From positions 1 to 64,000 of the forward strand of contig JADHWK010000003.1 of the NCBI GenBank assembly GCA_016783505.1: a stretch of DNA of 64,000 bases. The letters are read 5' to 3'. The position numbers and the translations under genes were made by a program. This DNA comes from Candidatus Zhuqueibacterota bacterium (GTDB lineage: Bacteria; BS750m-G25). Position 1 is the first letter of the stretch; every line of letters starts with the position of its first letter. Below the pieces are notes generated by a model. It saw nothing but the letters and a program-made list of their open reading frames with translations, was not told the origin of the DNA and ran no database searches. Shown here piece after piece: positions 1 through 64,000 of this stretch.

Positions 1-617
1 ATTGGCAGGAAATCTTTGCCCAAGCCGGCTTCAGCATGTCTTAAAAACTCTCCTGACTCATCCAACAAGATGATCCAGGCATTGTAGTATTCTCTATTCT
101 CGATGAGATTCTCACAGGTGCTTTTCAGCAATCTGTCGCGGTCCTTTTCTCTGATAATGAGTTGATTGACGCTGCGAATAGCTCGCAGTACAAGGTTCAA
201 GTGTTTTAATTTCTTTTCCGCTATTCTCTTTGATCGGCGAACCTCTGCCTCGTTCAGCTCTCTTTTAATTGCGGGAATGAACCTTGAGAAATTGCTCTTC
301 ATTATAAAGTCATGGGCTCCTGCTTTCAGAGAATCCACTGCTGCTTCTTCACCTATAACTCCTGATACGATTATGAATGGAAGGTCCAGACCACTATTAC
401 GTAATAATTCCAACGCTTCTGAAACAGAGAAATGAGGCATATTATAATCAGAAATAATGATATCCCATTTCTGTTGGTTAAGCGCTTCGCTCATGGCGTC
501 GCTAGTGTCAACCCGCCGAAAGGTAACATCATAGTTGTTCTTTTTAATCTCCCGAGCTAGTAATAGCGCGTCATCTTCAGAGTCTTCAATAATCAATACT
601 CGAAGAGTTGTTTTCAT
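1..617 (-). CDS. Receiver-GAF signalling protein, 3' end outside window
   Basis: This partial gene starts at the ATG at 617 and runs off the left edge, giving about 205 residues. The first ~125 residues are a CheY-type receiver with an acidic pocket (residues 11-12), the phosphoacceptor Asp57 in ISDYNMP, and a KAGAHDFIMK segment. A helical linker follows, then the start of what looks like a GAF domain (CENLIENREYYNAWIILLD). Proteins of this build usually continue into a histidine kinase or another output domain, but that part is not visible. It lies 12 bp after the preceding response regulator gene (630-1067), so both probably belong to the operon that begins with the porin at 5768. The receiver call is firm; the GAF call is moderate and the output domain is unknown. 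Confidence 0.8.
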   Translation of the reverse strand, partial: MKTTLRVLIIEDSEDDALLLAREIKKNNYDVTFRRVDTSDAMSEALNQQKWDIIISDYNMPHFSVSEALELLRNSGLDLPFIIVSGVIGEEAAVDSLKAGAHDFIMKSNFSRFIPAIKRELNEAEVRRSKRIAEKKLKHLNLVLRAIRSVNQLIIREKDRDRLLKSTCENLIENREYYNAWIILLDESGEFLRHAEAGLGKDFLP

Positions 618-629
618 GACAATCCTCCG

Positions 630-1067
630 TTATTTTGGTGGAGATTCGTTCAAGACCAGCCAGTATAATCCTAATTGTCTTACCGCTTCACTGAACTGGA
701 TGAAGTCCACCGGTTTTTTAATATAGCTGTTTGCACCCAATTTGTAGCTTTCAACTAAGTCGCTCTCCTCGGTTGATGAAGTAAGTATGACCACAGGAAG
801 CAGTTTTGTCCGCTTGACTGCTCTGATTCGTTTCAATACTTCGAGTCCGTTAATCTTTGGCAGCTTAAGATCCAAAAGAATAACTTCAGGAAGTTCTTCG
901 ATTTCTCGATCAGCGTATTTACCAGAACAGAAAAGATAGTCTAGTGCTTCTGCTCCGTCACTTACCACAATCACCTCGTTCATTATTTGGTTTTTCTTAA
1001 GAGCCCTTAAAGTCAGATCCTGGTCGTCAGGATTATCTTCTACAAGTAAAATAGTTTTTTTATCCAT
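630..1067 (-). CDS. Single-domain response regulator (Rcp1-like)
   Basis: This 145-residue CheY-like receiver has no output domain. The phosphoacceptor is Asp66 (VILLDLKLP), with the acidic pair in VEDNPDD, the switch Thr/Ser in ILTSS and the Lys in KKPVD. The DNPDDQDLTLRALKK opening and the FCSGKY loop are typical of the Rcp1/bacteriophytochrome-partner receiver subfamily. An in-frame start lies upstream at 1151, but that would overlap the kinase gene by 65 bp. The ATG at 1067 follows an AAGGAG Shine-Dalgarno and is preferred. It directly follows the histidine kinase at 1087-2574 and is probably its phosphotransfer partner. Confidence 0.9.
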   Translation of the reverse strand: MDKKTILLVEDNPDDQDLTLRALKKNQIMNEVIVVSDGAEALDYLFCSGKYADREIEELPEVILLDLKLPKINGLEVLKRIRAVKRTKLLPVVILTSSTEESDLVESYKLGANSYIKKPVDFIQFSEAVRQLGLYWLVLNESPPK

Positions 1068-1086
1068 TTTATTTCTCCTTTTTAGA

Positions 1087-2574
1087 TTACAATGTGAAAT
1101 AGAAGGTTGCACCTTTTTCAACCGCGCCTTCCGCCCATACTTTTCCACCATGACGGTTGATAATGCGCTTGACAGTGGCTAAACCTATACCAGTACCTTC
1201 GAACTCCTTTGAAGAGTGCAAGCGCTGAAAAGCGTTAAATAGTTTATCAGTATATAGTGATTCGAAACCAGCACCGTCGTCACGGACAAAAAACACCTCT
1301 TTGCCATCACTCTGAGTGACACCAAATTCTATTCTTGCCTTTAGACGGTTCCCGGTGAACTTCCAGGCATTGCTCAGCAGGTTTTCCATTAGGAGACGCA
1401 AGAGATGTGTGTCACCACAAGTGGTTAATCCCGGCGCGACAACAAAGGTAACCTGACGCTCGGGTTGTGTCTTCCGAAGCTCCTCAGCGATTGACTGTGC
1501 CAGGGCACTGAGGTTAACCGTCTCGTGTCTCATTTCACTACGTGTCACGCGCGATAGACTGAGCAAATCGTCAATGAGCACTCCCATGCGCTGGGTGGCC
1601 GAACGCACCCGTTGCAGGTAGTCTTTGCCGTTTTCATCTAGCCTATCCGGGTAGTCTTCCATAAGTGCCTGGCTGAACCCATCGATACTCCTCAGCGGTG
1701 CACGCAGGTCATGTGAAACGGAGTAGGCAAAGGCCTCCAGTTCTTTGTTAACGGCAGCGAGTTCGGTGTTGGCTTTTAGAGTTTCCTCTTCGGCTCGCTT
1801 GCGCTCGGCGACTTCTCTATTCAACTCATTGCGCGAGGCAGTGATTCCTTTCAAACTTTCCGTCATTTCATTAAATGCAGCAGCCAATTGGCCAAGCTCG
1901 TCTTTGGTTTGAATCCCGACCTTATGCTCGAGATCTCCTTTACCAATTATTTTTGTACCTTTTGTCAGTTCATCCAGTGGTTTTGAAATACTTCTAGCCA
2001 CAAGTAGTGAAGAAGTTGTTACAGTAATAGCAAGAATTATCATCAAAGCTGAAGTCAAGATTGTACTTAGTCTTTGAAATGCCTTTACTTCAGCCTGTGC
2101 CCCTTCAGCAAGTATGGAAGCACCGGTGAATATTGAGTGGGATGTTATTAATAGATGAGCCACTAATCTTTCCTCTAGTGCAATAGCAGCATCAATCTTT
2201 TCCTGAGAAGCTCCCTCTTGAATAAGCTTTTGTGTTTTTTGGCTACGTTCAGTTATTTTTGTGAATAAATCACCGAGAGAGGCATAATCAGTACGTATTG
2301 ATGTCAGTTCTTCTTTTGCTGCTTCATCCAGAATCTCCGCCAAAGAATTATATTTTGAATGCCATTGCTGCTCCATTCGTTCTTCGCGGTGCAGCAAATA
2401 GTCATATGTAAGTATGTCAAGCTCTGCTACACCTCCGTGTACATTATCTAGTAGCTCATGTTTCTTGCTTCCTTCGGCTATTCTACCTGACGTCACCAAA
2501 ACCAAAGAAAGGAGGATTACAACCAGGATAATTGAAATCCCGGCACTCATATATAATTTGCTTTTGATGTTCAT
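1087..2574 (-). CDS. Membrane sensor histidine kinase (HAMP-HisKA-HATPase)
   Basis: This 495-residue kinase has a first membrane helix (~10-30), a helical periplasmic region (~31-170), a second membrane helix (~172-194), a HAMP linker, a coiled coil (ERKRAEEE), HisKA with His288 in [11 protein letters not shown], and HATPase_c with N-box [10 protein letters not shown] and G-boxes DDGAGF and GTGIGLATV. The catalytic end resembles phytochrome-type kinases that pass phosphate to separate receivers, consistent with the adjacent single-domain regulator. Oddly, its first 19 residues are nearly the same as those of the binding protein encoded upstream (2588-3613), and the similarity extends to the DNA. 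The gene lies 13 bp after that binding-protein gene. Sensing of the ligand-loaded binding proteins is an inference from this context. Confidence 0.93.
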
Positions 2575-3613
2575 TCTAACATCCCTTTTAACGAATTATG
2601 GTAACCGCCTTTGGCTTAATCTCTTCCAAAATGTCAGAATAGATATAATCCAGGTAATTGGGAACTTCTGTTGCGTCGGTTAGGTTATTGTCAATTGCCC
2701 ATCGTGCTTCGTCTTCTAAAGTTATTATTATGGCTTGGTCCAGTATCAACTGAAATTCAAAGTCATTCCAGATAGAAACTACAAGCTCTTTATCTAGTTT
2801 TAACCGTTGAGAAACGATATTTATTGCTTCCTCTTTATTTTTCTGGATGAATTCCTCTCCCTTTTCAATTGCTTTCAAGAATCTCTTTAAGGTTTCTGGA
2901 TTATTATCCATAAAATTCCTGTTAGGTACAAAATAAAAATCTTCCCGAAAAATCTTTGCACCTCCTCTAGGCTGAAGACGAACAGCGTTCTCGTCCAGTA
3001 GTTTCTTGGCGTTCCAAATATGTGGTTCCCAGGTACTGATTGCATCTACTCGTCCGTCTACCAGGGCTTGAGGTAACTCTGATGCTTCTATATCAATGGT
3101 CTCAACCTCAGAAAGTTGAAGGCCACTATGAATCAAAAACAAACCTAAGAAGAAGTGTCCGGTCGAGCCCTTGGTTATTCCCACTGTTTTGCCTTTTAGA
3201 TCTGAAGGATTTTTTATCCCTCTATCCTGCCTGGTAAGTATTTTGACATCGTTATTAGAATAAACCATCGTTGCAATAATAACGTAATCATCCCTATCAA
3301 AGCTGTTGAACATAACCGGTGTCTGAGCCACGGTAACCATATCGAGGTTCCCTTCATTCAACATTGTGGCAAGAGCAGTCCTTCCAGAATCAAATTCTTT
3401 GATAGTTAAATCAAGCCCTTCCCTTTCAAAATAGCCTTTATTCTCTGCCACCCAGACTGGCGCCGTAAGCAAGCTGGTTTCCACTCCGAGGGTTACTTTT
3501 TCAATCTCCTCTGGTTTTACCGGCTGTTCTTGACAACCGCCAACTGAAATTCCAATTACAACCAAAATAATCGAGAGCCTAGCATTCATATATAATTTGT
3601 TTTTGATGTTCAT
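2520..3613. repeat. Duplicated 54-bp 5' coding leader
   Basis: The first 54 bp of the kinase gene (2521-2574) and of the binding-protein gene (3560-3613) are direct repeats that agree at about 45 positions. The last 28 bp before the start codons are almost identical. The shared stretch encodes the N-terminal signal or membrane segment of both proteins (MNIKxKLYMxAxxSIILVV). The span given runs from one copy to the other. Confidence 0.85.
2588..3613 (-). CDS. NMT1/SsuA-type substrate-binding lipoprotein
   Basis: This 341-residue protein has an N-terminal lipoprotein signal with the lipobox ISVGGC (Cys27). It then follows the NMT1/SsuA/TauA periplasmic-binding pattern: [26 protein letters not shown], then [18 protein letters not shown], then [11 protein letters not shown]. 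Such proteins normally deliver nitrogen or sulfur compounds, thiamine precursors or similar ligands to ABC transporters. No permease or ATPase gene is nearby; the neighbours are a paralogous binding protein (14 bp away) and a histidine kinase (13 bp away). A sensory role as a ligand receptor is therefore plausible but inferred. The C-terminal ~30 residues ([15 protein letters not shown], LEExKP, IIR) are almost the same as in the paralogue. The ligand is unknown. Confidence 0.88.
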
Positions 3614-3627
3614 CTTAAACCTCCCTT

Positions 3628-4635
3628 TTAACGTATTATTCCAATAGCTCCCGGTTTAACCTCTTCCAAAGCATCCAGGTAAATATAATCAAGATAGTTT
3701 GGAACTCGTGTGGCATCAGTTAGCTTATTATTGATTCTCCATCTTGCCTGGTCTTCAAATGAGATCAACATGGCCTGTTCAAGGGTAACGGTAAACTCCT
3801 GTTTTGGCCAACTGTAATCTATGTAATCCGATTCATAATCAAATCTATCCTTTACGAACTCTTTGGCTTCTTCAGAATTGTCTTTAATATAATCCTCTGC
3901 CTCTAATACTGATTTTATAAAGCGCTTAGCTGCTGCAGGATTGTTTTTGATCCAATCCTCTTTTGTAAGTAATACAAAGTAAAAATCCTGTCCCCCAGGC
4001 CAGCTTATTGCATTATCACCTAGTTCTTCCTTTATATCATAAACATTAGGGTCCCATGTAAAACCGGCATCTATATCTCCATTAAGCACAGCCTCAACTA
4101 TTTCACCTGGTTTTAAATCAACAAGCTCTACATCTTTGTATGAAAGAGCATTGAATATTAAAAATCTTCCAAGAGCAAACTCACCACCACTCCTTTTTGT
4201 GACTCCAATCTTTTTCCCTATTAAATCATCTATTGTTGTAATTCCTTTATCTTTTCGGGCGACTAATTCCTTAACTTCTACGGTAGCAACAGTTCCAAAT
4301 ACCCTGAGGTCTGTATAATCAAAACTATTGCTGACAAAAACAAAATCGGCCGAGGCGGCAATATCAGCTTCCCCAGCTATAAGCGCATCAGCAGCAGCTT
4401 TACCAGATTGAAAATCTTTTATTGTTACATCCAAACCATTTTCTTCAAAGTATCCCTGAACTTCAGCAACATAAACAAGGGCTCCAGTTTCTCCGGCATA
4501 AGCTGCTAAAGTAATTTTTTTCACAGGTCCCGTGTATTTTTCTGGTTGTTTCTGAATCGGCCAATAAATGCTAATTCCCAGAGTCACCACCACGACCACG
4601 ATGATAATTCCAATTATTGTTTTTATAGACAACAC
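3628..4635 (-). CDS. NMT1/SsuA-type binding protein, membrane-anchored
   Basis: This 335-residue paralogue of the 2588-3613 product has the same domain (YVAEVQGYFEENGLDVTIKDF, IGKKIGVTKRSGGEFALGRF, DAGFTWDPNVYD) and a near-identical C-terminus. It differs at the N-terminus: instead of a lipobox there is one hydrophobic helix (residues ~5-25) followed by YWPIQK, so it is either anchored in the inner membrane or cleaved by signal peptidase I. It lies 14 bp downstream of the porin gene and 14 bp upstream of its paralogue. The pair is a tandem duplication whose ligand sites have diverged, so two related ligands may be recognised. No ABC permease or ATPase accompanies it. Confidence 0.87.
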   Translation of the reverse strand: MLSIKTIIGIIIVVVVVTLGISIYWPIQKQPEKYTGPVKKITLAAYAGETGALVYVAEVQGYFEENGLDVTIKDFQSGKAAADALIAGEADIAASADFVFVSNSFDYTDLRVFGTVATVEVKELVARKDKGITTIDDLIGKKIGVTKRSGGEFALGRFLIFNALSYKDVELVDLKPGEIVEAVLNGDIDAGFTWDPNVYDIKEELGDNAISWPGGQDFYFVLLTKEDWIKNNPAAAKRFIKSVLEAEDYIKDNSEEAKEFVKDRFDYESDYIDYSWPKQEFTVTLEQAMLISFEDQARWRINNKLTDATRVPNYLDYIYLDALEEVKPGAIGIIR

Positions 4636-4649
4636 GCCCTCCTATTAAA

Positions 4650-5768
4650 TTAAAAAAAGAGTTGTAGCTGTAAACGTACCCTATCATCATCTCTGCCTTT
4701 AGTCGCTGCATTGTTCCACAGGTGGCTATAGTCTGCTTGTAATTTTACATGATGACTATTAAAATAGTAGTTTAGAGAGGCTCCTGCCTCTTGAGGGTCA
4801 ATAGTATCTGTTCCGAGCGAGCCATTTTTAGAAATCTTTGCCCATCGTCCGGCAACTTCGAGGCGTTCGGGAAAGAGGAAAAATCCTGTCTGTCCTAAAA
4901 AACCATAATCTGTTTCACTCTTGTCATAATTATGAGCCATATTTGCTAGCGCTAAACCAGAAAACCGTAGATAACGAAACGCAATGTCACCTGTAACGCG
5001 GGTCAGTCTATTATTATCGATACTTGCGTTCCCCTCATCATAAATGGCGGCAACACCGATGGCCAAGCTGGGATCGCTCAATGCTTCAAGATCAGAAATA
5101 AAATAATTATGTTTCCCTAAAATATTCGCCACAATGCGCCCGCCAGTCATTAGCTTGTTATTGAAGTTGACTTGATTACGTCCGTCCCCATTCATTAAAA
5201 ATAAGTCATATTCCAGACGATCTGAGAATAAGGTTCCGTGAACATCCACACCCAAATCGCGCTCAAAACCGAGAACCGTATTGATAATGGAACGATCCAC
5301 ACATTGTAAAGCCCAAGATGGTTCTAAATTTTCATGGTCATAAAAGACAAAAAACTGTCCTATTTTAATCTGGAAATACTTTTTCCATTGCCAGTCTACC
5401 CACATATCCCGCAAATTGGACGTTGCTCCTCCCTGTGTCCCCGGCAATTCAAACATCACTCTAAATTTTAGGTTGGGATTGAAAAAACTACCGAAAAAGC
5501 GCATTTGTCCGCGACGTAAAATAAAAGTATTGGTATCGCTAGCCTTATTGGCTACTACATTATGGAACTGAGGTTGTATCAAAAACTGTATTTTTAACGA
5601 ATAGACACCATCCACCGTTTTAATGTATAATCCCTTTTGGTAACCGATTTCAATCTGTTCGGTCCATGGGTCCTCAGCCTCACCTGCATTGGCCATAAGG
5701 GTGTGTCCCCATAATAAAACGAGGAAGCCGACGGGAAAAAACCACATAGACATTCTTATCATTTTCAT
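4650..5768 (-). CDS. Outer-membrane porin, phosphate-selective (OprP/OprO) type
   Basis: This 372-residue protein has a signal peptide (~1-28, cleavage near MANAGEA) and a body of alternating beta-strands ending in an aromatic LQLQLFF, the usual outer-membrane barrel signature. The FILRRGQMRFFGSFFNPNLKFRVMFELPG and IKIGQFF stretches match the Porin_O_P family, whose members form anion- or phosphate-selective pores. It is the first gene of the block that continues into two binding proteins, a histidine kinase and regulators, so it may admit the ligand that those proteins detect. The specificity is not readable from sequence. The gene shows that the organism is diderm. Confidence 0.85.
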   Translation of the reverse strand: MKMIRMSMWFFPVGFLVLLWGHTLMANAGEAEDPWTEQIEIGYQKGLYIKTVDGVYSLKIQFLIQPQFHNVVANKASDTNTFILRRGQMRFFGSFFNPNLKFRVMFELPGTQGGATSNLRDMWVDWQWKKYFQIKIGQFFVFYDHENLEPSWALQCVDRSIINTVLGFERDLGVDVHGTLFSDRLEYDLFLMNGDGRNQVNFNNKLMTGGRIVANILGKHNYFISDLEALSDPSLAIGVAAIYDEGNASIDNNRLTRVTGDIAFRYLRFSGLALANMAHNYDKSETDYGFLGQTGFFLFPERLEVAGRWAKISKNGSLGTDTIDPQEAGASLNYYFNSHHVKLQADYSHLWNNAATKGRDDDRVRLQLQLFF

Positions 5769-5777
5769 CCTTTCAAA

Positions 5778-6165
5778 TCAGACCCAAAATCGTTTGAAAG
5801 CCTTCATGGTTGCCCAGACTACTCTTTCTTGATCTTGTTGCCCTCCTTCCTCAAGGAATGAAAGATCAAAAGGAGGATTTTTACACAACTCTTGAGACAA
5901 TCCGTTGACTTCCTGTTTCAGTTCAATCTTTCGCTCCTCGCGTCCTACGGCGAGATGATTGAATCTGTCCAGTTTTTCTGGCCTTTGTTTAAGACCCTCC
6001 TACCGTTTACGCTCGGTTTCCGATACTTCGCCCGATGGGACACTTTCTTGCAACTCAGCAATAGTTTGACGCATTTCTACCAATTCATTTATAATTTGTT
6101 CTTTTGTTTTATCTTTACCCCTTATGAAAAATATGCCGTAGGGTTGCAAAGTGCCGATAACATTG
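5778..6165 (-). pseudogene. Degenerate coiled-coil ORF of PAS-kinase linker type
   Basis: Read on the minus strand just after the receiver gene, this frame gives KDKTKEQIINELVEMRQTIAELQES, then SETERKR, a TAG stop at 6000-6002, and then a further ~74 charged codons to a TGA at 5778. The first part is the conserved coiled-coil opening seen before PAS domains in many sensor kinases and in the small ORF at 11093-11254. A seven-codon insert (VPSGEVS) separates AELQES from ETERKR. No clear start codon with a ribosome-binding site is visible. It is probably the remnant of a kinase gene. Confidence 0.5.
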
Positions 6166-6537
6166 CTAAGCACTGGTATCCTGAATCAATTGTTTTAGGA
6201 TCACAGGTATCTTCTCAAATTCGTTTGATTTATCTAAAAAGAAGTCAGCCCCCAAATCCTTACACTTCTTCCGGTAGTGGGGGTAGGGATAGTTGGTCAG
6301 CATAATTACAACCAGAGCTGGATTATTTTTCTTGACCTCTTGTAGTACTTCGATCCCATTTCCCTGGGGCATACGTATATCTAATATAAGTGCGTCTGGT
6401 TTTAACCCTTTAACTAATTCTATTGTTTGTGCCGCATCCTGGGCCTCATAGATGCCGCTGATTCCCTCTATAGATGAAATCAATTTGGTTAGACTTTTCC
6501 TCACGATTGCGGAGTCATCAGCAATTAGTACTTTCAT
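6166..6537 (-). CDS. Single-domain response regulator
   Basis: This 123-residue CheY-like receiver has the acidic pocket ADDSA, the phosphoacceptor Asp53 in LILDIRMPQGNG, the switch Thr in IMLTNYPYPHY, and the conserved Lys in FLDKS. It has no output domain. Subfamily features (YRKKCKDLGADFFLDKSNEFEKI) match the small stand-alone receivers often found beside PAS-type kinases. The kinase remnant immediately downstream suggests it has lost its partner locally. It could be served by either kinase in this region. Confidence 0.88.
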   Translation of the reverse strand: MKVLIADDSAIVRKSLTKLISSIEGISGIYEAQDAAQTIELVKGLKPDALILDIRMPQGNGIEVLQEVKKNNPALVVIMLTNYPYPHYRKKCKDLGADFFLDKSNEFEKIPVILKQLIQDTSA

Positions 6538-6588
6538 TTTGAATCTCTTTACTTAACTACTTTCTAGATTAACTATTCATTTTTTTTA

Positions 6589-6612
6589 ATATACTATTAA
6601 ATAGTATAACAT
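6589..6612 (-). promoter_or_regulatory. Possible extended -10 promoter with palindrome
   Basis: The minus strand reads TGTTATACT (extended -10; TATACT at 6603-6608) about 65 bp before the receiver ATG at 6537. It overlaps a palindrome with 7-bp arms (ATACTAT, TTA, ATAGTAT) that could be an operator. There is no good -35 hexamer. Confidence 0.4.
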
Positions 6613-7073
6613 GGTATCGTAAAAAATATGATTTTTTTGTAGTATTTTTTGCTACAAAAGAATAATATGTTTTATAGTAAGAAGAGAATGGCGTGAACTA
6701 ACATACCGCTCTACTTGATAGGGGAACGAGTTTTTTATAAATTGGGATTTGAGAAAAGAGGTTGGGGGATATTAAATCCCGAGGGTAGGCCTAACGAAAA
6801 AAGAGTGGCTGGTGTTCAACGATTAGTTAGGCGGAATTAGTGCTCGCCCTGTAGTAGGGCACCTGAGCGAAAATGTGAGGGATCAGGGATGGGTAATTTA
6901 AACAATTGTTCCATAATGACCATTATGCTTCTATTGCTCTCTTTCACCCCCACCTTTACCCCGTTAGATTAAGTAACCTATCTAACGGGGCAAGCCCTCC
7001 TCCGTGGAGGGGGAGGGAATTTGAGCAAAATAACGTATTTTACTGTACCTTCACAATTGATTTTAACAATAGT
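6613..7073. other. Intergenic region with hairpins, no gene seen
   Basis: No coding frame is supported here. It contains a perfect 11-bp stem (CCCCGTTAGAT at 6959-6969 pairing with 6980-6990) with no adjacent T-tract, and small inverted repeats near 6846-6860 and 7000-7016. The role is unknown. Confidence 0.5.
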
Positions 7074-7706
7074 TCAATCAATTAACTTGTTTTGTATTAC
7101 ATAATGTATAAGTTCAACATTGGATCGCATATTCATTTTATCTAAAATGCGGGCACGATATGTATTTATGGTACTGGGGCTGAGCGAAAGTTCATCAGCT
7201 ATGTCATGGACGGTCTTCCCCAATCCAATTAAGCGGAGAACCTGAAATTCACGGTCGGATAATGATTCGTGAAGTGCCCTACCTTTATCTGATACCAGGG
7301 CAGAAGTTAGGTCTTCAGCAACAGTCTCGCTCACATACTTTCTACCATCAGCTACTTTTCTTATCGCTTTGACTAATTCAGCGGGTGCGCTCTCTTTTGT
7401 TATGTAACCAGATGCCCCTGCCTTTAAGGCCCTGATTGCAAACCGTTCCTCAGGATGCATGCTTAAAATAAGAACATTAATTCGGGGATTTATTGCTTTT
7501 AATTCCTTCAACACATCTAAGCCGCTTCTTCCCGGCATGCTTATATCAAGAACAATAACGTCACACTCTTTTTGCTTTACAAACTCAAGTACTTCCCGAG
7601 AATTTTGGGCTTCACCAACGACACTCAAATCAATCTCTCTGTCAATGATTTTTTTAAAGCCCTCTCTGATAAGAATGTGATCATCGGCAATAAGGATTTT
7701 TATCAT
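7074..7706 (-). CDS. NarL/LuxR-family response regulator
   Basis: This 210-residue regulator has a receiver domain (~1-120; phosphoacceptor Asp54 in IVLDISMPG, Lys in YITKES) and a C-terminal LuxR helix-turn-helix (~148-208: LSDREFQVLRLIGLGKTVHDIADELSLSPSTINTYRARI). Such proteins bind DNA as dimers after phosphorylation by HisKA_3-type kinases. The five-PAS HisKA_3 kinase at 8316-11096, on the same strand and separated only by a broken gene, is the likely partner. Targets are not evident. Confidence 0.93.
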   Translation of the reverse strand: MIKILIADDHILIREGFKKIIDREIDLSVVGEAQNSREVLEFVKQKECDVIVLDISMPGRSGLDVLKELKAINPRINVLILSMHPEERFAIRALKAGASGYITKESAPAELVKAIRKVADGRKYVSETVAEDLTSALVSDKGRALHESLSDREFQVLRLIGLGKTVHDIADELSLSPSTINTYRARILDKMNMRSNVELIHYVIQNKLID

Positions 7707-7868
7707 TGGTTTACTCCTATTTAAAAAGGTTTTATGCCCTGTTCCCTAATTTTTTTTACGGTCATTAAAATATTGTTAATGAGTGGTGGAGTGGTGAGTG
7801 ATAGAAAAGTGTTGTGTAGTATTTGTCGCTCGCTACTCGTAATATTTCATTATTCTCATCGTGCTTAC

Positions 7869-8266
7869 TTACGCATCTTCTGTGCCTTGTTTGCATTTTC
7901 GGAGATAAGCTATATATCCATTAATCTTCTCTATGAGAAAATAACCGTCCTTCTTGAGTTCTTCGTCATACCCTTTTTCTCCATATCCTTCGTCCAGACA
8001 AACGTTAATATCGTCAAGAATCTCTGCGACTGAACCCCTTGAAATCCTACCCCGATCCATCGGGGGATATTTTCAAGATAATGCCAACGTCCGTGACCTT
8101 CGGCTATATTGTTCGTAACAGAAACGATAGTTTTTCTCATCTGTGGGTTTAAACAATAGCGTTCTTCAGGCGGTAGTTGTTTAATGAGTTTAAAAACTTT
8201 TTGTCTAAACTTCCTCGCCAATTTATACAACTCAAAATCGTCCAACCTGTATTTTACTTTTAGCAT
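7869..8266 (-). pseudogene. Four-helix-bundle (23S-IVS type) gene, frameshifted by a palindrome
   Basis: The first part (from 8266) reads KYRLDDFELYKLARKF ... TIVSVTNNIAEGHGRWHYLENI, the opening of the four-helix-bundle family first described in 23S rRNA intervening sequences. The family normally continues QFCRISRGS; here that continuation (RISRGSVAEILDDINVC ... YLRKCKQG) lies in another frame ending at 7869. The break coincides with a perfect 16-bp palindrome at 8050-8065 (CCCCGATC/CATCGGGG). It stands where about 9 bp are expected, so the net gain of about 8 bp shifts the frame. No intact product can be made. The family is usually of unknown function. Confidence 0.85.
8050..8065. repeat. 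Palindrome inserted in a coding frame
   Basis: This perfect 16-bp palindrome, CCCCGATC followed by CATCGGGG, marks the frameshift point of the four-helix-bundle gene. It resembles the dispersed TCCCGAAnnTTCGGGA family (family A) found across the window. Confidence 0.75.
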
Positions 8267-8315
8267 TTGGCAGAATTTTCCTTTATATTACCACTAACTA
8301 CTCACCAATAACCAC

Positions 8316-11096
8316 TCACTTTTCTACTTGTTCCCCTCCCATCGGAATACTCACCCTCACCGTCGTTCCTTTACCTTTCCGACCGGTAATTTCCACATCT
8401 CCGCCAAAAACATATGCACGTTCTTTCATACCTATCATACCAAAAGAATCCCGGCTTTTTAATTTTTCCTGGGGAATGCCTATACCATTATCTGATATTT
8501 CAAGCAAAAGTTTACCGTCTGTTTTACTTATGTTAATTATAACTTTTGTTGCCTTTGCATGTCGGGTAACATTGACCAGGGCTTCCTGATATATTCGAAA
8601 TATTGCGATGGAACGATCTTTGTCTAATTTGATTTCCTTTAACTTAGTTGTTAATTCACATAATATTCCGGTGCGATCCTGGATTTCGTTCGCCTGCCAT
8701 TCCAGGGCTTCAAGGAGACCAAGGTTGTCAAGCACTTCCGGTCTTAATTCTGTAATTAATTCTCTGATCCTTTTAACGGTTACTCCAATAATTTCCTGCA
8801 TCGCATCAATTTCCCCCAAAAGAACTTGTAAATCTATTGATTCTTTTTTTTCTTTAATATCACGGGACATCAACGATAAATTCATTTTCAATGCTGTTAA
8901 GACCTGCCCCAACTCATCATGGATTTCTCTGGCTATGTATTTTCTTTCTTCTTCTCTCACATATTGAATGTGTGCGGAAAGATCTCGTATTTGAGCAAAT
9001 GACATTTTTAAATCTTCTTCAGCCAGCTTGCGTCCGGTGATGTCCCTGGTTACGCCCATAAATCCTATCAGTTCTCCTTCCTTCCCTTTCATCATGGATA
9101 CGCTCATCTCGACAGGAACTTTACTACCGTCCTTAATGAGAACATGATACTCTCGATCTTTGACGTATCCCTTTTCAATCACTTCTTCCATAGCGGCAAT
9201 AGCTTTTTCTCGATCTTCAGGAGCGATAAGATCAAAGGAGCTTTTTCCAATCAAGTCTGCTTTTTCATCCGTACCGTACATTTTCAGGGTTGCTTCGTTT
9301 ACATCTATGATCTTTCCTTCCAAATCACTGATTACAATACTATCTGTAGACATCTTTACAGCATTAGATAGACATATTAATTCCTCATCCGCCCGCTTGC
9401 GCTCAGTGATGTCGCGGAATATCTCTAACTTTGAGATGCTGCCATCGGGGTTTTTCAAGGGCGTGTCAATGAGGTCGTATGTCTTCTGGTTCTTAAAGGA
9501 ATACCATTCCCAACGGACAGTTTTTCCTGCAAAGACATCCTGATTCTTGCACCACGGGCAGACATCTTTTCGGTCATGAAAATATTCATAACACTTGTGC
9601 CTCTCAAATGGACCAAAGTCTTTCTTGAGCACGGGATTTACGTATTGGATATCATATTGTTGATTGACGATGTAGACCCCGTCCTCCATAGCTTCTAGAA
9701 TGTTGATAAAATTGTCGCGCTCCAGGCGCAGCGCCTCCTCCGCCTGCTTGCGCTCGGTGATGTCGCGTGCCATACCCAGACCTATATAGTGGTCAACACC
9801 CCGTTCCAGAGGAATGCCGAACGTCTCAACCCAGATTGTTTCCCCAGATTTGGTGATGAGGCGAAGTTCAACAGGATGCTCCATAACGCCTTTGGCCCAG
9901 GCATCTGCCATGCCTTTGAATACCTTTGGAATGTCCTCCGGATTAAGCATGTCTTGCATCGAGACCTTTCCAAGATCATCCCGAGTATATCCTAGCCGCT
10001 CCAGAGCGTAATCGTTGGCGTCAAGGAAGAGCCCTTGCTCATTATGTATGTAGACCATCTGAAGTCGGTTATCAAAGATCGCCTTGTACCGTCTCTCAGC
10101 CTCTTTTACTGCTTCCTCTGCCCGCTTGCGCTCGGTGATGTCACGTACCACGGCGAGAATTGCAGGTTCCCCCTGATATTCAATCCTAAGGGCATTGACC
10201 TCTACGGGAATTAACTTTCCATCCTTGCAGCTATGTAGCGACTCAACTATGGTGGGCTCTCCAGCCCATATCCTCTCTTGGTTATCCTTCATCAGTTGGT
10301 GGAAATCTGGATGTACAAGATCGGCAGGCCTCAAGCTGAAAAATTCTTCACTACTATAACCCAGACGCTGTAATGTAACTTCATTACAATCCACGAACCT
10401 TCCTTGGGAGTTTAAGACCATCACTGAGTCGTTAATGCCCTCAAAGAGCTGCCTATAGCGCCGCTCCGATTCCCGCAGCTCCTCCTCCGCCTTCTTGCGC
10501 TCGGTGATGTCCTGCAATATACCCACTAAGCGAACAGCTTTGCCATATTCTTTCTCTGTAATGCTGATGGAAGCAAGCGTAACATAACTGCCATCTTTCT
10601 TCCTAAATCGGTACTCGGCCATAGCACGATCTAACGTCTCAATAGCCTCTTGCAGAATTGATAGAACCTTATCTCTATCCTCAGGGTGTATTCTTTCTGC
10701 CCAGTCCTCAATATCAACTTTTGCGAATTCTTTCGGTGTATATCCAGTAATCTCTTTAATGGCTCCACCCCATGTGATTTTACCAGTGGCAATATCGTAA
10801 CTAAATGTAAGTGCTCTTGCTGCTTCAATTGCAGCTGATGCTTGTTTTTCACTTTTATGGAGCGCCTCCTCCGCCTTCTTGCGCTCGGTGATGAGCCTTG
10901 ATACGACGATGCCAAATATTAGGAAACATGCAATCATGACTAATCGTATATAGAGTTCATGATTAGGCACATCAGTAATCAGCAATCCCAACAATGTCCC
11001 TTCATAGAAAATGAGGTAGTCCAAAACAGCATCAACTACCCAAACTAACAGCCCTAACATAACCGAAACAGCAATGACTTTGTGTTTAGTTTTCAT
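8316..11096 (-). CDS. Multi-PAS sensor histidine kinase (HisKA_3)
   Basis: This 926-residue kinase has two N-terminal membrane helices (~8-30 and ~48-68), then five PAS/PAC modules, each ending in a DITERK-type linker (~85-200, 205-325, 330-450, 455-565, 570-700). It ends in a HisKA_3 dimerisation/phosphoacceptor helix (EEERKYIAREIHDELGQVLTALK) and HATPase_c (LVNVTRHAKATKV, DNGIGI, FGMIGMKERA). The fourth PAS has a Cys cluster (KCYEYFHDRKDVCPWC) that could bind a metal or sense redox. HisKA_3 kinases pair with NarL-type regulators, and one is encoded at 7074-7706. The DNA for the PAS linkers is itself repeated (six copies of a ~20-bp motif near CTTGCGCTCGGTGATG), so gains or losses of PAS modules by recombination are likely. 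The ATG overlaps the stop of the upstream small ORF (ATGA). Confidence 0.93.
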   Translation of the reverse strand: MKTKHKVIAVSVMLGLLVWVVDAVLDYLIFYEGTLLGLLITDVPNHELYIRLVMIACFLIFGIVVSRLITERKKAEEALHKSEKQASAAIEAARALTFSYDIATGKITWGGAIKEITGYTPKEFAKVDIEDWAERIHPEDRDKVLSILQEAIETLDRAMAEYRFRKKDGSYVTLASISITEKEYGKAVRLVGILQDITERKKAEEELRESERRYRQLFEGINDSVMVLNSQGRFVDCNEVTLQRLGYSSEEFFSLRPADLVHPDFHQLMKDNQERIWAGEPTIVESLHSCKDGKLIPVEVNALRIEYQGEPAILAVVRDITERKRAEEAVKEAERRYKAIFDNRLQMVYIHNEQGLFLDANDYALERLGYTRDDLGKVSMQDMLNPEDIPKVFKGMADAWAKGVMEHPVELRLITKSGETIWVETFGIPLERGVDHYIGLGMARDITERKQAEEALRLERDNFINILEAMEDGVYIVNQQYDIQYVNPVLKKDFGPFERHKCYEYFHDRKDVCPWCKNQDVFAGKTVRWEWYSFKNQKTYDLIDTPLKNPDGSISKLEIFRDITERKRADEELICLSNAVKMSTDSIVISDLEGKIIDVNEATLKMYGTDEKADLIGKSSFDLIAPEDREKAIAAMEEVIEKGYVKDREYHVLIKDGSKVPVEMSVSMMKGKEGELIGFMGVTRDITGRKLAEEDLKMSFAQIRDLSAHIQYVREEERKYIAREIHDELGQVLTALKMNLSLMSRDIKEKKESIDLQVLLGEIDAMQEIIGVTVKRIRELITELRPEVLDNLGLLEALEWQANEIQDRTGILCELTTKLKEIKLDKDRSIAIFRIYQEALVNVTRHAKATKVIINISKTDGKLLLEISDNGIGIPQEKLKSRDSFGMIGMKERAYVFGGDVEITGRKGKGTTVRVSIPMGGEQVEK

Positions 11097-11254
11097 GACT
11101 CCTCCTCCATCCGCTTGCCTGCCTGTTCGCCTGCCCGGCTGTTAGACGGGGCAGACAGGCGCTGGGTTTCGGCCTTTTCCAATTCATTAATTCGTTGGCG
11201 CAATTCTACCAACTTGTTTATGAGTTGATCTTTGGTTTTGCGCTCATTCTTCAT
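11093..11254 (-). CDS. Small coiled-coil ORF with in-frame repeat insertion
   Basis: This 53-residue ORF reads MKNERKTKDQLINKLVELRQ ... ELEKAETQR, then a 14-residue insert, then KRMEEES and a stop that overlaps the kinase start as ATGA. Without the insert, the ETQR-KRMEEES join restores the usual coiled-coil that precedes PAS domains (ETERKRAEE). The insert is encoded by 42 bp of a GC-rich palindromic repeat (family C). The ORF is probably translationally coupled to the kinase. It may once have been the kinase N-terminus or may be a separate helical partner. There is no direct evidence that the protein is made. Confidence 0.6.
   Translation of the reverse strand: MKNERKTKDQLINKLVELRQRINELEKAETQRLSAPSNSRAGEQAGKRMEEES
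11107..11160. repeat. Family C palindromic element
   Basis: This GC-rich inverted repeat combines GCCTGCCTG/GCCTGCCCGGC and ACGGGGCAGACAGGC around a short loop. Related sequences lie near 11320-11355, 46450-46485 and 48379-48415. Here it sits in frame inside the small coiled-coil ORF. Confidence 0.65.
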
Positions 11255-11411
11255 CTTTCATCCTGATATTTTTCTTTAATAGACAATATTTCATTCTTTA
11301 CTGAGAAAAAAGCTGCCTGTTCCTGCCCGACAGTCAGGCAGCCGGCACGGCAGATATGTCTTCATCTTTCATCAAATCATCCGTTTCTCCGAAGAACTCC
11401 TGGTTAATTTA

Positions 11412-11440
11412 ATTATACATAATTATTTTGAATTTGTCAA
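11412..11440 (-). promoter_or_regulatory. Consensus sigma-70 promoter for the PAS kinase operon
   Basis: On the minus strand, TTGACA (11435-11440), a 17-bp spacer and TATAAT (11412-11417) match both hexamers exactly. It lies about 158 bp before the start of the coiled-coil ORF and should drive that ORF, the PAS kinase and perhaps the NarL regulator. Confidence 0.85.
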
Positions 11441-11474
11441 TAAAAACTTTGCCTGTTTGAGAAAAATCGGCCAA

Positions 11475-11510
11475 ATAAAAAAACCAGCATAGAAACGGGG
11501 GGCTGGTTTT
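11475..11510 (-). terminator. Rho-independent terminator, best on minus strand
   Basis: An 8-bp stem (AAACCAGC at 11481-11488 with GCTGGTTT at 11502-11509) is followed on the minus strand by a run of seven T. It separates minus-strand transcripts arriving from the right from the kinase promoter. It also lies in the 5' region of rpmB on the plus strand, where the following T-run is weaker. Confidence 0.65.
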
Positions 11511-11522
11511 CTGAGATTTTTC

Positions 11523-11551
11523 TTGATTTTTAAGTTTTTTTTCCTTATACT
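11523..11551 (+). promoter_or_regulatory. Sigma-70 promoter for rpmB
   Basis: TTGATT (11523-11528), a 17-bp spacer and TATACT (11546-11551) lie 27 bp before the rpmB start codon. An AGGAAG ribosome-binding site follows. Confidence 0.75.
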
Positions 11552-11578
11552 TAGCCACAACATTTATAGGAAGAAAAA

Positions 11579-11827
11579 ATGGCCCGAAGATGTGACATCT
11601 GTGGTAAAGGTCCCATAACGGGACACCGGATCAGCCATTCCCACCATCTCACCAAGCGACGTTGGCTTCCAAATTTGCAGCGCGTCAGGGTGATAGTGGA
11701 CGGTCGCCCCCAGAGATTGATGGTTTGCACCAATTGTATCAAATCCGGACGGGTTCAAAAGGTCCCCCCGAGAATAAAGATTTCTAGCGAAGCCTCTCCC
11801 CAAATCGACGAGTTGGGAACAACCTAA
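11579..11827 (+). CDS. rpmB: Ribosomal protein L28
   Basis: This 82-residue large-subunit ribosomal protein is the only plus-strand gene in the window. It opens with MARRCDICGKGPITGHRISHS, the L28 signature, and keeps both Cys pairs (CDIC near the start and CTNC near residue 60), the zinc-ribbon form of L28. The RWLPNLQRVRV core is typical. The ATG at 11579 follows AGGAAG by six bases. It has its own promoter and stands apart from the neighbouring minus-strand operons. The C-terminal tail (ISSEASPQIDELGTT) is slightly longer than usual. Confidence 0.97.
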   Translation: MARRCDICGKGPITGHRISHSHHLTKRRWLPNLQRVRVIVDGRPQRLMVCTNCIKSGRVQKVPPRIKISSEASPQIDELGTT

Positions 11828-11839
11828 ACTGAATGTCTC

Positions 11840-11936
11840 GGAATTTCTAAGAAAGAGTTAAGAAGTTGCACCGAACCTTCGGGGTTATTTTCAAAAAGAA
11901 GCAGAGGGGCAGAGGTGCTGAGGAGCATAGGAGAAT
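11840..11936. repeat. Repeat accompanying the four-helix-bundle gene, copy 1
   Basis: The stretch ATTTCTAAGAAAGAG, GTTGCACCGAACCTTCGGGG and GGAGAATTCATTTACC precedes (in plus coordinates) the four-helix-bundle gene. A matching stretch lies at 33315-33445 beside a deleted copy of the same gene, so gene and flank appear to have been duplicated together. Confidence 0.65.
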
Positions 11937-12331
11937 TCATTTACCGCGCACTATTAACCAAGGCTGCGGATTGTTTATCATAGTCACCAACTTGCCCAAA
12001 ATCCTATCGTAAATTTCGTAAAGTTCTTTCCCAATCTCTCTGCTCAAATACCCACACTTCACAGCAAACTCCAACCATACTTGGGTCTCTGCTGCCTCTG
12101 CTTCAGGGTCATTCAGCTTACTAACAAAAGCCGCCTCATATCGCCTCTTCCTCCAGGCCTCTGCAATATTTGTACACACTGATCTCGATGACTTACGAAT
12201 CTGATCGGTCAACGAATACGCTCCTCTGTGGCAAATTGTTTCGATAACTCAAAAATCCTCATCGCCACATCAAAGACCATCTGATATACTTCTAATTCAC
12301 GATGACTTTGGATAACTTTCCTCTTATCCAT
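11937..12331 (-). pseudogene. Four-helix-bundle (23S-IVS type) gene with a one-base frameshift
   Basis: Starting from the ATG at 12331, the frame reads DKRKVIQSHRELEVYQMVFDVAMRIFELSKQFATEER, then hits TGA. The rest of the family pattern (TDQIRKSSRSVCTNIAEAWRKRRYEAAFVSKLND ... ETQVWLEFAVKCGYL ... LGKLVTMINNPQPW) continues in the next frame from about 12215. One missing base near 12220-12226 accounts for the break. It is either a real mutation or a sequencing error. Together the parts give the usual ~120-residue length. The gene sits 67 bp after ftsZ on the same strand. Confidence 0.8.
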
Positions 12332-12398
12332 CGGTTCTAATCTAAATTCTTTTTCCCCTCTGCTCCTCCGCCCCCTTGCTCCCCTGTCTGCCCTTTAA

Positions 12399-13562
12399 TC
12401 AGTCCATCTGTTTTCTTAAAAAAGTAGGAATATCCAGGTTGTCGGCATCTACATCGGGTTGGGGTTCTTCGTCCGGATGAACATATTCTTTGACCTCGCC
12501 GAACTCCTCCTTGCGCAGGTAGGCCGGTCGTTCATAGGGTTGCAGGTTCTGTCCCTGGAAGTCAACAAAACGATCCTCTGAGACCAGTCTTCTCCGCTTG
12601 GATGAGTCGTTGAACCCGGTGGCGATCACGGTCACCCGGATCTCATCCTTAATGCTTTCATCAATCACCGCGCCGAAGATGACGTTGGCCTCGTCCCCGG
12701 CCGCTTCGTAAATCACCGAGGTGGCGTCGTTGACGTCGTAAAGGGTCATGTCCACCCCCCCGGTAATGTTGATCAAAAGGCCCCGGGCACCGGCGATGGA
12801 AACGTCTTCCAGCAAGGGACTGGAGATAGCCTGGTGGGCCGCTTCCATGGCTCGATTCTCGCCATTGGCAACACCCACACCCATCAGTGCATCCCCCATC
12901 TCGGCCATCACCGTACGCACATCAGCGAAGTCCAGATTGATCATCCCTGGGATGGTAATGAGATCGGATATCCCCTGGGTGGCCTGCAAAAGAACCGAAT
13001 CGGCCACCTTAAAGGAATCAATTAGCGAGGTCTCTTTGGATACCACTGATAAAAGCCTCTGATTCGGTATGATGATCAAGGTATCCACTCGGTCTTTGAT
13101 CTCACGTATGCCGGCTTCGGCTTTTTCCATCCTCCTCTTCCCCTCAAAATGAAAGGGTGTGGTAACGATGGCCACCGTTAACGCCCCCAGATCCTTGGCC
13201 ACCTCAGCGATGATGGGGGCCGCTCCCGTCCCCGTCCCCCCCCCGAATCCGGCGGTTACAAACACCATGTCAGCATCGGTCAGGGCGCTCACCACCTGAT
13301 CCTTGTCTTCCTCCATGGCTTTGCGGCCTAATTCCGGGTTGGAACCCACCCCTAATCCCTTGGTAAGATCTTTCCCGATCTGGATCTTGCGGGGCGACTG
13401 GTTGGCTTCCAAAGCCTGGGCGTCAGTGTTAATAGCGATGAAATCAACCCCCGAAAGCTGGGCTGCAATCATACCGTTGATGGCATTACCCCCGGCCCCA
13501 CCAACGCCCACCACCTTCATCTTCGCCTTCAGGTCAGCAAACTCATCCAGCTCAAAAACCAT
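12399..13562 (-). CDS. ftsZ: Cell division GTPase FtsZ
   Basis: This 387-residue tubulin homologue polymerises into the Z ring at midcell. It has the GTP-binding motifs [10 protein letters not shown] (~17-26) and the tubulin signature [10 protein letters not shown] (~103-112), plus the T7-loop residues in NLDFADV. It ends with the conserved C-terminal peptide [14 protein letters not shown], which binds FtsA. The ATG follows AGGAGGGGACA. It is the last gene of the dcw cluster, 16 bp after ftsA. Confidence 0.98.
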
Positions 13563-13578
13563 TGTCCCCTCCTATTCT

Positions 13579-14829
13579 TTAGAAAAAATTGACAAACCAA
13601 GTTTTCATATGTTTAAAGATGCGGCCAAGAAACCGGCCCCGATCCCCCTGGAAAGGATAGCCGTTGCCCAGATGCCCTTTGCCGTACAAAACCAGACCCA
13701 CTCCGGTGGCAAAAATGGGGTTCTGCACCGCCTCCTTCAACCCCTTTATCCCTCTGGGAACACCGATTTTTACCGGTAGATTGAAAACATTCTCAGCCAC
13801 CTCGGCGGTTCCTTCCAGCAGGGCCGATCCACCGGTAATGACCACCCCCGAGGTCAGCAGGTCGAAATAGTCCGATTTTTTCAACTCCTTCAGGGCAATT
13901 TCTAAGATTTCTTCCACCCGGGGTTGGATGATGGCGGCCAAGACGTGACGGGACACCTCCCGGGTCGGCCTTCCCCCGACCCCGGCGATAGTGATGACTT
14001 CGTCTTCGTCCACTTTGGATTGCAGGGCACAGCCGTATTCCACCTTGATGGTCTCCGCCTGATCCATAGGGGTCCTGAGACCCAGAGCGATGTCCCGGGT
14101 GATATTTTCCCCACCGAAACCGACAACGACTGTATAACGAATGCTCCCACCAAAGAAGATGGCGATGTCGGTGGTTCCCCCACCTAGGTCAATGAGGGCC
14201 ACCCCTAGTTCCTTCTCATCCTCACCGAGGACGGCGTAACTTGAAGCTAAGGGTTCCAGTACCAGTTCCTTAACGTTCACCCCGGCCCGCCGGACGCACC
14301 GCAGGATATTCTGGGCCGAGGTCACCGCCCCGGTGATGATATGAACGTCCGCCTCCAGACGAACCCCGGAGAGGCCAACCGGGTCCTTGATCCCATCCTG
14401 GTCATCCACCACGTATTCCTGGGGCAGGACATGCAGGACCTCCCGATCAATGGGCAGAGCCACCGCCTTGGCCGCCTCGATGACCCGCCGCTGATCGTCG
14501 CGGCTAATCTCGTTATGGGCCGGGTCACGATCTGATCGGGAGATAGCAATCACCCCACGGGAGTTGATAGATCGGATGTGGTCACCGGCGATCCCGGCGA
14601 AGACCGAATTGATCTCCACCCCTGCCGTGCGCTCCGCCTCCTCAATGGCGGTTTCAATGGATTGAACGGTGCGATCAATGTTGACCACCACACCCCGCCT
14701 GAGACCCTTGGTGGGGCTCATCCCCACTCCCACGATGCTCACCCCATCATGGTCATCTGCCTCGCCGATAACAACCCCTACCTTCGTAGTACCGATATCC
14801 AGCCCCACAATCATCTCCTGACTGGTCAT
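13579..14829 (-). CDS. ftsA: Cell division protein FtsA
   Basis: This 416-residue actin-fold ATPase tethers FtsZ to the membrane. It has the phosphate-1 motif GLDIGTTKV (~9-17), phosphate-2 ALIDLGGGTTDIAIF and adenosine motif VVITGGSALLEG. A C-terminal amphipathic helix (LGRIFKHMKTWFVNFF) serves as the membrane-targeting sequence. The ATG follows GGAGAGGGGAA. It lies between ftsQ (after a repeat-filled gap) and ftsZ. Confidence 0.97.
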   Translation of the reverse strand: MTSQEMIVGLDIGTTKVGVVIGEADDHDGVSIVGVGMSPTKGLRRGVVVNIDRTVQSIETAIEEAERTAGVEINSVFAGIAGDHIRSINSRGVIAISRSDRDPAHNEISRDDQRRVIEAAKAVALPIDREVLHVLPQEYVVDDQDGIKDPVGLSGVRLEADVHIITGAVTSAQNILRCVRRAGVNVKELVLEPLASSYAVLGEDEKELGVALIDLGGGTTDIAIFFGGSIRYTVVVGFGGENITRDIALGLRTPMDQAETIKVEYGCALQSKVDEDEVITIAGVGGRPTREVSRHVLAAIIQPRVEEILEIALKELKKSDYFDLLTSGVVITGGSALLEGTAEVAENVFNLPVKIGVPRGIKGLKEAVQNPIFATGVGLVLYGKGHLGNGYPFQGDRGRFLGRIFKHMKTWFVNFF

Positions 14830-15133
14830 TTCCCCTCTCCAGAAAAAGATGTGTTTTTCCCGAATTTTATAGGACTTCGTAACTTTTCGTAACTATCCAG
14901 CCACTTACCAACAATATTCATCAGAGGAATTTCTAAGACATTTGGTTCGGTCAGGCGCCCGACTGATAACCGTTTTACGCAACCTACCCATTTTGTTAAA
15001 GTCAATTCTTATCCCGAATATTCGGGACGAGACGTTAAAATAATTCTTTTGATACCATTTCTGATAGGGGTTTAAAACTTATATCCACTAGGCACCGGAC
15101 TGATTTCTTCTTTGTGCCTTGGTGGCTGAAACA
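14830..15133. repeat. ftsA-ftsQ gap with family A and B palindromes
   Basis: This 304-bp gap has no gene. It holds the 20-bp family B palindrome TCGGTCAGGCGCCCGACTGA at 14947-14966, a perfect family A palindrome at 15012-15027 (TCCCGAATATTCGGGA), a half family B near 15087, and a CTTTGTGCCTTGGTGGCT fragment abutting the ftsQ stop. Confidence 0.8.
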
Positions 15134-15940
15134 TTATAACTTTTCTTTGATAACGATCTGATCCTCAAACCTCAGATCAATGTAGGCTAAATTCTCCAGA
15201 TTATAGTCCCGCAGCACACAGTCTAAGGCCGACCTTAACAGATCCACCATCGGCATCATGGAATGAGGGTTCATCCGGATGGGTACCCCACCATGGGTCG
15301 TATAGATGATAGGAGTCTGTGGGATACCCAGGTTGATTTCGGAGATTTGATAATAAAGGTCAACGTCGAGGGTTCTAAGCCCCCTTAGAAAATCCAGGGC
15401 CCATCGGAGTCTTGGCTCCCCTGTCCCCAAGATCGTTCCGATCGGGCGTCCAATCTCAGGGTGAAGGTTTTCAAGGCCAGTAATAATGGGCAGATCGTAG
15501 ACGTGCAGGGGCTTAAGACCGGGTAGAACGGTGCCATCCTCGGCCAGTGTCAGGGGTTCGGATTGGTTAATAAAGGCGATGGGTTGCCGTTCCCGCACAT
15601 GAACCTTTACCGTTGAAGGCAAATCTTTTCTGACCGAGACCCCCTGAATAAACGGATTCTGTTTGAGCTGTCTTATCACCTCTTTTGGGCTCACGATGAA
15701 GAGGTTTGTCCCCTGCTTAACCCCCAAACCCTCCAGGACGGCTTCCCTGGGAAGAATATGGTTCCCGGTGATTTTCACCTGCGACAAATGAAAACCCCGG
15801 TCCTGTTCAAACCAGACCTGGACCCATTTTAAGAACAGGAAAGCCAACGGCAAAATCAAAAGGACTTTTGAAAAACCCCATAATCCTGATGATGGACGTG
15901 GGTTATGTCTCAATCTCATGGTTCGGTTGAACAAGAACAT
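15134..15940 (-). CDS. ftsQ: Cell division protein FtsQ
   Basis: This 268-residue divisome protein has a short cytoplasmic tail, one membrane helix (~24-42), a POTRA domain (FHLSQVKITGNHILPREAVLEGLGVKQGTNLF, VRKDLPSTVKVHVRER) and a beta domain (~115-260). It links the early Z-ring proteins with FtsI and FtsW through FtsL. The position between murB and ftsA is canonical. The second Met (residue 7) is an alternative start. The usual ddl gene before it is absent. Confidence 0.92.
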   Translation of the reverse strand: MFLFNRTMRLRHNPRPSSGLWGFSKVLLILPLAFLFLKWVQVWFEQDRGFHLSQVKITGNHILPREAVLEGLGVKQGTNLFIVSPKEVIRQLKQNPFIQGVSVRKDLPSTVKVHVRERQPIAFINQSEPLTLAEDGTVLPGLKPLHVYDLPIITGLENLHPEIGRPIGTILGTGEPRLRWALDFLRGLRTLDVDLYYQISEINLGIPQTPIIYTTHGGVPIRMNPHSMMPMVDLLRSALDCVLRDYNLENLAYIDLRFEDQIVIKEKL

Positions 15941-16133
15941 ACTAAAGAAACTTTGAAGTTAAGATTCTGGTTACTGATGGAACCATGGAAGGTTGGAAGA
16001 ATGGAATGATGGATGGACCCCAACCCTCACTACGGTTTGTAGGCCAATCTTTCAAGAAACACCAACATAAATTAGTTTTAGAACTCCCGAGGCATGAAGT
16101 ATAAAAATCTGTGTAAATCAGTGTAATCTGTGG
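15941..16133. repeat. ftsQ-murB gap with dispersed repeats
   Basis: It contains a degenerate GGAATGATGGATGG tract, a CTACGGTTTGTAGGCC motif also found near 21000 and 57655, and an AAATCTGTGTAAATCAGTGT stretch at ~16107-16135 that recurs inverted near 36632. No gene is present. Confidence 0.6.
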
Positions 16134-17039
16134 TTAGTCAAAGCCGATCAGTTTAATCTCCAGCTCCAGTTCCACCCCGAAACGGTTCTTCACCCGCCCT
16201 TTGACTTCCTCGATTAAGGCCAGCACATCCTCCGCCCGGGCCCGTGCCAGATTTACGATGAAGTTGGCGTGTTTTTTGGAGACCATAGCATCCCCAATCC
16301 GTATCCCCTTGAGACCTGCTTCCTCGATCAGTTGGCCCGCCGGTCGGTCGATGGGGCTTTTAAACACACTCCCGGCCGAGGGGAGGGATAGGGGCTGGCG
16401 CTGTCGCCGCTCCTTCAGTAGTTGACGCATTCGCTGATTGATCAGCTCCTTCTCCCCGGGTTCCAGTCCAAAGCACGCTTCCAGCATAATATTTTTTCTT
16501 AATGTTCCCGACTGGCGATAGCCAAATCCGATCTCATCCTTTTTAAGAACCTCAATCCTGCCATCAGGGACCATGGCGGTGACGGTCCTTAGCTTGTGGG
16601 AAATTTCCTGACCAAAAGCCCCTGCATTCATGATAATAGCTCCCCCCACTGTGCCCGGGATGCCGGCCAAAAATTCCAGCCCTTTCAGGTTCTTACGGGC
16701 GCAGAAGGAGGTTAACTTTTCCAGTCCCACCCCGGCCCCAACCCGGACCCCCTGCCCCTCCACCACAATTCGGTCCCAACCTTTTTTCAGGTCAACGACA
16801 AATCCCCGAAAGCCCCGGTCGCTGACCAAAAGGTTAGTCCCGTTTCCGATGACGAACCAAGGAATTTTCCGGCCATGGACAAACCGGAACAGGTTTTCAA
16901 GATCGGTTTCGTCCTCAGGGACAAGATAAAGGTCAGCCTTTCCGCCGATGCCGTATGAAGTGTGGTCGGCTAAGGGTTCATCAGGAAATACCAGCCCCCG
17001 GAAGAACCGCTTCACCTCAAAAAGGACATTGGAAAACAT
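16134..17039 (-). CDS. murB: UDP-N-acetylenolpyruvoylglucosamine reductase MurB
   Basis: MurB reduces UDP-GlcNAc-enolpyruvate to UDP-MurNAc with NADPH and FAD, the second committed step of peptidoglycan precursor synthesis. The FAD-binding part has HTSYGIGGKADLYLVPED, VIGNGTNLLVSDRGFRG and GIPGTVGGAIIMNAGAFGQE. The catalytic Ser lies in SAGSVFKSP. The size and missing insert fit type II (short) MurB. The frame can be opened to a TTG at 17078; the ATG at 17039 is chosen here, but no clear Shine-Dalgarno supports either. murC, the usual neighbour, is missing on the upstream side. Confidence 0.95.
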   Translation of the reverse strand: MFSNVLFEVKRFFRGLVFPDEPLADHTSYGIGGKADLYLVPEDETDLENLFRFVHGRKIPWFVIGNGTNLLVSDRGFRGFVVDLKKGWDRIVVEGQGVRVGAGVGLEKLTSFCARKNLKGLEFLAGIPGTVGGAIIMNAGAFGQEISHKLRTVTAMVPDGRIEVLKKDEIGFGYRQSGTLRKNIMLEACFGLEPGEKELINQRMRQLLKERRQRQPLSLPSAGSVFKSPIDRPAGQLIEEAGLKGIRIGDAMVSKKHANFIVNLARARAEDVLALIEEVKGRVKNRFGVELELEIKLIGFD

Positions 17040-17329
17040 AAACTCAAATTGAAAACTAAGCTTTGGCAAAATGATCAAAATTTATAAATCCCCTAGCTCC
17101 AAATCCCATCCCAAAGATTCGGGACAAACAAATCGGTCAGGCGCCCAACTGATCCTAAATCTAAATTACTAAATATCCAAAACCAATTGCGTTTTGGTCC
17201 TTGGTCCCGAGTATTCGGGATTGAACATTGTTTGCCTGCCCGGCCAGGGGAATTTGGTGCTTGGAATTTGGTCCCAAGTATTCGGGATTATTGCTCAGCA
17301 TTTTAAATTTACCTAAGTTTAGTGAGAAC
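17040..17329. repeat. murG-murB gap with repeated palindromes
   Basis: This gap, where murC usually lies, contains three family A palindromes (17108-17125, 17204-17221, 17271-17288) and one family B element (17133-17152: TCGGTCAGGCGCCCAACTGA). The pieces are joined by AATTTGG-type sequence similar to 18540-18660 and 27540-27670, so these gaps share a composite repeat. No coding frame is supported. Confidence 0.75.
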
Positions 17330-18484
17330 TTACCCTTTACTTTTGCGTTCAAGAAGCTTATGGAGACCATGCACGATGCGTTCGGCCGCATCGGGGACGG
17401 CCAGTCTGCGGCTGCAGTTTCCCATATTCCGCAGCCGGTCTTCATCCTCCAATAGTTCAAAAATGAGAGTTCTTGGTTTCTCCCTCCCCAGCTCTCGGTC
17501 GTAAACGATGACTCCGGCCCCAGCTTTGGCAAGCATACGGGCATTGTATTCTTGGTGGCCGGCCGCCGAGTAGGGAAAAGGGATAAGGATGGCCCCCAAA
17601 CCACTGCGGCAGAGTTCGGACACCGTTGAGGCCCCCGCCCGGCAGACTACCAGATCAGCGACTCCATAAGCCATATCCATCCGGTCCCAAAACTCTTTAA
17701 TCACCGCTTTCCCCCGGGGTCGGGGCTTAAGTTGGGACACCTTTTGGTGGGCCTGGGGCCAGAAGGCGGGGCCTGTCAGCCAGATGAGGTTGGCTCTCCC
17801 CAGCAGCTCTTCAACAAACAGCAGCACAGTCTCATTAATGTTTCGGGCCCCCTGGCTGCCCCCAAAGATCAGCACGGTCTTCATGTCAGGTCGTAAACCC
17901 ATCCCCTTGATGGCCTCTTCTTTATTCAAATCACCAATCCCCTCCCGGGTTGGATTTCCTGACAGAAACACTTCACCCTTGATTTTGAGGAATTTCTTAG
18001 TCTCTGCATAACTCAGATGAACCTGATCCACCCACCGGGCCATAATCCGGGTCACCCAGCCAGGGAAAAAATTCTGTTCTTGGATCAGGGTGGGAAAACG
18101 CAATAGAAGGGCTGCCAGCAGGACGGGGCCGCTCACGTAACCCCCGGTGCCCATCACCGCCTGGGGTCGAAAACGCTTAAGCAGAAACATTGATCGGAAC
18201 AAACTCAAAACAACCGTATAGAGCAAACCCAGATTTCCCCAGAATACCCCCCGTCGAAACCCCCGGATGGGCAAGGATTTGAAGGTAAAACCCCGGGCAG
18301 GGACAACATCTCTTTCCAGCCCCCTGGCCGAACCTAAGAAAAGAATTTTGGCCCCGGGGAAGCGTTTCTTAACCCCACGAGCTACGGCCAGGGCGGGAAA
18401 GAGATGCCCTCCCGTTCCCCCCGCCCCGAATACGAGCTTTATCTTCCTTCCCTCTTTCAAGATTTTATAGGTAACAATATTCAC
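17330..18484 (-). CDS. murG: Lipid II synthase (GlcNAc transferase) MurG
   Basis: MurG adds GlcNAc from UDP-GlcNAc to lipid I at the inner face of the membrane to make lipid II. The 384-residue protein has the N-terminal GAGGTGGHLFPALAVA loop, MGTGGYVSGPVLLAA, the second glycine-rich loop GGSQGARNINETV, and the donor-site stretch CRAGASTVSELCRSGLGAILIPFPYSAAGHQEYNA. The annotated start is a GTG; a GGGAAGGAAG run just upstream of KLVFGAGG suggests translation could begin a little later. The gene is in the dcw cluster after ftsW. Confidence 0.96.
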   Translation of the reverse strand: MNIVTYKILKEGRKIKLVFGAGGTGGHLFPALAVARGVKKRFPGAKILFLGSARGLERDVVPARGFTFKSLPIRGFRRGVFWGNLGLLYTVVLSLFRSMFLLKRFRPQAVMGTGGYVSGPVLLAALLLRFPTLIQEQNFFPGWVTRIMARWVDQVHLSYAETKKFLKIKGEVFLSGNPTREGIGDLNKEEAIKGMGLRPDMKTVLIFGGSQGARNINETVLLFVEELLGRANLIWLTGPAFWPQAHQKVSQLKPRPRGKAVIKEFWDRMDMAYGVADLVVCRAGASTVSELCRSGLGAILIPFPYSAAGHQEYNARMLAKAGAGVIVYDRELGREKPRTLIFELLEDEDRLRNMGNCSRRLAVPDAAERIVHGLHKLLERKSKG

Positions 18485-18659
18485 TTTTGTTCAATGTGGT
18501 ACGGAAACCTCAACCAATATCGACTTTCTTTAGGCTATAAATCGTATTGTTTTGGATTTTGAATTTTTATCATCCGTCAGGTTAGTCAGGTGCTTAACTG
18601 ACGCCGGACTGATTTAGATTTGTTTCGTCCCGAGTATTCGGGATCGTATTTCGGTTTTT
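18485..18659. repeat. ftsW-murG gap with palindromes
   Basis: It holds a degenerate family B element (~18583-18613) and a family A palindrome (18627-18644: GTCCCGAGTATTCGGGAT). It resembles the repeat blocks at 17104-17290 and 27540-27670. Confidence 0.7.
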
Positions 18660-19805
18660 TTAATTGGATCCCTTCTTCCCTGACTTCCTCCGGATGGGGA
18701 CCCCCTGGGGATCCCCCTGTTGTGAGATGTTAAGCAGCACCCCTACCGCCCCCAAAGTTAGGCTTAGCGAACTGCCCCCGTAGCTGAGAAAGGGTAGGGG
18801 AAGACCTGTTGTAGGGAGTAAGCCCACCACCACCCCCATATTTACAAAAGCGTACAGGGATATAGCTGTCAGGAGGCCCAATGCCAGGAAAAAACCGAAC
18901 TCTTCCGGCGCCCGGCGCACAATTCTTACCCCCTTCACCATGATGAATACAAAAGCTGAAAGGACCAGCAGGGCCCCCACAAATCCCCATTCCTCCCCGA
19001 TGATGGCAAAGATAAAATCCGTGTGGGGCTCCGGCAGGAAGAAAAGCTTTTGTTTACTTCCCCCCAATCCCAACCCCCACCATCCCCCGTTGCCCAGGCT
19101 GATCAGGGATTGGGCAGTCTGATAGGGGGGGGCTTCCGCCCCCTGGGTGGAATTGAAGAAAGCCAGCAAACGCTCCCGTCGATAGGGGGCAAAAAAGATC
19201 ACCCCATATAGCACCGGCAAAGACACCAGGGCAGTAATGATCAGGTGGGAAAGCTTAACCCCGGCCACATAAAGCATCAGGATCAACACCAGGGAAATAA
19301 GGAGGGCAGTGGAAAAATCGGGTTGCTGAATGATCAAAAACCCAGCGATAGCCAGAATAACAAGATGGGGGAAGAAACCCCCGAAAAAGCTTTCCAACCG
19401 ATCCCGATTCCGGACCAGCGAGTCGGCAAAAAACAAAATAAGGGTGAACTTAGCGATCTCCGATGGTTGAATGCTCAATCCCCAGATGGCCATCCAGCGG
19501 CTGGTTCCCCGCCCCCCACCCCCAGCCTTAAGCAACAGAGTGGCCACCAAGAGGAGAAAGGAAAACAACAGGATGATTTTCGCATAGCGCTGATAAATTC
19601 GGTAATCAATATGAATGGCCAGAAACAAAAGGAGAAGACCCACGGCCACCCTGATCAGTTGTCTTTTCAAGAAAAAATGGCTGTCCCCAAACTTTTCTTC
19701 AGCCAAAACATTGCTGGCGCTGTAAACCATTACCATCCCCAGCACCACCAGCGCCAGTATTACCAGTAAAAATGACCGGTCTACCCTATTTTTTTTAATC
19801 AGCAT
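18660..19805 (-). CDS. ftsW: Lipid II glycosyltransferase FtsW (SEDS family)
   Basis: This 381-residue SEDS glycosyltransferase polymerises glycan strands at the septum with its partner FtsI. About ten membrane helices are visible. SEDS signatures include RWMAIWGLSIQPSEIAKF, the catalytic-loop region QPDFSTALL, PEPHTDFIFAIIGEEWGF and the C-terminal PTTGLPLPFLSYGGSSL. It begins 7 bp after mraY. In typical clusters murD lies between mraY and ftsW; here there is no room for it. Confidence 0.96.
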   Translation of the reverse strand: MLIKKNRVDRSFLLVILALVVLGMVMVYSASNVLAEEKFGDSHFFLKRQLIRVAVGLLLLFLAIHIDYRIYQRYAKIILLFSFLLLVATLLLKAGGGGRGTSRWMAIWGLSIQPSEIAKFTLILFFADSLVRNRDRLESFFGGFFPHLVILAIAGFLIIQQPDFSTALLISLVLILMLYVAGVKLSHLIITALVSLPVLYGVIFFAPYRRERLLAFFNSTQGAEAPPYQTAQSLISLGNGGWWGLGLGGSKQKLFFLPEPHTDFIFAIIGEEWGFVGALLVLSAFVFIMVKGVRIVRRAPEEFGFFLALGLLTAISLYAFVNMGVVVGLLPTTGLPLPFLSYGGSSLSLTLGAVGVLLNISQQGDPQGVPIRRKSGKKGSN

Positions 19806-19812
19806 TCCCTAA

Positions 19813-20916
19813 CTAACGAATTTTAAAGGTGCTCAAACTGAACAGGGCGAACAGGATCCCCAGAATCCAGAAACGGACTACCACCCGGGATTCCGGCCAG
19901 CCCTTGAGTTCAAAATGATGGTGCAGGGGGGCCATCCGAAACAGCCTCCGCCCCTGACCGGATTTTCGCTTGGTGTATTTAAAATAACCCCGCTGTAGGA
20001 TGACGGACAAAACCTCCATTACGAACACCCCACCCACGATGAGCAACAGGAACTCCTTTTTTATTAGAACCGCCAGGGCTCCCAGGGCTCCCCCCAGGGC
20101 CAAAGAGCCGGTATCCCCCATAAACACCTGGGCCGGGGGACAGTTATACCAGAGGAAACCCAGGGCCGCCCCTACTAAGGCGGCGCAGTAAACGGTCAAC
20201 TCTCCGCTGCCCGGCAGATAGATAATGTTGAGATAATCACTGAACAGGGAATGGCCGCTGACATAACTCATTCCGGCGAAGGCCAGTGCGGCGATGCCAA
20301 CCGTTCCGATGGCCAGCCCGTCCAGCCCGTCGGTGAGGTTGACGGCGTTTGATGTGGCGGTGATGACCAGGATGACCATGGGAATATAAAACCAGCCAAA
20401 ATCAATTTCGTAATTTTTGAAGAAAGGCACAGAAGTGATGGAGTTAATGCCCTCAAACTTTGGGGAGAAATAAATAATGGCCCCAATGGAAAACCCCAAA
20501 AGGATTTGCCCCGCCAATTTATACTTTGCCACTAGGCCCCTGGGTTTTTTCTTGACCACCTTTAAATAATCATCCCAAAAGCCCACCAGCCCCATCCACA
20601 GGGTGGTGAAGAGGATAAGATAGGTATAAGGGCTGTTGAAATTCGCAAACAGGATCATGGGAACGAAGATAGAGATCAACAGGATAAACCCGCCCATAGT
20701 GGGGGTGCCCGCTTTTTTCAGATGGCTGGGGGGACCATTCCCGCGAATCTCCTCCCCGATCTGCCTGCGCTTGAGAACCCGGATGATATAGGGACCCACG
20801 ATCAGGCTCAATAAAAGGGCGGTGATGGCCGCCATAGCGGACCTGAAGGTGATGTACCGGAGAATATTCAAACCCGATACGTAAGTCTTCAATGGGTAAA
20901 GGAGATGATAAAGCAT
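19813..20916 (-). CDS. mraY: Phospho-MurNAc-pentapeptide transferase MraY
   Basis: MraY moves phospho-MurNAc-pentapeptide from UDP to undecaprenyl phosphate, forming lipid I. The 367-residue membrane protein has about ten helices. Family motifs include KKAGTPTMGGFILL, the Asp-rich WDDYLKV, NAVNLTDGLDGLAIG and MGDTGSLALGGALG, and the HHHFELKGWPES histidine motif. It ends 7 bp before ftsW. Confidence 0.97.
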   Translation of the reverse strand: MLYHLLYPLKTYVSGLNILRYITFRSAMAAITALLLSLIVGPYIIRVLKRRQIGEEIRGNGPPSHLKKAGTPTMGGFILLISIFVPMILFANFNSPYTYLILFTTLWMGLVGFWDDYLKVVKKKPRGLVAKYKLAGQILLGFSIGAIIYFSPKFEGINSITSVPFFKNYEIDFGWFYIPMVILVITATSNAVNLTDGLDGLAIGTVGIAALAFAGMSYVSGHSLFSDYLNIIYLPGSGELTVYCAALVGAALGFLWYNCPPAQVFMGDTGSLALGGALGALAVLIKKEFLLLIVGGVFVMEVLSVILQRGYFKYTKRKSGQGRRLFRMAPLHHHFELKGWPESRVVVRFWILGILFALFSLSTFKIR

Positions 20917-20929
20917 AACGAAACTAATT

Positions 20930-21063
20930 TAGAACTCAGTATTTCTTCAAAATGGAGTAGTGGAATGTTGGAATATTGGAAGGTTGGCCGACAGCCCGCA
21001 GGGAATGCTGGAAGGTTGGGTGTGCCCATTCTTCCATTCTTCCATTCTTCCACTCTTCCATTC
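20930..21063. repeat. Degenerate TTCCA/TGGAA tandem tract
   Basis: The gap before mraY consists largely of GGAATGTTGGAATATTGGAA and, inverted, CTTCCATTCTTCCATTCTT units. Between them is a CCGACAGCCCGCAGGGAATG motif that recurs inverted at ~57635-57660. Confidence 0.65.
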
Positions 21064-22464
21064 TTATATTTTTTCCACCACTTCTTCCATAGCCATACCC
21101 CGGGAGCCCTTAACTAGTACCAAATCCCCCGGTTTTATGATGCTTTTTACGAAATCTATTAAACCCTGTTTCGATTCAAAATGATGGTAATGCAGAAGTC
21201 CCGCCTCCCGGGCGGTCTCGCAGGTAAATCGAGACCAAGGGCCGTAGGTTACCAGCTCGTCAATATCCAACTCAGCCGCCAAACGCCCCACCTTTTCATG
21301 CTCCCGTAGTGACTCTCCCCCCAGCTCTAACATATCCCCCAGAACGGCAATTCTACGCCCCCCCGTTTTCATGGCCCTGATTAACTGCAGGGCGGCTTGG
21401 GTGGAATCGAAGTTGGCATTGTAGGTATCATTGATGATAGTGATACCCTTTTTAATCCCCAATGAGGTCCGTTGACTTAAAGGTTGATAACCCTCCAGCG
21501 CCGCTTTGATCCCATCCAAATGGATGCCGAAATGTAACCCGATGGCGGCCGCAGCTAAGGCGTTGTGGACATTATGACCACCCAAGATTCCCAATTTGAT
21601 CCTCACCCCATCAATTTGCAAAGAAGGAAATCCCCGCTCATCTAAGCCTAAAAACCTCCCTGCTACCCAGCCTTTAACCTCAACGCCAGAGGCAGGCTCC
21701 GGCAATTTTTTTCCTGGACGGCCCAAACCGTACAGGAAGACTGCCCTGGCATAATGGCAATTTTTTAGGATCCGGGGATCATCGGTATTCACAAACGCCA
21801 GCCCTTTCCGTTCCCCTAAATAGGAGAACAATTCGGCTTTGGCCCGAGCAACCCCTTCGATGGAGTCGAAGAATTGAAGGTGGGCGCCCCCCACATTGGT
21901 GATCAGACCGTATTGAGGATCGGCGATCCGGCAGAGCTCTTCGATCTCACCCGGACAACACGCCCCTATCTCCACCACCCCTATCTGATGGTCTTTCTCG
22001 AGGCGACATAGGGTCAACGGCATTCCCAGGCAGTTGTTATAGTTACCCGGTGTTTTGAGAACCCGATACCCTCGGGATAACACCGCCGCCACCATTTCCT
22101 TGGTGGTTGTCTTGCCGTTGGTTCCGGTAATGGCGATCACCTCCAGGGAAAATTTGGACCGGTAATAACGGGCCAGGGTCTGCAGGGCCGTCAAGGGATC
22201 CTGTACGGGCAGACAGGGATGACTATTGTCCATCCCCTCCCTTTTCTTCAACCATAATACAGATACCACCGCCGCCAGCGCCCCCTTTTCAAAAGCCTGG
22301 GGGATGAAATCATGGCCATCAGCCCGCTCCCCTTTGAGGGCAAAGAACAACTGGCCAGGGGAGAGGGTTCTGGAATCAACACCCACCCCCTTCACTATCC
22401 TATCCGGCTCATTCCTGACAGGACAGGAAAAGAGGGATCCCAGTTCTTTCAGAGTCAGATCCAT
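21064..22464 (-). CDS. murF: UDP-MurNAc-tripeptide:D-Ala-D-Ala ligase MurF
   Basis: MurF adds D-Ala-D-Ala to UDP-MurNAc-tripeptide in the cytoplasm using ATP. The 466-residue protein has the three Mur-ligase domains, with the P-loop AITGTNGKTTTKEM (~115-128), the central domain (TNVGGAHLQFFDSIEGVARAK, the carbamylated-Lys region), the NVHNALAAAAIG motif, and YNANFDSTQAAL. It is the only Mur ligase in this cluster; murC, murD and murE are missing. It starts with ATG at 22464. Confidence 0.95.
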   Translation of the reverse strand: MDLTLKELGSLFSCPVRNEPDRIVKGVGVDSRTLSPGQLFFALKGERADGHDFIPQAFEKGALAAVVSVLWLKKREGMDNSHPCLPVQDPLTALQTLARYYRSKFSLEVIAITGTNGKTTTKEMVAAVLSRGYRVLKTPGNYNNCLGMPLTLCRLEKDHQIGVVEIGACCPGEIEELCRIADPQYGLITNVGGAHLQFFDSIEGVARAKAELFSYLGERKGLAFVNTDDPRILKNCHYARAVFLYGLGRPGKKLPEPASGVEVKGWVAGRFLGLDERGFPSLQIDGVRIKLGILGGHNVHNALAAAAIGLHFGIHLDGIKAALEGYQPLSQRTSLGIKKGITIINDTYNANFDSTQAALQLIRAMKTGGRRIAVLGDMLELGGESLREHEKVGRLAAELDIDELVTYGPWSRFTCETAREAGLLHYHHFESKQGLIDFVKSIIKPGDLVLVKGSRGMAMEEVVEKI

Positions 22465-22656
22465 CTGTTCTTTAGCTCACCCCCTCTTCCCGGGTTTTCA
22501 TGGCATAAATCCTAAATTCGATCCCGAACATCCGGGACGAAACAAATTTAGAAATCAAATATTCCGCCGCTGCGGATTCAAAACGTTATCCACTTTTAAG
22601 CAAAATGGAACCGAAAATATTTATGAATTCAATCGTAAAATTCGGGAAAAACCGGC
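22465..22656. repeat. ftsI-murF gap with a family A palindrome
   Basis: This 192-bp gap lies where murE is usually found. It holds a family A palindrome at 22521-22538 (ATCCCGAACATCCGGGAC) followed by AT-rich sequence. No coding frame is supported. Confidence 0.65.
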
Positions 22657-24792
22657 TCACTGACCATCTGATCGGCAGATCAGCCTACAGGTTGCCCCAG
22701 CCAGGACCCTGGTCCCCGGAGGGGGGACCTGTCCCACCACCACCCCGCTGCCGGTCAGTCGGAAATCGAGGCGGTCCACCGCTAACCGGTTGATGGCCGC
22801 CCTGATGCTTAAACCCTTCAGGTTGGGGACCCTGCGGAGCCCCTCTATGAAGGAAGAAGCCGGTCTAATTGTCAGGGCCAGTTCTTCCCCAGGGCCCAGG
22901 CTACATCCAGGCTGAGGAAGCTGGTAGACCACCCAATCCCCCTGTCCTTCCATCCGGTAGGGAATCCCCCCCTCTTCTAATATTCTGATGACCTCTTTCA
23001 ACGGGAGATCCTGCACCGCTAACGCCTTCCCCCCGTGCCTCTCACCACCGTAATCTTCACCCCCGGCCAACTCCTCCCCTTGATAGGGTTGAAAAGAAGG
23101 GGTTCGCCAGATGCGTTCAGCAATCCTCCGGAAGACCGGAGCCGCCACTTTACTCCCCAGATGCTCCCCACGGGGGGATTCCACCACAACCTCAATGAGA
23201 ATCGTAGGTTCTTCCACGGGGAAAAAACCCACAAACGAGGCCACAAATTCGGTCTCAGAATAACCCCCCTGTAGGGGGTCGACCTTCTGGGCGGTTCCCG
23301 TTTTTCCGGCTATCCTCAGTCCCGGAACCTGAGCGGATTTTCCCGTCCCTTCCAGGATGGCCCCCTCCAGAAATTTGGTGAGCTGGGCCGCCACCTGGCG
23401 GGGAATAACCCGCCTCACCACCTCCGGGCCCTCGAACGTCTGAGGGATTCCGTGGTCATCCCGGATGGCCTTGATCAACCTCGGCTTCAGCAAGAATCCC
23501 CCGTTAGCCACCGCTCCGTAGGCCATAGCCAGTTGTAGGGCGGTGACCGAAACCCCCTGGCCGATGGCAACCTGGGCCAGGGTGAGGGGGGTCCATTGAT
23601 TAGGTTCAAGTAGAATGCCCCTCACCTCCCCCACTAGATCGAGGTCCGTCTTACTCCCAAACCCAAACCGTCGGCTGTACTGGTATAGGGTGGCCCGGCC
23701 TAACCCCTGGGCCATCTTGATCACCCCGATATTGCTCGAGTAACCCAAAATCCTCCCCAGGGTCAACCAGCCGTAGCCCCCCCGATGGGCGTCCCGGATG
23801 ACAGCCTCACCCACCCGATAGCGGCCGTTTTCGCAGAAGAAAATATCCTTCTCTGTAACCCGGCTCTCGGCCAGTGCCGCAGCAATGGTGACAATTTTAA
23901 AGGTAGATCCCGGTTCGAAGATGTCGGTGATGACCTTGTTCTTACGGGCTTGGGGGGGGAAATCCCCGGGACGGTTGGGATCAAAGGTCGGCCCACTGGC
24001 CATGGCCAGTATCTCACCGGTTTGCGGATTAGTGACCAGTCCCATACATTTTGGGGCCCCAAACTTCTTCACCACCCACTTTAATTCTTCCTCAAGTATG
24101 GTCTGGATAACCACATCCAGGGTAAGGGCAACATGCCCACCGTCTGTGGCCTTCTTCTGGGGAAAGTCGGGGCGGGGATTCTGCCTGCCCAAGCCATCGC
24201 TTTGCAGGATCATCCAGCCCGGGCTGCCCTGAAGCAACCGATCGTATGTCACTTCAATTCCGCTCAGCCCCCTACTGTCCACATCGGTAAATCCGACCAC
24301 TTGTGCCCCGATTTTTCCGTATGGATAGGTGCGTTGCGCCTCTCGGAACAGGGAGAGACCTTCCTCACCCCAACTGGCGATCTCCTCACCCTGGGCTTGA
24401 TCAGCTCGTCGGGTAATCCAGACGAAGGGACTGGGGGAACTCAATCGGGCCAACACGTATCCGGGAGAGGAACCCAACAATTGGGCCAGTTTTTGTGAAA
24501 GGAGCTTGGGATCTTTTATCTTTGGTGGATGGGCCCCCACAGCATAACAATCGGGCAGGTTGAGGGCCAGTCGTTCCCCATTACGGTCGCTAATTATCCC
24601 CCGATGGGGCTTAAGGTCAATCCGGTTCTGATACTGCCGCTCGGCCCTCTCCCGGTAGCTTTCCCGGTGAATGATCTGAATGGAAACCAACCGGTAGGCA
24701 ACTGCCCCGTAGGAAACCAGGCCTAAACAGAAAACCACCCACACCCGAAAAAGACTTCGGATCAGATAGGATCTTTTAGAGTTAATTGCCAT
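22657..24792 (-). CDS. ftsI: Septal transpeptidase FtsI (PBP3) with PASTA domains
   Basis: This class B penicillin-binding protein cross-links septal peptidoglycan in the periplasm. It has a short cytoplasmic tail, one membrane helix, a PBP dimer domain (~45-190), and a transpeptidase domain with the catalytic motifs STFK (in EPGSTFKIV), SSN (YSSNIGV) and KTG (GKTGTAQK). Two C-terminal PASTA-like repeats follow (LPLKEVIRILEEGGI..., VPNLKGLSIRAAINRL...). PASTA domains on FtsI are usual in Firmicutes and several deep-branching diderms, so their presence argues against Gamma- or Betaproteobacteria. The frame extends to a TTG at 24810; the ATG at 24792 is preferred. FtsW is its expected partner. 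Confidence 0.95.
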   Translation of the reverse strand: MAINSKRSYLIRSLFRVWVVFCLGLVSYGAVAYRLVSIQIIHRESYRERAERQYQNRIDLKPHRGIISDRNGERLALNLPDCYAVGAHPPKIKDPKLLSQKLAQLLGSSPGYVLARLSSPSPFVWITRRADQAQGEEIASWGEEGLSLFREAQRTYPYGKIGAQVVGFTDVDSRGLSGIEVTYDRLLQGSPGWMILQSDGLGRQNPRPDFPQKKATDGGHVALTLDVVIQTILEEELKWVVKKFGAPKCMGLVTNPQTGEILAMASGPTFDPNRPGDFPPQARKNKVITDIFEPGSTFKIVTIAAALAESRVTEKDIFFCENGRYRVGEAVIRDAHRGGYGWLTLGRILGYSSNIGVIKMAQGLGRATLYQYSRRFGFGSKTDLDLVGEVRGILLEPNQWTPLTLAQVAIGQGVSVTALQLAMAYGAVANGGFLLKPRLIKAIRDDHGIPQTFEGPEVVRRVIPRQVAAQLTKFLEGAILEGTGKSAQVPGLRIAGKTGTAQKVDPLQGGYSETEFVASFVGFFPVEEPTILIEVVVESPRGEHLGSKVAAPVFRRIAERIWRTPSFQPYQGEELAGGEDYGGERHGGKALAVQDLPLKEVIRILEEGGIPYRMEGQGDWVVYQLPQPGCSLGPGEELALTIRPASSFIEGLRRVPNLKGLSIRAAINRLAVDRLDFRLTGSGVVVGQVPPPGTRVLAGATCRLICRSDGQ

Positions 24793-24884
24793 AATTTCAA
24801 AAATTGCCAAAAGTTCAAAGATTGTTGTAATTAGTATAATTTCTTATTAAATAATTTTTGAAATTTAGACAATCTTTGAACTTT

Positions 24885-25235
24885 TTAAAATTCTTTATCC
24901 ATAGGGACCCTTACCACCGGCACTTTGCCCTCCGGTAAGGTCATACCCAGTTGGCTGCGTGCCAGTTTTTCAATACGATCAAAACTGCTCAGACGGTCCA
25001 GGTGCACGCTTAAGATCTGGACCCGATTTTCCAATTTGGTCTTGGTAACCCGAAGTTCGCCTACCTCTCTAACCAGTTTTCCTGTTTGAATCCCTTCCCA
25101 TACATAGAAAACCAGAAGCAGGGTCAGAAGGAGGGAAGGCCCTGCCCATTTTTTCAACGAAAACCCGGGCGAAGGGACAACACCATTTGAATCGAAACGC
25201 CGGAATTGTCCTCTTCTATTTTCAGATTTTACCAT
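24885..25235 (-). CDS. ftsL: Cell division protein FtsL
   Basis: This 116-residue bitopic protein has a basic cytoplasmic tail, one membrane helix (~33-49, LLLTLLLVFYVWEGI) and a periplasmic leucine-zipper-like coiled coil (LVREVGELRVTKTKLENRVQILSVHLDRL). FtsL is poorly conserved in sequence, and this call rests on length, topology and its position between rsmH and ftsI. It would connect FtsQ with FtsI and FtsW. Confidence 0.85.
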   Translation of the reverse strand: MVKSENRRGQFRRFDSNGVVPSPGFSLKKWAGPSLLLTLLLVFYVWEGIQTGKLVREVGELRVTKTKLENRVQILSVHLDRLSSFDRIEKLARSQLGMTLPEGKVPVVRVPMDKEF

Positions 25236-25246
25236 TATCCGAAATG

Positions 25247-26212
25247 TTAAGTTTTAACCCTTTCAGCCACCCGGAGGGCTCCGCTGCGGCATCGGGGGTT
25301 AGCGCTCACCTCTTCGGTGCTAGGTCGGACGGGCTTTGGGGTCAAGACTTTTAAAATTGGTTCAGCCCCGCATCGGCATTCAGGAAAGTTGGGAGGACAG
25401 CGGCAATCCTTAGCCTGATCACGGAAAAAGGTCTTTACCAGCCGATCCTCTAAGGAATGATAGGAGATAACAGCGATGCGGCCTCCGAGTCGGAGGGCCT
25501 TCACCGCCATGGGCAGGAATGCCTCTAAATTTTCAAGCTCATGGTTGACTTCAATCCTGATGGCCTGAAACAATCGGGACAGGCGTTTGGTCACCGGGCC
25601 CCCACCCAACCCCCTACGAACAATGGCCGCCAGTTCGGCCGTAGTGGTGATGGGTTGAGTCCTCCTCCGGTTAACAATATTCCTGGCGATGAAACGGGCT
25701 CTTTTCCTCCCTCCGTAGTAAAAAAAAATGTCGGCTAATTTGGATTCAGAATAAGAATTAATCACACCCCAGGCGGTAAGGGCAGAGTCAGGATCCATTC
25801 TCATGTCCAGCTTTCCGGCGAAGCGGTAGCTAAAACCCCTCCCGGGGGTATCCAGGTGATGGGAAGAAACGCCCAAATCCAGCAGGATGCCGTCTAGCTC
25901 CCTAAAACCCGTAGCGGCAAGGATTTCCTCAAGGGCAGTATAATTAGCCCGGATCAAGATAACATTGTTGAAATTTTTCAACCGTTCCCGGGCATAAAAG
26001 ATCGCCTCGGGGTCCCAATCCAGCCCGATGAGTCGTCCCTCGGGCTTAAGCTTGACCAGAATAGCCAGGGCGTGGCCACCGCCGCCCACCGTACCGTCCA
26101 GATAGAACCCATCCCCCCGGGTGATTAAAAGATTTGACACCTCCTCAACCATTACCGGTACGTGAAAAGATGGATCCCCCGGGGAAGGATTTTGCTGACA
26201 CCGATTGGACAA
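25247..26212 (-). CDS. rsmH: 16S rRNA m4C1402 methyltransferase RsmH (MraW)
   Basis: RsmH methylates N4 of C1402 in the ribosomal P site of 16S rRNA using S-adenosylmethionine. The 321-residue protein has HVPVMVEEV, the SAM loop YLDGTVGGGGHALAIL, GLDWDPEAI, GILLDLGVSSHHLDTPGRGFSY and VISYHSLEDRLVK, all family signatures. The start is a TTG preceded by AAGGA. It follows the STAS gene and a strong hairpin. Confidence 0.96.
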   Translation of the reverse strand: MSNRCQQNPSPGDPSFHVPVMVEEVSNLLITRGDGFYLDGTVGGGGHALAILVKLKPEGRLIGLDWDPEAIFYARERLKNFNNVILIRANYTALEEILAATGFRELDGILLDLGVSSHHLDTPGRGFSYRFAGKLDMRMDPDSALTAWGVINSYSESKLADIFFYYGGRKRARFIARNIVNRRRTQPITTTAELAAIVRRGLGGGPVTKRLSRLFQAIRIEVNHELENLEAFLPMAVKALRLGGRIAVISYHSLEDRLVKTFFRDQAKDCRCPPNFPECRCGAEPILKVLTPKPVRPSTEEVSANPRCRSGALRVAERVKT

Positions 26213-26225
26213 AATGATTCCTTTT

Positions 26226-26258
26226 AATCTTGCGAAGGTTCAAAACCTTCGCAAGATT
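26226..26258. repeat. Perfect 15-bp hairpin between STAS gene and rsmH
   Basis: AATCTTGCGAAGGTT (26226-26240) and its exact complement (26244-26258) are separated by three bases, and the right arm abuts the STAS stop codon. No T-tract follows on the minus strand, so it is more likely a processing or stability element, or a mobile palindrome, than a terminator. Confidence 0.8.
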
Positions 26259-26594
26259 TTATTTGAAACTCTGGACCGCCTCTCCTTCATCCCGACAGAT
26301 GTCGAACAGGCGCTTGAGGAACGAGGTCTTTAAAAACCCACCATTTTCCCCATTCAGATGGGTAATTTTCAATTGTCCCCCCGATTCACGAATACGGGAG
26401 TAGGCGGAGACCAAAATCCCCAGGCTTCTGTGGGATGTAATGGATACTCCGGCTAGATTAAGGACAATATGAAGTTTGTCCTTCTCGATCAGCCAGGAAA
26501 TGATATGGTCCAACTGAACCATTCCCACCGGGTTCAAATCCCCCCTCAAACGGAGGATGGCGACACCCCTCCGTTCCCTGAGAATCATCTCCAT
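26259..26594 (-). CDS. STAS-domain protein within the dcw cluster
   Basis: This 111-residue protein has the anti-sigma-factor-antagonist (STAS) fold pattern: VAILRLRGDLNPVGMVQLDHII, VLNLAGVSITSHRSLGILVSAYSRIRESGGQLKI, and FLKTSFLKRLFDICRDEGEAVQSF. The usual IDSSGLG phosphorylation loop is replaced by ITSHRSLG, so the Asp-Ser pair is lost and regulation by Ser phosphorylation may differ or be absent. It sits between mraZ and rsmH, which are usually adjacent, and is presumably cotranscribed. A role in controlling division or wall synthesis is only a contextual guess. Confidence 0.85.
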   Translation of the reverse strand: MEMILRERRGVAILRLRGDLNPVGMVQLDHIISWLIEKDKLHIVLNLAGVSITSHRSLGILVSAYSRIRESGGQLKITHLNGENGGFLKTSFLKRLFDICRDEGEAVQSFK

Positions 26595-26682
26595 GGAAGG
26601 TACACCTTTGACTATTTTGGGTTAGGCGAGAATTATATAAATGAAGGGATACTGTCTAAAACTGGAAAGATCGCCAAGGAAG

Positions 26683-27123
26683 CTAAAACATAATAGTCTC
26701 GGCAATTTGTTCGTAGGACTCGGAAGATTTTTCTATGTAGTCTTTAAAAATATGGGTAGCCCAGATCTCAATGTGATCCAGGGCACCGATGATTATCACC
26801 TCCTTCTGAATACCGGCTGTCTGTAGCAAAGGGGCTGGGATAGGAATACGGCCCTGCTTGTCGAATTGGCCTTCTGAAGCATGGGCGGTCATCATCCTGA
26901 CGAAGAGCCGGTGATTTTTTTGGGTCATAGAAAGACCCCTCAGTTTATCCTCTATCTTTTTCCACTCGTCTAAGGGATAGACAAAGAGACACTGTTCAAG
27001 ACCCCGGGTAACCACGAAGGTTTCATTAGCTTCAGGGGGCAAGGCCTTCCGGAATTTTGCCGGGATGTTCACCCGACCCTTATCGTCGAGGGAATATTGA
27101 TACTGCCCTTTAAAAGAAGACAT
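26683..27123 (-). CDS. mraZ: Transcriptional regulator MraZ
   Basis: This 146-residue protein has two AbrB/SpoVT-like swapped-hairpin halves, each with the DxxxR signature (LDDKGRVNIPAKFR near residue 12 and FDKQGRIPIPAPL near residue 85). MraZ forms a ring-shaped oligomer that binds TGGGN repeats in its own promoter and controls the dcw operon. Exactly such repeats lie upstream at 27137-27161. It is the first gene of the cluster. Confidence 0.97.
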   Translation of the reverse strand: MSSFKGQYQYSLDDKGRVNIPAKFRKALPPEANETFVVTRGLEQCLFVYPLDEWKKIEDKLRGLSMTQKNHRLFVRMMTAHASEGQFDKQGRIPIPAPLLQTAGIQKEVIIIGALDHIEIWATHIFKDYIEKSSESYEQIAETIMF

Positions 27124-27136
27124 AAGAAAATAGATT

Positions 27137-27161
27137 CCCCATTTCTACCCACTATTACCCA
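27137..27161 (-). promoter_or_regulatory. MraZ operator: three TGGGN boxes
   Basis: On the minus strand, TGGGT, TGGGT and TGGGG occur at exact 10-bp intervals (27157-27161, 27147-27151, 27137-27141), each with a 5-bp spacer. This is the established MraZ-box architecture. The boxes lie between the -10 element and the mraZ start codon. Confidence 0.93.
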
Positions 27162-27171
27162 CTTAGTTAGA

Positions 27172-27200
27172 ATAATAAGACATTTTTCTCAAAAAGTCAA
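27172..27200 (-). promoter_or_regulatory. Sigma-70 promoter of the dcw operon
   Basis: TTGACT (27195-27200), a 17-bp spacer and TATTAT (27172-27177) lie on the minus strand just upstream of the MraZ boxes. Initiation would fall at or near the first box, so MraZ binding would block RNA polymerase. Confidence 0.88.
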
Positions 27201-27204
27201 GAGA

Positions 27205-27236
27205 AAAATAAAAAAAATAGCCCTATGGGCTATTTT
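27205..27236 (-). terminator. Rho-independent terminator upstream of mraZ
   Basis: A 10-bp stem (AAAATAGCCC at 27214-27223 with GGGCTATTTT at 27227-27236) is followed on the minus strand by a run of T. It insulates the dcw promoter from transcription of the 27755-28492 gene. Confidence 0.85.
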
Positions 27237-27754
27237 AAAGGGGTCAAAACCCCGGTTCCCCCCTTTTTTGGGGAGGAACATTTAAAAGCGACTGATCTTC
27301 CGGGAAGTTAGGTCATCTAATCTTTCCCCCTGCCCGGATTATAGTGAAGCTTCGCCTCCCTGGGCCATGCGGCGTCTAGCCCCGGGTAGGCAAACCGATA
27401 AGACAAGAATTAAGAAAATCCGAAATCCGAATATCGAAATCCGAAACATCCCGAATAATCGGGACAAATATCAAATGCTCAAAAAGTTTTTCACTTATAC
27501 GCAATATGGCTCTCGCCTTTTTAGCGAACGAAAGAGGTGCGATATTCCAAATCATGTTGTTTAGGATTTTGAATTTTAGTCATTGGTCAGGCGCCCAACT
27601 GATTTGTATTTGTTTCGAGCTTCGTCCCGAAGGTTCGGGATCGTGCTTCCGTCAGGCGCCGGACTGATCGGATTATTTAAGGTATTTTGTTCTGCAATAA
27701 AGTTGCATCGCTGACTAACCACTAAAATTCGGGAAAACTCTATCTTCTCCCCAT
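27237..27754. repeat. Repeat-rich gap between rmlA-like gene and mraZ
   Basis: No gene is visible. It holds family A palindromes at 27448-27465 and 27624-27641 and family B elements at 27583-27602 and 27651-27668. Their order (B, A, B joined by TTTGTATTTGTTTCG) is similar to the block at 18583-18650. Confidence 0.7.
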
Positions 27755-28492
27755 TTATCCCCTTCTCGATGAATAGAAATTGGGTTCGTCATCCGCCAGC
27801 TCATTGGCCAATTTCAGCGACTCGAAGGTGCCCGCGTCAGTCCACCATCCCCGCATGAGGTTAAAGGTCATCTCTCCCCTCCTGATGTAATCGTTGTTCA
27901 CGTCCGTTATCTCCAGTTCGCCCCGCCCCGAGGGCTTTAGGGTACGGATAATATCGAACACCCGGGGATCATACATGTAAATGCCAGTAACGGCCAGCTT
28001 GCTCTTTGGTTCTTTGGGCTTTTCATCGATAGACAAAATCTTATTCCCCCTGACTTCCGCCACTCCGAAGCGCTGCGGATGGGGAACCTCCTTCAATAAA
28101 ACTTTAGCCCCCTTTCCTTGGTTTCGATATTCTTCAACGTAGGTAGTAATATCATCGGCAAAGATGTTGTCCCCCAAGATAACCACCATCAGCTCTTCCC
28201 CCACAAACACCTCGGCCAATCCTAAGGCCTCGGCTATCCCCCTCGCTTCATCCTGGACCTTGTAGGTAAACTGGCATTTAAAATCCCTCCCGCTGCCCAA
28301 AAGGTTGACCACATCCCCCATATGTTCCACCCCGGTGACTACCAGAATATCTTTTACACCCGCCCTGAGTAGTTTCTTAATCGGATGAAAAATCATCGGT
28401 TCGTGACCCACAGGAAGCAGGTGTTTGTTGGTCACCTTGGTCAAGGGATAAAGCCTCGACCCCGTTCCCCCCGCCAGAATAATCCCTTTCAT
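27755..28492 (-). CDS. Glucose-1-phosphate thymidylyltransferase-type nucleotidyltransferase
   Basis: This 245-residue enzyme of the RmlA/RfbA-like family condenses a sugar 1-phosphate with an NTP, typically dTTP with glucose 1-phosphate for deoxysugar synthesis. It has the pyrophosphorylase signature ILAGGTGSRLYPLTKVTNKHLLPVG (residues 5-29), LGDNIFADD with the metal-binding Asp, and the GELEITDVNNDYI and WTDAGTFESL stretches. It is at the short end for RmlA (~290 residues), as in the archaeal-like short forms. It follows the Wzi-like gene by 11 bp, suggesting a surface-polysaccharide role. The exact sugar is not established. Confidence 0.88.
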   Translation of the reverse strand: MKGIILAGGTGSRLYPLTKVTNKHLLPVGHEPMIFHPIKKLLRAGVKDILVVTGVEHMGDVVNLLGSGRDFKCQFTYKVQDEARGIAEALGLAEVFVGEELMVVILGDNIFADDITTYVEEYRNQGKGAKVLLKEVPHPQRFGVAEVRGNKILSIDEKPKEPKSKLAVTGIYMYDPRVFDIIRTLKPSGRGELEITDVNNDYIRRGEMTFNLMRGWWTDAGTFESLKLANELADDEPNFYSSRRG

Positions 28493-28503
28493 CGTCCCTC
28501 CGA

Positions 28504-30081
28504 TCAGTCAAAAAAACGGTCAACGTTTAAGTATAGGCTGATCTTTCCATTGATCTCTTTATCATTTTCCCCAAGTTGGTTTTCTCTGTTTTTGATTGCC
28601 GAATGATCAAGCTGGAAGGAAACGTTTAGGTTGGCCGATGGTTGATATAAAGCCATGACCCGAATGGTCCAGGTTCTTTCTACTATCCCGAAAGGGAAGT
28701 CCTCATGATAGCCTTCAGCTACGGTATAATCCAACCAAGGGGTGTCCCAATCGGCCTCCACCCGCCCCTCACCTCGCCGGGTTTTGACAACTTCCACCGA
28801 AGTTTTAAACAAAGGAGACATCCATTTCCCCACCCGCACCTGCCAGCGGTCAAAATCGTTGCCCAGGAAATAGCCAATAGGACGATTTCGATGGAGGAAT
28901 TTTTCCCAGCGGTTGGGGGTGTTATACGTCCGATTAGTAACACCGGTGTATTCGATCCCAAGATTGCTTCCACCCACGCCTAAAAAATCTGCCCACTGAA
29001 ATCCCACCAGCCAGCCGAGCTCGTTGGGCTCCAGGTCACCGGGTTCCTTTTTATCCACCTGGAAGTCGTCCACTAAAAATTCCCCATAGAATTCAAAATT
29101 TGGTCGGGGGAAGAAGTCAAAATCAATACAACCAAGGGTATTGCCCGCCGCCCCGGGGTCGTTGTTCTGCACCCCATGGAAGAGGAGAAACGGGTTAAGG
29201 TACCGCAATTCCAGGGTGCGGTTATCCCCCCCATAAAGAATCACCTCGGTGAAACCCAGATTGAGTTTCGGACTCAGCGCCAGGTCCAACCGATGGGCGG
29301 CCAGATAGCGCCTGGCCCCGTCCCGGGTGTCCAGTTCGGCGGTGAAAAACGTAAACCCCATCAGTCGGGTTCTGCCCTGCAAGAGCAGTAGGTCAAAGGG
29401 CCGGGAGTGATCCGATATGAGCAGGTTTCCGCTCCGCCCTGAACCCCACTTTAAAAAATCCCGGCCCAGCTTTATCCCCACGTATTTCCCCCGATAGAAA
29501 AGATAGGCCTGTTCGGTATAGGCGGCCATATCCCGCCACCGTTTGCCAATATAGGTGGCATCGTCCGCCAGATAGGGATCCAGGATCATCCCATTAAAGA
29601 CCACTAGATGTTCTCCGGCCATGACCCCAATTTTGCTGCGGGCCCTACTCCGAAAAGTGGTGCCGCCCTCCCGAATTACATTTCCATCTCCCTCAATCAA
29701 GGCTCCCAATTTAACGGTCACCCCCTCATCGGATTTAAGCTCCTCAATTTCGGGGCGAAACTCCTCCTGTAGCCGATCAATAAGCCACTGTTCCTCCCGG
29801 GTCGGGAAATGCCTGGAAAGATCAATAGCTTCCTGAATCTCCAATAACCCCAGGGCCACTTCCCCCCGGGTATACGGCTTATTGAGGACAAAAAGGTCAC
29901 TGAAATACCCTCGGGTCCGGAGCTCATCCAGATGACCATAAGCCCAATGATAGGTGGGCAGGGTCTCCAGAATACCTGCTAATAATCTAGCTCCAAATAG
30001 GCCGAACCAAAACAAAAGAAACAAAAATTTTGTTTTAGAGGGGATAAATTTTATTATTCTTTTACCTTTCCAAAAACTCAT
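28504..30081 (-). CDS. Outer-membrane barrel, capsule assembly Wzi-like
   Basis: This 525-residue protein has an N-terminal hydrophobic signal (~18-36) and an alpha-helical periplasmic part (WAYGHLDELRTRGYF). A long series of amphipathic strands ends in SLYLNVDRFFD. The KWGSGRSGNLLISDHSRPFDLL, LTLELRYLNPF-like and SNLGIEYTGVTNRTYN stretches match the capsule-assembly Wzi family, which holds polysaccharide at the cell surface. The partner gene just downstream (27755-28492) makes a nucleotide sugar, which supports a role in surface polysaccharide. No other capsule genes are in the window. Confidence 0.75.
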   Translation of the reverse strand: MSFWKGKRIIKFIPSKTKFLFLLFWFGLFGARLLAGILETLPTYHWAYGHLDELRTRGYFSDLFVLNKPYTRGEVALGLLEIQEAIDLSRHFPTREEQWLIDRLQEEFRPEIEELKSDEGVTVKLGALIEGDGNVIREGGTTFRSRARSKIGVMAGEHLVVFNGMILDPYLADDATYIGKRWRDMAAYTEQAYLFYRGKYVGIKLGRDFLKWGSGRSGNLLISDHSRPFDLLLLQGRTRLMGFTFFTAELDTRDGARRYLAAHRLDLALSPKLNLGFTEVILYGGDNRTLELRYLNPFLLFHGVQNNDPGAAGNTLGCIDFDFFPRPNFEFYGEFLVDDFQVDKKEPGDLEPNELGWLVGFQWADFLGVGGSNLGIEYTGVTNRTYNTPNRWEKFLHRNRPIGYFLGNDFDRWQVRVGKWMSPLFKTSVEVVKTRRGEGRVEADWDTPWLDYTVAEGYHEDFPFGIVERTWTIRVMALYQPSANLNVSFQLDHSAIKNRENQLGENDKEINGKISLYLNVDRFFD

Positions 30082-30281
30082 AGCCTTTCAAAGCCAGTAA
30101 TTGGTTTGTACTGATGTTCTGATCCACTGATATTCTTCACACTGATATCCTGATTGTCTGATATACTTATTTCCATAGGATACTTCCGAACTTCTTAATC
30201 CTCAAAGACCGCCGGTTACTATTACGCTTTTACTATACAAAAATCATATGCCGAAGCATCGGGATTCACGATTTTTCAAGC
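30082..30281. repeat. Gap with ACTGATAT-type repeats
   Basis: The stretch ~30118-30170 (CCACTGATATTCTTC, ACTGATATCCTGATTGTCTG) recurs at 63148-63185 and in part at 54727-54745. No gene is present. Confidence 0.6.
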
Positions 30282-31163
30282 TTAGAAGTTTACTTCGCTA
30301 GCGCTTAATTTATACTTCGCTAAGTGGACTTTCTTCATTTTCTCCAGCAAACTATAGGGAATCTGTAAATTCCCTTTGCCCACCCCCAGTTGCACATGGG
30401 GTTTCCATTCACCATGAAAGTCGGTGCCCCCGGTGACCAACAGGTTAAAGTTATTGGCCAATCGGAGGTAAAGCTCGGTCTGTTCCTCCAAATGGGGGCT
30501 GCAGAAGACCTCGATACCCCCCAGACCCATCCGTTTTAAATGCTCAACGATGGTAGAAAGTTCAGCCTCTGATTCCGCTCCCAGGGAAAAGGGATGGGCC
30601 AGGACGGCAAGTCCTCCCGCCCGCCTGATCACTTCGATCCCCTGCTGGGCAGAAAACCTCTGTTTTTGCACGTAGGCCGGGGCCCCATTGCCCAGGTATT
30701 TTTCGAACGCCTGAGCAGTGGAATGAACATACCCCCGGTCCACCAGCGCCTGGGCGATATGGGGCCTACCAATGTAGTTCCCACCTGAGATCTCCTTTAC
30801 CTCCTGCTCGGTTACCATCAGCCCTAGTTGATGAAGCCGACGAAAAATCTGGGGGTTTCGCTTTCGGCGATACCCCTGGAGTAGCCTTATGCTGGCGATT
30901 AACTCCGGATTTCGATAATCAATGAAATAACCCAGCATGTGGGCGGGGCGGCCGTCCAAATCCACGCTGATCTCCATCCCCGGGATTACTTCCATTCCCA
31001 ATCGTTCCCCCTCCAGCACGGCTGGTTCATTCCCAGCAATTTCATCATGGTCGGTAATTGCGATAGCCGCCAGCCCGATTTTCTTGGCCTCTTTTACTAC
31101 CCTGACTGGCGACAGAAATCCGTCGGATAGATTGGTGTGAATGTGAAGATCAATAGTTTTCAT
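30282..31163 (-). CDS. PHP-domain phosphoesterase (RNase AM/Trph-like)
   Basis: This 293-residue metal-dependent phosphoesterase has the four PHP motifs: DLHIHTNLSDG (5-15), ITDHDEIAG (~37-45), GMEIS (~62), and a distal VLAHPFSL with GGTDFHG. The DGxLSP start and the RRxGGLAVLAHP region match the family that includes 3',5'-nucleoside-bisphosphate phosphatase and RNase AM (YciV), which remove nucleotides from RNA 5' ends. Its start overlaps the end of the MttB-like gene by 14 bp, so it is cotranscribed, though no shared pathway is obvious. Confidence 0.88.
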   Translation of the reverse strand: MKTIDLHIHTNLSDGFLSPVRVVKEAKKIGLAAIAITDHDEIAGNEPAVLEGERLGMEVIPGMEISVDLDGRPAHMLGYFIDYRNPELIASIRLLQGYRRKRNPQIFRRLHQLGLMVTEQEVKEISGGNYIGRPHIAQALVDRGYVHSTAQAFEKYLGNGAPAYVQKQRFSAQQGIEVIRRAGGLAVLAHPFSLGAESEAELSTIVEHLKRMGLGGIEVFCSPHLEEQTELYLRLANNFNLLVTGGTDFHGEWKPHVQLGVGKGNLQIPYSLLEKMKKVHLAKYKLSASEVNF

Positions 31164-32613
31164 TTATAGGCAGATAATCCATCCCGAACTTCTGGAGCTC
31201 ACGGGTCATCAGATCGGTCAACTCCTTCTCCACTCCTTCTGGTAACGGGCACTCCTGCCGGGTGGTTAAAAGGTCTGAAACCCGTTGATGGGCCCTTTCC
31301 CAGGCAGAACTTTTCCCACCCGCGGTCCCCCGGTCGAGCAGGCGGCTGGGAAAGTGAAATTCTTTGCGGAACCATTTAAGCGTATGGGGATGGGAGAGGA
31401 AATCACCCCTTTCACAAAGCTCCGCCAAAAGGTCCAGTGCCATTGGTGTCTCCCGCTGGGTGATGCCTTGAACCAGACGATATGCTGATCCGCAGATCTC
31501 GTTATCCAGCACCAGTTTTTCCAGGCTCTGGGCGCTTTCAAAATTCAGCATTCCCGCCCCGGAGACCACGTTAACCCCGGCTAATGAGGCCAACAGCGTC
31601 CCCATGCCCGACTCCAGCCCCGCCTGGTAGTCCCCCAGCTTGGCGTCCGAAAGCCCCATGTATGCGTGGGTGGGAAGGCCCAGAAATTTTCCGATCTGCG
31701 TATAAGCGCAGTCAATGAGCCACGTCTCCATAGCCCCCATGGGGGTTGTGCCTTGACTCATGTCTAAGATCGCCGGGGATCCCCCGTAAATAATGGGGGC
31801 ACCAGGATGGGCCAGTTGGGAGATCACAATCCCGGCCAGATTTTCGGCCGTGTGCTGTACCAGGGTACCGGTCAGTGTAACGGGGGCGTTTCCCCCGGCA
31901 AGGGGCATGGCCACCAGCTCCGCCGGAACGCCATAGCGACCGCAATCCAGCAGGGCCTGACAGGTGAGATCGCTCCATTTCAAAGGTGGTGAGGGACAGA
32001 CATCGAAAATCGCCAGGGGTTTATTCCTCAGCTCTTCTTCGCTTCCCCTTACCACCACCAGCATATTCTTCATGACCCCGAAGCTCTCCTTGGCGAAGGT
32101 GCCCGTCACCACAGGTTTACGGCAGTGCTTTAAGGCCAGATAAAGCCGATAGCTGTCGGCGGCTCCCTTGGGCACGTCAGCGCAGATCAAAGCGGTGCTC
32201 TGGGCTTGGATATGGCTTAGACCTTCCACTACCCGACAGAGGTTCAGGAAATCCCGGGTAACCGGTTCCCTCATAGATCCCTTTTCATAGTCTAGAATTT
32301 TCAGGGCCGCCGATCCGGGATTAAAATAAACGTTATCCTTCTCCAAGAATAGTTTCGCTTCCCCATCACGATCATATATCGTAATTGATTTAGGCACCGT
32401 TCTAAGCGCCCCCTCAACGACTGAACGGGAAAAAAATGCCCTGTGATCTGACTTTCGAACCTTTTGTCCATGATCACGCAGAATACCCCGAGCCTGGGCA
32501 TTTTCGATCCGCACCCCCACCTTTTCCAACACTTGAGTCGCCTCATCAACGATGGAAGAGGCCAACTTTTCGGAAAGAAGTTTTAGCTTAGGCCGTAGGA
32601 TTTGGGTTTTCAT
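31150..32613 (-). CDS. Trimethylamine methyltransferase (MttB)-family protein
   Basis: This 487-residue TIM-barrel methyltransferase belongs to the MttB superfamily. Recognisable stretches are VLEKVGVRIENAQARGIL, VYFNPGSAALKILDYEKGSMREPVTRDF, CPSPPLKWS, and the barrel core LTGTLVQHTAENLAGIVISQLAHPGAPIIYGG and GLPTHAYMGLSDAK. The pyrrolysine codon of true MttB (an in-frame TAG) is absent. It is therefore a non-Pyl MttB/MtgB-like enzyme that transfers a methyl group from a quaternary or other methylamine to a corrinoid protein. The start is placed at the ATG at 32613, which overlaps the preceding stop as TGATG. The corrinoid protein itself is not encoded here. Confidence 0.9.
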   Translation of the reverse strand: MKTQILRPKLKLLSEKLASSIVDEATQVLEKVGVRIENAQARGILRDHGQKVRKSDHRAFFSRSVVEGALRTVPKSITIYDRDGEAKLFLEKDNVYFNPGSAALKILDYEKGSMREPVTRDFLNLCRVVEGLSHIQAQSTALICADVPKGAADSYRLYLALKHCRKPVVTGTFAKESFGVMKNMLVVVRGSEEELRNKPLAIFDVCPSPPLKWSDLTCQALLDCGRYGVPAELVAMPLAGGNAPVTLTGTLVQHTAENLAGIVISQLAHPGAPIIYGGSPAILDMSQGTTPMGAMETWLIDCAYTQIGKFLGLPTHAYMGLSDAKLGDYQAGLESGMGTLLASLAGVNVVSGAGMLNFESAQSLEKLVLDNEICGSAYRLVQGITQRETPMALDLLAELCERGDFLSHPHTLKWFRKEFHFPSRLLDRGTAGGKSSAWERAHQRVSDLLTTRQECPLPEGVEKELTDLMTRELQKFGMDYLPINENY

Positions 32614-33266
32614 CAATCTTCCTTTCGGTAGGAACAATTGGTCAAAGTACATTCCCGGCACAGGGATTGATAGCTCGTAGCATCGGGCTGGGCATAAAGC
32701 CGCACCGCAAATGAGACCGACTTTCTAGGGATCATCACACAGTCCGGGGTCAGTTTCACCCCGGCGGTATTCCCGTTGAAATTGGAGAAGAGCTCATGCT
32801 GTTCGGTCAGCGCCCACTTGCCGTAGCCCGGGCTGATGCGGCAGCTGGGAGAAAACCCTTTTACAAGGACTTCCTGACATATTTCGCTGTTGAGCACATC
32901 GGCAGCGTATTCGGCAGCAGCGGAGCCGATGGCATCGTAGATCATCCCCAGGGAAGTCTCCCCCCGCCCAAAAAGGTTGTTGATCTGCCCCTCCAAACCT
33001 TCCCCGATGGTGCAGATAGCCAGTCCGATCTGTCGGCATTTACCGAAGACGGCGCCGTTCCCCATTCGCTCCACAAAGGTATAAACGCCCCTGGGGCGGA
33101 TGAAGGATGGGGCTTCTCCCAATCCCCTTTCAATCAGCACCGCTATCTGGGAGGTTAACCGGGTGTGGCCAGGTTTGTATCCTAAATACCTAAGAACTTC
33201 TTCCCGGTTAATCTCTATCCCAAAATCGTCCAATGTCTTAATTTTATTCGTCAATATTTCTCTCAT
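32613..33266 (-). CDS. MetH activation-domain-like (B12 reactivation) protein
   Basis: This 217-residue protein resembles the SAM-binding activation domain of cobalamin-dependent methionine synthase, here as a free-standing protein. Key stretches are VLRYLGYKPGH, the core AIGSAAAEYAADVLN, and SCRISPGYGKWALTEQHELF followed by GVKLTPDCVMIPRKSVSFAVRL. A C-terminal Cys cluster (CRECTLTNCSYR) is present. Such proteins reductively methylate cob(II)alamin in corrinoid proteins. The stop overlaps the MttB-like start, and the homocysteine methyltransferase lies upstream. Confidence 0.88.
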   Translation of the reverse strand: MREILTNKIKTLDDFGIEINREEVLRYLGYKPGHTRLTSQIAVLIERGLGEAPSFIRPRGVYTFVERMGNGAVFGKCRQIGLAICTIGEGLEGQINNLFGRGETSLGMIYDAIGSAAAEYAADVLNSEICQEVLVKGFSPSCRISPGYGKWALTEQHELFSNFNGNTAGVKLTPDCVMIPRKSVSFAVRLYAQPDATSYQSLCRECTLTNCSYRKED

Positions 33267-33314
33267 ACGAAACCTACGCCACTTTCTTAGATGCCTTTGT
33301 TAACCTAGACGTAT

Positions 33315-33445
33315 CGGAATTTATAAGAAAGAGCCATAAAGTTACACCGAACCTTCGAGATTATGTTCAAAAAAAAAGAGGGGCTAAGATGCATCCTGCC
33401 CGTAGCCGGGTTACGACCACGGCGGAACATGGGAGAATTCATTTA
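33315..33445. repeat. Repeat accompanying the four-helix-bundle gene, copy 2
   Basis: ATTTATAAGAAAGAG, GTTACACCGAACCTTCGAGA and GGGAGAATTCATTTACC match 11840-11940. A family-C-like CCTGCCCGTAGCCGGG segment is inserted between them. Confidence 0.6.
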
Positions 33446-33518
33446 CCTCCCAACATCAAAGGACAACTGATACACTTCTAATTCATAATGACTCTTGATA
33501 ACTTTCCTCTTATCCCCT
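33446..33518 (-). pseudogene. 5' remnant of a four-helix-bundle gene
   Basis: The minus strand reads DKRKVIKSHYELEVYQLSFDVGR and then stops. It matches the first ~20 codons of the gene at 11937-12331 (DKRKVIQSHRELEVYQMVFDVAMR); the rest is deleted, so the 5' end joins directly to the former 3' flank (ATGAATTCTCCCATG). Confidence 0.75.
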
Positions 33519-33591
33519 CTGCTCCCTTGCTCCCATGCTCTTTTAAGTCTCGAGATTTCTAAGAAAGGTCTAAGATGTTGCCCAAAAGGGG
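33519..33591. repeat. Repeat tract after the homocysteine methyltransferase
   Basis: It contains CCCCTCTGCTCCCTTGCTCCC, also seen near 12355 and 43870, and another ATTTCTAAGAAAGGTCTAAG copy of the four-helix flank repeat. Confidence 0.55.
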
Positions 33592-34470
33592 CTAATTTCT
33601 TAATTTTCGGGCCACCGCCCCGATAAATTCCGGCGTGGTGCCGCAGCATCCCCCCACCATTCGCACCCCTGATTGCACCATCCGATATATATCCTCGGCG
33701 AAGGCCTCGGGGGATTGGTCGTAAACAGGCTGTCCGTTCCGAAGGCCGGGCTGGCCGGCGTTGGGTTCCATAAGAGCGGGCAGATCTGTGCCGGTCAGAA
33801 ATTCTGAGGCCAAAAGAAGCATATCCGAACTTCCCAGGGTGCAGTTGGCCCCCACTCCGTCGGCCCCTGCTTCACCCAGAACACGGATGGAATCGGGGAC
33901 CCCGTTACCCATGATTGTAAAAAAACCCCGGGGGGTCTTCTGAAAGGTCATACAGACAAAGACGGGAAGCCTCCCAGCCCGTTTCGCCCCCCGGACGGCG
34001 GCCACCGCTTCCCGTAGGTCAGATAAGGTTTCTATGGTAATTAAATCCACCCCCTCATCAACCAAAATCCCGGCCTGTTCAAAGAAAATCCCCTCAATTT
34101 CTTCAGCATTAAACTTTTCGTCTGGATCCCAAAATTTTCCCGTCGGCCCTAGGTTTCCGGCCACAAATTTATCCGGCGGACAAACCGACAGGACCAACTG
34201 CACGGCTTTTCTGTTGATCATGTCCAATCTATCCTCCAGATGGTGTTTTTGAAGATAGTGCAGGTTGGCCCCAAAGGTATTCGTTTGCCCCACGTCGCAT
34301 CCGGCGTCAAAATAGGACCGGTGGAGGGCCTTGACTTCATGGGGACGGTCCAGATTCCAGACTTCGGGGATAACCCCAAGGGGAAGCCCCTTCTGTTGCA
34401 GCATGGTCCCCTTGGCCCCGTCAATAAGAACCACCCTTTCTTTAATCAAATTTAGGATGTCTTTTTTCAA
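33592..34470 (-). CDS. Homocysteine S-methyltransferase family protein (MetH N-terminal-like)
   Basis: This 292-residue zinc methyltransferase matches the first module of methionine synthase (MetH). It opens VVLIDGAKGTMLQQKGL and carries QTNTFGANLHYL, the first zinc Cys in GANCTLGS and the paired Cys in MVGGCCGTTPEFI. It would transfer a methyl group from a corrinoid protein to homocysteine or another thiol. The start is a TTG with AGGA upstream. Because the activation domain and an MttB-like enzyme follow in the operon, these genes look like a split methylamine-to-thiol system. The folate and cobalamin domains of MetH are not encoded nearby. Confidence 0.9.
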   Translation of the reverse strand: MKKDILNLIKERVVLIDGAKGTMLQQKGLPLGVIPEVWNLDRPHEVKALHRSYFDAGCDVGQTNTFGANLHYLQKHHLEDRLDMINRKAVQLVLSVCPPDKFVAGNLGPTGKFWDPDEKFNAEEIEGIFFEQAGILVDEGVDLITIETLSDLREAVAAVRGAKRAGRLPVFVCMTFQKTPRGFFTIMGNGVPDSIRVLGEAGADGVGANCTLGSSDMLLLASEFLTGTDLPALMEPNAGQPGLRNGQPVYDQSPEAFAEDIYRMVQSGVRMVGGCCGTTPEFIGAVARKLRN

Positions 34471-34530
34471 AAGAATCCTGTTTAAGCCCTATGAAGATAC
34501 GGATTTTAAACCAAATTTTCAAGAGAAAAC

Positions 34531-34555
34531 TAAAAACGCAGGCTCAAAGCCTGCG
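34531..34555 (-). terminator. Rho-independent terminator before the methyltransferase operon
   Basis: CGCAGGCT (34537-34544), a 3-base loop and AGCCTGCG (34548-34555) form a perfect 8-bp stem, followed on the minus strand by TTTTT. It ends transcripts coming from the LemA side. Confidence 0.85.
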
Positions 34556-34689
34556 CCTCGGAAACCTCATCATAGATAATGCCGAAGAGTTTAACTTATC
34601 GAATAAAAAAACACTTTTTCGATGCTGGTCTTTATTTTTCTTTTGAACTAACAATATTAAATAATTTTATCAAACAGAATCAGGAAAAA

Positions 34690-34960
34690 CTATAGGTCAC
34701 TATCGGGGTTAAAATCACCTCTGGCATACGAGCCAAACAGAATAATTTTTTCTGTTTGAATTTCTCGAACAATTTTTTTTACTATATAGTTTATTAACTC
34801 GAGTGTTATCTTCTATGTATTTAATCTTTGGTCTATGGACATTTCTATTTCCTTCAAAATTGGAGTAATTAATTTCGTTTCAATGCGCTTAAGGCTATGG
34901 CAGATAACTACTAGATCTTCTACATAAAGTATAGCCAATCCCCCTTTGCTGCGACATTAT
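34690..34960 (-). pseudogene. Remnant of a HEPN-like / MNT nucleotidyltransferase pair
   Basis: On the minus strand a frame first gives LYVEDLVVICHSLKRIETKLITPILKEIEMSIDQRLNT and a stop. It is followed by ELINYIVKKIVREIQTEKIILFGSYARGDFNPDSDL and a TAG. The second part is the start of a minimal nucleotidyltransferase (GSYARG and DSD motif); the first could be the tail of a HEPN-type partner. Both are interrupted and start-less, so the locus is decayed. HEPN/MNT pairs act as toxin-antitoxin systems elsewhere. Confidence 0.6.
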
Positions 34961-35048
34961 GGATCATGAAGACAAGGCTTGTCCCAAACCTTGGAACAGC
35001 ATCTTTACGAACAGAATGAAAATCTACTCTCCTAATAGCGAAGAACCA

Positions 35049-35651
35049 TTAAAATTCCACCTTAGGGGCTTTCTCGGCTCCGGCGACCGCCTCGAAAAAA
35101 ACGGCCCTCTCAAAGCCCAGCATGCCGGCATAAAGAACGGTGGGAAAACTTCTGATTTTCACATTATAGCCCCGAACAGCCTCATTGAACCTGCGCCTTT
35201 CAGTGGCGATCCGGTTTTCCGTCCCCGCCAGTTCGTCCTGAAGGCGGATGAAATTCTGGTTGGCCTTCAGTTCCGGATAGCGTTCCATTACCACCATTAG
35301 ACGGGACAGGGCCGCGCCCAATCCGTCCTGGGCCTGTTGGAACATGGCAAAGGCTTGAGGGTTCTTTAAAATTTCAGGGGTAATCGTCATCTGGCCAACC
35401 TTAGCCCGGGCTTCAGTTACGGCGGTAAAGGTCTCACGCTCGTGTTCCGCATACCCCTTCACCGTCTCTACATAATTAGGGATGAGGTCGAACCGACGCT
35501 GGTATTGGTTCTCCACCTGAGCCCAGGCGCTCTTGACCCCTTCATCCAGGCCCACCAGCCGGTTATAAGTCCCTCTGATTGAGGAGTAGATGATCAGGAT
35601 CAAAAAAATTACAACGATGATCCATACCCATCCCCTTCGCTTTTTTGCCAT
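35049..35651 (-). CDS. LemA family membrane protein
   Basis: This 200-residue LemA-family protein has one N-terminal membrane helix (~9-25, VWIIVVIFLILIIYSS) followed by a long helical periplasmic domain. The signature YNRLVGLDEGVKSAWAQVENQYQRRFDLIPNYVETVKGYAEHE is present, as are RYPELKANQNFIRLQDELAGTENRI and FPTVLYAGMLGF. The function of LemA is not settled; it often accompanies TPM-domain proteins, and one is encoded 2.5 kb away at 38121-38891. The start at 35651 follows GGAGGGAAGAATC; an upstream ATG at 35669 is less likely. Confidence 0.92.
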   Translation of the reverse strand: MAKKRRGWVWIIVVIFLILIIYSSIRGTYNRLVGLDEGVKSAWAQVENQYQRRFDLIPNYVETVKGYAEHERETFTAVTEARAKVGQMTITPEILKNPQAFAMFQQAQDGLGAALSRLMVVMERYPELKANQNFIRLQDELAGTENRIATERRRFNEAVRGYNVKIRSFPTVLYAGMLGFERAVFFEAVAGAEKAPKVEF

Positions 35652-35696
35652 GATTCTTCCCTCCGACAATTCTTACCATTAACTTAACCAAATCAT

Positions 35697-35836
35697 AGCC
35701 ACAAAGTCACTAAGACACAAAGTATTGATGAAATTTAGATTAAGAAAATATTTGCAGAACCATTTTGAAAAACTCGGTTTGTAAAACAAATTTTTTTTAC
35801 TTAGATATTCTTAGTGACTTAGTGTCTTCGTGGCTG
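35697..35836. repeat. MITE-like element with ~20-25 bp inverted ends
   Basis: GCCACAAAGTCACTAAGACA at the left (35698-35720) is the inverted near-copy of the right end (~35805-35834, TTAGTGTCTTCGTGGC). Single copies of the end sequence abut the stops of rplU (54815-54832) and ftsQ (15109-15125). About 80 bp of AT-rich sequence lies between. Confidence 0.6.
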
Positions 35837-35865
35837 ATCTTTATGAATAATTCAGGTTAATCAAG

Positions 35866-36591
35866 TTAATCAAGTTTATCCACCTCAAAGGTCAATTTCC
35901 TGATCTCTTCAAGATACCGATCCAGTAATCTCTCCAACCCATAGCGGTTCATCTTCTTTCCCATCTTCACCGCCAAAAGTTCTTCGAACAGGGAAGCATC
36001 GAGACCAAAATGCTCCGCCACTTTCGTAAGCGTCCCCTCAGTGGTTTCAGGAATTTCTTCGTTCATATAATAGAGCAGGGCTTTAAAAAGGGAGATAAAG
36101 GGACTCACTGAGACGGAAATCAGCTGCAAAAACCCCCGTTTTAGCCCCTTAGTATCCAAAAAAGCCTGCCGGAGTTGGAGCAATTTCCCCTTCATCTCCC
36201 GCTCCAGTTGCAGGCGGATGTGTTCCCGTTTGAAGGCAAGGTCTTTCAAAACGTCTTCACCGTAGACAATTCTGTAAAAACGCTTCATGTTCAAAAATTC
36301 GATGGGATAGCTGTCCATTGAGGATTGGATGTATTCGAGGGTAAGGAAGAGCGGGGTGCTCACCCGGGCACGCTTCCACTTGGCCACCGCTTTGAAGCTT
36401 TTCTCCAGGTCCAGGATACCGGCCTCCGATAGCACGATCAGGAAGTTCAGGTCGGATTTTTTGGGCACGTATTCCCCGCTAGCCCCGCTACCGTGCAGAA
36501 TGATGGACACCAAATCATCCCGGTAAATCTTCTGGAAATCCTTGATGAACTCCTCAAAAATGTCCTCGGGTTTTTTGGGTATTTTTGGCAT
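35866..36591 (-). CDS. Nucleotidyltransferase-domain protein
   Basis: This 241-residue protein has a Pol-beta-type nucleotidyltransferase opening, VSIILHGSGASGEYVPKKSDLNFLIVL (~28-54), with GS and a distal Asp. The normal DxD pair reads DLN, so catalysis is uncertain. The rest is helical and may resemble a HEPN-like or antibiotic-nucleotidyltransferase C-terminal domain. The ATG follows AGGAGGAATATAA. It stands alone between LemA and the HAD gene. No partner or substrate can be named. Confidence 0.7.
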   Translation of the reverse strand: MPKIPKKPEDIFEEFIKDFQKIYRDDLVSIILHGSGASGEYVPKKSDLNFLIVLSEAGILDLEKSFKAVAKWKRARVSTPLFLTLEYIQSSMDSYPIEFLNMKRFYRIVYGEDVLKDLAFKREHIRLQLEREMKGKLLQLRQAFLDTKGLKRGFLQLISVSVSPFISLFKALLYYMNEEIPETTEGTLTKVAEHFGLDASLFEELLAVKMGKKMNRYGLERLLDRYLEEIRKLTFEVDKLD

Positions 36592-36899
36592 TTATATTCC
36601 TCCTGAAAATCTGTTTCCTCCGAAAATAGACCACAGATTAAACGGATAACACCGATTTACACAAATTTTTTACAAAAGGCTGACGCTCCGATGGAGTCCG
36701 ATACTTCGGACTCATACGGAGTTATCGGACCTTAACTCCTATAATTTCTGACTAATGGAGTTAATCCATAAGGATTTTATTTTCTTTCCCTTGAAAATAT
36801 TTTCACCGCAGTAGATCGGAAATGTTCCGAAACCTCGGGACTTTCCGATATATACAGTTCTATTCAATTTGTCTTAAATACCCGAAGACCATTTCGGAT
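36592..36899. repeat. Gap with palindromes, no gene seen
   Basis: It contains GAGTCCGATACTTCGGACTC (36694-36713, a family A variant), related ACGGAGTTATCGGAC copies, and an inverted copy (36632-36670) of the TGTGTAAATCAGTGT repeat near 16108. No coding frame is supported. Confidence 0.6.
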
Positions 36900-37526
36900 C
36901 TACATTTTAATCCCCATTTGCCATAATTGATTAAGGGTATCCTCATAGTTTAAATGATGCAAAACGGAGAAACCAATTTCGCTGGCCGCTTCCACGTTCT
37001 TCTTCTTGTCGTCAATAAAAAGACCCCGCTCCGGCTTCACTTTAAATTTATTCAAACATTTAGCATAAATCCGCCTTTCCGGTTTGCAATATCCCACTTC
37101 AAAAGACAACATCAAATCACTTAAAAAAGAAAGTTTGGGGAAATATTTTTCCTTCAAATAAAGATAATGAATTTCATCAACGTTGGTCAACAAAAAGGTC
37201 TGATAATTCTTCGATAATTTTCCTCCCAGATCAACCATATTTTCGTCGAGGCTGAAGATTTGATTCCACCAATCAAAAAAGGTATCCATGCCTATGGGCA
37301 AATGCAACTTCTGTCTTATATTATCATAAAAAGTCTCTTTTGGAATCTGTCCTTTATCGAAGAGAATTTTTTCAGGTGACATCACCCGTGCGATTTCATC
37401 GGCTGGGGGATCGCTAACCCGCTGAATTTTTTTAAAGAAAATATCGTAATGCACGTTTATAAAAACGTTCCCCAGATCAAAAATAATGGCATTTATATCG
37501 GCTTTGGGTTTTGGATTATGGGTCAT
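36900..37526 (-). CDS. HAD-superfamily hydrolase
   Basis: This 208-residue haloacid-dehalogenase-like phosphatase (subfamily IA) has motif I IIFDLGNVFINVHYD (the nucleophile Asp17 but Gly-Asn rather than Asp at +2, as in the YihX/epoxide-hydrolase-like group), motif II FLLTNVDEIH, motif III Lys in GYCKPERRIY, and motif IV FIDDKKKNVEAA. It probably dephosphorylates a small phosphorylated metabolite; the substrate is unknown. It has no operon partner. Confidence 0.88.
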   Translation of the reverse strand: MTHNPKPKADINAIIFDLGNVFINVHYDIFFKKIQRVSDPPADEIARVMSPEKILFDKGQIPKETFYDNIRQKLHLPIGMDTFFDWWNQIFSLDENMVDLGGKLSKNYQTFLLTNVDEIHYLYLKEKYFPKLSFLSDLMLSFEVGYCKPERRIYAKCLNKFKVKPERGLFIDDKKKNVEAASEIGFSVLHHLNYEDTLNQLWQMGIKM

Positions 37527-37711
37527 CGGATCTTAAATCTTAATTTTATCAACTTTTTTAGAACAACACATAACCTTTCGTCTTTTATCCTAAATCCGGA
37601 AATTTAACACTGAAAACCACTGAATTGTTGATTGTTAATTGCTAATTGTTAAAACCTAGGCTCCAGCATCAATCAGCGATCAAAAATCAGCAATCAGCAA
37701 TCATTACGGTG

Positions 37712-38113
37712 TCATTCGGTGCTTTCCGAGTCTGGGCTATTTATTTTCTTAACTGATACCGTAGTCCCTATTTTTTCAAAGGAAAGTCCGGCTGCTTTGG
37801 TGATCAAGTAGAGGGTATCATCAAAGATAACCTTCTTGACGTGAATGGTTATCTTGCCCGCCTTTTTCACATCCTCACCAAAAACGATACCCTGCTGGCT
37901 CTTCCGGGCCAGGGCGAGAAGAAGTTCGGGAACCGATACGTCATCGGCGTTGATGGTAACATATTCTATCCCATTTTCAACTTCAATCACAACCTGGAGC
38001 GTATCTTTGGATTTTTCAGTTAGGGATAGTTTAGCCTGGGATTCTGAAAAAACCGAAAATGCCAGAATTGATGGGATAATAATTATCCAGATTGTCTTTG
38101 CCATTTCCTGCAC
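37712..38113 (-). CDS. STN (secretin/TonB N-terminal)-like small secreted protein
   Basis: This 133-residue protein has a signal peptide (~1-26, ending SQA) and one short domain: VTINADDVSVPELLLALARKSQQGIVFGEDVKKAGKITIHVKKVIFDDTLYLITKAAGLSFEK. That is the STN/secretin short N-terminal repeat pattern normally found at the start of secretins and TonB-dependent receptors, but no barrel follows. The start is GTG at 38113 or ATG at 38104. It begins 7 bp after the TPM-protein gene, so the two are probably cotranscribed. Confidence 0.7.
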   Translation of the reverse strand: MQEMAKTIWIIIIPSILAFSVFSESQAKLSLTEKSKDTLQVVIEVENGIEYVTINADDVSVPELLLALARKSQQGIVFGEDVKKAGKITIHVKKVIFDDTLYLITKAAGLSFEKIGTTVSVKKINSPDSESTE

Positions 38114-38120
38114 TCAGCGA

Positions 38121-38891
38121 TCAAAAACTCCCACTGGCCCCGCCCCCGCCGGACATCCCCCCACCGAAGCCGCCGAAGCCGCCGCCAAAACCGCCACCCC
38201 CGAAGCCTCCACCAAAACCACCACCCCGGGGCCCACCACCCAGAAACATTCCTAAGAGCAACCATCCGAAAGGGGACCGGGAACGGGTCAAAAGGAAGAT
38301 GAGAAAGATAAAAAACAAAAGTCCGAACAGCCCCTTACCCCTCCCGCCGGGCCGGCTGGCCCGGGGGACGGCCTTTGGTTTTCCTGTCAATGTAACCCTG
38401 GCATCGTCAGCGATAACCTGGGCCAGCGCCAGCATCCCATTATAAAGGCCTTCCCCATAGTGACCATTTCTAAGGAAGGGTAACATATATTCATCCCTGA
38501 TTCCCCCCACCTTGCCGTCCGGGAGGATACCCTCCACACCATAGCCCGTCTCAATGCGAACTTTTCGCTCCTTAAGGGTTAGAAAGATCAAAACCCCCTT
38601 ATCTTCCCCCTTTTTGCCGATCCCCCAGGCCTGATAAAGTTCAGTAGCATACGTGAAGTGATCTAGATCTCCGGTAGTTTCCACCGTGACGAGGACGATA
38701 GTGGTCCCCGTTTTCTGGAGCACCTCTCGGGACAGGCGATCCATCTTTAGTTCAAAGGCAGCCGGAATGATCCCGGCGAAGTCGTTGACCAGTCCTTTAG
38801 GTTTGGGAAATTTCTGTCCCTGGCCGAATCCTACCCGGGTTCCGATAAAAATCAGGAACAAAAGCAGCGCTTTATTGGAAAATTTCATCAT
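38121..38891 (-). CDS. TPM-domain protein with glycine-rich tail
   Basis: This 256-residue protein has a signal peptide (~1-24), a TPM domain (~28-175: GLVNDFAGIIPAAFELKMDRLSREV, TTIVLVTVETTG, WGIGKKGEDKGVLIFLTLKERKVRIETGYGVEGILPDGKVGGI), a membrane helix (~190-206) and a C-terminal tail of about 50 residues that is mostly Gly and Phe. TPM proteins of this kind (YgcG-like) commonly neighbour LemA; here LemA lies 2.5 kb downstream. They have been linked to photosystem repair in plants and acid phosphatase activity, but the bacterial function is unclear. Confidence 0.9.
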   Translation of the reverse strand: MMKFSNKALLLFLIFIGTRVGFGQGQKFPKPKGLVNDFAGIIPAAFELKMDRLSREVLQKTGTTIVLVTVETTGDLDHFTYATELYQAWGIGKKGEDKGVLIFLTLKERKVRIETGYGVEGILPDGKVGGIRDEYMLPFLRNGHYGEGLYNGMLALAQVIADDARVTLTGKPKAVPRASRPGGRGKGLFGLLFFIFLIFLLTRSRSPFGWLLLGMFLGGGPRGGGFGGGFGGGGFGGGFGGFGGGMSGGGGASGSF

Positions 38892-38933
38892 AGCATAAAT
38901 ATAATATTTTTTCTTTTAAAGTCAATGTTTTTC

Positions 38934-38972
38934 TTTAAAAAAAGCCATAGCAGTATTGCCCACTATGGCTTT
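38934..38972 (-). terminator. Rho-independent terminator
   Basis: AAAGCCATAG (38941-38950) pairs with CTATGGCTTT (38963-38972); on the minus strand a T-run follows. It closes the transcript of the 38999-39988 gene. Confidence 0.85.
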
Positions 38973-38998
38973 GAATGTGAAGGTTATAATAGGCCCGT

Positions 38999-39988
38999 TC
39001 AGTTCTGCTTATTTTCTGACAATCTTTCCCTCCTGGTTCTTTTCACCTCCTGGATGACGTGTTGCACCACCTTCTTGGTGGGGACAAAGATATTGAAACT
39101 GAGCCTTATCTCCAGGTCGGCTATCCCCTTAAAGCTGCTTTGATACCGGATGCCCGTATCCGTGGACAACCAATCGGTGATAAAATAGCGGATCCCGCCC
39201 AGACCCAGGTAAATCTGTTTGACATCCACCAGGGTATCTTCAACATTGTACTGCAAGTGGGGAACCAACGTCACCTCAAACATATATCGGGTGGTGGGAT
39301 TGGCATCAATGGTGAGGCCGGCAAACCCGCCTATCAGATTTTGCTGCCTTTCGGTGGGTTCCTCTTTGGTTGACCAATCATAAAATTGGGTATTTACCCC
39401 CTTGACCCTGACATCAGTAAGGCTTACCCCACCGTGAAAGCCCACCGGACCCAGATATTCACTCACAACCCCATACAGGGTGGTAAAACGGGTATCGTAG
39501 CCGATATGGATGATTCCATTTTTTGCAAATTCGTCATTAGCCCTCAGATAGTCCCCCGCAGCCACAATTCCATTCCAACCCCCTTTCCAGCCATTGGTGT
39601 TAAATCCCCCGGTAGTCTGCAGAAACACAGCAGCGATAGGAAACCATTCCCAGCCGAATAGCTCCTCGGGCAAGAGCTGCATCTTAAACCCCGAGGTTGG
39701 GATAGAGGTTGAGCCGGCGGTGATGTTGTTGGCCAACCTGCTGGTAGTGATCTGAACCTCGGCCACGTTCCCCAGACCGATGCCGATGTTATGCAGAAAT
39801 GAGCCGTCCATATTCACCCCGAAGGCGCTGCCGGCGGTCAGATCAACGTCCATGGCCCGCAACACCTTAGCGGTGGGGCTGATGAAAAGCCGGGACGGAC
39901 CGCTCAATTCCTGGGCGTAGGCCGCCAGACCATAAAAACACAGGCAACCCAAGATCACCCATCTCCATCTTTTGGAATTCTTAATCAT
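38999..39988 (-). CDS. Hypothetical outer-membrane beta-barrel protein
   Basis: This ~329-residue protein has a signal peptide (~8-26, cleavage near AYAQ) and repeated amphipathic strands (VDLTAGSAFGVNMDG, GFKMQLLPEELFG, GVSLTDVRVKGV, YMFEVTLVPHLQYN, DWLSTDTGIRYQSSF). It is probably an outer-membrane barrel with a charged C-terminal tail of about 30 residues (VQHVIQEVKRTRRERLSENKQ). The start at 39988 follows GGAGGGAAAA. I do not recognise the family. It lies after the lipoprotein and serpin genes on the same strand. Confidence 0.7.
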   Translation of the reverse strand: MIKNSKRWRWVILGCLCFYGLAAYAQELSGPSRLFISPTAKVLRAMDVDLTAGSAFGVNMDGSFLHNIGIGLGNVAEVQITTSRLANNITAGSTSIPTSGFKMQLLPEELFGWEWFPIAAVFLQTTGGFNTNGWKGGWNGIVAAGDYLRANDEFAKNGIIHIGYDTRFTTLYGVVSEYLGPVGFHGGVSLTDVRVKGVNTQFYDWSTKEEPTERQQNLIGGFAGLTIDANPTTRYMFEVTLVPHLQYNVEDTLVDVKQIYLGLGGIRYFITDWLSTDTGIRYQSSFKGIADLEIRLSFNIFVPTKKVVQHVIQEVKRTRRERLSENKQN

Positions 39989-40047
39989 TTTTCCCTCCAT
40001 TTTTAGTTATTCATTACAGACTTTTTACAGTTGGCGCTCCACTCCAA

Positions 40048-40938
40048 TTATTCCCCCAGAATAACCCCCCATTCTACCACAGTAAATCCCTGACGGATAA
40101 AAGAATCTGTGGGGGGCTCAGGCATTTCAACTGGAATGTCCTTCGTTTCAATATAAAACCAATATCGTAAAATCGAATCTGGGTTTGGTGTGATGTCCAG
40201 GGCGATGATACTATCCAGAACCGATCTGTTTTGGGGATAAACGAGATAAAAGTCAGCTTCGGGCAGATTAGGCATCCAATACTCAATAAAGTCGTTACTT
40301 TCCCCTTCATTGAAACCCAACTCAATAAGCTTCTCATCAAACCAGGGACCGAGATCCTCCCGTGCAACACACCATCCTTCTTCAGTGTGGGGAACTGCGG
40401 CCATCTGGGCTTCGTAGAAAAGGTAATCGTATTGACCGTCAATCTTTCCTCCTGGTTGAACCCAAATGGACCAACTACCTGCATAGTGCGGTTCTGATTG
40501 TATGACCGCACCGGGGACCTTAAAGTCCAGCCTTACAGTAATCCGCATCGTCACAGAAGGATAAAGATAAATATTTGGTTTTCTAATATTTCCCTCCACC
40601 TGAATATTAGGGACACAAGTAACTTCTCCACTTTTTACTTGTACATTCCTGAGAGTATCTGCCCAAATTAACGGTGTGGATATCATCACATCATAGCTTC
40701 CTGGGTATAATTCCTCAATGACGTAATTTCCCAAGCTATCCGTGGAATCGGAGGCGATTCTTTGCCCTTCTTGCCAGGCATCTACCTGAATGTCTCTTAA
40801 TCCCTGTGTAGAATCAGCGGCGGAGACGACCCGACCTTGAATAGAACCCGTCTCGTCCCCTTCAGTTGGTTGCTTTTCCCCGCAACCCATCCAAAGAATA
40901 AGACCGATCCCTAACAGAACAGAAAAAAACTTTAACAT
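40048..40938 (-). CDS. Lipoprotein with carboxypeptidase-regulatory-like domain
   Basis: This ~296-residue protein has a lipoprotein signal (MLKFFSVLLGIGLILWMGCGE; lipobox WMGC). It continues with a beta-sandwich of the carboxypeptidase regulatory-like type (GSIQGRVVSAADSTQGLRDIQVDAW, TDSLGNYVIEELYPGSYDVMIS). The C-terminal part (PNIYLYPSVTMRITVRLDF ... YPQNRSVLDSIIALDITPNPDSILRYWFYIE) resembles secreted proteins annotated only as hypothetical. The start at 40938 follows GGAAGGGGA. It begins 38 bp after the serpin gene and may be cotranscribed with it. Confidence 0.75.
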   Translation of the reverse strand: MLKFFSVLLGIGLILWMGCGEKQPTEGDETGSIQGRVVSAADSTQGLRDIQVDAWQEGQRIASDSTDSLGNYVIEELYPGSYDVMISTPLIWADTLRNVQVKSGEVTCVPNIQVEGNIRKPNIYLYPSVTMRITVRLDFKVPGAVIQSEPHYAGSWSIWVQPGGKIDGQYDYLFYEAQMAAVPHTEEGWCVAREDLGPWFDEKLIELGFNEGESNDFIEYWMPNLPEADFYLVYPQNRSVLDSIIALDITPNPDSILRYWFYIETKDIPVEMPEPPTDSFIRQGFTVVEWGVILGE

Positions 40939-40976
40939 TCCCCTTCCTTTTCTGACTTTTGACCTTGTTCTCTTTC

Positions 40977-42215
40977 TCACCCTACATTCGGCTCCACAAT
41001 TTTCCCTATAAATAGTAATGTTTGGGAATGATTTTCTCGGATCACAAATACAAAGGGGCGATCTACGCGCATGAAAATAATATTTCTCGGCCCAACAGAC
41101 GTTCTCTCTATCGCAACAACAGTAACTGCAGCAGCTTCGGTTCCTTCTTCGTTTACTTCTACAAATGTTTTATGCTTCACGTAGCTAATAAATAAACCAC
41201 CTGGTTTATACATTTTTGTAAAATCCGCTTGATTGGGATTGAAGGCGATTTCCATTCCCAATGTCTCCAACACGTCATTCAAAGTCAATTCATATTCGAG
41301 TGTGAACTTTGGAAAGAACAAGTTTACTGACCGCATAGAGAAACTATTTATCCAATAATCCCAATTCTCCTGACTGAACTTCGCTATCATTGAATCTATA
41401 TCAGTTTGCGGGTTTGGAAGAAAAATCATCATACTAAACCCGGCATCACCATAAGGTAAATCAATAGCTCGAAAATCAGCATTTGAGAAATAGTTAAAAT
41501 CACCCTCCAGCGTCATTATTTTGCACGACTTTTGGGAACCATCGGGCAAAGTAAACCAATCATCTTGCGTCAGGTCTTCATCAAATTCGTAAGTCCAGGT
41601 GCCTTTAAAATAAATAGCATTAATCAGAAACATAACTGTTAAAGGATCAATATGATCAACGATTTCTTCAATCTTTCCATTGGTCTTTTCATCAACCCAC
41701 TGATTAATGATGTCGGAAGCATTGGGATCGTTAAAATTCAAGCCTCTTACTTCTGCATTGAAATAGGTTCTATTGAGGTTGATGAATTCCTCTTCAAAAG
41801 CCATTTCCTGACGGTACCAGATGGAATTGGCAATTTGAAATGTTACTTCGGGATCGAGCTGAGTTAATAATTCGATCAAACTTTTGTAGGATTGATTGAT
41901 TTCTTCTGTTGTCATACCACCCAGCTCAAGGGTTTCTTCCATCGCTTCTTTAGTTGTACCATTGGCCCCGTTGTAAGTCATTCCCAACGCCATCGAAACA
42001 CTTAACGGAGAGATAAAAACATTTTTATCCTCTTCCTCTTTAATAATCTCCTTGAAAAGTTTGAGCCCGAATTTGTTGTCCGATTCCACCAAACGCTTTT
42101 CGGCTACAGTTAATTCATGTGGAGTTCTGTCGGTAGGTGAAACGGGATGCTTTGTGCATCGCATAAACCCAATGCAGATACAAAGTACAAGGGAGAAATT
42201 CAATGTTTTAATCAT
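40977..42215 (-). CDS. Serpin-family protease inhibitor, lipoprotein
   Basis: This 412-residue serpin has a lipoprotein-type signal (ICIGFMRC, Cys20). Family motifs are present: NVFISPLSVSMALGMTYNGANG, NAIYFKGTW, and the C-terminal RPFVFVIRENHSQTLLFIGKI. The hinge of the reactive loop, EEGTEAAAVTV, keeps small residues at P12-P10, which fits an inhibitory serpin; counting from P17 puts P1-P1' at about Thr-Ser (next to Arg). As a surface-anchored inhibitor it would trap host or competitor proteases, or a periplasmic one. A sigma-54-like site lies about 100 bp upstream. Serpins are patchy in bacteria. Confidence 0.95.
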   Translation of the reverse strand: MIKTLNFSLVLCICIGFMRCTKHPVSPTDRTPHELTVAEKRLVESDNKFGLKLFKEIIKEEEDKNVFISPLSVSMALGMTYNGANGTTKEAMEETLELGGMTTEEINQSYKSLIELLTQLDPEVTFQIANSIWYRQEMAFEEEFINLNRTYFNAEVRGLNFNDPNASDIINQWVDEKTNGKIEEIVDHIDPLTVMFLINAIYFKGTWTYEFDEDLTQDDWFTLPDGSQKSCKIMTLEGDFNYFSNADFRAIDLPYGDAGFSMMIFLPNPQTDIDSMIAKFSQENWDYWINSFSMRSVNLFFPKFTLEYELTLNDVLETLGMEIAFNPNQADFTKMYKPGGLFISYVKHKTFVEVNEEGTEAAAVTVVAIERTSVGPRNIIFMRVDRPFVFVIRENHSQTLLFIGKIVEPNVG

Positions 42216-42657
42216 AATGCAACTCCTATCGCTAGCTACCAGTTTATTTCAAATCCCAATGCCCATTTGTCAGTGTGGAAGATATCTCCCAGGGATCGGC
42301 ATTTTATAATTAACTTTTGCCAAAATTATGCCAAATTTCGAATTACAGAAAAGGGTTGAAGGAAAAGATTAAGGAAGGTAACAGTTCACCACAATATCCT
42401 ATTTCTGAATCTTTTGGTCTTTGTCAAAGTTCCCCTTTTGAATCCCCCCTTACTCCCCCCTTTAATAAAGGGGGGCTGGGGGGGATTTAGTGGGGAAACG
42501 AAATAGAGCCAAATTTACAAATCATCATATTCGTTCTTCTTTGGGCCTGGTTGACTTGTTGTGAAGGGATCCCGATATTTCGGGAGTGGCTGAACTGTTA
42601 CTAAGGGGGGAAATCTATCAGATTTCTGAGGGGGGTTATCAAATATCTGAGGGGCGG
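42216..42657. other. Gap upstream of serpin with long hairpin
   Basis: No gene is visible. A large inverted repeat lies at ~42440-42490 (AATCCCCCCTT ... CCCCCCTTT / AAAGGGGGG ... GGGGGGATT). A family A palindrome lies at 42570-42585. Repeated CTGAGGGG units (42590-42655) adjoin the next gene. Confidence 0.6.
42318..42333 (-). promoter_or_regulatory. Candidate sigma-54 promoter upstream of the serpin gene
   Basis: The minus strand reads TGGCAT, five bases, TGGCA, against the consensus TGGCAC-N5-TTGCA. The invariant GG and GC are kept with correct spacing, but one base of the -12 element differs. It is about 103 bp before the serpin ATG. Confidence 0.4.
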
Positions 42658-43710
42658 TTAGAAATGATATTCCATACCGATGAAAGCGAGCCTTTTCTCA
42701 TAAAACCTATTTCGGTATAGGGATTCATTTCGCAACCATCGTATCCGTAGCAGGGCTGATAGTTTTTGGGAAAGGTCTTGTGACAACTCGAGGACAAAGA
42801 TATTATCCTCCCTGCTTTCAGTATCCAGGTTAAGGAGCAGAAGTTGGTCAATGGGATCGAGGTAGGTCTTTAATTGCATGGCGGAATAGAACCTGATCAT
42901 CAAATTAGGGGTTAGGTTTTTGGCAAATAGGAGAAAAACATGGTGCCTTTGGTATGAATACCCAAGACTGTTAGAACGGTCGTTCTCAAAGGAATAACTC
43001 AATCTTAAAAGAAGTCCCCGGTAGTACTCCAGGGAAAAAGATGCAAGATAGATCTTGTCAACCTGGTGCCTGCCGGAACCCAAAGCATTCCGCTGAAAAA
43101 ATGGTCTGTCCAAATCCATCTTAACTCCAAACGTCAACTTTTTGAAAAGCCTTTTGGTCAATGAAAATCCCATGGCAGTTGAGGAGTAGTTGAAGAATTC
43201 ATTAGCAGGACAGGAGAGGAAAGAATAGCGGGCGGTCACCTCCCCCCGAATGCCCTTGAGAAGTAAAAATCCCCAAAACAGCTCCCCGTGACCCAGCCAG
43301 TAGTCCCTTTGGTCATCGCCGTAGTTCTTATTTCGCAACCTACCCCCCGCCCCCAGGACCCCCCCCTGTCTTAACCGGTGCACTCCCATTCCTTCCATTT
43401 CGTGGACAAACCGCGTTTCAAGGGGATTTCCCATATAAAGACGGTAGCCGCCCCGATAGTTCAAATTTAAAGATAGATCACTCTTGATCGCCGTTTTCTT
43501 ACCAAGGCTAACTAATAACCCAGCAACCCCATCACTAGTGGTCATGTCAGGATCCTCAAAGATATTATTGTCATATCCAGCAATCACTTGCAACTTAGCC
43601 TTGAGCTTGGCATCCTGTCCAAGGGCCATAGGGAAATATAGGGATAAAAAAATGGGTGCACTCAGCAAGGGCATCCACAAGGCAAATCCCTTTCGCCGTA
43701 GATTTTCCAT
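42658..43710 (-). CDS. Hypothetical outer-membrane beta-barrel protein
   Basis: This 350-residue protein has a signal peptide (~8-31, cleavage near ALGQDA) and continuous amphipathic strands. The first (KLQVIAGYDNNIFEDPD) is a common opening of outer-membrane barrels, and the last (RLAFIGMEYHF) ends in the aromatic typical of barrel insertion signals. Strands such as LLLRLSYSFENDRSNSLGYSYQRH and SALLRIRWLRNESL are clear. I do not recognise a specific family. It is followed by repeats and then the serpin. Confidence 0.75.
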   Translation of the reverse strand: MENLRRKGFALWMPLLSAPIFLSLYFPMALGQDAKLKAKLQVIAGYDNNIFEDPDMTTSDGVAGLLVSLGKKTAIKSDLSLNLNYRGGYRLYMGNPLETRFVHEMEGMGVHRLRQGGVLGAGGRLRNKNYGDDQRDYWLGHGELFWGFLLLKGIRGEVTARYSFLSCPANEFFNYSSTAMGFSLTKRLFKKLTFGVKMDLDRPFFQRNALGSGRHQVDKIYLASFSLEYYRGLLLRLSYSFENDRSNSLGYSYQRHHVFLLFAKNLTPNLMIRFYSAMQLKTYLDPIDQLLLLNLDTESREDNIFVLELSQDLSQKLSALLRIRWLRNESLYRNRFYEKRLAFIGMEYHF

Positions 43711-43974
43711 ATAATTTCTGTTTTACTTTTTAGTCAGCTAAAAACGAATGGGACAAATTAACAGATTCTATCTAAAAAACTGTAACTGTTTGGCCATCTG
43801 AAGTTAAAAGACGGCAGAGGGGCTGCGGAGCAGAGGGGAAAAATCCCTTTTTACTCTTCACTCTTGCTCCTCTGCTCCCCTGCACCCTTGCCCTTCCATT
43901 TTGATCAGTCGGGCGCCTGACCGATACTTTCCCATTCGTTACTAACTTCACATAACTAAACTGGTATAAAGAAG
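43711..43974. repeat. Gap with family B palindrome
   Basis: It contains GCAGAGGGGC and its inverted CTCTGCTCCCCTGC (43810-43890), and the family B palindrome TCAGTCGGGCGCCTGACCGA at 43905-43924. No gene is present. Confidence 0.65.
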
Positions 43975-45030
43975 TTATTTTCCTCCGGACTTTTGCCTTT
44001 CAGCCTCCTGATAAAATCGCTCCGCTTTCTGGGACAATTCAGCCGCCTTCTTGACCAGTTCTTCCCTTTCCCGACTTAAGACATCCAACAGGGCGGCCAT
44101 ATCATTAGGTGAGTATAGCTCATCTATGACTATTTGTTCCCATAGTTGTTTCCAGGAATCAACTTCATAGGGTACCAATCCGGTTGCCCTGGCTTTAATG
44201 GCTAGCCAGTTTCCAGCCGAAAGATCTCTAACTTCTTCTGCGTAATCAGCGGTCATTGGAGCTGCAGCCTTACCCGATGATCGCAAGCCGCTGGTCGTCG
44301 GACCCCCCCTCTCGTCAAACAGGGCCGCTTCCTTCATAAATTGATCGATCTTCTCCCGTAAAATTCCTTCCTCAGTCACGTCCAATATGCATTGGTCAAG
44401 AAGAACACTCCTTGCTCGGAGCCGGTCTTCCATATCCTTGATCAGATCTGCCTTTTCCCGGATCTCCTCCGGGCCATCCAGGGGGCCGATGGTAACATCA
44501 GGGATGGCATCCTCGTCTATCTCTGTTCTTCCTGTTCTGCCCTCTAGCGCATTCTTCTCCCCCCGCAATTCCATTAATATAAAAAGGATTGCTATCTCCG
44601 TTTCCCGGTCTTTATTGAACCTGGCATCTTTCAGCGCTCGTCGGTTATAATCAATTTCAATATCATAAAGTTTCTTCAGACTATCTACCGTTGTACGGTG
44701 TACCTCTTGGACCCTGGCAATCTGGCTGCCTACCTGATCGAGCTGGGCCGATAGCTGCTGGGACTTTTTCAAAGCCCGATCGAGATTAAATCTCCCTACG
44801 AATCCCAGGTTTTCCTTTTCCTTTAAATCCGATATTTTCTGGGCCAGATGGCCAGCTTTCTTGGTTAACTCCTGCTGCTTTTCCTTCAAGGTTAACAATT
44901 CCGCTTCGATCTTCTCCACCTCCGCCCTCTTCCCCTCCAGGTCGCTCCCCTGGCTCTGGACCTTCCCAGTTATAAAAATAAGGATGAGAAAGAGGAACAG
45001 GACCGATCTTTTCTTTAACAAGGTCATCAT
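43975..45030 (-). CDS. Secreted coiled-coil protein
   Basis: This 351-residue protein has a signal peptide (~8-27, ending VQSQ). It is mostly helical, with a long coiled coil (~30-130, KRAEVEKIEAELLTLKEKQQELTKKAGHLAQKISDLKEKE) and a helical tail (LLDVLSREREELVKKAAELSQKAERFYQEAERQK). I do not recognise the family. Its start overlaps the stop of the NtrC-type regulator (ATGATG), so it is translationally coupled to the two-component system and may be a periplasmic component of the response. Confidence 0.75.
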   Translation of the reverse strand: MMTLLKKRSVLFLFLILIFITGKVQSQGSDLEGKRAEVEKIEAELLTLKEKQQELTKKAGHLAQKISDLKEKENLGFVGRFNLDRALKKSQQLSAQLDQVGSQIARVQEVHRTTVDSLKKLYDIEIDYNRRALKDARFNKDRETEIAILFILMELRGEKNALEGRTGRTEIDEDAIPDVTIGPLDGPEEIREKADLIKDMEDRLRARSVLLDQCILDVTEEGILREKIDQFMKEAALFDERGGPTTSGLRSSGKAAAPMTADYAEEVRDLSAGNWLAIKARATGLVPYEVDSWKQLWEQIVIDELYSPNDMAALLDVLSREREELVKKAAELSQKAERFYQEAERQKSGGK

Positions 45031-46415
45031 TTTATCAAACCATATTTTTGCAATTTGTAGTAAAGGGCACTGGTTCTGATCCCCAACAATCGAGCGGCCT
45101 CGGTTTTCACCCCTCCGGCCCGAGCCAGGGCTTTTTTGATCAATTGCATCTCCGTGGCTCCCAAGGTATCGTTAAGCTTCAGGGTTTCCCCACGGATGGT
45201 TGACCAGCCCTGGCCGGGGCCCCACCGGACCAGCAGCGGCAGATCTTCGGGGTCGATACTATCCCCATCACACAGCACCAGGGCCCGCTCCACCAGGTTT
45301 TCCAGCTCCCGAACGTTCCCCGGCCAATCATAATCCATCAGCACCCTGATGGCATCCTCCTCCATACGAACGCCCCGCTTGTTAGTCTCCTCACCAATTT
45401 TGTTAAGAAAATGCTCCACCAGTAGGGGGATATCTTCCTTCCGCTCCCTTAAGGGGGGCACCTCAATGGGGATTATGTGCAGCCGGTAATAGAGGTCTTC
45501 CCGAAAGTGTCCTTTTTCCACCCGCTCCAGCAGATCTTTGTTGGTGGCAGCGATTATCCTTACGTCAACCGAGATGGTTACCTCCCCCCCGACCCGTTCA
45601 AACTCCTTTTCCTGCAATACCCGGATTAGTCTAATCTGGGTATTAGGGGGAATGTCCCCAATCTCATCCAAGAACAAGGTTCCCTTGTCGGCAAGTTCAA
45701 AGCGTCCCATCTTACGTTTAATAGCCCCGGTGAAGGCTCCTTTCTCATGGCCGAAGAGCTCGCTTTCCAACAGCCCCTCGGCCAGGGCTCCGCAGTTGAC
45801 CCGGATGAAGGGGTTCTGGGCTCGGCGGCTGGTGAAGTGGATGGCCCGGGCCACCAGCTCCTTTCCCGTGCCGCTTTCTCCGTAAATGAGGACCGAGGAG
45901 TCGCTATCGGCAACCTTCTCGATGGTCCGGTAGACCCCCTGCATTCGGTCCGAACTCCCAACAATTTCCCCGTAGTTGAACCTGACCCCGATCTCCTGGC
46001 GAAGGTATTCGTTCTCCCGCCTCAGCCGCTTCATCCTTTCCCTTTCATCCCGGAGGTCCAGGACTTTCTGAACCTTAACCTCAAGTTCGTGGGGCGAAAA
46101 GGGCTTGGTGATAAAGTCGGCCGCCCCCAGTTTCATAGCCTCAACCGCTAAGTCAATGGTCCCGTAGGCAGTAATCACGATCACATCTACCCTATCCTCC
46201 CCGGACTCAGGCTTCAAGTTCCTCAGAACCTCAATCCCATCTACCTCATCCATCCGATAGTCGGTGATCACCAACTGGGGATTTATCCGTGAAAACAACC
46301 GCAGACCTTCGGGACCGCTGGGAGCCTCGAAGACCTCCTGACCCATACGCTTCAGGATCTGGCAGATCCCCTCCCTCATGGTATCGTTGTCCTCAATGAC
46401 TAAAATTTTAGCCAA
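45027..46415 (-). CDS. Sigma-54-dependent response regulator (NtrC family)
   Basis: This 462-residue regulator has a receiver (Asp52 in VITDYRMDEVDG, Lys in ITKPFSP), an AAA+ domain with Walker A GESGTGKE, the sigma-54 contact loop GAFTGA, Walker B LFLDEIGDI, and a C-terminal Fis-type helix-turn-helix (AARLLGIRTSALYYKLQKYGL). It activates RNA polymerase with sigma-54 from enhancer sites. The kinase gene lies upstream, and a sigma-54 promoter is present there, so positive autoregulation is likely. The gene is coupled to the coiled-coil gene downstream. Confidence 0.95.
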   Translation of the reverse strand: MAKILVIEDNDTMREGICQILKRMGQEVFEAPSGPEGLRLFSRINPQLVITDYRMDEVDGIEVLRNLKPESGEDRVDVIVITAYGTIDLAVEAMKLGAADFITKPFSPHELEVKVQKVLDLRDERERMKRLRRENEYLRQEIGVRFNYGEIVGSSDRMQGVYRTIEKVADSDSSVLIYGESGTGKELVARAIHFTSRRAQNPFIRVNCGALAEGLLESELFGHEKGAFTGAIKRKMGRFELADKGTLFLDEIGDIPPNTQIRLIRVLQEKEFERVGGEVTISVDVRIIAATNKDLLERVEKGHFREDLYYRLHIIPIEVPPLRERKEDIPLLVEHFLNKIGEETNKRGVRMEEDAIRVLMDYDWPGNVRELENLVERALVLCDGDSIDPEDLPLLVRWGPGQGWSTIRGETLKLNDTLGATEMQLIKKALARAGGVKTEAARLLGIRTSALYYKLQKYGLIK

Positions 46416-46691
46416 AACACCACCCTAATTATAAATCCGAAATTCGAATACCTGCCCGCCACCCACAGGGTTGGACAGACGGGTCGAAATCTCTCAGGGC
46501 CGTTGGCTCTACGAGCCAGAGACCGAAACAAACTCAAATCCCAACTGTTCGGGACAATATCAAAACTCAAGAAATAGGGAATATCATTTTGCCAACCGGA
46601 GTTACCCCGAAGCTTCGGGGTAACTCCAGTTATTGTTTTTATTTTGTTTTAAATTTTGGTCCTCGGTCAGGCGCCGGACTGATCGGATTTT
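46416..46691. repeat. Kinase-regulator gap with palindromes
   Basis: It contains a family-C-like segment (~46450-46485), a perfect 30-bp palindrome centred on AAGCTT (46598-46627; arms GGAGTTACCCCG), and a family B element at 46663-46682. No gene is present. Confidence 0.75.
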
Positions 46692-48122
46692 TCAACGTAT
46701 TTTATTATTACGGGGTAACCAGATACTAAATTTCAACCCCCCACTTTTAAGCCTTTGCGCTCCTATTCTTCCGCCGTTGTCCTCCACCAGCTTCTTGACC
46801 ATAGCCAGTCCCAGCCCGGTCCCCTGCTCATGGGTAGTGAAAAAGGGATCGAACAGCTTATGCATCAAATCGTCGGAAATCCCCTTCCCCGTGTCTTCAA
46901 AATCAATCACCATCCATTCCCTGTTGGGGACGGTCCTAATCGTAATCAAGCCACCATCGGGCATGGCCTGTATTGAATTCTTAATTAAGTTCAGGAAAAC
47001 CTGTTGCAGTTGCCGAGGGTCAACGAAGATAGTACTGTTCCCCCCCAGTTCTTGTAAATCTATTTTTACCCGGGTTTTTTCCAGGTCGTGGGAAATCACG
47101 GCCCGGACTTCTGCCATCACATCGGACATCACACAGTGTTTGGGATCAGGTTTGCTGGGCCGGGCGTAGTCCAGAAATTCGTTGATGATACCCTTCAAAT
47201 TTTTCACCTCCTTCAATATTTTCTGGGCCCGTTCTCGCTGCTCTTGATCCTCTCCCGATTCATCGGAAATTAGATTGGCGAAAATTTCAATCCCCCCCAG
47301 CGGATTTCTGATCTCGTGGGCTACCCCGGCCAGCATAGTCTTCTGCTGGTGATCCCGGCGGAGGATGTTATCCTTCATGTCGTCCAGGGTCTCAGCCAGG
47401 AAGCCTATCTCACCCCCGCTTTTCACTGAGATAGGCTTTTGATAGTTGCCGGCGCCGATTTCTTTGGCGGCGACCACCAGTCTTTTGATGGGATTAACAA
47501 TAGTTTTGGAAAAAAGAACGGCGATTAAAACAGCTGCTAGAACGCTTATTATCCCGATTATAAATAGGTTTCTCCTGATTGACCGAATTGATGCCAGAAA
47601 GGTGGCACTGGCATCCACCCCCAGCACCGCCATAACTTCCCCGTTGACAAAAACCGGCCAGTATCCCGACTTATAAAATAAACCGTCAACCCCTTTGAAA
47701 AGGACAGAGGCAGCAGGGATACCTTTGCGAACGGCCCTGAGTTCTACTTCATCGAACCTAAGCTTTGGGTAGTCTATCCCTATGGGAACTCCCTCATCCG
47801 TTTCCACTAAACTAAGCAAATTCAGATCAAAAAAGTAGATTCTTTTTACGTCGGTATTGAACCTTATACGCATTAGCTTCTGTCTAATGTTTCGATAGGT
47901 TCGACTCCCCTCATCCCCTGGTCGTAGTTGGATTACCCCCTCCCCATCAATCTGGGCGGTTACGGCGCCGGCCACAGCAATCAGCTTCTTACCCAGCTCG
48001 TCGTCCAAACTATCCCGGGCTGCGGTATAGAGCAAAAATCCGCAGAACCCCACCACGAGGACAACCATAGCAGATAGGACAAAAACCAATCGGCTTAGAA
48101 TCCTGTTCTTAAGAATTACCAT
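46692..48122 (-). CDS. Sensor histidine kinase (NtrB-like, HAMP)
   Basis: This 476-residue kinase has two membrane helices (~12-35 and ~183-204) around a ~145-residue periplasmic domain with sCache-like strands (KRIYFFDLNLLSLVETDEGVPIG, YWPVFVNGEVMAVLGVDASA). A HAMP linker (~205-255) follows, then HisKA with AGVAHEIRNPLGGIEIF and HATPase_c (NLIKNSIQAMPDGG, DTGKGI, TGLGLAMVKKLV). HisKA of this type works with NtrC-family regulators, and one follows at 45027-46415. The ligand is unknown. Two promoters lie upstream, one sigma-70 and one sigma-54. Confidence 0.95.
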   Translation of the reverse strand: MVILKNRILSRLVFVLSAMVVLVVGFCGFLLYTAARDSLDDELGKKLIAVAGAVTAQIDGEGVIQLRPGDEGSRTYRNIRQKLMRIRFNTDVKRIYFFDLNLLSLVETDEGVPIGIDYPKLRFDEVELRAVRKGIPAASVLFKGVDGLFYKSGYWPVFVNGEVMAVLGVDASATFLASIRSIRRNLFIIGIISVLAAVLIAVLFSKTIVNPIKRLVVAAKEIGAGNYQKPISVKSGGEIGFLAETLDDMKDNILRRDHQQKTMLAGVAHEIRNPLGGIEIFANLISDESGEDQEQRERAQKILKEVKNLKGIINEFLDYARPSKPDPKHCVMSDVMAEVRAVISHDLEKTRVKIDLQELGGNSTIFVDPRQLQQVFLNLIKNSIQAMPDGGLITIRTVPNREWMVIDFEDTGKGISDDLMHKLFDPFFTTHEQGTGLGLAMVKKLVEDNGGRIGAQRLKSGGLKFSIWLPRNNKIR

Positions 48123-48154
48123 GGAATATTTTTTTATTTCTATAATTTTTTAAA

Positions 48155-48170
48155 TGCAATTATAATGCCA
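48155..48170 (-). promoter_or_regulatory. Sigma-54 promoter for the kinase/regulator operon
   Basis: The minus strand reads TGGCAT, TATAA, TTGCA, which matches TGGCAC-N5-TTGCA at all but one position and with exact spacing. It lies 33 bp before the kinase start codon. Because the second gene encodes a GAFTGA-type activator, this suggests autoregulation. Confidence 0.75.
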
Positions 48171-48186
48171 GAGTCGTTACACTTTA

Positions 48187-48215
48187 ATTATAAAGAATAT
48201 TCTTTTATAAATCAA
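48187..48215 (-). promoter_or_regulatory. Sigma-70 promoter for the kinase/regulator operon
   Basis: TTGATT (48210-48215), a 17-bp spacer and TATAAT (48187-48192) lie on the minus strand just upstream of the sigma-54 site. It would supply basal expression. Confidence 0.75.
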
Positions 48216-48231
48216 GGATTTTTTGAAAATA

Positions 48232-48272
48232 ATAATAAAAAAAAGCCCATGGATATAAATCCAATGGGTTTT
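48232..48272 (-). terminator. Rho-independent terminator after the helicase island
   Basis: On the minus strand, AACCCATTGGAT and ATCCATGGGCTT form a stem (one mismatch), followed by TTTTTTTT. It would stop transcripts from the helicase side before the kinase promoters. Confidence 0.85.
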
Positions 48273-48303
48273 GCATGGTAACAAATTTTAACAAGAAAAA
48301 TGC

Positions 48304-48430
48304 TCCAGAGGAGGGATCCTTCAAAAGCCGGACTTCCACATCGTTCTAGCTCGAACCCCCATCCCGAACCTTCGGGATAACCCGTCTGCCACTCATAAAG
48401 TGAGGCGGGCAGGCAGCCACCCGCTAAATT
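48304..48430 (-). repeat. tRNA-Asn-derived remnant R1 with three inserted elements
   Basis: Aligned with the intact tRNA gene (50844-50915), this stretch keeps CTCC(a)GAGGAGGGA, CGAACCCCC, AAC and AGCCACCCGCT. These are split by three insertions: a ~35-bp element (TCCTTCAAAAGCCGGACTTC...), the family A palindrome at 48361-48378, and a family C element (CCGTCTGCC ... GGCGGGCAGG, ~48382-48414). It cannot form a tRNA. It marks the left edge of the AT-rich island. Confidence 0.75.
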
Positions 48431-48523
48431 AAACTACGCAGGAAGTCTCGTCCCCCATGAGATTTAAGTTCCCTCTCACGCCGCAATGCTGCGCATGGGG
48501 ATTTACCTTCTTTTTTGTAAAAT

Positions 48524-50278
48524 TTATCTATTCTTCCAATATCCCGCATTTACTTCTTCATAAGCTATTCTCTTTTTGTTAATCCAACCTATAAATATTG
48601 AACGATTGCCTTCAAATCTACCTGCAAATCTGGTAGTTGAAATTAAATAACATTTTTTAATAGTACGAGCAAGTGCAACAATCAATTGACATATCTCGAT
48701 ATCAGAAGGATTTTTATTACTTCTAGGTAAATTCCCTTCATTTAAACCAACTATAAATACATAACCTGCAGAAAGTCCTTTACAACCCACATATGTAGTT
48801 AAAGCTACTGATATATAATCGAGAGAAAAACTTTCCCCCCCATCTCTCTTTTCACCATCTTCATCTTTACTAAATTCTGCCTTTAAATCCTCAAGTTTAA
48901 CTCTAAAAAAATCCTCTAATATCTCTCTTTCCTCTCGATTAAGTTCCATATCATTTTTCAATTTTTCAAAAATCCCCAGATTGACTTCGTGTTTCTTAAT
49001 ATAACTTTTTGGTAAATAATCGTATAATCGTTTCTCACCATCTTTGAGTGTCTTCTTCAACAAGTTTCCAATATTTTTAATGGGATCGTGTTCTAATAAT
49101 ATCCTCCAACCTAGATTTGAAAATTTGTCTTCATCTAACAATATCTTATAGCCATCATTAATTGAAATCTTTTTTTGTTCTATCTCTATCTTTCTAAAAT
49201 GTAGAATGTATTTTTCATCTCGTTTCAAATAAGAATTTATCTGTTTCAGATATTGCTTAGGACCGGTTATCAAAACCGTATAATCGCCTTTACTATTTGA
49301 TTCTTTAATTTCATCTAAAGTTAGCTTATCAATTTCCTGCTCGATAAATTTGGCTACATAAGGAGCATTTTTTTGTTGAACACTACAGTAAGCGTGAATA
49401 ATTTTAGGATATTTTTTACTATCCTGTAATTTCTCTGGTAAATAGCAGATATACTCTTTATTAACTCGGTTCATAAGTTTTCCTATTTGTTTGGCTTTAT
49501 TAATAACATCATCTATAGCTTTAATCATCACATAAGGACATCTACTACAAAAGGGTAACATAAATCTTTTGTATTTAGGGTCTTTGAATTTTTCTCTTAT
49601 ATATTGGGGTGAAGCATATTTCAATCGAGTATAAAGTGCTTGGTCATCGTCTCCAACAATTAAAATAGGACTTTTTGTTTCTAAAATATTTATAAACTCA
49701 ACTTCCAATTTGTTAAAATCCTGATACTCATCAACTACAATCTGGTCGTATTTTGGAACTTCATCTGGTTTTTCTCTAAAATACTCAAGTACTCTAAAAA
49801 CGGAATCGTCAAAAGATACAGCATTATAGTAGTTAGAACGTCTCAAAAAGAAAGAAATATTTTTGCTTTCATAATCAAGCTGTTTAAAACTACGACTAAA
49901 ATTTGGGTCTTTATTATAACTTATTCGAGCATCTGATTTTATAATTAACTCTAATTTGGGAAAGAGAATGAAATCATCATCGATACCTTCATGATTAATC
50001 TTATGCAATAATTCTTTACAAAAGCTATGAAATGTACGTGACTTTGCTATATCTTTTAAATCTTTTTTTAATTTTTCTGCTAAATTATTAATAAAAGTCA
50101 AGGCGAGATAATTCCCTTGTTTTCTCTTCAATAATTCATAAAAGGTATATGTTTTCCCTGTACCAGGACCAGAAACGATAACTTTCTTGGGACACGTAGA
50201 CTCAAGTATTCTTCTAGTAAATTTATTTCTTTCTTCCTCTTGTTTTTTGAGATATGACCTTAATTCTTCTTCATTCAT
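48524..50278 (-). CDS. UvrD/Rep-like superfamily 1 helicase
   Basis: This 584-residue helicase has Walker A SGPGTGKTYT (~35-44), motif Ia LALTFINNLAEKL, SRTFHSFCKELL, Walker B IVVDEYQDF (~185-193), motif III LIVGDDDQALY, and C-terminal motifs TTYVGCKGLSAGYVFIVGLNEGNLP and LIVALARTIKKCYLIST. A Cys pair (CSRCPY) lies in the middle. It is AT-rich compared with its neighbours and lies within the tRNA-remnant-bounded island, which suggests transfer. UvrD-like proteins of this size occur in defence loci, but no nuclease partner is visible here, so a defence role is only a possibility. A broken XRE gene precedes it. Confidence 0.9.
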   Translation of the reverse strand: MNEEELRSYLKKQEEERNKFTRRILESTCPKKVIVSGPGTGKTYTFYELLKRKQGNYLALTFINNLAEKLKKDLKDIAKSRTFHSFCKELLHKINHEGIDDDFILFPKLELIIKSDARISYNKDPNFSRSFKQLDYESKNISFFLRRSNYYNAVSFDDSVFRVLEYFREKPDEVPKYDQIVVDEYQDFNKLEVEFINILETKSPILIVGDDDQALYTRLKYASPQYIREKFKDPKYKRFMLPFCSRCPYVMIKAIDDVINKAKQIGKLMNRVNKEYICYLPEKLQDSKKYPKIIHAYCSVQQKNAPYVAKFIEQEIDKLTLDEIKESNSKGDYTVLITGPKQYLKQINSYLKRDEKYILHFRKIEIEQKKISINDGYKILLDEDKFSNLGWRILLEHDPIKNIGNLLKKTLKDGEKRLYDYLPKSYIKKHEVNLGIFEKLKNDMELNREEREILEDFFRVKLEDLKAEFSKDEDGEKRDGGESFSLDYISVALTTYVGCKGLSAGYVFIVGLNEGNLPRSNKNPSDIEICQLIVALARTIKKCYLISTTRFAGRFEGNRSIFIGWINKKRIAYEEVNAGYWKNR

Positions 50279-50289
50279 CTCTCTAATCT

Positions 50290-50465
50290 TCTATTACAGG
50301 GTCATCAATTGAAATTCCTAAAGCCTTAGCTGCTTTAATCAAAGTAGAAACTCTCGGGTCTTTTATGCCGCCTGTTGCTAGTTTAATGATGGTATTGTAT
50401 GAGATATCCGCCTTTCAAGCCAAAGCTTCTTGAGTCAATCCAATTTTTTTGCTTTTTGCTATAAA
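50290..50465 (-). pseudogene. XRE-family regulator with an in-frame stop
   Basis: The minus strand reads AKSKKIGLTQEALA, TGA, KADISYNTIIKLATGGIKDPRVSTLIKAAKALGISIDDPVIED and a stop at about 50290. This is a clear Cro/CI-type helix-turn-helix, with the TGA where an Arg (CGA) codon would fit and no start codon upstream. TGA is a normal stop elsewhere in the window (ftsZ and others), so this is a pseudogene. It ends a few bases before the helicase ATG and was probably its regulator. Confidence 0.75.
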
Positions 50466-50494
50466 AAAAGGGGCTTAAATCCCTTTTCTATTAA

Positions 50495-50553
50495 GCTCCG
50501 GAGGAGGGACTCGAACCCCCATCCCGAACCTTCGGGATAACAGCCACCCGCTT
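50495..50553 (-). repeat. tRNA-Asn-derived remnant R2
   Basis: GCTCCGGAGGAGGGACTCGA and ACCCCC match the 3' half of the tRNA gene. A family A palindrome (50521-50538) replaces the segment covering the anticodon-stem 3' strand and variable loop, and AACAGCCACCCGCT then resumes the match. It ends at the stop codon of the GIY-YIG gene. Confidence 0.8.
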
Positions 50554-50833
50554 AAGTCTGAATATGATACTCTCCGGAAATCAACTTCTTAATGAACCCC
50601 TTACTCTTCTGGAATTTTACAAACCGTTCCGCCCTTTGAGCAGAAATACGATCAGAAAATTCCAAAGTGAAAATCAGTTTCCAAGGGCGTCCTCGCTTAG
50701 TCCATCCCTTTTGACTGGTATTATGATATAAAAGTCTCTCTTCCGGGTCACGAGATATACCAGTGTAGTATTTTTCCAGTTTATCAGAATAAAGAATGTA
50801 TAAATAACAGGGATCTCGATTAGAGTATTGCAT
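50552..50833 (-). CDS. GIY-YIG nuclease-domain protein
   Basis: This 93-residue protein of the YhbQ/UvrC-N type has the two hallmark motifs in YLYILYSDKLEKYYTGIS, then RLLYHNT, and GWTKRGRPWKLIF with the conserved Arg, ending in LKFxK-like KFQKSKGF. Similar small proteins are common in candidate phyla and have unclear roles, possibly in DNA repair. It sits 10 bp downstream of the tRNA-Asn gene, and its stop lies at the edge of remnant R2, so it is embedded in the tRNA-repeat cluster. Whether it takes part in repeat movement is unknown. Confidence 0.92.
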   Translation of the reverse strand: MQYSNRDPCYLYILYSDKLEKYYTGISRDPEERLLYHNTSQKGWTKRGRPWKLIFTLEFSDRISAQRAERFVKFQKSKGFIKKLISGEYHIQT

Positions 50834-50843
50834 AAATTAAAAG

Positions 50844-50915
50844 CTCCGGAGGAGGGACTTGAACCCCCAACCTAGTGGTTAACAGCCACCCGCTCTCCCA
50901 TTGAGCTACTCCGGA
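50844..50915 (-). tRNA. tRNA-Asn (anticodon GTT)
   Basis: All arms fold: acceptor TCCGGAG/CTCCGGA, D-stem GCTC/GAGC, anticodon stem GGTGG/CCACT around CTGTTAA (anticodon GTT), and T-arm GGGGG-TTCAAGT-CCCTC, with discriminator G. CCA is not encoded. It is 72 nt long and apparently functional. It is the parent of the four nearby remnants. Confidence 0.95.
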
Positions 50916-50984
50916 ACAGAACATCAAAAATCACTTGAACATAAAATCCAAAATTCTATCCTAAAATCCGTAGTAACAAAAAAA

Positions 50985-51055
50985 TGGACTCGAACCCCCA
51001 TCCCGAATCTTCGGGATAACAGCCACCCGTCCCGATCCTTCGGGACTACTCCGGA
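50985..51055 (-). repeat. tRNA-Asn-derived remnant R3 with two palindromes
   Basis: GGACTCGAACCCCC, AACAGCCACCCG and CTACTCCGGA match the tRNA gene, but two arms are replaced by palindromes. ATCCCGAATCTTCGGGAT (51000-51017) takes the place of the anticodon 3' strand and variable loop. GTCCCGATCCTTCGGGAC (51029-51046) takes the place of the D-arm. Confidence 0.85.
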
Positions 51056-51180
51056 TTTTTTACAACAAACTATTATTTCTACCCCCATCCCGAAACTTCA
51101 GAATCAGGTACAGATGGGTCTTAGGTTTTCTATTATACTGTTATTGCCAGTTTTAGTTAGTTCATTTAAAATTTACCGAC

Positions 51181-51381
51181 TTATCCTGCTGCAACTTGTT
51201 GGTATGAGAAATTAAGAATATTGGCGCGTTGCTTGGCGTGTTCGATTGTCATACTAACCAAGTTTCCATCTTTATCAAGTTCGACTAGAATATTTTCGTT
51301 TAGATCTCGAGTGTCGACAATTTCCTTATCAGTAAAATTGACAAGAACAGTGTCCGTATCCTGAAAATATTTGATTTCCAT
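51181..51381 (-). CDS. DUF2283-family small protein
   Basis: This 66-residue protein, MEIKYFQDTDTVLVNFTDKEIVDTRDLNENILVELDKDGNLVSMTIEHA, matches the DUF2283 pattern of small beta-rich proteins. The start overlaps the stop of the preceding gene as TAATG. DUF2283 genes are often paired with a small toxin-like or DUF4258-like gene, as here, so a toxin-antitoxin function has been suspected but is not shown. Confidence 0.85.
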   Translation of the reverse strand: MEIKYFQDTDTVLVNFTDKEIVDTRDLNENILVELDKDGNLVSMTIEHAKQRANILNFSYQQVAAG

Positions 51382-51623
51382 TAGATGTCCTCCTTAAAAG
51401 AACTGTCAAAGAAAGCATTGTGAATAGTTTCCCCATCTTCCAACAGAATAATACGAAGATATTTGTCATTAGCTTCTGAAATTTTTGCCCATCTTTTGAT
51501 CCGACCATCAGATTGAATCTCTTCTTTAACAGGATTGTTATAGATATACTCAATCCATTCCATTTTTATATCTCTCCTATCGTTACGTTGTAGAGTGTAA
51601 AGAAAGTATTGAGTAAATTTCAT
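51381..51623 (-). CDS. DUF4258-like small protein paired with DUF2283
   Basis: This 80-residue protein begins MKFTQYFLYTLQRNDRRDIKMEWIEY and continues EEIQSDGRIKRWAKI and YLRIILLEDGETIHNAFFDSSFKED. The N-terminal part fits the family pattern, so the first ATG (51623) is preferred over Met21. The sequence resembles the small DUF4258-type proteins that often precede DUF2283 genes. It is translationally coupled to the 51181-51381 gene. The pair may be a toxin-antitoxin module, but function is unknown. Confidence 0.75.
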   Translation of the reverse strand: MKFTQYFLYTLQRNDRRDIKMEWIEYIYNNPVKEEIQSDGRIKRWAKISEANDKYLRIILLEDGETIHNAFFDSSFKEDI

Positions 51624-51652
51624 TTTCAGTAAACCTATAACATTTCTGTTTC

Positions 51653-51763
51653 GGGGAGGAATCCGTCAAGAGCCGGACTCACACTTCGTTCTAGCTCGAA
51701 CCCCCATCCCGAACCTTCGGGATAACAGTCACCCGTCCCGATCCTTCGGGACTACTCCGGAAT
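51653..51763 (-). repeat. tRNA-Asn-derived remnant R4 with two palindromes and the 35-bp element
   Basis: GAGGAATCCGTCAAGAGCCG begins a copy of the ~35-bp element also found in R1. CGAACCCCC, the palindrome ATCCCGAACCTTCGGGAT (51706-51723), AACAGTCACCC, the second palindrome (51735-51752) and CTACTCCGG then follow as in R3. It abuts the fumarase gene and forms the right edge of the island. Confidence 0.85.
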
Positions 51764-51770
51764 ATATTAT

Positions 51771-52610
51771 TCAAAGAACCACACTTTTATGCCTGGCGGC
51801 GTGGCATTGGATGTTCACCGCCGCCGGCAGGCTGGCGATATGGCAGGGATAGACCTCGATGAAGACGGCCAGGGCGGTGGTTCTACCACCCAAGCCCTGG
51901 GGGCCGATGCCCAGTTTGTTTACATCCTCCAGCCATTCCTTTTCCAGCTTTTCGTAATAAGGATCGGGATGAACGGATCCGATCTCCCTTAAAAGGGCCT
52001 TCTTGGCGATCTGTGTGCATTTGTCGAACGTCCCCCCGATGCCCACCCCCACCACGATGGGGGGACAGGGGTTGGCCCCCGACCGACTGACCCGGTCGAG
52101 CACAAACTGCCGGACGCCCTCAACCCCGTCGGCGGGCTTCAGCATCCACACTTCACTCATGTTTTCGCTGCCACCGCCCTTGGGGGCCATGACAATTCTG
52201 AGCTTATCCCCGGGAACCATTTCTGTCCAGATAACCGCCGGCGTGTTATCGTCGGTGTTCTTTCTCTCCAGAGGATCAGAAAGAATGGATTTCCGCAGAT
52301 ATCCCTCGGTATATCCCTGCCGTACCCCTTCGTTGATAGCTTCTTTCAAGTCCCCGTTCAAGTGGACATCCTGACCTAGCTCCACAAAAAAGACGGCAAA
52401 GCCGGTGTCCTGACAAATGGGCACCCTCTCTTCAGAGGCAATCTTAGCATTTTCCAGAAGCTGGTCCAGAATATTCCTACCGGTAAGGGATTCCTCCCGG
52501 GCCTTGAATGTCTTAAAAGCCTCCACCACATCCTGACCCAGATAGTAATTCGACTCCATACACAGGTTTTTCACCGCTTCGGTAACGGTCTTAACGTCCA
52601 ATTCTCGCAT
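51771..52610 (-). CDS. Class I fumarate hydratase, alpha subunit
   Basis: This 279-residue subunit of the [4Fe-4S] fumarase (or the related L-tartrate dehydratase) has ICQDTGFAVFF, KGGGSENMS, the SGANPCPPIVVGVGIGGTFDKC region with cluster Cys residues, and GPQGLGGRTTALAV. It hydrates fumarate to malate and fits with malate dehydrogenase nearby. The beta subunit, usually the next gene downstream, is missing; the tRNA-remnant island begins only 8 bp beyond the stop codon. The beta subunit must be elsewhere or lost. Confidence 0.9.
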   Translation of the reverse strand: MRELDVKTVTEAVKNLCMESNYYLGQDVVEAFKTFKAREESLTGRNILDQLLENAKIASEERVPICQDTGFAVFFVELGQDVHLNGDLKEAINEGVRQGYTEGYLRKSILSDPLERKNTDDNTPAVIWTEMVPGDKLRIVMAPKGGGSENMSEVWMLKPADGVEGVRQFVLDRVSRSGANPCPPIVVGVGIGGTFDKCTQIAKKALLREIGSVHPDPYYEKLEKEWLEDVNKLGIGPQGLGGRTTALAVFIEVYPCHIASLPAAVNIQCHAARHKSVVL

Positions 52611-52659
52611 TTTGTCCCCGTCAAAATTACCCTGTCAATCGTCTTCAGCAGTTGACCTT

Positions 52660-53316
52660 TTACAACTTATGCTCCAGAACAACAATCTTTCTTTCACCAG
52701 GCAAGGTCTCCTTGGTGATCGAAAATTCTGATGTCCCCGGACGTTCCACATCCTTCTGCCCTTTCAAAAATGGATCGACGGGGGCGATAGGAAATCCCAA
52801 TACCTCGGTCTTGAAGTGCATGGGGATCACCACCCTGGGATTAAGCTGATCCACTACCCGTTTGGCCTCGTCAGCGTTAATGGTGTAAAAGCCCCCCACC
52901 GGGATGAATAGCACATCTACCGTACCGATGGAGGCCACCTCATTTGCGCTGAGAACATGCCCGAGATCACCTAAGTGACACACCCGGAAGCCGTCTACAT
53001 CAAAGCTGAAGATGGTGTTTCCTCCCCGCTCCCTTCCTCTGCTTTGATCGTGATAAGTGGCCACCCCATTGAACACAAATCCCCCAACTTTATAGGTCCC
53101 CACCCCCTTAACCACAGTGGGGCTCCCCTTGAGGCTTTTAACATCGAAGTGGTCGGGGTGCTCGTGGCTCACGATCACCACATCCACCACATCCTCGATC
53201 TTTCCATACCCAACGGCTCCGTCATAGCTTCCTGCTTCATAAGGATCGGTGAGAACCTTGCGACCGTCTTCCGCTTTAATCAAAAAGGCAGAATGGCCCA
53301 ACCAAGTAATTATCAT
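52660..53316 (-). CDS. MBL-fold metal-dependent hydrolase (UPF0173-like)
   Basis: This 218-residue metallo-beta-lactamase-fold hydrolase has WLGHSAFLIKAEDG, the metal motif SHEHPDHFD (HxHxDH), the TYHD and HLGDLGH motifs, and VVIPMHFKTE. The fold and length match the L-ascorbate-6-phosphate lactonase/UPF0173 group; the substrate is not known. The ATG follows GGAGGAAACC. A terminator separates it from malate dehydrogenase. The fumarase gene follows after a 49-bp gap. Confidence 0.9.
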   Translation of the reverse strand: MIITWLGHSAFLIKAEDGRKVLTDPYEAGSYDGAVGYGKIEDVVDVVIVSHEHPDHFDVKSLKGSPTVVKGVGTYKVGGFVFNGVATYHDQSRGRERGGNTIFSFDVDGFRVCHLGDLGHVLSANEVASIGTVDVLFIPVGGFYTINADEAKRVVDQLNPRVVIPMHFKTEVLGFPIAPVDPFLKGQKDVERPGTSEFSITKETLPGERKIVVLEHKL

Positions 53317-53379
53317 GGTTTCCTCCTTAATTCTTGCCCATTAAAGATACGGAAATGAGGGAATAATATCAAGTATTTT

Positions 53380-53416
53380 TTTAATTAAAAGGGAGGATCC
53401 TAACTGAGATCCTCCC
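53380..53416 (-). terminator. Rho-independent terminator after mdh
   Basis: GGGAGGATC (53391-53399) and GATCCTCCC (53408-53416) form a 9-bp stem, followed on the minus strand by TTTTAATT. It closes the rplU-rpmA-mdh transcript. Confidence 0.85.
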
Positions 53417-53446
53417 TGGTTTAGACCCTTGATATTAACTTACCAA

Positions 53447-54382
53447 TTATAGCTTTGTTTCAGCCGCTGTTTTCTTGACGGCCTCAAGGGTATTGGCCAA
53501 CAAAGCCTTTTCATCCTCGGTCAGCTTAATTTCAATGACCTTCTCCACCCCACCGGCCCCGATGATCACAGGGACACCGATGAAATAGCCATCAATTCCG
53601 TATTCCCCCTCACACAGAGCGGCGCAGGGAAGAACCCGTTTCTTGTCCTTCAGGTAGGCCTCGGCCATCTCGGTCGCGCTGCCGGCCGGGCTAAAATAGG
53701 CACTGCCATTGGCCAGTAGTTTTACAATCTCAGTACCGGCTTTTCTTGTCCGGTCCACGATGGCGTCAATCTTTTCCTGGGACAGGAAGTGATCCAGGGG
53801 AACCCCGCCGATGGAAGCCAGCCGGGGCAGGGGAACCATGGTAGGGCCGTGCCCACCCATGACGGTAGCGGAAATATCCTGGACGGAAAGCCCGGTCTCC
53901 ATGGCCACAAACGCCCGGAAGCGAGCGGTGTCCAAGGCTCCCGCCATCCCCACGACGCGGTTCTTAGGAAATCCGGTGATCTTATAGAAAGCGTAAACCA
54001 TGGCATCTAAGGGATTGGTCAGAATAATGTTGAAGGCATCCTGGCAGTAGCGCTTCACGTTCTCCGCTACCTTGGTGATAATCTTGATGTTCACATCAAG
54101 CAGGTCTTCCCGGCTCATCCCCGGCTTTCGGGGAACCCCGGCCGTCACGATGATAACGTCCGATCCGGCGATCTCCTCCCAGTTACTGGTCCCGGTTATC
54201 GCACAATCGTATCCATCGTGGGGGGTAGTCTGGGAGATGTCCAGAGCCTTGCCCTTTACAAAACCTTCCTTTTTAGGAATGTCCACTATCACAGCATCGC
54301 CCAGTTCCTTTTGGGCGATGAGCAGGGCTAAGATACCCCCAATCTGACCCCCACCGATAACCGTGATCTTCTTTCTCGCCAT
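53447..54382 (-). CDS. mdh: Malate dehydrogenase
   Basis: This 311-residue NAD-dependent enzyme of the LDH-like malate dehydrogenase group interconverts malate and oxaloacetate. It has the dinucleotide-binding loop VIGGGQIGGILA (~8-19), VDIPKKEG, the VTAGVPRKPGMSREDLL mobile loop with substrate-binding Arg residues, TNPLDAMVYA, GMAGALDTARFR and the catalytic His in MGGHGPTMVPL. The ATG follows GGAGAAAGGT. It begins 21 bp after rpmA, an unusual pairing with ribosomal protein genes, and shares their promoter. Confidence 0.97.
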   Translation of the reverse strand: MARKKITVIGGGQIGGILALLIAQKELGDAVIVDIPKKEGFVKGKALDISQTTPHDGYDCAITGTSNWEEIAGSDVIIVTAGVPRKPGMSREDLLDVNIKIITKVAENVKRYCQDAFNIILTNPLDAMVYAFYKITGFPKNRVVGMAGALDTARFRAFVAMETGLSVQDISATVMGGHGPTMVPLPRLASIGGVPLDHFLSQEKIDAIVDRTRKAGTEIVKLLANGSAYFSPAGSATEMAEAYLKDKKRVLPCAALCEGEYGIDGYFIGVPVIIGAGGVEKVIEIKLTEDEKALLANTLEAVKKTAAETKL

Positions 54383-54403
54383 ACCTTTCTCCTTTCCCGC
54401 TTT

Positions 54404-54655
54404 TTAACTATATACACTGACGACTTTCTTTCTTCCCCCCCTTTTTTCAAACTTCACCACCCCATCGCTGAGGGCAAACAGGGTGTCATCACCGCCCCGT
54501 CTGACGTTGACACCGGGGTGAAACTTAGTCCCCCGCTGGCGCACCAGAATGTGGCCCGCTCGTACCCGCTGGCCGCCAAAACGCTTCACCCCCAGCATCT
54601 TGGGCTGTGAGTCCCGGCCATTGCGGGAACTTCCCATACCTTTTTTATGAGCCAT
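54404..54655 (-). CDS. rpmA: Ribosomal protein L27
   Basis: This 83-residue protein of the large subunit begins [31 protein letters not shown], the L27 signature, followed by [11 protein letters not shown]-type sequence. Its N-terminal tail reaches the peptidyl-transferase centre. There is no cleavable N-terminal extension of the Firmicute type. It follows rplU as usual. Confidence 0.98.
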
Positions 54656-54832
54656 TTCTCTACCTAACTTTACACATAAATTTTATGCAACAATTCAGCC
54701 ACTTCAGTTGGGCACCTGACCGATATTCTTCCCACTGATATTCAGATATAATGATAAACTTTTCCTCACTAATCTATTATTCCAATTGCCCCGAACCGCC
54801 GGGGATAAGTTATTTCCTTAGTGTCTTTGTGG
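54656..54832. repeat. rplU-rpmA gap with dispersed repeats
   Basis: It holds a family B-like element at ~54704-54724, an ACTGATATTC repeat piece, and a CTTAGTGTCTTTGTGGCT end sequence abutting the rplU stop. Confidence 0.6.
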
Positions 54833-55147
54833 CTAAATTGATGCTATTTTGTCAATTTTCAAAACAGAATATCCCTGCCGGTGCCCCTTTTTGACCCGAT
54901 ACCCCTTCCGCCGTTTCTTCTTGAAGACGATCACCTTCTTGTCGCGGCCGTGTTCTAGGATAGTAGCTTCCACCCGGGCCTTGGGGAGGGTGGGGCTGCC
55001 TATCTTAACCCCATTCTCCGAAGACAGAAGCATCACCCGGTCAAAGGTTACCTTTTCCCCCACTTCCCCCGGCAACCGAGGGACCTTAACCTGTTCTTCC
55101 TCGGAAATCTTAAACTGTTTTCCGGCGATCTCTACAATAGAATACAT
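54833..55147 (-). CDS. rplU: Ribosomal protein L21
   Basis: This ~104-residue protein of the large subunit has IVEIAGKQFKISEEEQVKVPRL and the C-terminal signature VIVFKKKRRKGYRVKKGHRQGYSVLKI. The frame can begin at a GTG at 55156; the ATG at 55147 is preferred because it matches the family start (MYAIVE-like). It has its own promoter just after the RNase G gene. Confidence 0.97.
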   Translation of the reverse strand: MYSIVEIAGKQFKISEEEQVKVPRLPGEVGEKVTFDRVMLLSSENGVKIGSPTLPKARVEATILEHGRDKKVIVFKKKRRKGYRVKKGHRQGYSVLKIDKIASI

Positions 55148-55174
55148 AAGAACCACTTCAACATTTCCGGGCTA

Positions 55175-55203
55175 AATATACGGATTTTTAGACTTTTTGT
55201 CAA
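55175..55203 (-). promoter_or_regulatory. Sigma-70 promoter for rplU-rpmA-mdh
   Basis: TTGACA (55198-55203), a 17-bp spacer and TATATT (55175-55180) lie on the minus strand, starting 10 bp beyond the RNase G stop codon. Confidence 0.85.
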
Positions 55204-55213
55204 GCTCTAAATA

Positions 55214-56719
55214 TCAGGTTTGTTCCTTTTCTGGGCTCTTAGAGAGGGTTTGGAATTCCTCCATCTTCAAGGATTCATCGGTTACGATCCTAATCCTCAT
55301 CCGGTATTTCCACATCCATCCCATAGCCCGACTGCGAATCCCTTCCTTGAGGTATTCGGCCAATTCCGGATGGACGTGGATTTCCACCGATCGCCCCTTG
55401 GATTTCGACCTGAAACTTTGAATCCAACGTTCGATCTTGGTGGTCACCGTCTCCTTGGAGACCACCATGCCGCTGCCCTGACAGGTGGGACAGGGTTCAT
55501 TAAAGGTATGGATCAGGCTGGGGCGCACCCGCTCCCGGGTGATCTCCAAAAGCCCAAACTTATTGATGGGTAATATCTCATGTTGCGAACGGTCCTTCTT
55601 CAGTTCCTTGACCACTTCATTGTAGACCTTCTTCCGGTTCTTCTCCGCCATCATATCAATAAAATCCACTACGATGATACCACCCAGATCACGCAGCCTG
55701 ATCTGGCGACAGACCTCCCTGGCCGCTTTAAGATTAACCCGAAGGGCGTTGGTTTCATAGCCCTCTTTGCCCGAATACTTACCACTGTTGACGTCAATGG
55801 TCACCAAAGCCTCGGTCTGTTCGATGACGAGATACCCACCCCCCCGCAGCCATACCTTTCTCTCCAGGCTTTTTTCAATATCCCTTTCAATCTTGAAGGC
55901 GTCGAAAAGCGGAAGGGCATTTTTATAATATTCAATTTTTTCCAGAAGATGGGATCCCACCGATTTAAGGTAGCTTTTAATCTCCCTTAGGAGTTTTTTA
56001 TCGTCAACCACCGTCCGGTCTACGTCGGTGGTGAACAGATCCCTGATGATGCTGGAGGCCATTCCCATATCCTTATGGATTAGTGCCGGGGTCTCAGTCC
56101 TCCCGATCTTTCGTTTAATTTTGTTCCATGTTTTAAGCAGAGCTTCCAGATCCTTGAACAGCACATCCTTCTGCTGACTTTCGGAAACAGTGCGGGCGAT
56201 TAAGCCAAAACCGTCCGGTCTAATCTTCTGGATCAATCGCTTCAACCTGGTCTTTTCGGCATAATCGCCGATCTTCCTGGATACCCCAACGTGTTTGGCA
56301 TTGGGCATCAGCACCAGGAAACGACCGGGTATGGAAATCTGAGCGGTGAGGCGGGGGCCCTTTCCCCCCAAGGGCTCCTTAATGATCTGCACCACCATAT
56401 CCTGTCCGCGCCGAATCGGGGGGCTTCCGACCTCAGCCCGTCCTTCAGCACCCGTCACCTCGGCATCGGCCAAGAAGCTGAGCTCACGTCCAAACCTTCC
56501 CATCTCAGAAAAGGGTAAAAAAGCTTCCTGTTCCAGGCCGATGTCCACAAAGGCGGCCTTGATTCCACCTAAAACCCGGGTCGCTTTACCCTTATAAATA
56601 TCCCCTAAAATGCGCTCTTTTTCCGGTCTTTCCACAAAGAGCTCCACCAGTCTGTCGTCCTCGAGGATAGCGATACGCGTCTCACTGGCGGTCACATTGA
56701 TTACAATCTCTTTTTTCAT
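55214..56719 (-). CDS. rng: Ribonuclease G/E family endoribonuclease
   Basis: This 501-residue RNase G-type enzyme cleaves single-stranded RNA and helps mature rRNA and decay mRNA. It has an S1-like region (DIYKGKATRVLGGIKAAFVDIGLEQEAFLP), catalytic Asp residues in VTIDVNSGK and GGIIVVDFIDM, and the zinc-link CPTCQGSG. No long C-terminal degradosome scaffold of the RNase E type is present. It lies upstream of rplU, a common arrangement. The radical SAM gene is ~1 kb upstream behind a repeat-filled gap. Confidence 0.95.
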   Translation of the reverse strand: MKKEIVINVTASETRIAILEDDRLVELFVERPEKERILGDIYKGKATRVLGGIKAAFVDIGLEQEAFLPFSEMGRFGRELSFLADAEVTGAEGRAEVGSPPIRRGQDMVVQIIKEPLGGKGPRLTAQISIPGRFLVLMPNAKHVGVSRKIGDYAEKTRLKRLIQKIRPDGFGLIARTVSESQQKDVLFKDLEALLKTWNKIKRKIGRTETPALIHKDMGMASSIIRDLFTTDVDRTVVDDKKLLREIKSYLKSVGSHLLEKIEYYKNALPLFDAFKIERDIEKSLERKVWLRGGGYLVIEQTEALVTIDVNSGKYSGKEGYETNALRVNLKAAREVCRQIRLRDLGGIIVVDFIDMMAEKNRKKVYNEVVKELKKDRSQHEILPINKFGLLEITRERVRPSLIHTFNEPCPTCQGSGMVVSKETVTTKIERWIQSFRSKSKGRSVEIHVHPELAEYLKEGIRSRAMGWMWKYRMRIRIVTDESLKMEEFQTLSKSPEKEQT

Positions 56720-57696
56720 CAGCAGTCCACTTTCTTAGCTATAGGAATATTGCAATTTCTAAATAGATGTAGCCGTACCCTTTATGGGTGCGAAGTTACA
56801 AATTCACTCAGGCGCCTGGGCCTGTGGCAGAACTATCGCGATTGATAATTTAGGGGTTATGTTTAGAACCGCTCTAAAGAGCGGTTCTGGTTAAATACTT
56901 GTTAAAGAAAGCCTTAACCAGAACTTTATCCCGATGCTTCGGGATAGGTTTTGGCCCTTGCCGAGCAGGCAAGATCTTCAGACGGAAAATCAATGATCTC
57001 TAAGTTGTGCCACAGATCCGCCTGACTGACCGCAGGTATAAAGCCTGCGACTACATCCATTATGATAAAAAATGAAGAAACAAGAATTTTGAACACTTAG
57101 GTTTACTCAGAATTTAGTTTTTTAAACTTAGCAATTTTCAATGCTCGTCGGGGAAGTTGTCTTCCCCGACAAAACCGTTGCCATAGATTTCCGATGGGTT
57201 TTGGAGTGCATCCCGAACCTTCGGGATGCATACAATCGGATTTTGAGCTCTGCTCCGATGTTGTCATTCTGACCCCGATTTATCGGGGTGAAGGGTCTCA
57301 GAGATTCTCAGAATGACAGTGCCGAAGGGCCAGAATAATACTCCCATTGGCTCGTTTTGGAGTGCAACCTGTCAGTGACCCGTTTTGGGATCGGTCAGGA
57401 AAGCTTGCTTTTGCCAGTAAAAATTCCAAATAGTGACCTAACCCGTTACGGGCTTCCAAAACCAACCTAAGCTTCGAAAAATTTTATACTATTCCACAGA
57501 CACCGTTACAAACGGTGTCTGATCAATTGCGCTGGAATAATGGATGAATGAATAGATAAATGGATAAACGGATAGATGGATAAACAATTATCCAATTATC
57601 CAACTATCCAATCCTCTCTTCCAACCATCCAACCTTCCATCATTCCCTACGGGCTGTAGGCCATTATTCCATTGCTCCATTACTCCATTCGGAACA
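56720..57696. repeat. Large repeat nest between the radical SAM and RNase G genes
   Basis: This 977-bp non-coding stretch holds many perfect hairpins: AGAACCGCTC/GAGCGGTTCT (~56856-56879), ATCCCGATGCTTCGGGAT (56928-56945), GTCGGGGAAG/CTTCCCCGAC (~57148-57171), TGCATCCCGA/TCGGGATGCA (57207-57230), CCCCGATTTATCGGGG (57273-57288) inside TGTCATTCTGA/TCAGAATGACA, and CAGACACCGTT/AACGGTGTCTG (~57497-57521). It ends in GGATA-type and TTCCA-type tandem units (57540-57690). Positions 57140-57437 form the left copy of the direct repeat listed separately. Confidence 0.75.
57140..57437. repeat. Long direct repeat, left copy
   Basis: This ~300-bp stretch begins AATGCTCGTCGG and ends TTCCAAATAGTGAC. It matches 60379-60622 along most of its length, with a ~45-bp segment and part of the TGTCATTCTGA hairpin absent from the right copy. 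Shared blocks include CTTCCCCGACAAAA, CATCCCGAACCTTCG, CAGAATAATACT and GCTTTTGCCAGTA. Confidence 0.8.
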
Positions 57697-60276
57697 CTAA
57701 ACCCCATCCATGGGGTCGAGCAGTTGTCCCCCCTTTAGAATTAAGAACTTTGTTCTGGTGATGGAAAAATTTAAAAAAGTATCGGGGTCCAGATCGGGAA
57801 ACAGCCCGGCCAGCACCCCTTCCACCCTCGCTGACCGACCATCAACCGATACCATTTTCAATCCCAGGGTGTGATCCTTCAGGTTAATGGTGATATCCCG
57901 GACAAAAGGTCGAACATCATTGAATTGATCTTGGGCCTTCCTCCATTTGGGAACCCAAACCTGGGTCTTACCCAAAAACGTATTTATACGTTTGGGACAC
58001 TCCCCTTCTTTTACCCCCCCATCAAGACCGGAAAGTATCACCCCATACTCCGCATAATTTAAGGTCTGGGATAAGGAGGGGGTCTTAAGATCAATGGGTT
58101 CTAAGTCCAAGACCTTTAAGCCCTCAGGCAGGATCAAATTAAGGCAAGCTATGATATCTACTGAGGTTGCCTCCTTCAGCAGAACGTCCAAATATTCGTT
58201 ATCCGAGGTGTATCCCAATGGCAAAGGGGGCCCGAACGAGAGCCGGGGACGGGGGTGAAATCCCCGGGAAGTGGCTACCGGAATGCGGGCCCTTCGCAGC
58301 GCCCTTTCTATGATGCGCACCATATCCAAATGGGGGATGAATCGCATCAACCCCTTTTTATGAAACTTAATCCTAATCTTCTGTGGAGCCCTAACTTTCC
58401 TGTCTTCTGCCAAGGGGATCTGCCCTCGGGGCCGTTCCCAGTCTTTCTTCCCCTGGATGACCCTTTTCCCGGCCCCCTCCATCAGTCCACAACAGTGGCA
58501 CCCCAAGCGACAGTCTTCGGTTACCCGGCCTTCCCGGGCCCTCATCCTCTCCTGCCATAGAAAGTCCCTGGTCACCCCTTTTACGATATGCTCCCAGGGG
58601 AGTGTTTCTTTCTCCCCAATCTCCCTGGTATAGGTAATTGAATCAACGCCGGATCGGTTGAACGCCCCCTGCCACCGATCAAATTTAAACTGATCGCTCC
58701 AGGCCTCCAATCGGGCCCCTTGTTGCCACACCAAATAGATCACCTTGGATAGCTTTCGGTCCCCCCGGGCCAGCACCGCCTCAATGAAGGAAAGCTCCGG
58801 GCTCCGCCATTTGAGCTTAATCTTCCTCGACCTGATTTTTTCTTTTAGATAATTTATCTTTTCCCGAAGTTTAGCCATCGAATCCTGTCTTTCCCAGCCA
58901 AAGGGGGTGTTGGGTTTGGGGACAAAGGGGGAAATGGACAGGTGAACCTTATCACCACCAAAGTTCCGACCCAGCCGGGTCACCTTAACCAACAACCCCA
59001 CGATAGCATTCAGGTCATCCTGGGTTTCCTCTGGAAGTCCGATCATGAAATAGAGCTTCACCCCATTCCAGCCGTGCTGGAAGGCCAGTGTCACCGCCGA
59101 TAACAGCTCTTCTTCGGTATTGTTTTTATTTATGGAGTCCCGCATCCGCTGGCTGCCCGCCTCGGGGGCGAAGGTGAGGCCGGATTTCTTCCCCCCGGTG
59201 GCCAGGCCCGCCATTTCTTCGGTAAAGGTATCCGGCCTAAGGGAAGGGAAAGACAGGGTCACATTTTTACCCTTAAGAGTTTCCGCCAATCCCGGGAGCA
59301 AACGGCCCAAGTCGCTGTAATCCGAAGTGGATAGTGAGACTAAGGAAACCTCTTCATACCCCGTATTTTCGATAGTAGCTATGGTCTGTCTGATCAGATC
59401 CTCCACCGACCGTTCCCTTAAGGGGCGATAGAGAAAACCGGCGTTGCAGAAGCGGCAGCCCCGGGTGCAGCCCCGCATGATCTCCAGTGATAACCGGTCG
59501 TGAACGGCCCCGATCAGGGGAACGACAGGTCTGTCAGGATAATTTTCAGCCTTCAAGGGTTCGGCTCTGCGGGCCTGAATTAGGCCCAGACGGGGGCGCA
59601 GAGGTTTAATCCCCACAGATTTCCCCTCACTCCCATACTTTGGCCGGTAAAATTTGGGCACGTAAACCCCTGGAATTTGGGACAGAGCCAGCAGGGTGCC
59701 TTCACGGTCCCGCTTTTTAGATTTTACCCCCTTCAAAACTTGAACGATCTCCAGAACGGCGCTTTCCCCCTCCCCGATCAGAAATCCGTCGAAAAAATCG
59801 GCCATCGGCTCCGGGTTATAGGCGCAGGGTCCCCCACCGATGACCATTGGGTCATCTTCCCCCCGATCTTTGGCCCATACGGGAATATCCCCCAGGTCCA
59901 GCATGTTCAGGATGTCGGGATAATGCAATTCATATTGCAGGGTAAAGCCGATGAGATCAAATCTCTTCAAAGGGGTCTTCGTTTCTAAACTAAACAAGGG
60001 GATTTTCCTTTTTCGGAGCTTCTCCTCCATATCGGCCCATGGGGCGTAGACCCGTTCGCAGGCGAGGTCTTTTTCCTTGTTCAAAATGTGATAGAGAATT
60101 TGAAATCCCAGATATGACATCCCGATCTCATACACATCGGGAAAGGCTAGTGCTATCCTGAGGGTCACCCTGCGGGGGTCCTTGATGATGACGTTCATCT
60201 CGTTTCCGATGTAACGCCCTGGCTTCTGCACCCGGGGCAGGATCTCCCTTTCAACGATATCCCATAATTCAGACAT
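57697..60276 (-). CDS. B12-binding-type radical SAM protein (TIGR03960) fused to TIGR03936 domain
   Basis: This 859-residue protein has an N-terminal cobalamin-binding-like region (TLRIALAFPDVYEIGMSYLGFQILYHILN ... DLIGFTLQYELHYPDILNML ... IGGGPCAYNPEPMADFFDGFLIGEGE). A radical SAM domain follows with the cluster motif RGCTRGCRFCNAGF (CxxxCxxC, ~265-278), and then a C-terminal DUF2344/TIGR03936 domain (RIKFHKKGLMRFIPHLDMVRIIERALRRARIP, FHPRPRLSFGPPLPLGYTSDNEY). Some genomes encode the two halves separately. The conserved neighbourhood with RNase G, L21 and L27 suggests a role in RNA or ribosome biology, but the substrate is not known. Two long direct repeats flank the gene. Confidence 0.93.
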   Translation of the reverse strand: MSELWDIVEREILPRVQKPGRYIGNEMNVIIKDPRRVTLRIALAFPDVYEIGMSYLGFQILYHILNKEKDLACERVYAPWADMEEKLRKRKIPLFSLETKTPLKRFDLIGFTLQYELHYPDILNMLDLGDIPVWAKDRGEDDPMVIGGGPCAYNPEPMADFFDGFLIGEGESAVLEIVQVLKGVKSKKRDREGTLLALSQIPGVYVPKFYRPKYGSEGKSVGIKPLRPRLGLIQARRAEPLKAENYPDRPVVPLIGAVHDRLSLEIMRGCTRGCRFCNAGFLYRPLRERSVEDLIRQTIATIENTGYEEVSLVSLSTSDYSDLGRLLPGLAETLKGKNVTLSFPSLRPDTFTEEMAGLATGGKKSGLTFAPEAGSQRMRDSINKNNTEEELLSAVTLAFQHGWNGVKLYFMIGLPEETQDDLNAIVGLLVKVTRLGRNFGGDKVHLSISPFVPKPNTPFGWERQDSMAKLREKINYLKEKIRSRKIKLKWRSPELSFIEAVLARGDRKLSKVIYLVWQQGARLEAWSDQFKFDRWQGAFNRSGVDSITYTREIGEKETLPWEHIVKGVTRDFLWQERMRAREGRVTEDCRLGCHCCGLMEGAGKRVIQGKKDWERPRGQIPLAEDRKVRAPQKIRIKFHKKGLMRFIPHLDMVRIIERALRRARIPVATSRGFHPRPRLSFGPPLPLGYTSDNEYLDVLLKEATSVDIIACLNLILPEGLKVLDLEPIDLKTPSLSQTLNYAEYGVILSGLDGGVKEGECPKRINTFLGKTQVWVPKWRKAQDQFNDVRPFVRDITINLKDHTLGLKMVSVDGRSARVEGVLAGLFPDLDPDTFLNFSITRTKFLILKGGQLLDPMDGV

Positions 60277-60294
60277 TTATCAACGATAACGTTA

Positions 60295-60312
60295 GTGTTA
60301 ATTTTAACACTT
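60295..60312. repeat. Palindrome upstream of the radical SAM gene
   Basis: AGTGTTAATTTTAACACT is a perfect palindrome lying between the -10 element and the start codon. It could be an operator. Confidence 0.55.
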
Positions 60313-60317
60313 ATGTA

Positions 60318-60346
60318 AAGATAACAAAATTTTGAAAAATAATCAA
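60318..60346 (-). promoter_or_regulatory. Sigma-70 promoter for the radical SAM gene
   Basis: TTGATT (60341-60346), a 17-bp spacer and TATCTT (60318-60323) lie on the minus strand about 40 bp before the start codon. Confidence 0.75.
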
Positions 60347-60377
60347 CAAAAAAGGGGCGGATAATTTATCCAGCCCT
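60347..60377 (-). terminator. Rho-independent terminator
   Basis: On the minus strand, GGGCTGGATAA and TTATCCGCCCC form a stem followed by TTTTTT. It ends the transcript of the 60640-61176 gene just before the radical SAM promoter. Confidence 0.8.
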
Positions 60378-60378
60378 T

Positions 60379-60622
60379 AATGCTCGTCGGAGTAGTCGTC
60401 TTCCCCGACAAAAACGCTTCAATAGATTCCGATGGATCTTGGAGGGCATCCCGAACCTTCGAGATGCATGCAATCGGGTTTTGGAATGCAACCCAGAGGA
60501 GATTCTTCCCCCGAATACTCGGGGTCAGAATTGCAGTGCCAGAGGGTCAGAATAATACTTCCCGTTGGGTGGTTTCGGAGTGTAAGAGCCTGCTTTTGCC
60601 AGTATAAATTCCAAGTGGTGAT
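60379..60622. repeat. Long direct repeat, right copy
   Basis: This ~245-bp stretch matches 57140-57437 in the same orientation. It contains a damaged family A palindrome (60446-60467) and CCCCGAATACTCGGGG (60509-60524). The two copies flank the radical SAM gene. Confidence 0.8.
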
Positions 60623-60639
60623 TCAACGACGGGGTTAGC

Positions 60640-61176
60640 TCAGCCCAGATATTTAAGTATAGTCTGATATTTTTTTTGTAAATCGTTTTTGGGATTAATC
60701 CTGACGATAAAATTGAAGAATAAGCCGCAATGTTTTTTCTCAAGGCTGGCCCGAAGCTTGGCCCCGCTGAACCCGCAGAGAAAGGAATTTTCCCAGTTGA
60801 AATCGGGATGACAGTCAACGGCCAGGTCACACCCAACCGCACGCAAGCGGCGTCGAAGGATCCTTTTCGGGAAAAAAAAGAAACCAAAATCTCCCCGATC
60901 TGCCAGGAAGAAATCCCCCCAGAAAAGATTCTCTTGGCGAAGCCGAAAACCATTGGCCCCATGAATGATGAATTTCGCCCCGGCGAATTTTTCTTTTAGC
61001 TGATAAAGAAATCCCTCCCCAATTTGAAAGAGCTGGGGATCCTTCGGCAAACAGATTAAGATCTTCTTTACGTTTAAAAGTACTTCCCGGGGATTATAAG
61101 GATCGCTTTTAACTTTCCACTTAAAGTAAATCCTGGCCCAGCGCAGGCCCAGCTTCTTCCGCAAACCCTCTAGCAT
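60640..61176 (-). CDS. Possible glycosyltransferase-9-like protein
   Basis: This ~178-residue protein resembles, at low similarity, the first half of ADP-heptose-type glycosyltransferases (GT9): KKILICLPKDPQLFQIGEGFLYQLKEKFAGAKFIIHG, LAVDCHPDFNWENSFLCGFSGAKLRASL, and FFNFIVRI. The C-terminal nucleotide-sugar domain is absent, so it may be a truncated or single-domain relative with a different role. The frame extends to a GTG at 61188; the ATG at 61176 is preferred. It is the last gene of the PgpH-YbeY-CNNM operon. Confidence 0.5.
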   Translation of the reverse strand: MLEGLRKKLGLRWARIYFKWKVKSDPYNPREVLLNVKKILICLPKDPQLFQIGEGFLYQLKEKFAGAKFIIHGANGFRLRQENLFWGDFFLADRGDFGFFFFPKRILRRRLRAVGCDLAVDCHPDFNWENSFLCGFSGAKLRASLEKKHCGLFFNFIVRINPKNDLQKKYQTILKYLG

Positions 61177-61195
61177 CAATAAAACCACCCAGTGA

Positions 61196-62497
61196 TTAAT
61201 CTTCCATCCCTCTGTTCGATTCTTTGCCCTGTTTCTTGTGGACGATGCGCACCTTCTCGATGCGGCGCCCGGAGACCTTTTCGACTAAAAACCCTAAATC
61301 CCCGTGCTCAATTGAGGTCCCCTCTTCGGGCACCGAACCCGTCAAACTGCAGATAAACCCCCCCAAGCTTTCGTAGTCTCCACTTTCTGGAATGTTAAAA
61401 TCAAGTTCCTCGTTCAACTCGTGAACGCTCACTTTAGCATCGGCGAGGACCGTATGTTCGTCAATCCGTCTGAAAGGGGGCAGTTCCTGATCATATTCGT
61501 CCTGGATCTCCCCTACGATCTCCTCAATGATGTCCTCGAGGGTTACCAGACCCAACGTCCCCCCGTATTCGTCCACCACCACGGCCATATGGATCTTCCT
61601 CTGCTGAAACTCACGCAGAAGCTCATCTATCTTTTTGCTCTCCGGAATGAAATAGGCTTCCCTCAATAATGCCCGCAAGTTGAATTTGTCCCCGCTGTCC
61701 CCCAGATAAGGGAGAAGATCCTTGGCGTAGATTAATCCCTTAATGTTATCAATCTTCCCTTCGTAAACAGGAATTCGGGAATGTCCCTCCTGACGAAAGA
61801 TCTCCAGCAGCTCCTGCAGTTTAATGTTTACATTCACACACACCATATCCATCCGGGGAACCATAATCTCCCTGACCATGGTTTCACCGAATTCAAAGAT
61901 GGAATGAATCATCTCCCTTTCATCTTCTTCAAGCACTCCTTCCGCCTCGCCAAGCTCCACCAATGACCTTAGCTCCTCCTCGCTCAGAACCCCACCCCGG
62001 TGTCTGGAAACGACCCCTTTTGAGACAAGCTGGGCCAGCCCGGTGAGGATAATAGAAATGGGGAACAGGAGAACATGCATCACCCGCAAAGGATAAACAA
62101 CCCTCCGGGAAAACCCCTGGGGATTTTTGATGGCTACGGTTTTGGGGGTAATCTCCGATAGGATGAGGATGATAAATGTCACCACTACCACCTCAAAAAA
62201 TATGGCCCAGCCCCTGGAAAAATGATAACGGTGACTTAGGTCAGCCGCCATCAACGCCGCCAGGGAAGCAATAGCGATGTTAACAATGGTATTCCCGGTA
62301 AGGATGGTAATAAGGAGCCGACGGGGTTTCCCTAAAAGCTTCAGGATTAGACTAGAGCTCCGTTTCTTTTCCTCCTTCATCCCCTGGAGGAGGGGCTCAG
62401 ACAGGGAAAAAAGCGCTGTCTCTGATCCTGAAAAGAAAGCGGAAAGAACGAGTAGAAGAATCAAAAGGGCAAATTCAGTCCATAGATTAATTTCCAA
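61196..62497 (-). CDS. CNNM/CorC-type membrane protein with CBS domains
   Basis: This 433-residue protein has a CNNM (DUF21) membrane domain with four helices (~8-170; LSAFFSGSETALFSLSE signature), a linker (SEEELRSLVELGEAEGVLEEDEREMIHSIFEF), two CBS repeats (~205-325; IMVPRMDMV, HSRIPVYEG, VVVDEYGGTLGLVTLEDIIEEIVGEI) and a C-terminal CorC_HlyC domain. Such proteins export or regulate Mg2+ or Co2+; the old hemolysin label is not supported. The start is TTG with GGAGG upstream. The position after ybeY is canonical. Confidence 0.95.
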   Translation of the reverse strand: MEINLWTEFALLILLLVLSAFFSGSETALFSLSEPLLQGMKEEKKRSSSLILKLLGKPRRLLITILTGNTIVNIAIASLAALMAADLSHRYHFSRGWAIFFEVVVVTFIILILSEITPKTVAIKNPQGFSRRVVYPLRVMHVLLFPISIILTGLAQLVSKGVVSRHRGGVLSEEELRSLVELGEAEGVLEEDEREMIHSIFEFGETMVREIMVPRMDMVCVNVNIKLQELLEIFRQEGHSRIPVYEGKIDNIKGLIYAKDLLPYLGDSGDKFNLRALLREAYFIPESKKIDELLREFQQRKIHMAVVVDEYGGTLGLVTLEDIIEEIVGEIQDEYDQELPPFRRIDEHTVLADAKVSVHELNEELDFNIPESGDYESLGGFICSLTGSVPEEGTSIEHGDLGFLVEKVSGRRIEKVRIVHKKQGKESNRGMED

Positions 62498-62520
62498 TTA
62501 GAACCTACCTCCATTTATAC

Positions 62521-62970
62521 CTACATACATTTTCTATCCCCCATTTTCTTCCTTAAACCTAGATAATAATCCTCCCGTCCGGTCATTGTTAAACGGCCGC
62601 GGCTGGTGCGGTCCGAATACCCTGAAAGATGCAGGAGGCCGTGAACGGCCAGTCTTAAAATCTCATCCTTCAGGGAGACCCCATACTGGGCAGCTTGTTT
62701 CTTGGCCTGTTCCACCGATATGTAGATCTCCCCTGAAATTTTTTCATCATCGGGTTCGGTCAAATCAAAAGCCAGTACATCGGTGGTGTTTTCCCGTTTC
62801 AGAAAATCCCGATTTAGTCGGACTATGGTGGGGTCATCGGTTAATATTACCGTTAGCTCTCCAAACTTTTTGCCCTCAAGTTGTATAACTTTCCGGATCA
62901 AGTCTCTAAAGGAAGTTTTTGCAGCCCCTGGAGGAAAAACGGGATAGGTTGTCTCAATCCTTAGGTTCAC
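62521..62970 (-). CDS. ybeY: Endoribonuclease YbeY
   Basis: This 149-residue metal-dependent RNase acts in 16S rRNA 3'-end maturation and ribosome quality control. It has TVILTDDPTIVRLNRDFLKRENTTDVLAFDL and GEIYISVEQAKKQAAQYG. The metal site HGLLHLSGYSD keeps the first two His, but the usual third His (HGxLHLxGYDH) is replaced by Ser-Asp at that position; an Asp ligand is possible. The start is GTG at 62970. It lies between the HD-domain gene and the CNNM gene, as in many bacteria. Confidence 0.95.
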   Translation of the reverse strand: MNLRIETTYPVFPPGAAKTSFRDLIRKVIQLEGKKFGELTVILTDDPTIVRLNRDFLKRENTTDVLAFDLTEPDDEKISGEIYISVEQAKKQAAQYGVSLKDEILRLAVHGLLHLSGYSDRTSRGRLTMTGREDYYLGLRKKMGDRKCM

Positions 62971-63247
62971 CTTCAGCCGCTAAGTTTTAATGTAACAGTT
63001 CACCTATTCCTTTCTAATCTTTTAGCGACAAGATTCACAAAATTTAAAGTAAATCAGAATATCAGTAAATCAGTAGGGAGGGAATCAGATTACCAGAGTA
63101 TCAGGTTTTATCCTGTCCCAAGATCGTTCCGAATGTTCTAATCTACTGATATTCGTCCCACTGATATCCTAATTGCCTGATATACTCGTCCCGAAACATC
63201 TGGATGTTTACAATTCCTCAAGCATAGAAGTTTATGTGGATGAACTG
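62971..63247. repeat. Gap with ACTGATAT-type repeats
   Basis: It contains CAGTAAATCAGTAGG, ACTGATATTCGTCCCACTGA and TATCCTAATTGCCTGATATA, a longer version of the repeat at 30118-30170. No gene is visible. Confidence 0.6.
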
Positions 63248-64000
63248 TTACGTTTTAATTTTAGCCGGTTTCGACCTGACCTTCTTGACACCCCCCACCT
63301 CTTCAGCCTTGGGGTATTCGACGCGGCCGTGATAGATCCCCGTCAAAATGCGGACAAAGCTCTGTTTAATAAGATCCAGATCCTTCAGGGTTAGCCAACA
63401 TTCGTCGAGCTGCCCATCTTCAAATCTATCCTTTACGATGTCATTCACTACCCCCTTAATTCGGCTGGGTGTAGGGGTCTGAAGTGACCGGGCAGCCGCC
63501 TCGATCCCGTCGGCCAGCATGACGATGCCCGCCTCCTTGGATTGGGGTTTGGGTCCCGGATACCGGAAATTCTCCAGGTTCAGTTTGGCCCGGGGGGTGC
63601 TCTGCAACGCTTTTTGATAAAAATAGGTCATGATGGAGGTGCCATGATGCTGCTCGATAAAGGCCGTTAGGGCCTTGGGCAACCGGTTCTCCTCCGCCAG
63701 CTTAAGCCCATCCTTGATATGGGCGGCTAAGATCAGGCAGCTCATGCTGGGCTGCAGTTTATCGTGTTTGTTCTCCCCACCGGTCTGATTTTCAATAAAA
63801 TATTCAGGCTTTTCCATTTTGCCGATGTCATGGTAGTATGACCCCACCCGGGCCAGCAGGGAATTGGCCTGGCATGCCTCGGCCGCCGCCTCGGATAAAT
63901 TTCCGATCAGGATAGAATGATTATATGTCCCCGGGGTCTCGGTGGCCAACTGGCGCAGCAGGGGCCGGTTCAGATCTGAAAGCTCCAGCAGGCGCACATC
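63248..64000 (-). CDS. HD-domain phosphohydrolase (PgpH/YqfF type), 5' end outside window
   Basis: This partial gene runs off the right edge; about 250 C-terminal residues are visible. The HD domain has TPGTYNHSILIGNL (His), LARVGSYYHDIGKMEKPEYF (the HD pair), AHIKDGLKLAEENRLPKALTAFIEQHHGTS and MLADGIEAAARSL. This matches the 7TMR-HD (YqfF/PgpH) family of cyclic-di-AMP phosphodiesterases, whose membrane helices would be encoded outside the window. Its neighbours ybeY and the CNNM gene confirm the canonical operon. A basic tail (VKKVRSKPAKIKT) ends the protein. Confidence 0.93.
   Translation of the reverse strand, partial: DVRLLELSDLNRPLLRQLATETPGTYNHSILIGNLSEAAAEACQANSLLARVGSYYHDIGKMEKPEYFIENQTGGENKHDKLQPSMSCLILAAHIKDGLKLAEENRLPKALTAFIEQHHGTSIMTYFYQKALQSTPRAKLNLENFRYPGPKPQSKEAGIVMLADGIEAAARSLQTPTPSRIKGVVNDIVKDRFEDGQLDECWLTLKDLDLIKQSFVRILTGIYHGRVEYPKAEEVGGVKKVRSKPAKIKT

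Follow-up and report, generated by a model that had tools for sequence, protein, structure and literature searches.

A dispersed palindrome in a frameshifted four-helix-bundle gene and its possible spread by replacement of hairpin tips

Short palindromic repeats are common in bacteria, and how the smallest of them multiply is unclear. A 64,000-nt stretch of DNA from Candidatus Zhuqueibacterota bacterium BS750m-G25 (contig JADHWK010000003.1, positions 1 to 64,000; hereafter the window) raises this question in a coding context. Here a gene of the four-helix-bundle family, with a response regulator gene on one side and a histidine kinase gene on the other, loses its reading frame exactly where a short palindrome stands. 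Did the palindrome enter beside the coding bases or in place of them, and is the gene one case of a wider process?

The palindrome and the broken four-helix-bundle gene

The preliminary description gave the coordinates and letters of this palindrome (CCCCGATCCATCGGGG) correctly (Table 1) but called it perfect: its arms, CCCCGAT and ATCGGGG, span 7 bp, the central CC is unpaired and 14 of the 16 bases pair. On the minus strand, 17 bases separate codon ATC (8066–8068) from codon AGG (8046–8048), where homologues code Q/R-F-C with 9 bases, much as the roughly 9 bp of a QFCRI region had been expected there. The exchange can also be read as 16 bases for 8 (CAATTTTG or CAGTTCTG in homologues). Seventeen bases for nine is a net gain of 8, and the frame therefore shifts. 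The first half of the gene matches the PF05635 profile above its gathering score (50.1 bits against a cut-off of 33.8, residues 10–65 of a 111-aa open reading frame (ORF)); the second half alone matched no Pfam model but can be aligned to the homologues. Another four-helix-bundle gene in the window (11937–12212, minus strand; PF05635, 6.5e-18) covers profile positions 31–104 of 106, its first part missing.

Searching the genome contigs with both gene halves, with X at the break, returned eight loci, among them L024 (titled Candidatus Latescibacterota), which is 78% identical to the window gene, and L025, which is 73% identical. In five close homologues (L024, L025, L026, L028 and L029), there is no palindrome, the frame is open through the break and Q/R-F-C is coded there. 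Palindrome-free homologues with an intact frame thus exist, the frameshift at the palindrome is real, and coding bases were replaced rather than merely added to, which supports the earlier proposal that the palindrome overwrote coding sequence. Among the genes compared, no orthologue carries the same palindrome with an intact frame. The remaining three loci are all damaged: L027 carries 24 inserted bases that include another palindrome (CCCGCATAGCGGG), with a stop a few codons downstream; L030 (an Armatimonadetes assembly; L030:3001–3516) has a 147-base hairpin-like inverted-repeat insert just upstream, near the same codons, plus a stop; and L031 has one stop and one frameshift.

The only other palindrome copy at this site lies in the genome's own paralogue on contig C38 (L003; C38:5720–6030), which is also frameshifted. 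There, TCCCGAATAATCGGGA, a different member of the same family, stands at the same alignment position in a distant paralogue, again as a 17-for-9 exchange with a +8 shift. This copy is clearly a pseudogene, and it also carries two MITE-like inserts, each about 110 bp long, whose ends read CCCTGTTAAATA..TATTTAACAGGG (L003:1256–1755). In a tree of 13 rows, the window gene groups with the five palindrome-free homologues (support 99/98), apart from the C38 copy. A shared origin of the two palindromes was considered and set aside, an AU test on the same rows having rejected a clade of the window and C38 genes (p-AU 0.00693). Since this clade is rejected and the same codon is hit in both genes, two independent events are the simplest reading. 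It was noticed post hoc that 4 of the 10 genes compared (window, C38 and the eight loci) have palindromic inserts within about eight codons.

Between the window gene and L024, dN is 0.10 upstream of the break and 0.12 downstream (54 of 59 residues compared), and dS was not computable, which is the program's sign of saturation. Low dN on both sides with saturated dS makes it probable that selection acted on the gene until a short time ago; recent breakage is the best explanation, and the cell can probably do without the target gene.

Table 1. Coordinates in the window of the broken gene, its palindrome and further sites
Feature	Position	Strand	Remark
Four-helix-bundle gene (23S_rRNA_IVP, PF05635), first half, codons 1–67	8066..8266	-	PF05635 E 3.7e-13
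Same gene, second half, out of frame, open to stop (RISRGSVAEILDDINV...TEDA)	7869..8048	-	59 residues; aligns to homologues
Palindrome CCCCGAT-CC-ATCGGGG	8050..8065		member of the YCCCGA-N4-TCGGGR family; ~8 coding bases replaced
17 bases in place of 9 coding Q/R-F-C in homologues	8049..8065	-	alignment with L024–L029
Outer arm CTTGAAA, other side of the 7-bp stem	8038..8044		
Outer arm TTTCAAG (coding strand CTTGAAA)	8071..8077		pairs with 8038–8044
Palindrome in partial tRNA-Asn copy, in place of ACCTAGTGGT (3' anticodon strand plus variable loop)	50521..50538		
Intact tRNA-Asn	50843..50915	-	palindrome-free comparison for the filled tRNA-Asn-like copies
Two palindromes in tRNA-Asn-like copy, one at anticodon/variable region, the other in place of D-arm hairpin	51000..51046		
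Same palindrome pair in further tRNA-Asn-like copy	51706..51752		
TCCCGATGCTTCGGGA on REP-like stem tip	56929..56944		empty counterpart in same genome: TCTTTAGA (L100 near 7404)
Empty counterpart TAAATCAG, approximate place	63057..63075	+	filled site at L108:14147

Filled and empty copies of the palindrome family

The palindrome belongs to a family with the consensus YCCCGA-N4-TCGGGR, extended to a module R-Y-CCCGA-N4-TCGGG-R-Y of 16–18 bp. Its core, CCCGANNNNTCGGG, occurs 293 times in the 2.5-Mb source genome (G000) against once for a reversed-pattern control, and the window has 18 copies where shuffles predict 0.12; chance is therefore excluded for the family. The spacer is fixed at 4 bases and free in sequence, whereas the arms are conserved over 5–6 bp: in 1,033,187 sampled bases, 150 cores have spacing 4, against at most 11 for each alternative spacing between 0 and 24, and in 700,866 bases CCCGA leads the 5-bp arms with spacing 4 (104, against 25 for the next). 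Of 70 sites, 67 also have the outer base pair. Inverted repetition continues into the flanks beyond 16 bp across 60 non-redundant sites, to a degree reached by none of 200 permutations. Palindromes of this kind had been described as entering coding sequence rather than only accumulating between genes. The overwriting stands, yet ORFs of 100 or more codons (stop to stop), which make up 86% of the sample, contain only 16 of 70 sampled sites and leave 54 outside.

Comparing the flanks of 149 sites with the rest of the sample gave 38 pairs: in 13 both members are filled, and in the other 25, from 20 distinct sites, the partner is empty, decayed or changed in some other way (a decayed copy in two cases, a nested copy in one). 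Read from aligned sequences, such filled and empty pairs within the genome show that replacement is commoner than plain insertion. The module stands in place of anticodon or D arms in copies of tRNA-Asn, tRNA-Asp and tRNA-Glu, and it also tips REP-like stems and further short inverted repeats. In the tRNA-Asn copies of the window it takes the place of ACCTAGTGGT, and two of these copies have it instead of the D arm too. In tRNA-Asp copies (L081), CGCCGGAGGTCG, whose arms are only 3 bp, is replaced next to an intact gene called by ARAGORN; the program also calls the palindrome-bearing copy at 9013–9091 a tRNA-Asp and so does not exclude it as a tRNA. At L108, the counterpart of TCCCGAAGTATCGGGA is an anticodon arm, CCGGCGTGAGAGGCCGG, in an intact copy read by eye as tRNA-Glu-like; this arm occupies the place of the module in the empty copy. 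A small GIY-YIG nuclease gene (PF01541, 5.7e-14; 50552–50833, minus strand) lies between the intact tRNA-Asn and the palindrome-bearing partial copy, and a similar-looking ORF lies at L081 8558–8815 between a tRNA-Asp-like copy and tRNA-Asp.

Outside tRNA-derived sequence, TCCCGAAGTTTCGGGA is exchanged with TCCATTTTAATGGA at L077, L103 and two further sites of that family, and GCCTCGC within CGAGCCTCG stands where the filled copy has the module. Only a functional tRNA or an open gene as the empty state makes the direction of an exchange certain; at other sites the direction is presumed. Because the same replacement is found at tRNA-derived and intergenic sites, the case for overwriting is stronger than was first stated; the movement of the palindrome itself we infer from comparison.

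We hand-picked 17 events together with their block boundaries: the two four-helix-bundle cases, the tRNA-Asn D arm and 14 of the 20 distinct sites. In 10 of them, against 3.2 expected, the bases replaced form an inverted repeat with arms of at least 4 bp, and the summed arm length is unusual both overall (p ~0.004) and for the 13 non-tRNA events (p 0.023). Omitted from this set were the redundant sites L081:9052, L112:10663 and L115:15076, the site with a decayed partner at L129:10289, L099:6387 (whose partner consists of module arms with another palindrome nested within) and L126:2300 (out of register). The arms of the four-helix-bundle target are only 3 bp, two replaced stretches (CAATTAG and TAAATCAG) are not hairpins, and 3 of the 17 events look like plain insertion or its reversal. 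The only pair readable as insertion with a 3-bp duplication is L108:6090, and at 16 bp the unit falls outside the definition of MITEs (70–300 bp, terminal inverted repeats, target duplication). A further candidate feature, retention of target bases in the loop (AGGT in tRNA-Asn; TGGT versus AGGT in tRNA-Asp), is striking in these tRNAs but was dropped as absent from most other pairs. Among 159 pairs obtained from 1,500 intergenic control positions, the middle differs in 58, compared with 25 of 38 for the palindromes; repeats here are therefore variable in general, and variability alone is not special. The special feature is the inverted-repeat nature of the replaced stretch.

In a set of 59 genomes that includes the source genome and no relative of it nearer than domain level, G054, which is not closely related to it, holds 179 cores (control 5), and each other genome besides the source has at most 26. 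G059, of the same family as G054, holds 38 (control 0), and G196, the genome of L027, holds 48 (control 1). In 255,404 bases of G054 with 31 cores, one pair shows the same exchange, CGCTTTCGCG versus CCCGAGTACTCGGG within an ATTCC..GGAAT stem (GGATTCCCGCTTTCGCGGGAATGAC versus GGATTCCCCCGAGTACTCGGGGGAATGAC), and another has CTTCG versus the module inside a longer repeat. The same tip thus stands on different stems in unrelated bacteria.

A possible mechanism and its rivals

We consider it probable, on balance, that the palindrome is a dispersed hairpin module of 16–18 bp that multiplies by replacing the tips of small inverted repeats already in place. To tip replacement, whatever its mechanism, we give somewhat more than an even chance; to tip replacement by template switching, about one chance in three. 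For the replacement that the comparisons show, we infer the following as the likeliest route. A small hairpin would be extruded as a single strand, and the nascent strand would switch template there. A few matching stem bases would let it pair with another copy of the module, presumably in trans, whose tip it would copy before returning. In the window gene, the module would have taken the place of the short inverted repeat over the Q-F-C codons, giving the +8 shift. Folded as single-stranded DNA, the coding strand places the module stem inside the outer 7-bp stem CTTGAAA/TTTCAAG (-10.2 kcal/mol, z -2.5). This outer stem needs Leu CTT, a codon that is Gln (CAA/CAG) in L024–L026, L028–L031, L033 and L034 and Lys in L027. 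Template switching at quasi-palindromes perfects inverted repeats, according to the parts of PMC7202029 and PMC8794818 that treat it, as the double change from CAA/CAG to CTT does, and this change may be the trace of a switch within the quasi-palindrome.

Several other readings account for part of these data. The module could be a REP-type element, mobilised as a single-stranded DNA hairpin by a RAYT-like Y1 (HUH) transposase that inserts at hairpins, with loss of the target as a by-product. The source genome does have three Y1_Tnp genes above the family cut-off, and that of C80 (L109:2162–2617, PF01797 E 1.1e-20) has REP-like stems on both sides (AGAACCG..CGGTTCT and a variant) with tip ATCCCGAAACTTCGGGAT. 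Across the C80 stretch (L109:1960–2780), however, the AGAACC..GGTTCT stem is constant while the tips differ from unit to unit (ATCTAAAGAT, TCACTTTTAGTG), the module being one of them; the stem rather than the module tip therefore looks like the REP of the C80 transposase, and the tip like an addition. The other two Y1 genes are adjoined by other palindromes, and a GTAG/CGTC tag is absent: directly outside the core, CTAC occurs once (at the four-helix-bundle site itself) and GACG never at 300 ends, and within 10 bp of 150 sites CTAC occurs 7 times and GACG 10 times, with no conserved tetranucleotide. We regard mobilisation by a transposase as unlikely. On C89 of the source genome (L062:1060–1880), another Y1 transposase gene is bracketed by a pair of near-identical repeat blocks that carry palindromes CACCACGATGAATCGTGGTG and CACCCGAAT..ATTCGGGTG.

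That the dyad is instead the binding site of a dimeric protein, an operator or chromosome-organising site whose copies are kept by selection while the four-helix-bundle and tRNA cases are accidents, seems to us quite improbable. The fixed spacing of 4 with free sequence, the conserved 5–6-bp arms and the mostly intergenic position of the copies would suit such a site; exact hairpin replacement would be unexpected, and copies in dead tRNA-like sequences and at the same codon of two broken paralogues look mutational rather than selected. Still less probable is that the gene is unbroken and ribosomes skip the hairpin by programmed bypassing or frameshifting. The position and +8 shift common to two paralogues, the two window halves that are still open and the low dN in both fit this reading, but a recent break would also give low dN, and the C38 copy is dead because of its two further inserts. 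Least credible of all is an assembly or sequencing error, even in a metagenome-assembled genome that is incomplete and in several pieces (59.88% complete, 89 contigs), given that the inserted bases belong to a 293-copy family rather than forming a random indel and that an independent contig, C38, shows a like event.

Known palindromic repeats and what tip replacement would mean

Rickettsia palindromic elements are longer than the 16-bp module. Like the module they lie within ORFs, but in the passages of PMC3733652 that concern them they are reported in-frame in apparently working genes, whereas the module breaks the frame by +8 in both paralogues. With GTAG/CGTC REPs, as portrayed in the relevant passages of that paper, the module shares short, dispersed and mostly intergenic palindromes, some genic, and a palindrome-flanked Y1 transposase; it differs in its untagged 16–18-bp core, its 4-base spacer and the replacement of the target's hairpin tip. 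Set against the general description of REPs (20–40 bp, high copy, mostly extragenic), the module is high in copy number and mostly outside ORFs, with a conserved unit of 16–18 bp. REPs inside genes and REP dimers inside target palindromes are already in print (Di Nocera et al. 2013, PMC3733652, in the sections on these elements). REPINs and RAYTs likewise link hairpin-forming repeats to Y1 transposases, but REPINs, in the account given in parts of PMC3116915, are doublets of REPs (in a GI doublet, the 16-mers start 71 bp apart), and the module is a single short hairpin. Quasi-palindrome template switching, in the relevant parts of PMC7202029 and PMC8794818, similarly changes imperfect inverted repeats and perfects their arms, as at the CTT codon; that process copies one arm from the other, whereas the module is an identical foreign tip on unrelated stems. 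In the open-licence literature, we found no description of CCCCGATCCATCGGGG, of its family or of hairpin-tip replacement.

A second palindrome family, ATCGGTCAGGCGCCNNACTGAT, occurs in the window at 14946–14967, 17132–17153, 27582–27603, 27647–27668, 43904–43925 and 46662–46683, and near position 14854 of L080 a similar palindrome is nested within CCCGA..TCGGG arms.

Filled and empty copies in one genome, including tRNA copies of known ancestral state, indicate that hairpins are replaced rather than joined by an insertion beside them. A bolder version, which we hold as possible but doubtful, is an 'infectious hairpin tip', a selfish sequence without ends of its own: a polymerase at any small hairpin would switch to the module and bring its tip back. 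If this were true, existing inverted repeats such as tRNA arms, REP stems and short genic repeats would be converted to the same tip, which would amount to hairpin gene conversion in trans, operating in two or more unrelated lineages of bacteria. Tip replacement would offer a testable mode of spread for such repeats, and one that may explain the damage they do to coding and tRNA sequences.

Follow-up and report, generated by a model that had tools for sequence, protein, structure and literature searches.

Broken tRNA-Asn copies with hairpins in place of arms, possibly left by cassettes carrying a small GIY-YIG nuclease

What could leave an intact tRNA-Asn gene among four damaged copies of itself, each with a perfect palindrome in place of part of the molecule? 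The question arises in 64,000 nucleotides of Candidatus Zhuqueibacterota bacterium (assembly GCA_016783505.1, contig JADHWK010000003.1, positions 1 to 64,000), referred to here as the window. An earlier note had described four remnants (R1 to R4) lying in the same orientation around the intact gene and sharing blocks of tRNA sequence, and all of this is borne out (Table 1); the limits it gave were also right, save that R1 extends through a degenerate 5′ part to 48444 and does not end at 48430. What it overlooked is the gene for a GIY-YIG nuclease between the intact tRNA-Asn and R2. We suggest, with a probability of about 0.62, that R1 to R4 are broken tRNA-Asn copies left by cassettes that carry a UPF0213/Slx1-like GIY-YIG nuclease and target folded tRNA genes.

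Table 1. Features of the tRNA-Asn region (window coordinates).
Feature	Position	Strand	Remarks
R1, near-complete degenerate tRNA-Asn copy	48304..48444	-	family-C hairpin inserted in anticodon loop; TCCCGAACCTTCGGGA 3′ of anticodon loop; 35-nt insert in T loop
R1 palindrome TCCCGAACCTTCGGGA	48362..48377		
UvrD/GajB-like helicase gene, 584 aa	48524..50278	-	between R2 and R1
R2, tRNA-Asn 3′ half, from end of D stem to 3′ end	50495..50553	-	TCCCGAACCTTCGGGA at 50522-50537
GIY-YIG nuclease gene, 93 aa, UPF0213/Slx1-like	50552..50833	-	stop codon against R2
Intact tRNA-Asn(gtt)	50843/50844-50915	-	
R3, tRNA-Asn 5′ part	50985..51055	-	cut off in T arm
R3 palindromes	51030-51045; 51001-51016		D arm replaced by TCCCGATCCTTCGGGA; anticodon 3′ strand replaced by TCCCGAATCTTCGGGA
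Small fragment	51081..51104	-	degenerate palindrome and TGGGGGT
DUF2283 gene, 66 aa	51181..51381	-	between R4 and R3
80-aa ORF	51381..51623	-	one-base overlap with DUF2283 gene; no Pfam match
R4, near-complete tRNA-Asn copy	51653..51763	-	hairpin insert in T loop
R4 palindromes	51736-51751; 51707-51722		D arm replaced by TCCCGATCCTTCGGGA; anticodon 3′ strand replaced by TCCCGAACCTTCGGGA

Read along the minus strand, the order is R4, the 80-aa ORF and DUF2283 gene, R3, the intact tRNA-Asn and nuclease genes, R2, the helicase gene and R1. The palindrome described over the anticodon-stem 3′ strand and variable loop is present in all four remnants, where it replaces the 10 nt 3′ of the anticodon loop; R3 and R4 have lost the 13-nt D arm to a palindrome as well, and both of the D-arm palindromes that had been reported were located. 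Also present, as claimed, are a second kind of palindrome (family C) in R1 and an element of ∼35 bp common to R1 and R4; the two share a T-loop insert, which in R4 also folds as a hairpin. The abundance of palindromes in the window is beyond chance, with 24 matches at up to two mismatches against 0.42 expected. R3 and R2, which flank the tRNA-Asn and nuclease genes, both carry CGGGTGGCTGTTA-hairpin-TGGGGGTTCGAGTCC, and when rejoined in silico they fold into a hairpin-armed cloverleaf; they are better read as halves of one broken copy than as two of four independent units, as had been supposed. A nested reading in which R1 was a bare 3′ half was given up on account of its degenerate 5′ part. 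The UvrD/GajB-like helicase gene may be either cargo or a bystander; it was the sole match when PADLOC was run on the region, and we do not argue for a defence system. Upstream of it, at 50281-50480 on the minus strand of the window, a helix-turn-helix-like frame contains an in-frame TGA and, read by eye, appears to be broken.

The 93-aa protein has a GIY-YIG domain (Pfam PF01541, E 5.7e-14) and a structure model with a pLDDT of 91.5, and it retains Y12, Y23, G25, R33 and E69, which are invariant across 61 sequences. Its nearest solved relatives, by sequence and by fold, are UPF0213 and Slx1, with I-TevI a weak match. Four small GIY-YIG genes are found in this genome, and every one of them adjoins a tRNA gene (Asn, Asp, Pro or Ala) with a damaged copy nearby. 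The hairpin TCCCGA-N4-TCGGGA occurs in three of the four damaged sets: the tRNA-Asp copies have TCCCGATGGTTCGGGA at the same place as in the tRNA-Asn copies, and in the tRNA-Pro copies the palindrome replaces the T arm. The tRNA-Ala copy, which stops within the T loop, has its anticodon arm replaced by another hairpin, GTCCGACGTTGGCAGTCGGAC (GTCCGAC..GTCGGAC). Copies of tRNA-Glu and tRNA-Val that have no nuclease beside them likewise have hairpins for anticodon arms.

The behaviour is not confined to the one genome, and the same pattern proved to occur at loci of other bacteria. When the four small GIY-YIG proteins were used as queries against comparison genomes, all from outside the source's phylum, the scan gave 79 loci from many phyla. 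Viral contigs yielded six loci. Where full flanks were available, a tRNA lay within 400 bp at 37 of 65 loci, with a further tRNA copy at 24. Alignment of the copies showed that a perfect hairpin exactly replaces a tRNA arm, mostly the anticodon arm, at about 20 loci in several phyla (a script counted 24 loci with two-sided hairpin arms, among which L124 and L277 were judged false on inspection). Examples include tRNA-Lys (L160), Pro (L158 and L282), Ala (L302), Val (L172), Gly (L272) and Tyr (L274), and at a tRNA-Met locus (L288) the hairpin is at the same tRNA position as in the window. In a Poribacteria chromosome assembled as a single contig of 5.16 Mb (L102), an intact tRNA-Pro is accompanied by 11 tandem 107-bp copies in which the anticodon arm is TTCCGATAGATCGGAA; tandem multiplication was also found at L100, L139 and L340. 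The isolate Sediminibacterium goheungense (L108) has the same pattern. Because the pattern recurs in this one-contig chromosome and in an isolate, misassembly of repeats, which the earlier note had raised against its own reading, is unlikely, and on the same two cases we set aside both misassembly and plain tandem duplication as explanations. Across nuclease loci, tRNA isotype tracks the nuclease tree more than chance would have it, requiring 42 changes (shuffled mean 49.8, minimum 44).

Three further observations concern tRNA genes at scanned loci. At L086 (740-880) a tRNA-Sec-like gene has a long-arm stem, TCCCGA/TCGGGA, as in the palindrome. The variable arm of an apparently intact tRNA-Leu at L277 (1363-1449), in the palindrome-rich genome G104, is TCCCGATTACTCGGGA. 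Two different broken tRNAs, at L089 (∼760-840) and L085 (∼780-890), have in common a stretch resembling AGCTAYAAAAACRGGGTCAATTCTCCCA, which may be an integrase scar.

A sample drawn from random bacterial genomes without regard to tRNAs contained 68 small GIY-YIG genes, of which 22 had a same-strand tRNA within 300 bp, with only 4 tRNAs elsewhere in the loci of that sample; about two thirds of the small GIY-YIG genes in this unbiased set have no tRNA nearby, which counts against the cassette reading. Hairpins flank 22 of 127 GIY-YIG genes on both sides, as against 3 of 154 control ORFs, and the two flanking hairpins resemble each other (likeness 10.8 vs 6.2 when shuffled, the largest shuffle reaching 8.0). 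Five small GIY-YIG genes without a tRNA (L313, L317, L319, L328 and L337) have inverted dRS3-like hairpins of the ATTCCYG..CRGGAAT type ∼30-110 bp to either side.

At four loci (L172, L104, L144 and L047) the upstream and downstream acceptor strands, in pieces picked by eye, pair with each other at 7/7 positions counting G-U, and they pair poorly with the intact tRNA, apart from one cross-pairing at L104 that also reaches 7/7 with G-U. Since the halves pair mutually and poorly with the intact gene, the latter is at these loci a replacement, and the pieces do not derive from it. The intact tRNA-Asn of the window has an acceptor stem identical to that of the broken copies, so that a foreign origin of the gene finds no support there.

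Taking the anatomy, its recurrence, the hairpins standing for arms and the fold of the nuclease together, we infer a cassette that would work as follows. The unit would consist of a small UPF0213/Slx1-like GIY-YIG gene and an intact tRNA with the same isotype as its target, and its landing site would be one of the arms of a tRNA gene, in most cases that of the anticodon. The former gene would be left in two pieces or otherwise disabled, a perfect hairpin taking the place of the lost arm, and the cell would be kept alive by the intact tRNA that came with the unit. In the window, R3 and R2 would be the halves of one copy around the tRNA-Asn and nuclease genes, and R4 and R1 further hairpin-armed copies. 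The nuclease may cut folded (hairpin) DNA, the cut may drive both the insertion and the exchange of hairpins, and the units may have multiplied through recombination between copies, by analogy with what SegB promotes in phage T6. A broader proposal, which we put forward only tentatively and against the odds, is that these loci represent a new class of mobile element, in which a minimal structure-specific GIY-YIG nuclease recognises folded DNA, swaps hairpins and lands in tRNA genes with a replacement tRNA, the solo 16-bp palindromes being its non-autonomous form.

Another account gives the palindrome a life of its own: it would spread alone by replacing small inverted repeats and would gather in dead tRNA copies, neutral and hairpin-rich as these are, with the GIY-YIG gene explaining only the extra tRNA copies (compare dRS3, the Rickettsia palindromic elements and the mitochondrial hairpin elements). 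We consider this unlikely, if worth serious attention, and several observations suit it. The palindrome has 226 sites in this genome and is mostly outside ORFs: in a 431-kb sample that is 81% coding, only 12 of 79 palindromes were inside ORFs. When places with the palindrome were set beside paralogous places that lack it, 16 of the 29 replaced segments, not all of them independent, were themselves inverted repeats, as against 6% for shifted controls. The proposal in the earlier note that short elements landed at tRNA arms and then multiplied holds for the exact arm positions, the several kinds of element and the multiplied units, and falls short in that the palindrome is not specific to tRNAs and also replaces inverted repeats in other repeats. 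Large numbers of palindromes are rare elsewhere: of 115 genomes two had many, with 77 and 42 sites, and the one with 42 (G147) had no small GIY-YIG match; hairpin-armed tRNA-Ala copies at L340 in genome G102 have no GIY-YIG gene within 1.5 kb. Hairpins and nuclease can accordingly occur apart, and given these two cases a strict tie of the palindrome to the nuclease is unsupported. What speaks against this account is that all 12 copies of the Poribacteria hairpin TTCCGANNNNTCGGAA in its genome lie within the tRNA array, and that hairpins vary from locus to locus yet agree between the two flanks of a given nuclease gene.

The palindrome is not a single-site word such as an uptake sequence, in that its two inverted halves lie at a constant distance (a 4-nt loop at 79 of 84 sites in the 431-kb sample, loops of up to 10 nt being counted); half-sites also occur outside palindromes. 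A pattern search of 386 genomes for hairpin-armed tRNAs, blind to the nuclease, returned four sites, two of them ordinary tRNA-Val genes and two true hairpin-armed tRNA-Ala copies. At L340 and L343, tandem tRNA-Ala copies have hairpins for both the D and the anticodon arms and no GIY-YIG gene within 1.5 kb.

It is improbable that the hairpin-armed copies act as RNAs, whether as tRNA-like processing sites or as insulators that prevent the broken halves and the intact tRNA from base-pairing when they share a transcript. A hairpin often replaces a hairpin, so that the rejoined copy keeps its cloverleaf (-42.7 kcal/mol, against -28.6 for the tRNA), and the fold of R4 beats its shuffles (z -2.6, DNA parameters); the folds of R1 and R2, however, are no better than shuffles, the Asn, Asp and Met copies lose only the anticodon-stem 3′ strand, which breaks the native arm, and the palindrome occurs outside tRNAs too. 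More improbable still are remnants of integrase elements or of group I introns. tRNA genes are classic targets of integration and partial tRNA copies a usual scar, but none of the genes between the units encodes an integrase, attachment sites leave the hairpins that stand for arms unexplained, and the window stretch has no match to an intron family in Rfam, on which ground we rejected a group I intron.

If the cassette reading is right, a tiny mobile unit in several bacterial phyla breaks a tRNA gene, supplies a replacement and leaves a recognisable scar. Puzzling tRNA-like repeats would then be explained, dispersed short palindromes of unexplained spread would have a possible source, and many small UPF0213-type nuclease genes would become selfish elements.

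Among known systems, the Ssn family comprises site-specific single-strand GIY-YIG nucleases linked to repeated short targets, including the NTS/dRS3 repeats of Neisseria, and its hallmark would be that cognate repeats flank the nuclease gene. The loci described here likewise place a small GIY-YIG nuclease near repeats, and several are bounded by dRS3-like ATTCC..GGAAT hairpins; a minority of the GIY-YIG genes have similar hairpins on either flank, which may be their cognate targets. We know of no tRNA genes, broken tRNA halves or arm replacement described for Ssn and NTS. REP/RAYT systems also have dispersed short palindromes, and Y1 transposase genes exist in this genome, but none lies within the R1-R4 region. 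The Rickettsia palindromic elements and the mitochondrial repetitive or double hairpin elements are dispersed short palindromes, sometimes found inside RNA genes (PMC2800124). They are described as insertions, whereas the 16-bp palindrome takes the place of sequence already present, in many cases an inverted repeat, and in the tRNA cases a nuclease gene is linked to it.

In the open-licence literature we came across no account of hairpins standing in for tRNA arms, which is weak evidence for novelty, and no link of GIY-YIG proteins to dRS3 or to dispersed palindromes. Free-standing GIY-YIG homing endonucleases at tRNA genes are already known in T-even phages (PMC13096335, PMC2988022), and one of these phage enzymes, SegB, cleaves within tRNA genes and causes tRNA segments to be amplified in tandem in phage T6 (PMC13096335). 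With these enzymes the loci share a small GIY-YIG gene among tRNA genes, as well as the catalytic domain and conserved residues of a free-standing homing endonuclease. The nuclease gene has tRNA halves to either side, where its recognition site may lie. In contrast to the T-even phage enzymes, the protein here is nearest to UPF0213 and Slx1, and its gene is found in bacterial chromosomes, where hairpins have taken the place of tRNA arms and a replacement tRNA stands beside the broken one.
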